Of a stretch of DNA of 21,063 bases, positions 1-21,063 are shown piece after piece. The first letter of the stretch is position 1. Every line of letters begins with the position of its first letter. Made by a program: the position numbers and the translations under genes. The notes under the pieces are model-generated. The model saw only the letters and a program-made list of their open reading frames with translations. It had not been told where the DNA came from and did no database searches. This stretch comes from a virus. The stretch is from the IMG/VR virus record IMGVR_UViG_3300013127_000788, positions 1 through 21,063 of that record; one strand, given 5' to 3'.

Positions 1-2
1 TA

Positions 3-122
3 TTACGTCAGATGAAAGATGTTGATTTTGGAGAAATTCTTAAAAAACCAGAATATAAAGATGTTTCTGAATATGGAGCCATGGCTTGTTCTGGCGGGGC
101 TTGTGAACTAACAAAGATTTAA
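3..122 (+). CDS. Ribonucleotide reductase large subunit, C-terminal fragment
   Basis: This is an open frame running in from the left edge and ending at TAA 120-122, so only the last 39 residues are visible. The tail carries a C-x4-C pair (ACSGGAC) a few residues from the end. This matches the mobile C-terminal cysteine pair of ribonucleotide reductase large (alpha) subunits, such as CESGACKI in E. coli NrdA, which re-reduces the active-site disulfide after each turnover. The enzyme converts ribonucleotides to deoxyribonucleotides. The dUTPase gene immediately downstream fits a nucleotide-supply block. Class I and class II enzymes both have such tails, so the class cannot be decided here. The identification rests on the tail motif and context only. 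Confidence 0.6.
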   Translation, partial: LRQMKDVDFGEILKKPEYKDVSEYGAMACSGGACELTKI

Positions 123-157
123 TACCCTTTGTATTTTCTTAACTAATAGGATTGAAT

Positions 158-625
158 ATGCTAGAGATAGAAATTAAACTCTTAAACGATCATGCTAAAA
201 TTCCTACAAAATCATATGAATATGATGCAGGATGGGACTTATATTCTTCAGAAAATTGCACAGTTAGATCTGGACAAAGAAACATTATAAAAACGGGTAT
301 ATCTATTGCAATTCCCCAAGGCTGGGTTGGTTTGATTTGGCCAAGATCTGGACTTTCTGTAAAAAGCGGAATAGACGTTTTGGCTGGAGTAATTGACTGT
401 AGTTATCGTGGCGAAATAATGGTGTGCTTATATAATACATCATCAACATTCCCAACGTATATGCATAAAGAAGGTATGTACAAAACTAATGATTTACATA
501 TTAAAACTGGAGATAGAATAGCTCAAGTTTTATTTCAAGAAGTACCAAGGGTTGTTTTTAAGCATGTTAGTGAATTAGATTCAACGGGTCGCGGTGATGG
601 AGGATTTGGTAGTTCAGGACGATAA
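158..625 (+). CDS. dut: dUTPase (dUTP diphosphatase), trimeric type
   Basis: Hydrolyses dUTP to dUMP and pyrophosphate, keeping uracil out of DNA and supplying dUMP for dTMP synthesis. All five trimeric dUTPase motifs are present in the 155 residues: AGWDLYS (24-30), PRSGL (62-66), GVIDCSYRGEI (77-87, with the catalytic Asp80), KTGDRIAQ (116-123), and the glycine-rich C-terminal arm GRGDGGFGSSG (144-154). There is an extra stretch of about 20 residues between motifs 3 and 4 compared with short bacterial enzymes. I chose ATG 158 over an in-frame TTG at 152 because AGG at 148-150 lies 7 bases before the ATG but only one base before the TTG. It follows the reductase tail by 35 bases. Confidence 0.95.
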   Translation: MLEIEIKLLNDHAKIPTKSYEYDAGWDLYSSENCTVRSGQRNIIKTGISIAIPQGWVGLIWPRSGLSVKSGIDVLAGVIDCSYRGEIMVCLYNTSSTFPTYMHKEGMYKTNDLHIKTGDRIAQVLFQEVPRVVFKHVSELDSTGRGDGGFGSSGR

Positions 626-653
626 GTTTCTCTTACCAAGAAAGAGAGTAACC

Positions 654-1325
654 ATGTCTATAAGAAAAAGAGTAAAACAACAAGAAGAAGTTCTGAACCA
701 AAAAATTAAAACAGTAGAAGGGAAAACATACAATCAAAGAGAATACATAAGAGCGATTATTGAAAATGATGTAATATTTTGCTCTGGCCCAAGTGGATGT
801 GGAAAATCTTACATAGCTGCCGGAATAGCGGCGGAACATTTACATTTTGGAAAAATAGACCAAGTGGTTATCACTAGGCCAATAATTTGTACCGGAAAAG
901 AAATAGGGGCGTTTCCAGGGGGTCTTTTAGAGAAAATAAGTCCATATCTAACACCTATGCAAGAAAACTTTAGACATTTTCTTGGCCAAGCATTTTACGG
1001 TTTATATATAAATGAAAAAAAAATAAGGTTTGAACCGTTAGAGGTTATGCGTGGTTCTACATTCAATAATACCTATATGATTTTAGATGAAGCTCAAAAC
1101 TGTACATTTGAACAAATAAAAATGTTTATAACAAGAATGGGCGAAAATTCAAAAGTCTTAATAAACGGCGATACAAGACAAACCGATTTAAATCAAAAAA
1201 GTGGATTATCTCCATGTATTGAAAAACTAAGAAATATAGATGGAATTTCAATAATACAATTAAATAATTCAGATATTCAAAGAAACGGAATGATTGGAAA
1301 AATATTAAACGCGTTGGAGAATTAA
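654..1325 (+). CDS. phoH: PhoH-like ATPase
   Basis: A 223-residue PhoH-family P-loop ATPase, the single-domain form common in phages. Walker A is GPSGCGKS (45-52), Walker B is MILDEAQ (142-148), and the family motif NGDTRQTDL begins at 171. PhoH proteins are related to the helicase core and have been linked to RNA metabolism and phosphate stress; their role in phages is unsettled. In-frame GTG 594 and ATG 597 would add 20 and 19 residues respectively and overlap the dUTPase gene by about 30 bases, with a poor ribosome site. ATG 654 is preceded by AAGAGAG at a sensible distance and leaves the whole ATPase core intact, so I prefer it. The longer form is possible. Confidence 0.93.
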   Translation: MSIRKRVKQQEEVLNQKIKTVEGKTYNQREYIRAIIENDVIFCSGPSGCGKSYIAAGIAAEHLHFGKIDQVVITRPIICTGKEIGAFPGGLLEKISPYLTPMQENFRHFLGQAFYGLYINEKKIRFEPLEVMRGSTFNNTYMILDEAQNCTFEQIKMFITRMGENSKVLINGDTRQTDLNQKSGLSPCIEKLRNIDGISIIQLNNSDIQRNGMIGKILNALEN

Positions 1326-1327
1326 TA

Positions 1328-1693
1328 GTGCCAGAATATAATTTATACTGTGACGACTGTAATCAGAATATATCAATCTTTTGCGGTATATCAGAATATG
1401 ATACAAGAATAAAAAATACAATATGTCCGAACTGCACCTCTAAAAATGTTTATAGAAATTATAAAGAAGATAATATATATTCAACTATTAAAGAAATTCG
1501 AACAATTGGACAACTAGCAGATAGTAATGAGAAAAAAAATAAATCCATCCTGAATGAATTAGAAGCGAAAAAGAAAGAGTCAAAAAAAGAAGAAAAGCCG
1601 TGGTATCATAAAAATTCAACGGCGACAAATAAAGAAATAAATAAGATGGATAAAAAACAAAAAGCTAAATATATAATGGAGAGTAAAAAATGA
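1328..1693 (+). CDS. FmdB-like zinc ribbon protein
   Basis: A 121-residue protein starting at GTG 1328, with GGAG about 8 bases upstream. The N-terminus (MPEYNLYCDDC) and two knuckles, C8-x2-C11 and C33-x2-C36, give the pattern of FmdB-type zinc ribbons, which usually begin MPxYxYxCxxC. The remaining 85 residues are highly charged, lysine- and glutamate-rich and probably disordered. The stop codon overlaps the next start (ATGA at 1690-1693), implying coupled translation. FmdB-like proteins are often called putative regulators, but no biochemical role is firmly known. Here it could be a small nucleic-acid- or protein-binding factor. Confidence 0.7.
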   Translation: MPEYNLYCDDCNQNISIFCGISEYDTRIKNTICPNCTSKNVYRNYKEDNIYSTIKEIRTIGQLADSNEKKNKSILNELEAKKKESKKEEKPWYHKNSTATNKEINKMDKKQKAKYIMESKK

Positions 1694-2010
1694 AATTTGT
1701 AAATGAGAGCTATGTTCAGAAGAAACAGACTGAAGAAGTAGAATTAAATAGAATTGGTGAAAAAATAGAAAAATCTAAAGAAAAATCTTATGCAAAGATT
1801 GTTTCTACTGGCGATTCCGTCTATTATTATATTAGGATCTACCAAAATTTACCATACGATCCTCTCGGTCCATATTCTAGAAGAGAAATATTTTCTGACA
1901 CAAAGATGAAAAAAGTATCAAAAAATACATTCGACTTCTATTTAATGTATTTAAAATCAAACAATTCAATATATTTAACGAAGGCGCAAAGGGGGATTAT
2001 AAATGACTAA
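1690..2010 (+). CDS. Hypothetical phage protein, 106 aa
   Basis: I do not recognise a family. The start is ATG 1690, overlapping the upstream stop by 4 bases, with GGAGAG 7-8 bases before it. The first 35 residues are charged and likely helical. The middle is richer in aromatic residues (SVYYYIRIYQNLPYD, then GPYSRREIF) and suggests a small folded domain. There is no signal peptide, membrane span or cysteine motif. The gene lies in a run of small genes between phoH and the recombinase, and overlaps the next gene by 8 bases, so it is co-transcribed with the replication and recombination genes. Confidence 0.7.
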   Translation: MKFVNESYVQKKQTEEVELNRIGEKIEKSKEKSYAKIVSTGDSVYYYIRIYQNLPYDPLGPYSRREIFSDTKMKKVSKNTFDFYLMYLKSNNSIYLTKAQRGIIND

Positions 2011-2299
2011 AAAAGGACCATTAAGTAAAGCTGAGTCTTTCTATATTGAAAAAAATTTCCACACAATTAATGTGGAAACCTTAGCCAAGGAGCTAGATAG
2101 ATCTCACATTTCTATAGAAAAGCATATTGAAAAATGCAGGAAAATAGAAAAGAAGAACACAACAATTCTTGCGGATGAACAATTTATACATCATAAAGGC
2201 GCCACTATTATGACAGAAAATGCCTCTATTTTGTCTGATGCGCTTAAAAAATCAAGGCCAATTAAACCAATCTCAGACTGTGTGACAAAAATAAAATGA
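2003..2299 (+). CDS. Small protein with possible helix-turn-helix
   Basis: A 98-residue protein at ATG 2003, preceded by a strong GGGGGA ribosome site at 1991. Residues of roughly 13-45 (ending AKELDRSHISIEKHIEKC) have the spacing of a helix-turn-helix: a hydrophobic helix, a short turn after Asp/Arg, then an amphipathic recognition-like helix. The second half contains a Gly-Ala-Thr-Ile-Met stretch followed by a short polar helix and looks like a separate interaction segment. It could be a small DNA-binding or transcription-modulating phage protein, but this is inferred from pattern only. It overlaps both neighbours. Confidence 0.6.
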   Translation: MTKKGPLSKAESFYIEKNFHTINVETLAKELDRSHISIEKHIEKCRKIEKKNTTILADEQFIHHKGATIMTENASILSDALKKSRPIKPISDCVTKIK

Positions 2300-2700
2300 G
2301 CTGGATAGAACATTATAAAAGAAATAAAAATGCAGTATGGATAAAATGCACGTTGTCAGACAATGACGAAAAATTTATAGATAATTTCAATCAATGGATA
2401 GAACTTAAAGATAGATGCAAAAAAGAAAATCTATCTCTAAAGAGATTATCTTTACAATTTAAATCCCATGAGGTTGAACTTAATATTAATGATTGCGATG
2501 GAATCTATTTAATTAGATCGGTAATGGGATCTTTAGGATCGGAAAGCAAAAACTATTACACATTTGGAAGAATAAACGGCGATAACGTTCATAAGCAAAT
2601 GTGGGTAACTCCAGAATTGATAATGACAGATGAATACACAGATAGTATCAAAAATTGCTTTGAAGAAGCAATTATCTATGCAAAAGAAACCGAGATCTGA
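2296..2700 (+). CDS. Hypothetical phage protein, 134 aa
   Basis: I do not recognise this protein. ATG 2296 overlaps the upstream TGA (ATGA), so translation is probably coupled, since no clear ribosome site is visible. The composition is that of a soluble mixed alpha/beta protein with many Trp, Tyr and Asn residues (for example MSWIEHYKRNKNAVWIKC at the N-terminus). No metal-binding cluster, nucleotide-binding loop or membrane segment is seen. The gene overlaps the next one by about 23 bases. Confidence 0.65.
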   Translation: MSWIEHYKRNKNAVWIKCTLSDNDEKFIDNFNQWIELKDRCKKENLSLKRLSLQFKSHEVELNINDCDGIYLIRSVMGSLGSESKNYYTFGRINGDNVHKQMWVTPELIMTDEYTDSIKNCFEEAIIYAKETEI

Positions 2701-3133
2701 AAAAAGAAAATATAAGCATGTTACGACGGGTGATTATTGCACATGTGCAGCTTATATAGCGGAAATTATGTGTATGAAAAATGCAGAATTTCAAAACAAA
2801 GGGTCACTTCCATACAAATTTTGGAATACCTCTAAATGGTCTTGGACTTTTAAAAGACAGCTAATGTTAGCCCAAGATTGTATCAAAACATATTCTGAGC
2901 AAGTGGTTGTTAAATCTATAAATTCGGATGATTTCAAGGGCATATTTTCTCTTAATAATCCAAGATGTAAATCAATATTTAATAAATATTCAAAGATAAT
3001 AGAAGAAGAAAATAGCAAAAATCAAGAACTTAAAGTTGAGGAAAATCCGATCAGTAGAAAAAAAACTTATGGAAAAAGATCGAATATAAATAAATTAAGG
3101 GGAATCGAGAAAGATGGCAAAGAAATTGTCTAA
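2678..3133 (+). CDS. Hypothetical basic phage protein, 151 aa
   Basis: Unrecognised protein with a Lys/Arg-rich N-terminus (KKPRSEKRKYKH), a cysteine-containing core (GDYCTCAAYIAEIMC) and a conserved-looking Trp-rich segment (KFWNTSKWSWTFKRQ). The tail is very basic and probably disordered. I selected ATG 2678, with GAAGAAG upstream, rather than ATG 2630, which would overlap the preceding gene by 71 bases. The basic ends and the recombinase gene immediately downstream (20-base overlap) make nucleic-acid binding plausible but unproven. Confidence 0.62.
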   Translation: MQKKPRSEKRKYKHVTTGDYCTCAAYIAEIMCMKNAEFQNKGSLPYKFWNTSKWSWTFKRQLMLAQDCIKTYSEQVVVKSINSDDFKGIFSLNNPRCKSIFNKYSKIIEEENSKNQELKVEENPISRKKTYGKRSNINKLRGIEKDGKEIV

Positions 3134-4262
3134 ATACAAACTTGATGATAATGATAATCCTGATGATTTTATAACTGGCGCAATGTTAACAAAATATAAG
3201 GACATAATAGAAAGCGGCGAAAAGGTGCTTCAGAATTTAAGTGAATTAAAAGTAATAGGATTATGTCCATCTTTAGATATAGCTCTTGGAGGAGGAATCA
3301 GGGAGGGTCAATGCGTGGTAATGACTGGCGATGCGAAGACTGGGAAAACAACCACAGCCCTTTACTTTGCTTCAAAATGTCAAGCTTTGGGTAAGAATGT
3401 GATTTATTTTAATACAGAAGGAAGAATCACAAAAGAAAATTTTACTGGCATAAAAGGCTTAGACTCTTCTAAAATAAAAATTATACAAGCTACCGATAAA
3501 ACTCCGCTAGTCTCAGCAGAGACGTATTTAAACGCTCTAGAAGCTTTTGTTAAAGGAACTCCAGATTTAGTTGCCATAATAGATAGTGTATCTAATATGG
3601 TTCCAAAAGAAGAATTAGAAGGGGAAATAAGAACCGGCGTAAGAAATTCATTACCAAGACTATTATCAATGTTCTTCAAAAGAATTAGCGGTGATGTTGC
3701 AAGAACAAAGGCTATATTAATTTTTATTACTCATAACATAGCAAATACAAGTGGTATGAGGTTTGCTCCGCAGAAAATTTCTGATTGTGGAAACATGATT
3801 CAGTATCAAGCTGGGACAAACATGGTTATAACGAGTAGGGGAAAATGGCTTGCAAATGGTTCTACGGTATCTGAAGAAGATAATACCAACATACCGCACG
3901 TTGGTCAAATTGCTAATTGGATTATAAAAACATCCGCTTCTGGCGGAAAACCGATGACAAGAGCGGCAACGTGGATAAAATATGGCATTGGTATAGATGA
4001 AACTCAAGAAATCGCTCAATTAGCAAATGAATTTAATATGATTAAAGCGAGTGGTGCTTGGTATGAGATATCGATTGCTATAGATAACGCAACAGATCCG
4101 GTTATTCAGTCTTGTTTACAAAGAAACAATATAGATATCAATGATGAAGAAAGCGTAAAGAAATTTTTCAAATTTCAAGGCATTCAAAGAGTAAGAAATT
4201 TTCTAGAAGAAAATGAAGATGTTAGAAACTTTATTTACGAACATATAAAAGAAATACTATGA
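3114..4262 (+). CDS. RecA/UvsX-like recombinase
   Basis: A 382-residue RecA-superfamily ATPase. Walker A is GDAKTGKT (72-79) and Walker B is LVAIIDSVS (152-160), followed by a region matching the RecA core (THNIANTSGM). The SLDIALGGGI segment before Walker A is typical of RecA, where the protein recognises its nucleotide fold entry. The predicted job is to form filaments on single-stranded DNA and catalyse strand exchange in recombination-dependent replication and repair. The length is close to T4 UvsX (about 390) and E. coli RecA (353). The start ATG 3114 is supported by AAGGGGA upstream. The stop overlaps the next start (ATGA). Confidence 0.9.
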   Translation: MAKKLSKYKLDDNDNPDDFITGAMLTKYKDIIESGEKVLQNLSELKVIGLCPSLDIALGGGIREGQCVVMTGDAKTGKTTTALYFASKCQALGKNVIYFNTEGRITKENFTGIKGLDSSKIKIIQATDKTPLVSAETYLNALEAFVKGTPDLVAIIDSVSNMVPKEELEGEIRTGVRNSLPRLLSMFFKRISGDVARTKAILIFITHNIANTSGMRFAPQKISDCGNMIQYQAGTNMVITSRGKWLANGSTVSEEDNTNIPHVGQIANWIIKTSASGGKPMTRAATWIKYGIGIDETQEIAQLANEFNMIKASGAWYEISIAIDNATDPVIQSCLQRNNIDINDEESVKKFFKFQGIQRVRNFLEENEDVRNFIYEHIKEIL

Positions 4263-4681
4263 AAGTAGTTGGTCTAAATGGTCGAGAGTATAATATTGAT
4301 ACAAAAAAATATGCACTTAAACATAATGACAGCAGGAAAAAGTCAAAATATCATTTACAAGCAAGAGATTTTTTAAATTCATATTTTTCTGGATATTCTA
4401 TTTTAGAAGAGGTAAAGCTTCCTGGAACAACAAATCCGGCCAATCACTCAGCCTTATTTCTTGACTTTTTTATTCCATCTTTCAAAATAGGTATTGAAGT
4501 TCATGGAGAACAGCACTATACTTATTGTCCATTCTTTCATAAGAATAAAGCTGGTTATTATCGAAGTAATCATAGAGACAACGTAAAGAAAAATTGGTGT
4601 GACCTTAATAAGGTTGAATTAATAATATTTAAGTACTCAGATGGCCCTGAAATATGGAGAAATCAACTTGAACACAAATGA
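4259..4681 (+). CDS. DUF559/Vsr-like PD-(D/E)XK nuclease
   Basis: A 140-residue protein whose centre reads as the DUF559/Vsr nuclease signature: a hydrophobic strand with Asp69 (LFLDFFIP), then KIGIEVHGEQHY with Glu80, Gln85 and His86, and a basic helix (RDNVKKNWCDLNK) followed by a strand (VELIIFKY). Families with this pattern are single-domain endonucleases of the restriction-endonuclease fold; Vsr nicks mismatched DNA. The usual xK after the acidic residue is replaced by His82, which is tolerated in some relatives. The gene is translationally coupled to the recombinase (4-base overlap), so a role in processing recombination or branched intermediates is a reasonable inference. Cleavage specificity cannot be read. 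Confidence 0.7.
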   Translation: MKVVGLNGREYNIDTKKYALKHNDSRKKSKYHLQARDFLNSYFSGYSILEEVKLPGTTNPANHSALFLDFFIPSFKIGIEVHGEQHYTYCPFFHKNKAGYYRSNHRDNVKKNWCDLNKVELIIFKYSDGPEIWRNQLEHK

Positions 4682-5126
4682 ACGTTTACAAAAGTTTTTA
4701 TCTGATATAGATCAATACATAGAATCAAAAAACTTTACTGGTCAAGAGTTTAATGAAGAATTTAAAATAGCAGAAAAATTAACTTTAGAATCACTAGAAA
4801 ATCTCTCTCAAGATGATTGCTTTAATTACTCATATATGCTATATCAATACGCAGATTTGATAGCATTAGAATTATCTAAAAGTAAATCAGTTGTTAATTG
4901 GTGCGAAAATGCATTAAATCAGCTGGTTTCTAAAGAAATAATTGAAATGCCGCAATATACAAAGTATGAACTTAAATTCGCGTCTATATTAAATGAAAAT
5001 GATGTAGCAAAAAAAATAAATGAGTGGAAACTTACGGCTCAAGGTAGATCAGATTATTTATACAATAAAGAACATAACATCAGAAAAAAGGCCGAATGTC
5101 TGATGGAAAAGGGGAAACGAAAATGA
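4668..5126 (+). CDS. Hypothetical helical protein (possible recombination mediator)
   Basis: I do not recognise a family with certainty. The 152 residues are almost all predicted helix, acidic in the first half and strongly basic at the end (residues 120-152, ending MEKGKRK). The start is most likely TTG 4668, with GGAG at 4656-4659 eight bases before it. An in-frame ATG at 4641 would overlap the nuclease gene by 41 bases without a good ribosome site. Size, helical content and position between the recombinase and the helicase recall T4 UvsY-type recombination mediators, but I see no convincing sequence match, so this is context only. The stop overlaps the next start (ATGA). Confidence 0.65.
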   Translation: MNTNERLQKFLSDIDQYIESKNFTGQEFNEEFKIAEKLTLESLENLSQDDCFNYSYMLYQYADLIALELSKSKSVVNWCENALNQLVSKEIIEMPQYTKYELKFASILNENDVAKKINEWKLTAQGRSDYLYNKEHNIRKKAECLMEKGKRK

Positions 5127-5503
5127 ATTTTGAAGATCTAGTATCATCATTAAATGAAGAACAAAAGAGGGCGCTTATAAATGCACTTAACTCTAAAAAA
5201 GAACAACCAAGAAAAGAAGAAGTATTTAAAAATCTAAAACCCACGGTGGGCGAAGATTTTACTGTTAATAGAGAAGTAATAGAGAGAGGAGGGAGAAATC
5301 CTGTGAAAGCTAGAGATAATGAGTGGGTCGATGACGGTCAGTTTAGAGACATAGAAACTCCGTCTGGAAAAATATCTCCAAGAAATAGACCTAAACCAAA
5401 AAAGATAGAAGTAGAATGTCATGTTTGTGGAAGAACGTTCCATGTAAATCAACAATATGTTTATGGTGATTTTCAAAGATGTAATCGTTGCGTAGGTAAA
5501 TAG
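5123..5503 (+). CDS. Zinc-finger protein with disordered N-terminus
   Basis: A 126-residue protein starting at ATG 5123 (ATGA overlap, AGGGG upstream); an in-frame ATG at 5096 is less likely. The N-terminus has a short helix (FEDLVSSLNEEQKRALINAL), followed by a long polar, probably disordered linker. The C-terminus is a compact treble-clef or ribbon-type finger with C99-x2-C102 and C120-x2-C123. Such a layout suits a small adaptor that binds nucleic acid or a replication protein. It sits directly before the replicative helicase. No specific function is recognised. Confidence 0.68.
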   Translation: MNFEDLVSSLNEEQKRALINALNSKKEQPRKEEVFKNLKPTVGEDFTVNREVIERGGRNPVKARDNEWVDDGQFRDIETPSGKISPRNRPKPKKIEVECHVCGRTFHVNQQYVYGDFQRCNRCVGK

Positions 5504-5504
5504 T

Positions 5505-6962
5505 ATGAATTCTCAATTGATGGATGTTGGCGCCGAAAGAGCGCTGCTTGCTGGATTATTTACTTATGGCATTGAGGTTTATGTTGAAATATGCGATATA
5601 ATTGATCATAGTACATTTGGATATTATAATAACCAAGTAATATATAAATGTATTGAAAAGATTCTACAAAATGAAGCCGAAATAGATTTACCATCTCTAT
5701 TATCGGCGGCACAACAGCTTGGCTTTTATGAATCAATAAGCACTAAGCAAGAATTAGAATATATAAATTCTTTGATAGAATTTCCAATCAAAAAAGAAAA
5801 CGTAATTAACTTTGCTCTTCAGATAAAGAAGTTTGAATTTGCAAGAAACATCAAAAAACTCGCCAACAAAATCTCAAAAGATGTTGATGAAATAAACGGC
5901 GATGAAAGTATAGATGAAATCTTATCATTAATTGAAAATCCAATAATGGATTTTCTCAAACAAGACAATATCTCCGATAAACCAGAAAAGATTGGGCAAG
6001 ATATTGATGAATATTTTAACTTTTTAATAGAAAATAAATGCGATCAAATAGGCATTCCGACAGGCTATCCTCGATACGATGCAGCTATTGGCGGTGGATT
6101 AAGAAAAAAGTGTGTCGATTTAGTTTCTGCAAGGCCAAAAGTCGGTAAAAGTGTTTTTGCCGATAACGTAGCTTTGAACGTATCGAATCTTGGCATCCCG
6201 GTATTAATGCTAGATACAGAGATGTCAAAAGAGGATCATCTTAATAGAATCATTTCAAATCTTAGTAACGTCCCAATAAATGAAATAGCGACTGGAAAGT
6301 TTTCAGATGATCAAGAAAAGATTCTTGCCGTTAAATCTTCAATAGAGAAAATAAAAAACATACCATATACATATGTTAGCGTTGCAGGATCTCCGTTTGA
6401 AAATGTCTTAAATACAATAAAAAGATGGATAATACACACCGTAGGTCAAGACGAAAACGGAAGAACAAATCAATGTCTTGTAATATACGATTATTTAAAA
6501 TTAATGTCTTCAAATTCAATAACAAATAATATACAAGAATATCAAGCTCTTGGCTTTCAGATAACAGCTCTTCATAACCTCGCCGTAAAATACGACTTTC
6601 CATGCTTATCATTTGTTCAATTAAACAGAGATGGAATAACAAAAGAAAGTACAGACGCCGTAAGCGGATCTGATAGGCTTATTTGGTTGTGTACATCATT
6701 CTCAATTTTTAAACTAAAATCAGCAGAAGAGCTTGCTGAAGATGGGCCAAACACAGGTAATAGAAAATTAGTTCCAATAGTTTCTCGTCATGGACCAGGA
6801 ATGGAAGATGGTAATTATATTAATATGAATATGACCGGAAATAAAGCGAGGTTACAAGAATTAAGAACACGCGACGAATTTAAAGTGTTGAAAAATAATA
6901 ATGATACTGGTATTGAAGGTTCAGATCTTCCATTTGATATTGAGGAAAATGAGGAAAATTAA
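5505..6962 (+). CDS. dnaB: DnaB-like replicative helicase
   Basis: A 485-residue hexameric replicative helicase of the DnaB family. The N-terminal domain (about 1-150) opens with a DnaB-like segment (AERALLAGLF) for primase interaction. A linker precedes the RecA-type motor, which has Walker A ARPKVGKS (209-216), an acidic motif LDTEMS (236-241), Walker B LVIYDYLKLM (325-334) and the motif-4 strand SFVQLNR (369-375). DnaB Walker A loops usually read ARPxMGKT, so this is a close variant. It unwinds DNA ahead of the polymerase on the lagging-strand template. ATG 5505 follows the previous stop at once. The stop TAA shares its last base with the next ATG. Confidence 0.93.
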   Translation: MNSQLMDVGAERALLAGLFTYGIEVYVEICDIIDHSTFGYYNNQVIYKCIEKILQNEAEIDLPSLLSAAQQLGFYESISTKQELEYINSLIEFPIKKENVINFALQIKKFEFARNIKKLANKISKDVDEINGDESIDEILSLIENPIMDFLKQDNISDKPEKIGQDIDEYFNFLIENKCDQIGIPTGYPRYDAAIGGGLRKKCVDLVSARPKVGKSVFADNVALNVSNLGIPVLMLDTEMSKEDHLNRIISNLSNVPINEIATGKFSDDQEKILAVKSSIEKIKNIPYTYVSVAGSPFENVLNTIKRWIIHTVGQDENGRTNQCLVIYDYLKLMSSNSITNNIQEYQALGFQITALHNLAVKYDFPCLSFVQLNRDGITKESTDAVSGSDRLIWLCTSFSIFKLKSAEELAEDGPNTGNRKLVPIVSRHGPGMEDGNYINMNMTGNKARLQELRTRDEFKVLKNNNDTGIEGSDLPFDIEENEEN

Positions 6963-7123
6963 TGGGCGTATATTCACTAATACTTGCTATTATACTATAT
7001 ATAACTATTGCATTGCAAAATTTGATTGACAAAGACTATCCACATGTGTTAATATGGCTATCATACGCAGCTGCAAATGCTGGATTTCTGTGGTATGAAA
7101 TCCTTAAAAGGAATATGCTATGA
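6962..7123 (+). CDS. 53-residue two-span membrane protein
   Basis: A short open frame precisely fills the interval between the helicase and primase genes. It starts at ATG 6962 (TAATG overlap with the helicase stop, GAGG at 6951-6954) and its stop TGA overlaps the primase start (ATGA). The protein has a hydrophobic N-terminal segment (VYSLILAIILYITIAL) and a second one (VLIWLSYAAANAGFLW) separated by a short charged loop (NLIDKDYPH), with a Lys/Arg-containing tail. This is the pattern of a small two-pass inner-membrane hairpin. The perfect junctions and the ribosome site argue that it is real. Function unknown; it might tether replication to the membrane or affect the host envelope. Confidence 0.7.
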   Translation: MGVYSLILAIILYITIALQNLIDKDYPHVLIWLSYAAANAGFLWYEILKRNML

Positions 7124-8160
7124 CTACACAGACAAAAAAAAGAATTGATTTAAATAAAATTAGAATTATTATATATAATAATATTGAATTGCTATTAGAC
7201 AATTTAAATATAAATTATGAAAACTCTGGATCAAATTATTTCTCAACATGCCCTATACATGGCGGGAGCGACAACAAGAAAGCTTTATTAATTTCAACAG
7301 AAAAAAAATATTGGAGATGCTGGACGAGGTCGTGTCACGAGACCCACGGAAAAGATATTTTCGATTTCATAAGAGCTACACTCTGTAATAAAAATGGAAA
7401 AGACTTTACATTTTTAGATACTTTAAAATTTGTGTGCAAAATCTATAATATAGATTATAAAAATATAGAAAAAGAAAAAACAGTCGATTATCCAGAAAAT
7501 GACTTTGTAGAAATAATAAAGATTTTTTCGAAAAAAGAAAATAACCTAGAGAACAGTAAAGTCAAGGAGATACAGTCTAATAATCAAACATCAAAATATT
7601 TTGAAGGCCGTGGATTTAAACGTGAGACATTAAAATATTTTAATATTATTGATTTATCTGACGAAGATCATGAAATGAAAAATAGATCTATTATCCCAAT
7701 TCACGATGAGCATTCAGACTTGGTAGCGTATATTGGCCGCTCAACAAAATGTTATATTACACCAAAGTTCATCTTCACAAAAGGTTTTAAAAAATCTAAC
7801 TATTTATATAATTATCACAGAGCTTTAGATTCAATATGTAAAAAATCATGCATATTTATTTTAGAGGGTCAGAGTGATGTATGGAGAATGTATGAAGCTG
7901 GAGTAGAAAATTGCGTAAGTATTTTTGGAAGAGAAATATCTGATGTACAAAAACGTAAAATATTAAAATTGAATATTACAACAATGGTTGTTTTAACGGA
8001 TAACGATCAGGCCGGTAGAGAATCAAAATTTAAAATACAGCGTCAATTCAGCAGAATGCTAAATTTAAAATTTCCAATATTAAATAAAAAAGATGTCGGC
8101 GACATGACCGTAGAACAAGTAACAGATACAATTCTTTCACAGGTAAAAGGTTTATATTGA
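7120..8160 (+). CDS. DnaG-type DNA primase
   Basis: A 346-residue primase that lays down RNA primers. The N-terminal zinc-binding domain has C44-x2-H47 and C67-x4-C72 (CPIHGG and CWTRSC), a phage-like version of the CHC2 finger that reads the priming site. After a linker of about 80 residues, the TOPRIM catalytic domain shows the acidic pair in FILEGQSD (Glu249) and the metal-binding VLTDNDQAGR (Asp294, Asp296). It is shorter than bacterial DnaG (about 580) because it lacks the C-terminal helicase-binding domain. The start ATG 7120 has AAGGAA 6 bases upstream. Adjacency to the DnaB-like helicase supports a working helicase-primase pair. Confidence 0.9.
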   Translation: MTTQTKKRIDLNKIRIIIYNNIELLLDNLNINYENSGSNYFSTCPIHGGSDNKKALLISTEKKYWRCWTRSCHETHGKDIFDFIRATLCNKNGKDFTFLDTLKFVCKIYNIDYKNIEKEKTVDYPENDFVEIIKIFSKKENNLENSKVKEIQSNNQTSKYFEGRGFKRETLKYFNIIDLSDEDHEMKNRSIIPIHDEHSDLVAYIGRSTKCYITPKFIFTKGFKKSNYLYNYHRALDSICKKSCIFILEGQSDVWRMYEAGVENCVSIFGREISDVQKRKILKLNITTMVVLTDNDQAGRESKFKIQRQFSRMLNLKFPILNKKDVGDMTVEQVTDTILSQVKGLY

Positions 8161-8169
8161 GGAGTAAAA

Positions 8170-8985
8170 ATGATAATTGGAATTGCCGGTAAGAAGCAAG
8201 CTGGTAAAAATACTGTTGCAAATATAATGCACGGAATTTTTTTAAAAAAGAATGGAATGATCTCCGATTTTAATATAGACTGGAGAGGAAGATTGTATGT
8301 ATTTACAACAAATATAAATGGCGAACAGGGATGGGGAGAATTTGATATCTCAAGAAAAGACGAAGAGTTTCTTGGGTGGGCTGATAATAATATGCATCCT
8401 TATATAAAACTTTATAGCTTTGCTGATACACTTAAATTAATTGCAGTAAACCTCTTCAAGATTCCAGAAGAATCTGTTTATGGAACAGATGAACAAAAAA
8501 ATCAACTACAGGAACATTTACTATGGGAAAATATGCCCGGAGTTATTTGTTACCCCAACTACGTAGAATGCGGAAATGCAACTCATGGCGATATTGACCC
8601 AAATAATATTGGATTAATTACCCATAAGACAGGATCAATGACCGCTCGCGAATTCTTACAATATTTCGGTACAAATATAATGAGAAAAATATTTGAACCA
8701 ATATGGGTAGAAGATACAATAAGAAGGATAAAACTTGAGCAATCTTTAATATCAGTTATTGCGGATGTTAGATTTGAAAATGAGGCAAACGCAATTATAG
8801 AAAACGGCGGAAAGCTAATGAAGCTTACAAGAAATATTTCGAATGATAATCATTCAAGTGAAACCAGCTTGGATAATTACCCAGATAAAAATTATGATTT
8901 TATCATTGATAATAGTGATAAAAATTTTACAATAGAGAATTTAACGCAAGAAATTAAAACGATTTTTGAGAAAATAAAATGCTAA
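8170..8985 (+). CDS. Deoxynucleoside monophosphate kinase
   Basis: A 271-residue kinase with a P-loop at the very N-terminus (GIAGKKQAGKNT, 4-15). It also has the downstream conserved block characteristic of phage dNMP kinases: the REFLQYFGTNIMR segment followed by ADVRFENEANAI. It transfers phosphate from ATP to dNMPs, raising the dNDP pool for the phage. An additional stretch of about 60 residues between the P-loop and the FADTLK segment enlarges the protein relative to T4 gp1 (241 residues). A strong ribosome site (GGAG) precedes ATG 8170. It overlaps the following nuclease gene by 7 bases. Confidence 0.88.
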   Translation: MIIGIAGKKQAGKNTVANIMHGIFLKKNGMISDFNIDWRGRLYVFTTNINGEQGWGEFDISRKDEEFLGWADNNMHPYIKLYSFADTLKLIAVNLFKIPEESVYGTDEQKNQLQEHLLWENMPGVICYPNYVECGNATHGDIDPNNIGLITHKTGSMTAREFLQYFGTNIMRKIFEPIWVEDTIRRIKLEQSLISVIADVRFENEANAIIENGGKLMKLTRNISNDNHSSETSLDNYPDKNYDFIIDNSDKNFTIENLTQEIKTIFEKIKC

Positions 8986-10001
8986 TAACATACATTAGAT
9001 CTTCAAGCTACAATCAGTGGGATTATTGTGAAATGTCATATTTTTTGACATATGTCTTAGGTTATCAACAAGATTCGGGGAAAAAAGCTGAACTTGGAAC
9101 AATAGTTCATAAAACTTTAGAAGTTTTTGCAAGCATAAAAAAGGCTCTACAAGAAAGCGGTCAAAGGCAAAAGTTTTTAGAAATAAATGATGATGCAATA
9201 GGTAAATATAGAATTGAAAAAAACAAACTACTGCTTGATGAAACTGTTGAGGATGTACTTGAAAAAAGTTTTAATTATTATTCATCTATTTCAAAACATG
9301 AATGGTCAACCTCAGATAGATCTGAATGTTTAAAACTAGTATTGAATACAATCAATTTTAATAACGGTCAGTTTGATCCAAGACTTAGCAACATAATAGA
9401 CCCAGAACCTCATTTTGATATTCCAATCGATGAAGAGTGGGCAAAGTTTACATACGAAATAGACGGAAAAATGGTAAATGGACAGCTTGCTATTAAAGGT
9501 ACAATTGATCTTGTAACAAAAGTATCAGATGATACAATAGAAGTTATTGATTATAAAACTGGAAAAAGATTAGATTGGGCCACTGGCGAAGAGAAGGACT
9601 ATGAAAAATTATCAAAAGATCCTCAGCTACTCTTATATAATTATGCGATATCTAAATTATACCCACAATATAAGCAAGCAATCATGACAATATTTTTCAT
9701 AAAAGATGGCGGACCATTTAGCATGTGTTTTGATAAAAGCGATCAAGAAAAATTTATTGAAATGCTAAAAAATAGATACGAAGAAATAAAATCTAGTGTC
9801 ATGCCTAAGCCATTGTCACAAGACAGAAGTCATTGGAAATGCACTAAATTATGCCACTTCTGTAAGAATAAATGGCCTGGAAGCGATAAAAATATGTGTA
9901 TTTATATAGAAGACAAGCTAAAAAATGACGGAATAGAAAAAACCATTAAAGAATGTACAAGGAAAAATTTTTCAATTGGATATTACGAAAGTCCGGGTTA
10001 A
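8979..10001 (+). CDS. RecB/Cas4-type PD-(D/E)XK nuclease with predicted Fe-S cluster
   Basis: A 340-residue nuclease of the PDDEXK_1/RecB family. Visible motifs in order are the N-terminal SSYNQWDYC; GTIVHKTLE (Gly40, His44, Glu48); GTIDLV with Asp177; EVIDYKTGK with Asp191 and Lys193 of the catalytic core; and QLLLY (Gln216, Tyr220), the RecB motif that contacts DNA. Cys17 together with Cys288, Cys292, Cys295 and/or Cys307 reproduces the one-plus-three cysteine layout that binds a 4Fe-4S cluster in AddB and Cas4. It probably trims DNA ends during recombination or host DNA breakdown. No helicase domain is attached. Confidence 0.87.
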   Translation: MLITYIRSSSYNQWDYCEMSYFLTYVLGYQQDSGKKAELGTIVHKTLEVFASIKKALQESGQRQKFLEINDDAIGKYRIEKNKLLLDETVEDVLEKSFNYYSSISKHEWSTSDRSECLKLVLNTINFNNGQFDPRLSNIIDPEPHFDIPIDEEWAKFTYEIDGKMVNGQLAIKGTIDLVTKVSDDTIEVIDYKTGKRLDWATGEEKDYEKLSKDPQLLLYNYAISKLYPQYKQAIMTIFFIKDGGPFSMCFDKSDQEKFIEMLKNRYEEIKSSVMPKPLSQDRSHWKCTKLCHFCKNKWPGSDKNMCIYIEDKLKNDGIEKTIKECTRKNFSIGYYESPG

Positions 10002-10005
10002 TTAA

Positions 10006-10671
10006 ATGGATTACATAAAAGAAATAAATGAAAAAATATCTATCAAGATAAACGATATTAAATATTCTAATAAAACAAAAATGTTGAATGTTTCAAAAGA
10101 GGTTACTGTTGGCTGGAGAGACATTCTTCCAGAGCCACCTTCTAACAATAGCGAAACTACATTAAAAGAATTAAAATATTTAGAACAACTAACTAAAAGT
10201 TTAAGTTCTGATCAAAAAAATATTGTTCTTGCAGTAGACAAAAGCTCATTATTTGTATATGATCAAACATTGCTAGATTTAAATTTAGAATTCCCAAAAG
10301 AAGATTATGAAAAATCTTGGAATATACTAAAAAATATAATAATGAATATTAAATATATTCATAATAGACCAAGACCATATCAAATTGCAAATTATTTTGA
10401 TATAAATATTAATGTTACAGAAACAAAAACCCATCACACTCCAGCTTATCCATCTGGACATACAGCTCAGGCTGCTTTAGCTGCGTATTTATTAGCAGCA
10501 AAATACCCAGAACATTCCGGAGAATTTTTTGATAAAGTAGGTTTAGTTGGAAATGCTAGATGTATGCAGGGTGTTCATTACCCATCAGATAATGAAGCTT
10601 CAATGATAATAGTTGGGGCCGTATGGGAAGATATAAGATATAAACTTTTTCCAGAATATAAACAATTTTAA
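10006..10671 (+). CDS. PAP2/acid phosphatase-family enzyme, soluble
   Basis: A 221-residue protein with the complete three-part active site of the PAP2/vanadium haloperoxidase superfamily: K-x6-RP (Lys116 to Arg123-Pro124 within KYIHNRPRP), PSGH (149-152), and R-x5-H-x3-D (Arg185, His191, Asp195). The motif-3 histidine forms a phosphoenzyme. Unlike membrane lipid phosphatases of this family, no clear multi-span membrane segments or signal peptide are seen, so a soluble class A acid-phosphatase-like enzyme acting in the cytoplasm is likelier. The gene sits among nucleotide and DNA enzymes, so the substrate could be a nucleotide or another small phosphate ester. Substrate cannot be deduced. Confidence 0.82.
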   Translation: MDYIKEINEKISIKINDIKYSNKTKMLNVSKEVTVGWRDILPEPPSNNSETTLKELKYLEQLTKSLSSDQKNIVLAVDKSSLFVYDQTLLDLNLEFPKEDYEKSWNILKNIIMNIKYIHNRPRPYQIANYFDININVTETKTHHTPAYPSGHTAQAALAAYLLAAKYPEHSGEFFDKVGLVGNARCMQGVHYPSDNEASMIIVGAVWEDIRYKLFPEYKQF

Positions 10672-10682
10672 GGAGAATTAAA

Positions 10683-11507
10683 ATGCCTATTCCACAAAAA
10701 AACCCCGGAGAAGATAAAAATAATTTTATGGGGCGCTGTATGTCAAACGAGACAATGAAAGAAGAATATCCGGATCAAGATCAAAGAACTGCGGTATGCA
10801 TGACAAAAGCAACTTTTGATATGGGGTACATAGAGGCCGCTGATTACCAAATGTACTTTGAAATGTATGGCTCCGAAGAAGAATTAAATGAAGATAATTT
10901 CTATATACCAAATCCAGAAGAGTATTTAACACTATCGCAAATCCGTGCAGAAAATTGTGGTTGCGGTTCCAATTGTGATGACGAAGAAGAGCAAGAAGAT
11001 GAAGACGAGGATTCAAAGGGGGAGTGGGATATAGCCGCCGAGAGACCTGGATTATGGGAAAATATTAGAAAGAAAAAAGAACGAGAAGGAAAGAATTACA
11101 AACCCGCCAAAAAGGGAGACCCTGATCGACCAGACCCAGAAGCCTGGAAGAAGGCTCAAAGTAAATTTAAATATAAGAATCCCAAAACTGGAGAATTTTA
11201 TTTTTACGAAAGACAGGGTGTATATAAAAAGAATGGAGATCCACTAGTATATATCGGAAAAGCGTCAGAGTATCAAGGTAGGAAAGTACAACTTGGTAAA
11301 CCGTTTAGAACTCCCGACGGGCCTAAGAAGTTTAGTGTTTATGTGAAAAACGAAAAGGGTAATGTTGTTAAAGTAAACTTCGGCGATCCTAACATGAAGA
11401 TTAAAAAGAATATTCCAGAACGACGTAAAAGCTTCCGGGCGCGACACAATTGCGATAATCCTGGGCCGCGATGGAAAGCCAGATATTGGTCATGCAGGGC
11501 TTGGTAA
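10683..11507 (+). CDS. Two-module acidic phage protein of unknown function
   Basis: A 274-residue protein preceded by a strong AAGGAG site. Residues 1-43 form a compact module (FMGRCM at 15-20, EYPDQDQRTAVCM at 28-40) that recurs at the N-terminus of several phage proteins. The middle has a CGCGSNC patch (92-98) and an acidic run (99-110). The C-terminal module, from LGKPFRTPDGPKKFSVYV (204-221), passes through NFGDPNMKIKK (232-242) and ends in SFRARHNC with a WKARYWSCRAW tail. I recognise this C-terminal block as one found fused to different phage proteins, some of them linked to capsid or head-maturation genes, but no biochemical role is established. Conserved cysteines in both modules suggest metal binding. 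Confidence 0.75.
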   Translation: MPIPQKNPGEDKNNFMGRCMSNETMKEEYPDQDQRTAVCMTKATFDMGYIEAADYQMYFEMYGSEEELNEDNFYIPNPEEYLTLSQIRAENCGCGSNCDDEEEQEDEDEDSKGEWDIAAERPGLWENIRKKKEREGKNYKPAKKGDPDRPDPEAWKKAQSKFKYKNPKTGEFYFYERQGVYKKNGDPLVYIGKASEYQGRKVQLGKPFRTPDGPKKFSVYVKNEKGNVVKVNFGDPNMKIKKNIPERRKSFRARHNCDNPGPRWKARYWSCRAW

Positions 11508-11509
11508 AA

Positions 11510-11526
11510 AATAATTAAAAATTATT
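11510..11526 (+). terminator. AT-rich inverted repeat before the polymerase locus
   Basis: Directly after the previous stop codon lies AATAATT, a 3-base AAA loop, then AATTATT: a perfect 7-base-pair stem. No T-run follows (the next bases are CCCC), and the stem has no G or C, so it is at best a weak terminator. It could equally be chance in AT-rich DNA. It occupies the only gap in the 10-13 kb interval. Confidence 0.2.
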
Positions 11527-11555
11527 CCCCTAGATTTTCTCACATTGAGGTTTAC

Positions 11556-13217
11556 ATGAATTGGTTTCCGCTTTGCAACTATACACATTACAGTCTATTG
11601 AAAGGGTTTTCTCAACCAAAAGAACTTGCAAAAAAGTGTAAAAATAATGATTATAAAGCTTGCGGGATAGCGGATTATAAATCTATATCTGGAGCAGTAT
11701 CATTTTATTCTGCGTGTATTGAGAACAATATCAAGCCGATAATAGGCTGCTCATTTGATAATTTTTCACTATTTGCTAAAAATAAAAACGGTTGGTTTGA
11801 CTTAATAGAGCTTGTTTCATCGCTTGACGAAAACGATAATTTAGATACTAAGTTTCTAAATTTAATTTGTTCAAAGGGAAACTTAATCTGTGTAGCAAAA
11901 AATGAATTAGCATCTCCAGTTTCTAAAGAGGATTTTTATCTGAAAACAGATTGCTTTTACGACATTTACTATGTAAATCAGGAAGACGCACAATTGCATA
12001 GAATTTTACTATGTTCAAATATGAAGACAACTTTACCAAAGGTATACAAAAAGATAAAGTCTGGCGAAAATATTGAAAACTCAAAATTCTTTGAAAACTC
12101 AGATTTTTACTTAAAAGATAATTTAGAAATTTCTGAGTATATAATAACAGATATAGAATCAGGCAATATCTTTAATGATATATTCAATAAGTGCGAAGAA
12201 TATAGTATATTTGAAAAACCAAAATTACCAAGATTTCCAACTCCAAAGAACGAATCAGAAGAAGAATATCTTACAGAGTTATGTAGAAATGGTTGGCGTA
12301 ACCTCTTAGCTGGAACAGAAAAATCAAATTCTGAAGATAAGAAAAAAACTTATGGAAATAGATTTAAAAAAGAGTTTGAAGTTATAAAAGAGGCGAATCT
12401 CTTTGGGTATTTTCTTATTGTTTGGGATATAATAAAGTATGCAAATGATAACGGCTGGATGACCGGCCCCGGTAGAGGGTCAGCATCCGGATGTTTGATT
12501 TCATATTTACTTGGAATAACCCACGTTGACCCAATTGAATATGATTTATTGTTTGAGAGGTTTTATAATTCTGGAAGGAATACAGATGATCATATATCTC
12601 TCCCAGATATAGATATGGATGTTCCAGCAGACAAACGTGACGAGATTATATCTTACCTAAAAGATAAGTATGGGCAAGATAATGTATGTCAAATGTTAAC
12701 CTTTGGAAGACTTCAAGGTCGAAGCGCTATAAAAGAAGTGTTGCGAGTAAATGAAGCTTGTGGATTTACTGAAATGAATGAGATTACCAAGTATATCCCC
12801 GACGAAGCAGCTATTTCAGATCAACTTCAGGAAATGGACGAAGATGAAAAATCGATAATAAAATGGGCATTAATAAATGAATCGGAATATTTAAAAGATT
12901 TTTGTTTTATAAATAAAAATGGCGACTTAGAAGGTACATATGCAGAATATTTTAAACAGGCGATAAATATAGAGGGTACTTTCAAAACTAAGGGAAAACA
13001 TGCGGCTGGCGTTGTTATATCGGCAAACGAACTTTATAAAGTGTGTCCTATGGTAAACCAAAAAAATGGAAAGGAAAAAATAGCCGGATTAGAAATGACT
13101 GATCTAGAACTTCTTGGCCATGTGAAATTTGATGTTCTAGGATTGTCTTTATTGCAAAAATTAATGTTTATTGATAATATAAAAAAAGGTGAAACTGAAT
13201 GTCTAACAGGGATATAA
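11556..13217 (+). CDS. dnaE: DNA polymerase III alpha (DnaE-type), N-terminal half: PHP, palm, thumb
   Basis: A 553-residue N-terminal half of a C-family polymerase. Residues 1-230 are the PHP region; the thumb/palm follow with GPGRGSASG, then PDIDMDV holding catalytic Asp351 and Asp353. Asp526 in KFDVLGL is the third catalytic carboxylate (E. coli D401, D403, D555). The frame ends 27 residues later, exactly where the palm gives way to the fingers in E. coli alpha. The fingers and all later domains are encoded by a separate gene at 13886. The PHP metal site is degenerate: the usual HLHVHTEYS reads as PLCNYTHYS. ATG 11556 has GAGG upstream. The stop overlaps the exonuclease gene by 19 bases. 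Confidence 0.93.
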   Translation: MNWFPLCNYTHYSLLKGFSQPKELAKKCKNNDYKACGIADYKSISGAVSFYSACIENNIKPIIGCSFDNFSLFAKNKNGWFDLIELVSSLDENDNLDTKFLNLICSKGNLICVAKNELASPVSKEDFYLKTDCFYDIYYVNQEDAQLHRILLCSNMKTTLPKVYKKIKSGENIENSKFFENSDFYLKDNLEISEYIITDIESGNIFNDIFNKCEEYSIFEKPKLPRFPTPKNESEEEYLTELCRNGWRNLLAGTEKSNSEDKKKTYGNRFKKEFEVIKEANLFGYFLIVWDIIKYANDNGWMTGPGRGSASGCLISYLLGITHVDPIEYDLLFERFYNSGRNTDDHISLPDIDMDVPADKRDEIISYLKDKYGQDNVCQMLTFGRLQGRSAIKEVLRVNEACGFTEMNEITKYIPDEAAISDQLQEMDEDEKSIIKWALINESEYLKDFCFINKNGDLEGTYAEYFKQAINIEGTFKTKGKHAAGVVISANELYKVCPMVNQKNGKEKIAGLEMTDLELLGHVKFDVLGLSLLQKLMFIDNIKKGETECLTGI

Positions 13218-13876
13218 TTGTGTTCGATTTTGAGACTTGTTCGCGTAATCCATATAAAACACAACCAACACAATTAGCTGCGATAGCTCTTGATGGAAGA
13301 AATTTTAAATTAAAAGGCGAATTTAATAGCGAAATAAAACCAATACTTGATGATAATAAAGCAATTGAACTGGGTCTTGATCCAGTTGAGGATGAAGCTT
13401 TAAACATAACAAGAAAAACTAGAGATAAATTAGCAGACGCGCCACAATTAAAAACAGTATGGAATAAATTTACAAATTTTGTAAATCAATACAATTGGAA
13501 CAATACTACCTTTTTTGCGCCGATACCAGCTGGATTTAATATACTTGGATTCGATATGATAATAATTAATAGGCTTTGTAAGGAATACGGGCCGTACGAT
13601 GAAAAATCTCAAAGACAAAAACTGTTTCATCAAATATATAAAATCGACGTAATGGATAATGTATTTATGTGGACAGAGGGTGATCCATCAGTAAAATCAA
13701 TAAGCATGGACTCATTAAGAGAAAGGATGGGTATATCAAAAGATAATGCTCACGACGCTCTTCAGGACGTAAAAGATACTGCTAATATAATGATAAAATT
13801 TATGAAAACCCACAGGGCGGTTTATCGTAATTTAAAAATTGAAAAAGCTTTTGCAGATGGCAATTATTATATATAG
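13199..13876 (+). CDS. DnaQ-like DEDDh 3'-5' exonuclease inside the split polymerase locus
   Basis: A complete 225-residue DnaQ-superfamily exonuclease. ExoI is FDFET (Asp10, Glu12), ExoII is AGFNILGFD with Asp119, and ExoIII is HDALQD (His185, Asp190), making it a DEDDh enzyme with all catalytic residues present. It would remove mismatched 3' ends and act as the proofreading subunit. It starts at ATG 13199 with AGGTGA about 7 bases upstream, inside the last 19 bases of the polymerase N-half. It ends at TAG 13874, nine bases before the C-half start. It lies in the same frame as the C-half. Insertion between two halves of one polymerase makes a physical partnership with that polymerase very likely. 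Confidence 0.93.
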   Translation: MSNRDIIVFDFETCSRNPYKTQPTQLAAIALDGRNFKLKGEFNSEIKPILDDNKAIELGLDPVEDEALNITRKTRDKLADAPQLKTVWNKFTNFVNQYNWNNTTFFAPIPAGFNILGFDMIIINRLCKEYGPYDEKSQRQKLFHQIYKIDVMDNVFMWTEGDPSVKSISMDSLRERMGISKDNAHDALQDVKDTANIMIKFMKTHRAVYRNLKIEKAFADGNYYI

Positions 13877-13885
13877 GATATTAAG

Positions 13886-16234
13886 GTGATTGATTTTAAT
13901 GATAAAAAAACTTGGGAACTTTTTAAGGATGGAAAAACAAAGGGCATTTTTCAACTAGAAAGTAACCTTGGAAGATCGTGGTCTAAGAAACTAGCGCCCG
14001 ACAATATTGAACATCTATCCGCCCTAATAGCAATTCTGAGACCGGGTTGTGTTTCTGGTGATACTTTGGTTCACGTTGGCTATGATCAACATAAAGATGG
14101 AAGAACAAGGTATAGAAGAACTAAACTATCTCAATTATGTAAAAATAAGAAATACTATAAAAAACTTTCATCTCTAAATGAAAACCAGCTTTCTGTATAC
14201 CAAAATAATATAGAAGATATATTCTATAATGGAAAAAAGGAATGCTATAAAGTTAAAATAGAAAAATACTCAAGAGTAAGGGTAGATAGTCATCCAAAAT
14301 GGTATGACTTAGAATGTACGTTGGATCATAAATTATTAACTCCGAATGGATGGGTTGAATTACAGAACCTTAATGTTGGTGATAGAATAGCTGTAGTAAA
14401 AAGAACATACGAAAGAAAACTAAAAGAGTTTATTGCAAATAGACATCATCCAGAAGCTCCTAAGATTAGGAACGTTAAAGGTTCTTACTATTTTAGTGAA
14501 ATATGTTACAAAAACTACTTAAAAGAATGTGTAATTTGTGGTTGGAATTCTACTACGCTAGACGTACACCATTTAAACGGCGGTAGATATGAAAATAATA
14601 CCCCAGACAATTTAGCCTATCTATGTCCTAATCATCATAGAGAGTTAGATAAGGGATTGATTACAAACGAACATATTATTCTCTGTAGAGAAAAAAATAA
14701 ATTACCACAAAGTAATGATATTGAGTGGGTTACATATATCGGCAAAGAGTCTGTAGGGATAAAAGATGTATACGATATATCAATGACTGGCCCAAATCAT
14801 AACTTTGTTGCTGGCGGTTTTATAGTACATAACTGTCTTAAGTCGGTAATAGACGGAAAATCGCTTACTCAGCATTATGTTGATAGAAAAAATGGCAAAG
14901 AAGAAGTAACTTATATTCACGAATCTTTAAGGCCGATCCTAGAGAAGACTTATGGTATATTATGTTATCAGGAACAGGCAATGCAAATTGTCCAGCAGCT
15001 TGCTGGATTTAATTTAACAGAAGCTGATGATTTAAGAAAAGCTATTGGTAAAAAGAAAGCCGACCTAATGACAAAAATTAAAAGTAAGTTTATTGAGGGT
15101 TGCAAGAAAACCGGGATTGTAGATGAAGAAACTGCAAAAGAAATTTTTGGTTGGATCGAGAAGTCATCGAGATATTCGTTTAATAAATCACATTCAGTAT
15201 CATATGCCGTAAATAGCTATATTAGTGCTTGGTATAAAGCTCACTTTACAAAAGAATTCTTTTTATCATATTTATATCATGCAAATGACAAACAAGATCC
15301 GCACCAAGAAATATACGAACTTGTATCAGAAGCTAAACTATTTGACATAGAAATAAAGATACCAAAGATAGGATTAAACATAGAGAAATTTTCTATCATT
15401 GATCAGAATATTTATTTTGGAATAAAGGATATAAAATCCCTAAGCGGAGTAATTGGGGATAAGGTATTGCAATCAATAGAAGAAACAGAAAAAGAATTAA
15501 ACAAGAGAAGCAACTTTTTCTCATGGATCGAAATATTAATTTATTTATCATCAAAGATAAATTCAGCATCTTTTAAAGCTTTATGCTGTATAGGTTTTTT
15601 CTCAAACAAGCAAACACTGGTCTCAAGAAACAGGGCGCTATATGAATATCTAATTTTTGAACAATTAACTAAATCCGAATTAACTTGGGTTATAAATAAT
15701 TATCCAGAAAAAAGATGGGAATCATTAATTGATTGCCTAGCAGATTTGGCTCCAACCAAAAAGGAGGGTGGCGGAACAAGCAGGGTTGATAGAAGTCAGT
15801 TAATTAAAAACGAAATTCACTTCTTGCAGAATCCACCTTATTCACTAGAGGATCAGTCGTCATGGATAATAGATCAAGAAAAAAAATTTCTAGGTTGTCC
15901 AATATCATTATCAAAAGTTGAAGCTATAGATACATCTTCCGCAAATACAACATGCAAAGAAATAATGAATGGAAAAACTGGCAAAAATATATGCATAGTT
16001 GCTAATATAAATAGAGTGGCATCATGTAAAGTTAAGAAAGGTAAAACGGCGGGAAAAACTATGTCTTTCTTGACACTTGAAGACGAAACGTGCTTCATTG
16101 ATAACGCCGTGGTGTTTCCAGAAGTTAGAGATAAATATGAATTCATATTATATGAAGGCAATAATCTTTTATTTTGCGGCGAAGTTTCAAAAAAAGATAA
16201 TTCGTTTATTATTGAAAAAATTCATGAAATTTGA
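13886..16234 (+). CDS. dnaE: DNA polymerase III alpha (DnaE-type), C-terminal half with intein
   Basis: A 782-residue precursor; about 520 residues remain after splicing. The first 54 residues match the start of the DnaE fingers (KGIFQLES, then LIAILRPG). The intein occupies 55-316. The host protein resumes with CLKSVIDG, then YGILCYQEQ, the conserved FNKSHS (432-437), a helix-hairpin-helix-like stretch, and an OB fold in roughly the last 110 residues (SFLTLEDETCFIDNAVVFP). Palm catalytic aspartates are absent because they are in the upstream gene, so this half cannot polymerise alone. Start is GTG 13886, with AGGA 7 bases before it; part of that site is the exonuclease TAG stop. No obvious Qxx(L/M)xF-type clamp-binding motif is seen. 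Confidence 0.93.
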   Translation: MIDFNDKKTWELFKDGKTKGIFQLESNLGRSWSKKLAPDNIEHLSALIAILRPGCVSGDTLVHVGYDQHKDGRTRYRRTKLSQLCKNKKYYKKLSSLNENQLSVYQNNIEDIFYNGKKECYKVKIEKYSRVRVDSHPKWYDLECTLDHKLLTPNGWVELQNLNVGDRIAVVKRTYERKLKEFIANRHHPEAPKIRNVKGSYYFSEICYKNYLKECVICGWNSTTLDVHHLNGGRYENNTPDNLAYLCPNHHRELDKGLITNEHIILCREKNKLPQSNDIEWVTYIGKESVGIKDVYDISMTGPNHNFVAGGFIVHNCLKSVIDGKSLTQHYVDRKNGKEEVTYIHESLRPILEKTYGILCYQEQAMQIVQQLAGFNLTEADDLRKAIGKKKADLMTKIKSKFIEGCKKTGIVDEETAKEIFGWIEKSSRYSFNKSHSVSYAVNSYISAWYKAHFTKEFFLSYLYHANDKQDPHQEIYELVSEAKLFDIEIKIPKIGLNIEKFSIIDQNIYFGIKDIKSLSGVIGDKVLQSIEETEKELNKRSNFFSWIEILIYLSSKINSASFKALCCIGFFSNKQTLVSRNRALYEYLIFEQLTKSELTWVINNYPEKRWESLIDCLADLAPTKKEGGGTSRVDRSQLIKNEIHFLQNPPYSLEDQSSWIIDQEKKFLGCPISLSKVEAIDTSSANTTCKEIMNGKTGKNICIVANINRVASCKVKKGKTAGKTMSFLTLEDETCFIDNAVVFPEVRDKYEFILYEGNNLLFCGEVSKKDNSFIIEKIHEI
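14048..14833 (+). mobile_element. Intein with HNH homing endonuclease
   Basis: An in-frame 262-residue intein within the polymerase C-half, placed between RPG and CLKS. It starts CVSGDTLVHV (block A, Cys1). Block B has T-x-x-H in TLDH (intein residues 91-94). Block F is VYDISMTGPNHNF, and block G ends GGFIVHN with the penultimate His and terminal Asn. The +1 residue is Cys, so a complete splicing set is present. In the middle (intein residues about 160-200) is an HNH nuclease: C-x2-C in CVICGW, the HH pair in DVHHLNGG, Asn in PDNL, and CPNHH. This is an HNH rather than a LAGLIDADG endonuclease, and it looks intact and able to drive homing into intein-free alleles. Confidence 0.92.
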
Positions 16235-16263
16235 TTGTAATAATTACTACTTGAATATATAAT
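16235..16263 (+). promoter_or_regulatory. Candidate sigma70-like promoter before ssb
   Basis: In the 58-base gap before ssb, TATAAT at 16258-16263 matches the -10 consensus fully, and TTGTAA at 16235-16240 is a 4/6 match to -35 with a 17-base spacer. AT-rich DNA throws up such matches often, and an overlapping palindrome (AATAATATTATT, 16261-16272) is also AT-only. It is one of only two gaps of this size, which makes a promoter for ssb and the glycosyltransferase genes plausible. Confidence 0.3.
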
Positions 16264-16282
16264 AATATTATTTTGATAGATT

Positions 16283-16287
16283 GGAGG
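16283..16287 (+). promoter_or_regulatory. Ribosome binding site fixing the ssb start
   Basis: GGAGG lies five bases before TTG 16293, which fixes the SSB start there. An in-frame TTG at 16281 is a base or two before this site and would use it inside the coding region, so it is rejected. Confidence 0.7.
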
Positions 16288-16292
16288 ATTCT

Positions 16293-16598
16293 TTGAATAT
16301 TTGCAACTTTAGTGGCTTTTTAGTTGATTATCCAAAATTACAAAATGTAGACGGTGTCAGCTTTTTAAGCTTTACACTCGTGGTTTATACATATAGAAAA
16401 ACTAAGAGTGGAGAAAAAAATAGAATACCAACATATATAAAACTTGAAAGCTGGCACACTGGGGCAGAAACCATAGCCAAATTTGCGACAAAAGGATCAA
16501 AGTTAACGGTGACAGCATCAGCAAAAAATTATGATGACGGAAATATTGTGTTTAGAGTGAATGAATTTGACTTTTGCTGTTTAGAGGATGAAGAATGA
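16293..16598 (+). CDS. ssb: Single-stranded DNA-binding protein
   Basis: A 101-residue OB-fold SSB. The order of blocks follows bacterial SSB: NICNFSGFLVDYP at the start (compare NKVILVGNLGxDP), VSFLSFTLVVYTYRK, a short basic loop, YIKLESWHTGAETIAKF (the conserved W-x-x-x-x-x-x-(A/E) block), KGSKLTVTASAKN and a last strand FRVNEFDF. The tail ends LEDEE, an acidic tip reminiscent of the partner-binding tail of bacterial SSB. Unlike E. coli SSB (178 residues) there is no long linker. It begins at TTG 16293 with GGAGG five bases upstream. Its stop overlaps the next start (ATGA). Position next to the polymerase fits lagging-strand work. Confidence 0.85.
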   Translation: MNICNFSGFLVDYPKLQNVDGVSFLSFTLVVYTYRKTKSGEKNRIPTYIKLESWHTGAETIAKFATKGSKLTVTASAKNYDDGNIVFRVNEFDFCCLEDEE

Positions 16599-18262
16599 AT
16601 AATAAGAAAAGAGTGTTATTTTGCAGCGAAGCGACATTTTTGAATACCGGCTATGCTACATATACTAGAGAAATATTAAATTATCTTTACAGTACTGGAA
16701 AATATGAACTTGCCGAAATGGCTTCATATGGAGAAAGAAATGATCCACGGGCCGCAAATATTCCATGGAAATATTATGGTGTTTGTCCAAACACAACTTG
16801 CGAACCAAAAGCTAGTAAAGAAGAATTAGATGTATATCAAAGCAAAGGGACAAATCAATTTGGTGAATTTTTATTTGAGCATGTATGCTTAGATTTTTTA
16901 CCAGATGTTGTTTGTGACATACGCGATTTTTGGATGCTTGATTTTATAGAACGGTCTCCGTTTAGACCATATTTTAAAATGGCAATTATGCCAACCGTAG
17001 ACGCAGCCCCACAGGCGCGTCAATGGATTGCTACATATCAATCTGCTGACGCCTGTTTTACATATTCAGACTGGGCTGGTGATGTTTTACGCGAACAATC
17101 TGGCGGTAAAATAAATTATCTTGGAAGCGCCCCACCATCAGCGCATCCAGCTTACCAGCCCGTAGAAGACAAGGATGCTCATAAAATAAAATATGGTATA
17201 GATCCATCATATGGCGTAATCGGAACCGTAATGAGAAATCAACGCCGCAAGCTTTATCCGGATTTATTTAAAGCGTTTAGAACATTCTTAGACTCTGTAG
17301 ATAGCAAAAAATATTATTTATACTGCCATACCTCATATCCAGATCTTGGCTGGGATATTCCGGAATTATTACAGGAAAGCGAGCTAAGTTCACATGTATT
17401 ATTTACATACATTTGTAATGAAACAAATAAACCATTTCCATCCTTTTTTAAGGGGCCAATAATTCAATCTCCATATACGGGAAAATGGGGAGCAACGCTT
17501 TCCAACGTAAAAAAGGGCGCCTCGTATGAAGATCTTTCTAATATAATGAATTTATTTGATTTATATGTTCAATATGCAAATTCGGAGGGTTTTGGTCTAC
17601 CCCAAGTAGAAGCTGCTGCATGTGGAGTTCCGGTAATGGCAACAGATTATTCAGCAATGGAGAGCGTGGTAAGACAGTTGCAAGGATGGCCAATACCACC
17701 AAAAGCATTGTACAAAGAATTAGAAACTGGATGCATGAGGGCTGTTCCAAATAACGATAAAGCAGCGAATCTTTTTTACAATTTTTTTAAAAGCTACACA
17801 AAAGAAGAGCGTTTGGCTCTTGGAAAGAGAACAAGAGAAAATTTTGAGAAACATTTTCAGTGGCATTTGAGTGGAAAAAAGTGGGAAGATTATTTTGATA
17901 GTTTTGAAAAATTACCAATGCAAGAGACTTGGGCCTCACAACCAAGAATAAGAAATTCACAACCCAAGCCAGAGAACATAAATGGCGTCCCATTTACAGA
18001 TTTAGCTAGATGGCTCATAACAAATGTTTTATGTGAACCCGAAAAAATTGGTTCTTTTTTCGAAGCTAGACTCACAAGAGATTTGATGTATAGAAGCGCC
18101 ACGGGATCAACAGGAGGTATGTATTTTAACGAATCTTCTGCGGCTTTTGATGGAGTTAATAGTCGGCAAGAATTTAACTTTGACATAGCTTATGAGCAAA
18201 TGAAAAGTCTTTGTGCTAGAAGAAATCAATGGGAACAAATGCGAGTTAACAAAATACGATGA
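16595..18262 (+). CDS. GT-B glycosyltransferase (GT4-like), large
   Basis: A 555-residue GT-B glycosyltransferase. The N-terminal domain begins with a Rossmann-like strand (RVLFCSEATFLNTGYATYTRE). The second domain carries the GT4 donor-site motif E331-x7-E339 in EGFGLPQVE, followed by AAACGVPVMATDYSAMESVV. It would transfer a sugar from a nucleotide donor. The C-terminal region beyond about residue 460 has no domain I recognise. It is coupled to ssb by ATGA and is followed by two further glycosyltransferases. Acceptor could be a virion protein, a phage-modified base or host surface glycan; sequence does not decide. Confidence 0.87.
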   Translation: MNNKKRVLFCSEATFLNTGYATYTREILNYLYSTGKYELAEMASYGERNDPRAANIPWKYYGVCPNTTCEPKASKEELDVYQSKGTNQFGEFLFEHVCLDFLPDVVCDIRDFWMLDFIERSPFRPYFKMAIMPTVDAAPQARQWIATYQSADACFTYSDWAGDVLREQSGGKINYLGSAPPSAHPAYQPVEDKDAHKIKYGIDPSYGVIGTVMRNQRRKLYPDLFKAFRTFLDSVDSKKYYLYCHTSYPDLGWDIPELLQESELSSHVLFTYICNETNKPFPSFFKGPIIQSPYTGKWGATLSNVKKGASYEDLSNIMNLFDLYVQYANSEGFGLPQVEAAACGVPVMATDYSAMESVVRQLQGWPIPPKALYKELETGCMRAVPNNDKAANLFYNFFKSYTKEERLALGKRTRENFEKHFQWHLSGKKWEDYFDSFEKLPMQETWASQPRIRNSQPKPENINGVPFTDLARWLITNVLCEPEKIGSFFEARLTRDLMYRSATGSTGGMYFNESSAAFDGVNSRQEFNFDIAYEQMKSLCARRNQWEQMRVNKIR

Positions 18263-18294
18263 TAAGTTTTATTGTTCAAGGTCCATTGGTTTAA
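18259..18294 (+). pseudogene. Relic of a WavE-like glycosyltransferase start
   Basis: ATG 18259 overlaps the upstream TGA (ATGA), exactly like a normal operon junction, but reads only 11 codons (MISFIVQGPLV) before TAA. The ten residues after Met resemble the conserved N-terminus of WavE-type glycosyltransferases, which begin ISxIVQGPI/L. This suggests that most of a glycosyltransferase gene was deleted, leaving its coupled start. A 10-residue resemblance may be chance; no further homology is visible in the remaining 27 bases of the gap. Confidence 0.4.
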
Positions 18295-18321
18295 ATATTT
18301 AAGTCAATTTAAGGAATAAAA

Positions 18322-19452
18322 ATGAAAGTTCTTTACATAGGTCATTACAAAGAAAAAAGCGGCTGGGCGCAAGCCGCAAAGGATTATATTCTTGCACTTG
18401 ATAGTGTTGGTGTTGATGTTGTTTGCCGAAACGTAACGCTTACGCAAGATAATCCGCAAGTTGATAAGCGATTGCTTAAGCTCGAAGCAAAAGACGCTAC
18501 CGGATGCGACTATTGTATTCAGCATGTTTTGCCGCACCATCTTGTGGGAACATCTGAGTTTAAAAAGAATATAGCAATACTTGAATCTGAAACAACCACA
18601 ATGAAGCATTTACCCTGGTTCAATCATCTTCAATTGATGGACGAAATTTGGGTTCCAAATAAAGATTCTAAAAAATATCTAGAGCAGGATAAAATAAATA
18701 AAACCGTTAAAGTCATTCCTCATTGTTGTGACATAGAAAAATATACTAAAGCTTATGAAAAAATAAATATACCAGAAATAGATGGCAAATATAAATTTTA
18801 TTATATTGGTGATCTTAATGATAGAAAAAATATTAGGTCAATCATTAGATGCTTTCATAGCGAATTTAGTGAACCAGAACCAGTTGCTTTAATATTAAAA
18901 GTTAAAAAGTTTGGATTATCAAAAGATCAATGTAAAAAATATGTTGATTCTATATTAACAGAAGAGAAGCAAAAGTTAAGAATGTATAACAATAATAACA
19001 ACTACATAAAAGATTGTGTTATTTGTGATGATATAACCGACGATCAAATTTATTCATTACATCAATATTGCGATTGTTTTATATGCCCATCTCACGGAGA
19101 AGCTTGGTCAATACCATCCTTTGATTCTATGGCTTTTGGTAAAACGCCAATATGTAGCAATTTCGGTGGGCCGAAAGATTTTATAGATGAAAACAATTTA
19201 AATACCGGGTATTGCGCAAACGGCGTTTTTTCAGTTTGTCAGTGTTTAGACGCCGCCTTCCCAGATATTTTTACAGGAAGAGAATTCTGGTTTCAACCCT
19301 GCGAAAAAGAAATAAGAGGGATGATGAGATTTTATTATGAAAATAAAAATAATGAAAATGATAAACATTACAAAATTGATGGATTAACAAGAGCAAAATA
19401 TTTTTCATATGAAAAAATCGCAAGTCTAATTAAGGAGACTCTTAGTGAGTAG
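18322..19452 (+). CDS. GT-B glycosyltransferase, 376 aa
   Basis: A 376-residue GT-B protein. The N-terminal Rossmann strand is MKVLYIGHYKEKSGWAQAAK. The central TVKVIPHCCDIEKYTK followed by KFYYIGDLNDRKNI marks the start of the donor-binding domain. The GT4 motif is a variant, E260-x7-D268 in GEAWSIPSFD, then MAFGKTPICSNFGGPKDFI. It has an unusually high number of cysteines in the C-terminal domain. Start ATG 18322 has AAGGA upstream after a 59-base gap. The stop overlaps the GTG of the next gene by 8 bases. Likely acts in the same glycosylation pathway as its neighbours; acceptor unknown. Confidence 0.85.
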   Translation: MKVLYIGHYKEKSGWAQAAKDYILALDSVGVDVVCRNVTLTQDNPQVDKRLLKLEAKDATGCDYCIQHVLPHHLVGTSEFKKNIAILESETTTMKHLPWFNHLQLMDEIWVPNKDSKKYLEQDKINKTVKVIPHCCDIEKYTKAYEKINIPEIDGKYKFYYIGDLNDRKNIRSIIRCFHSEFSEPEPVALILKVKKFGLSKDQCKKYVDSILTEEKQKLRMYNNNNNYIKDCVICDDITDDQIYSLHQYCDCFICPSHGEAWSIPSFDSMAFGKTPICSNFGGPKDFIDENNLNTGYCANGVFSVCQCLDAAFPDIFTGREFWFQPCEKEIRGMMRFYYENKNNENDKHYKIDGLTRAKYFSYEKIASLIKETLSE

Positions 19453-20440
19453 TCAAACACTTTCTATATTAAATAAATCTTTTGGTAAAAAGCAAAAGTA
19501 TAATATACTTACATTTGATACGCATGAAAGATATCAAACACAGCTATCTAAAACCGGACATAGTTTTTATTCATTTAGATACGAAGGGTGTAAAGAATGG
19601 AATGAAGAGTACGCAGAAATACCAAAGAATTATTATATTTTACCAAAAAATACTTTATATCATGGAATAAATTTTGATTTTATTTTATCGCAAAGTAAGT
19701 TTGGTCAATTTCAAGTATCAAAGAAAATTCAAAATATTTTAAACTTACCAATAATTTCTTTAGAACACACTCTTCCAATACCAAGTTGGCCAAACCAACA
19801 AACCGAGGCGTTTCGCCAAATGTCTGGCGACATAAATATTTTTATTTCTGAATATTCACACAAACAATGGAAAATGAGCGGAAAGGTTATACATCATTCA
19901 GTTGATATAGATTTATTTAGCCCAAGAATAAAAGAAGGAATTATAATCCCAAAAAATGACCATGTACTTTCTGTTGTTAACGATTATGTTAATCGCGATT
20001 ACTGTTGTAATTTTAAGGGGTGGCAGCGAATAACAAATGGTATAAAAACAAAACTCATTGGAAATACACCGGGATTATCTAAACCAGCAGCATCGATACA
20101 AGATCTTGTGGAAGAATATAGAAACGCTAAGGTATTTTTAAACACCTCAACAATTAGTCCAGTTCCAACTTCTTTACTTGAAGCCATGTCTTGCGGGTGC
20201 GCGGTAGTTAGCACAGCTACATGTATGATTCCAGATATAATAAATAATGGAGTCAATGGGTTCATATCAAATAATGAAGAAGAGCTTAGAGATTATATAG
20301 ATTTATTATTAAAATCAGATGAACTTAGGAATAGATTAGGGTTAGAGGCAAGAAAAACGGTGGTTGAAAGATTTTCAGAACAATATTTTATAAATAATTG
20401 GAATACTATATTTGATAATATATATGGAGTTAATATATGA
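19445..20440 (+). CDS. GT-B glycosyltransferase, 331 aa
   Basis: A 331-residue GT-B protein starting at GTG 19445, with AAGGAG upstream. The first 170 residues form a divergent acceptor domain (KYNILTFDTHERYQTQLSK). The donor-binding half contains SPVPTSLLEAMSCGCAVV with Glu246, corresponding to the second glutamate of the GT4 motif; the first is replaced by Ser. This is followed by the conserved IPDIINNGVNGFISNNEEEL. It is shorter than typical GT4 enzymes (about 380). It overlaps the following gene by 4 bases (ATGA). Substrate unknown. Confidence 0.83.
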   Translation: MSSQTLSILNKSFGKKQKYNILTFDTHERYQTQLSKTGHSFYSFRYEGCKEWNEEYAEIPKNYYILPKNTLYHGINFDFILSQSKFGQFQVSKKIQNILNLPIISLEHTLPIPSWPNQQTEAFRQMSGDINIFISEYSHKQWKMSGKVIHHSVDIDLFSPRIKEGIIIPKNDHVLSVVNDYVNRDYCCNFKGWQRITNGIKTKLIGNTPGLSKPAASIQDLVEEYRNAKVFLNTSTISPVPTSLLEAMSCGCAVVSTATCMIPDIINNGVNGFISNNEEELRDYIDLLLKSDELRNRLGLEARKTVVERFSEQYFINNWNTIFDNIYGVNI

Positions 20441-20877
20441 AAGTACATTTAATTAAAAAATCACAAGAATCAATAAGGGGATATACCCAAATAACATATG
20501 ATCCATCAACAAGCGGAAATATTAAATTACAAAATTTATTAGCATTATCAGATAACGAATGCGATTTTATCTTAGCTAATGAAGTATTAGATGATTTTTC
20601 TATACAAGAAATAAAAGAATGTATAACAAACATAGTTAAAAAGTTAAGATTAGGTGGTACTCTTGTTGTTGGCGGGACAGATATAAACTTATTTTGTAAA
20701 AACGTTTTAAGCTCAATGATAAAAGATAATGATGCTTCAGAAATGATAAGATCCAAGCAGTCGATGACTACACTAAACGGAGTTTTAACTTTATTAAAAT
20801 ATTTCAATTTAAAAATAAAAACAACTCAAATAAATGGTACTCATTATGAAATTACCTGTGTCAGAGATAAAAACTAA
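20437..20877 (+). CDS. Methyltransferase-like protein lacking the SAM-binding loop
   Basis: A 146-residue protein starting at ATG 20437, with GGAG 7 bases upstream. Residues 42-80 (CDFILANEVLDDF, then KKLRLGGTLVVGGTD) match the second half of class I SAM-dependent methyltransferases, including the strand-helix and the 'LkpGG' turn. The N-terminal GxGxG SAM loop is absent, and the first 40 residues are too short to supply one. It may be a reduced, non-catalytic relative acting as a partner for the glycosyltransferases, or may be an unrelated Rossmann-like fold. It overlaps the next gene by 32 bases. Confidence 0.6.
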   Translation: MKVHLIKKSQESIRGYTQITYDPSTSGNIKLQNLLALSDNECDFILANEVLDDFSIQEIKECITNIVKKLRLGGTLVVGGTDINLFCKNVLSSMIKDNDASEMIRSKQSMTTLNGVLTLLKYFNLKIKTTQINGTHYEITCVRDKN

Positions 20878-21063
20878 TTGTGAAAAATGTGCATACGCAG
20901 TTTACGAAAATAATAGTCAAATCGGATGTGAAGCAAATAGATTAAATAAATTTAAAAAATTAGATAAGGCAATTATCCATACTGAAGACGAAAAATCTTG
21001 GTATCTTCTTAAAAGATTTTGCAATCTGTATAGAGAAGAGTATCAAGATTTAGACGAAGCTAA
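20846..21063 (+). CDS. Cysteine-containing phage protein, N-terminal fragment
   Basis: An open frame from ATG 20846 runs off the right edge with 72 codons visible. It shows C12-x2-C15, then QIGC (Cys28) and a final Cys66 in RFCNLYR. The pattern CxxC...QxGC...RFCNxYR is one I associate with phage proteins that carry a glycosyltransferase-like domain further on, consistent with the upstream cluster. The cysteines may bind a metal or Fe-S cluster. The ribosome site is weak, and GTG 20858 is an alternative start. Function is unknown. Confidence 0.6.
   Translation, partial: MKLPVSEIKTNCEKCAYAVYENNSQIGCEANRLNKFKKLDKAIIHTEDEKSWYLLKRFCNLYREEYQDLDEA

What the first reader, a model, noticed from the sequence alone, without database searches (positions are those of the whole stretch)
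11556..16234. Replicative polymerase split between palm and fingers by its own proofreading exonuclease gene
The DnaE-type alpha subunit is encoded as two proteins. The first holds all three catalytic aspartates (351, 353, 526) and stops 27 residues after KFDVLGL. The second resumes at the start of the fingers. Between them, a full DEDDh exonuclease is encoded with only a 19-base overlap on one side and a 9-base gap on the other. Split polymerases are known: cyanobacterial DnaE, joined by a split intein, and some T4-like phage gene 43s interrupted by a homing endonuclease. PolC has an exonuclease domain inserted in its PHP domain. A break at the palm-fingers border occupied by a separate proofreading gene, with no split intein, is different from all of these as far as I know. 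It implies a three-subunit core that assembles without covalent joining.
Basis: partly seen in the sequence, partly recalled or inferred. Interest (0 to 1): 0.88.

Follow-up and report, generated by a model that had tools for sequence, protein, structure and literature searches.

The report
Phage DNA polymerase split around proofreader
A large uncultured group of mostly marine phages makes its only recognisable DNA-copying enzyme as two separate proteins, split between palm and fingers, with the gene for the proofreading exonuclease sitting between the two halves; it is a real, long-conserved arrangement, though splitting this enzyme (even at this spot) has happened in other phages.

Summary
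Confirmed, and much broader than one window. The N half (PHP-palm-thumb, 553 aa), a DEDDh exonuclease (225 aa) and the C half (fingers to OB fold) form a collinear cassette in 161 of 161 IMG/VR or MAG loci long enough to show it (136 distinct exo sequences). The break falls between E. coli alpha residues ~573 and ~590. All active-site residues are invariant and dN/dS is 0.01-0.08 in all three genes, so this is no sequencing error. No split intein or intron lies at the break, reading frames between genes vary, and foreign genes sit at one or both junctions in many relatives (in one, the C gene lies ~9.5 kb away). The halves must therefore act as separate polypeptides, presumably assembling non-covalently with the exo as a three-subunit core. 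No second recognisable DNA polymerase was found in twelve 97-174 kb relatives. What appears new is an ancient, lineage-wide fission with the proofreader gene lodged in it. Assembly and activity are inferred, not shown.

The parts
11556..13217 (+). N half of DnaE-type Pol III alpha: degenerate PHP domain, palm with D351/D353/D526, thumb (553 aa)
   Evidence: Pfam PF07733 2.6e-70, PHP 5.8e-16; AF2 model pLDDT 87.8, best PDB E. coli Pol III alpha TMq 0.75; catalytic Asp invariant
13199..13876 (+). DEDDh 3'-5' exonuclease (225 aa), D10 E12 D119 H185 D190; Shine-Dalgarno-like AAGGTG just upstream, inside the end of the N gene
   Evidence: Pfam RNase_T 2.3e-13, PHROG_192 exo subunit 2.3e-22; active-site residues invariant in 38 sequences; sequence
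13886..16234 (+). C half of Pol III alpha: fingers to OB fold (520 aa after removal of the intein); GTG start
   Evidence: Pfam PF17657 2.8e-47; profile aligns to E. coli alpha from residue 590; AF2 model of relative L002 matches full-length DnaE including the OB fold
14048..14833 (+). Cis intein with HNH endonuclease, inserted at RPG|C of the fingers; 262 aa
   Evidence: Pfam Intein_splicing 9e-14, HNH_2 2.9e-4; boundaries from relatives that lack it
16281..16598 (+). Downstream single-strand-binding protein, same strand (replication context)
   Evidence: Pfam SSB 2.1e-6
5505..6962 (+). DnaB-like replicative helicase (replication context)
   Evidence: Pfam DnaB_C 6.3e-22
7120..8160 (+). DnaG-like primase (replication context)
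   Evidence: Pfam Toprim_4 2e-10, DNAG_N 2.5e-7

Best explanation
The window carries the replicative polymerase of an uncultured tailed-phage lineage as a three-gene cassette: alpha-N (PHP-palm-thumb), a DEDDh proofreading exonuclease, alpha-C (fingers to OB fold). Gene fission at the palm/fingers linker happened once in the ancestor of this lineage and has been kept under strong purifying selection. The two halves stay separate polypeptides that dock without covalent joining to rebuild a C-family polymerase; the exo acts as the epsilon-like proofreader, probably docking on alpha-N. Overlapping stop/start codons suggest that translation of the three is coupled so that they are made together. 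In the window the C half must first splice out its own HNH intein. Shown: anatomy, conservation, lack of splicing signals at the break, separability of the genes. Inferred: the complex, its activity, the docking site of the exo.
For: Same order and break in 161/161 loci, 136 distinct exo sequences and in deeper relatives at 40-60% identity. Polymerase and exo active sites invariant; dN/dS N 0.04-0.08, exo 0.01-0.04, C 0.03-0.07. Break maps between E. coli 573 and 590; each half models as the expected part of DnaE. One PF07733 and no family A or B polymerase or beta clamp detected in twelve or thirteen records per search, mostly 97-174 kb contigs. Frames between N/E and E/C differ among loci; 8 clade-1 loci carry extra DNA, mostly foreign ORFs, at both junctions; in one relative alpha-C lies ~9.5 kb downstream. 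No Rfam intron. PHP metal ligands lost in the two main clades but largely intact in split relatives L200 and L237, fitting hand-over of proofreading to the exo. Split clade monophyletic, UFBoot 100. Precedents for unspliced function: split phage-25 gp43 halves co-purify with polymerase activity, and Aeh1 split NrdA is active (PMC2988022).
Against: No biochemical evidence of a complex or of activity; no cultured member. AF2 models are of single chains, so the N-C and exo interfaces were not tested. No clamp-binding motif was identified in the exo by eye, and no phage clamp was found, so processivity is unexplained. Exo as proofreader rests on family, gene position and PHP decay. The large contigs are fragments by IMG/VR class, so another polymerase could be missed.
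Confidence: 0.82

Rival explanations
1. The halves are joined after synthesis or at RNA level by a hidden mechanism: split intein, trans-acting intron, frameshift or readthrough through the exo gene.
For: Split inteins do occur elsewhere in this same polymerase in relatives (GPGRG|S in L014, L213, L245; FNK|SH in L014, L022). In the window the exo and C half happen to share a frame.
Against: At the palm/fingers break the N tail and C head are only a few residues to ~30 aa, with no Hint motifs. No Rfam group I/II intron in window, L014 or L022. N/E and E/C frame relations vary across loci. Foreign genes lie at the junctions, and in one relative C is 9.5 kb away.
Confidence: 0.05
2. The split is an artefact or the polymerase is a decaying pseudogene.
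For: Single-window view; many loci are metagenome assemblies.
Against: 161/161 loci, strong purifying selection in all three genes, invariant catalytic residues.
Confidence: 0.01
3. Origin by a mobile element: a homing endonuclease or split-intein element first broke dnaE at the linker; the element was later lost or replaced by the exo gene, and the gap kept attracting mobile genes. (Compatible with the best explanation; it concerns how the split arose.)
For: Endonuclease VII/HNH-type ORFs at the junctions in many relatives; split inteins with free-standing endonuclease-like ORFs in the same genes; Bacteroidota-phage dnaE is split with tails and heads resembling decayed split-intein halves (hhalign E 3.4e-4, probability 38%); precedent mobE/nrdA and seg43/gene 43 (PMC2988022).
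Against: No remnant of such an element at the palm/fingers break in any locus; endonucleases could have arrived after the split; in Fowlmouth-type phages the same fission has only a 4-nt overlap and no insert. Simple fission by stop/start mutation cannot be excluded.
Confidence: 0.4
4. The exonuclease merely happens to lie between the halves and is not the proofreading partner (for example it degrades host DNA).
For: No interaction data; other genes also sit at the junctions.
Against: Exo is the only gene always present between the halves (161/161), is the most conserved of the three (dN/dS 0.01-0.04), and PHP catalytic ligands are lost in the main clades. A DEDDh exo next to dnaE is also seen in Pbunavirus PS44.
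Confidence: 0.1

Closest known systems
Mycobacterium phages Fowlmouth, MrMiyagi and Cuke: dnaE in two adjacent genes
   Same: C-family polymerase split without intein at the same boundary (Fowlmouth gp85 ends at family-HMM position 567, gp86 starts at 575; window N 569, C 577), overlapping genes
   Different: No exo between the halves; closest relative Indlulamithi has an unsplit gene, so a separate and young event; no dedicated description found
Split minimal Pol III alpha of group 2.2 jumbo phages (Iyer et al. 2021, PMC7824862)
   Same: Phage Pol III alpha in two stand-alone proteins, proposed to rebuild an enzyme
   Different: Split between NTP-binding and Mg/template-binding subdomains, distant genes, lacks the other alpha domains, accompanied by a family B polymerase
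Bacteroidota-phage dnaE (Cellulophaga phi13:1/phiST, Tenacibaculum Larrie, gut contigs)
   Same: dnaE in two adjacent genes
   Different: Break inside the palm between GRGS and DxD motifs; exo elsewhere (downstream in gut contigs); tails resemble decayed split-intein halves
Split gp43 of T4-like phages 25/44RR and split NrdA of Aeh1
   Same: Essential phage enzyme in pieces, reassembling without splicing (PMC2988022)
   Different: Family B polymerase or reductase; interrupted by a homing endonuclease or untranslated insert, not by the enzyme's own proofreading subunit
Cyanobacterial split DnaE with split intein
   Same: C-family polymerase in two genes (own knowledge and PMC3919608)
   Different: Joined by protein trans-splicing; break elsewhere in the fingers, near the FNKSH motif (own knowledge)
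E. coli Pol III core alpha-epsilon(-theta)
   Same: Separate DEDDh exo partner of an alpha subunit with an inactive PHP
   Different: alpha is one chain; the exo gene does not lie within the alpha gene
Rhodococcus phage Weasels2 gp101/gp102
   Same: Pol III alpha in two overlapping genes
   Different: Break between PHP and palm

Membership tests
C-family (DnaE-type) DNA polymerase | Three catalytic aspartates in a Pol III palm | tested here: met
   D351, D353, D526 invariant in 39 sequences; PF07733 2.6e-70
C-family (DnaE-type) DNA polymerase | Fingers and OB domain present | tested here: met
   PF17657; structure match over the whole C half
C-family (DnaE-type) DNA polymerase | Polymerase activity | not testable with these tools
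   needs biochemistry
Split-intein DnaE (cyanobacterial type) | Intein halves at the break | tested here: not met
   short tails and heads, no Hint match at the break
Genes-in-pieces enzyme (Aeh1 NrdA / phage 25 gp43 type) | Essential gene split into separate reading frames that reassemble without splicing | tested here: inconclusive
   separate frames and lack of splicing signals met; reassembly not testable here
Genes-in-pieces enzyme (Aeh1 NrdA / phage 25 gp43 type) | Mobile endonuclease or untranslated insert at the break | tested here: inconclusive
   present at the junctions in many relatives, absent in the window
PolC | Exo domain inserted in PHP within one chain | tested here: not met
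   exo is a separate ORF at another position; best structure matches are DnaE
DnaQ-like DEDDh exonuclease (epsilon-like) | D-x-E, D, H-x4-D active site | tested here: met
   D10, E12, D119, H185, D190 invariant
DnaQ-like DEDDh exonuclease (epsilon-like) | Binding to the alpha PHP domain and to the clamp | not testable with these tools
   no convincing clamp motif seen by eye; PHP docking inferred
Split minimal Pol III alpha of jumbo phages | Break between NTP- and Mg-binding subdomains, with a family B polymerase | tested here: not met
   break after the palm; no PF00136 in 13 records

The most novel reading that the evidence does not exclude
An ancient, obligately three-subunit replicase core in which the exonuclease is not just a neighbour but a structural partner that helps hold the palm and fingers halves together, so that polymerase assembly and proofreading depend on each other.
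Probability: 0.15. Interest if true: 0.85.

Novelty: new variant of a known kind. Interest (0 to 1): 0.62.

Why it matters
Replicative polymerases are usually thought to need the palm and fingers in one chain. Here a whole, widely sampled phage lineage appears to replicate genomes of 100-170 kb or more with the two in separate proteins and no other recognisable polymerase. It gives natural, optimised split points for C-family polymerases, a test of how proofreading couples to an alpha subunit whose PHP domain is dead, and, with the same fission in cultured mycobacteriophages Fowlmouth and Cuke, a tractable way to ask how an enzyme in pieces stays active and why such splits persist.

Tried and rejected
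Sequencing or assembly error: rejected by 161/161 loci. Split intein at the break: none. Intron: no Rfam hit. Programmed frameshift or readthrough: frames not conserved. T4-like identity: no Gp23 match, but the control also gave none, so uninformative. PDB by sequence for the exo gave only weak DEDDh matches. N-half single-sequence scan of viral contigs found nothing. MT836709 (L083), the best 'phage' hit by identity, turned out to be bacterial DNA. Dassa 2009 fractured-genes paper not held. A major-capsid candidate had no isolate match.
Full report
OBSERVATION. Pfam finds PHP and the Pol III alpha catalytic domain in the first, an RNase_T/DEDDh exonuclease in the second and the Pol III fingers domain in the third. 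D351, D353 and D526 are there. Two corrections. The first protein ends 23 residues after KFDVLGL.

NOT AN ARTEFACT. An exo query against IMG/VR gave 317 relatives; 80 loci were read. A divergent MAG relative (L087, 47-60% identity) opened a second set of 80. In all 161 loci that reach far enough the order is N half, exo, C half with the break at the same place; the set holds 136 distinct exo sequences. A further scan added some 55 loci of the same clade, some of them contigs fetched before, plus deeper relatives. Synonymous change far exceeds non-synonymous in all three genes (dN/dS 0.04-0.08, 0.01-0.04 and 0.03-0.07). Catalytic residues of polymerase and exo are invariant.

WHERE THE BREAK IS. 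Profiles of the halves align to E. coli alpha up to residue ~573 and from ~590, in the linker that follows the strand with the third catalytic Asp. AlphaFold2 models of the N half (window) and C half (relative L002) are confident as single chains (pLDDT 87.8 and 85.1) and match DnaE in the PDB (N: TM 0.75 to E. coli alpha; C: alignment over its whole length including the OB fold, TM about 0.5).

SEPARATE POLYPEPTIDES. In clade 1 the exo start usually overlaps the N stop by 7-19 nt and, where nothing is inserted, the C start lies within about 10 nt of the exo stop; in clade 2 a ~75-aa ORF sits between N and exo. Frames between neighbouring genes vary among loci, so frameshift or readthrough is not a conserved device. 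Rfam finds no intron in the window, L014 or L022. N tails and C heads are too short for intein halves. In many clade-1 loci additional ORFs lie at one junction, and in eight loci extra DNA lies at both: endonuclease VII and HNH families, FkbM methyltransferases, glycosyltransferase-like proteins. In a deep relative (L190) the C gene lies about 9.5 kb downstream of the exo. These facts fit separate proteins that assemble without joining.

ONLY RECOGNISABLE POLYMERASE. Twelve large contigs (97-174 kb) each have one PF07733 match. Searches of twelve to thirteen records found no family B polymerase, family A polymerase or beta clamp. All are classed as linear, often fragments, so absence is not proof. 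The phage is a tailed phage with a terminase, a portal-like protein and a head protease; its terminase is only ~26% identical to any isolate.

EXO AND PHP. PHP metal ligands are mostly gone in clades 1 and 2 but largely intact in the split relatives L200 and L237. This fits a scenario in which proofreading passed wholly to the exo. Docking of the exo on the N half is inferred from E. coli alpha-epsilon.

ORIGIN. A tree of N+C (906 columns) puts all palm/fingers-split sequences of this lineage in one clade (support 100), apart from unsplit phage and bacterial DnaE and from Bacteroidota-phage DnaE. The exo of unsplit relatives lies elsewhere (MA9V-3; L184); in Pbunavirus PS44 an exo gene sits directly upstream of unsplit dnaE. 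Mobile elements clearly target this gene: a cis intein in the window, split inteins with separate endonuclease-like ORFs at GPGRG|S (L014, L245; L213 with the intein halves but a short gap) and FNK|SH (L014, L022). A mobile-element origin of the fission is plausible but no remnant is left at the break.

WHAT IS KNOWN. Published: split minimal Pol III alpha in group 2.2 jumbo phages (PMC7824862); split gp43 and NrdA that work in pieces (PMC2988022); [quoted passage not shown] break site not checked). Deposited annotations show mycobacteriophages Fowlmouth, MrMiyagi and Cuke with dnaE in two overlapping genes; Fowlmouth was mapped to the same boundary as here (HMM 567/575 against 569/577), MrMiyagi and Cuke follow by homology, and the nearest relative Indlulamithi is unsplit. 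Other breaks occur in Cellulophaga/Tenacibaculum/gut phages and Weasels2. In the papers searched no description was found of this lineage or of a proofreading gene lodged between the halves; subscription papers are not covered.

VERDICT. New variant of a known kind, with good experimental handles.

Noticed in passing
L186, L188, L176, L177, L189 (IMG/VR, probably gut) and L082/L257 (Cellulophaga phi13:1, Tenacibaculum Larrie): dnaE is split between the GRGS and DxD motifs; the tail of gene 1 and head of gene 2 resemble decayed split-intein (Hint) halves without the catalytic His block or terminal Asn. hhalign against split inteins E 3.4e-4, probability 38%; they may serve as docking parts.
   Followed up: partly
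L014, L022, L213, L245: Split inteins at GPGRG|S and FNK|SH of the same polymerase, in L014, L022 and L245 with a free-standing endonuclease-like ORF between the halves; the FNK|SH site lies next to the cyanobacterial split DnaE intein site (own knowledge). In L014 both polymerase halves are themselves interrupted.
   Followed up: partly
MH834613 (L259), MT776806, MG757156 (L262): Mycobacteriophages Fowlmouth, MrMiyagi and Cuke: dnaE split at the palm/fingers boundary in cultured phages; relative Indlulamithi (L263) unsplit.
   Followed up: yes
L190 / L251: Deep relative whose C-half gene lies ~9.5 kb from the exo, separated by cupin and sugar-related genes; its C half starts with a CGC-containing extension also seen in L200.
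   Followed up: partly
L034, L045, L062, L063, L067, L072 (N/exo junction) and L026, L027 (exo/C junction): A conserved ~160-aa protein (MIEVKVTDYMRVKAR...), no Pfam match, looks nuclease-like by eye and occurs at either junction of the split polymerase.
   Followed up: no
L021 against L024, L078 against L080: N and C halves differ in divergence between close relatives, suggesting recombination that swaps one half.
   Followed up: no
window 16595-20440: Three large ORFs in a row downstream of the SSB gene that look like glycosyltransferases by eye.
   Followed up: no
MT836709 (L083): A record labelled 'Bacteriophage sp.' from human faeces appears to be a bacterial chromosome piece (phosphoglucosamine mutase, serine dehydratase, dnaE with an intact PHP).
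   Followed up: partly
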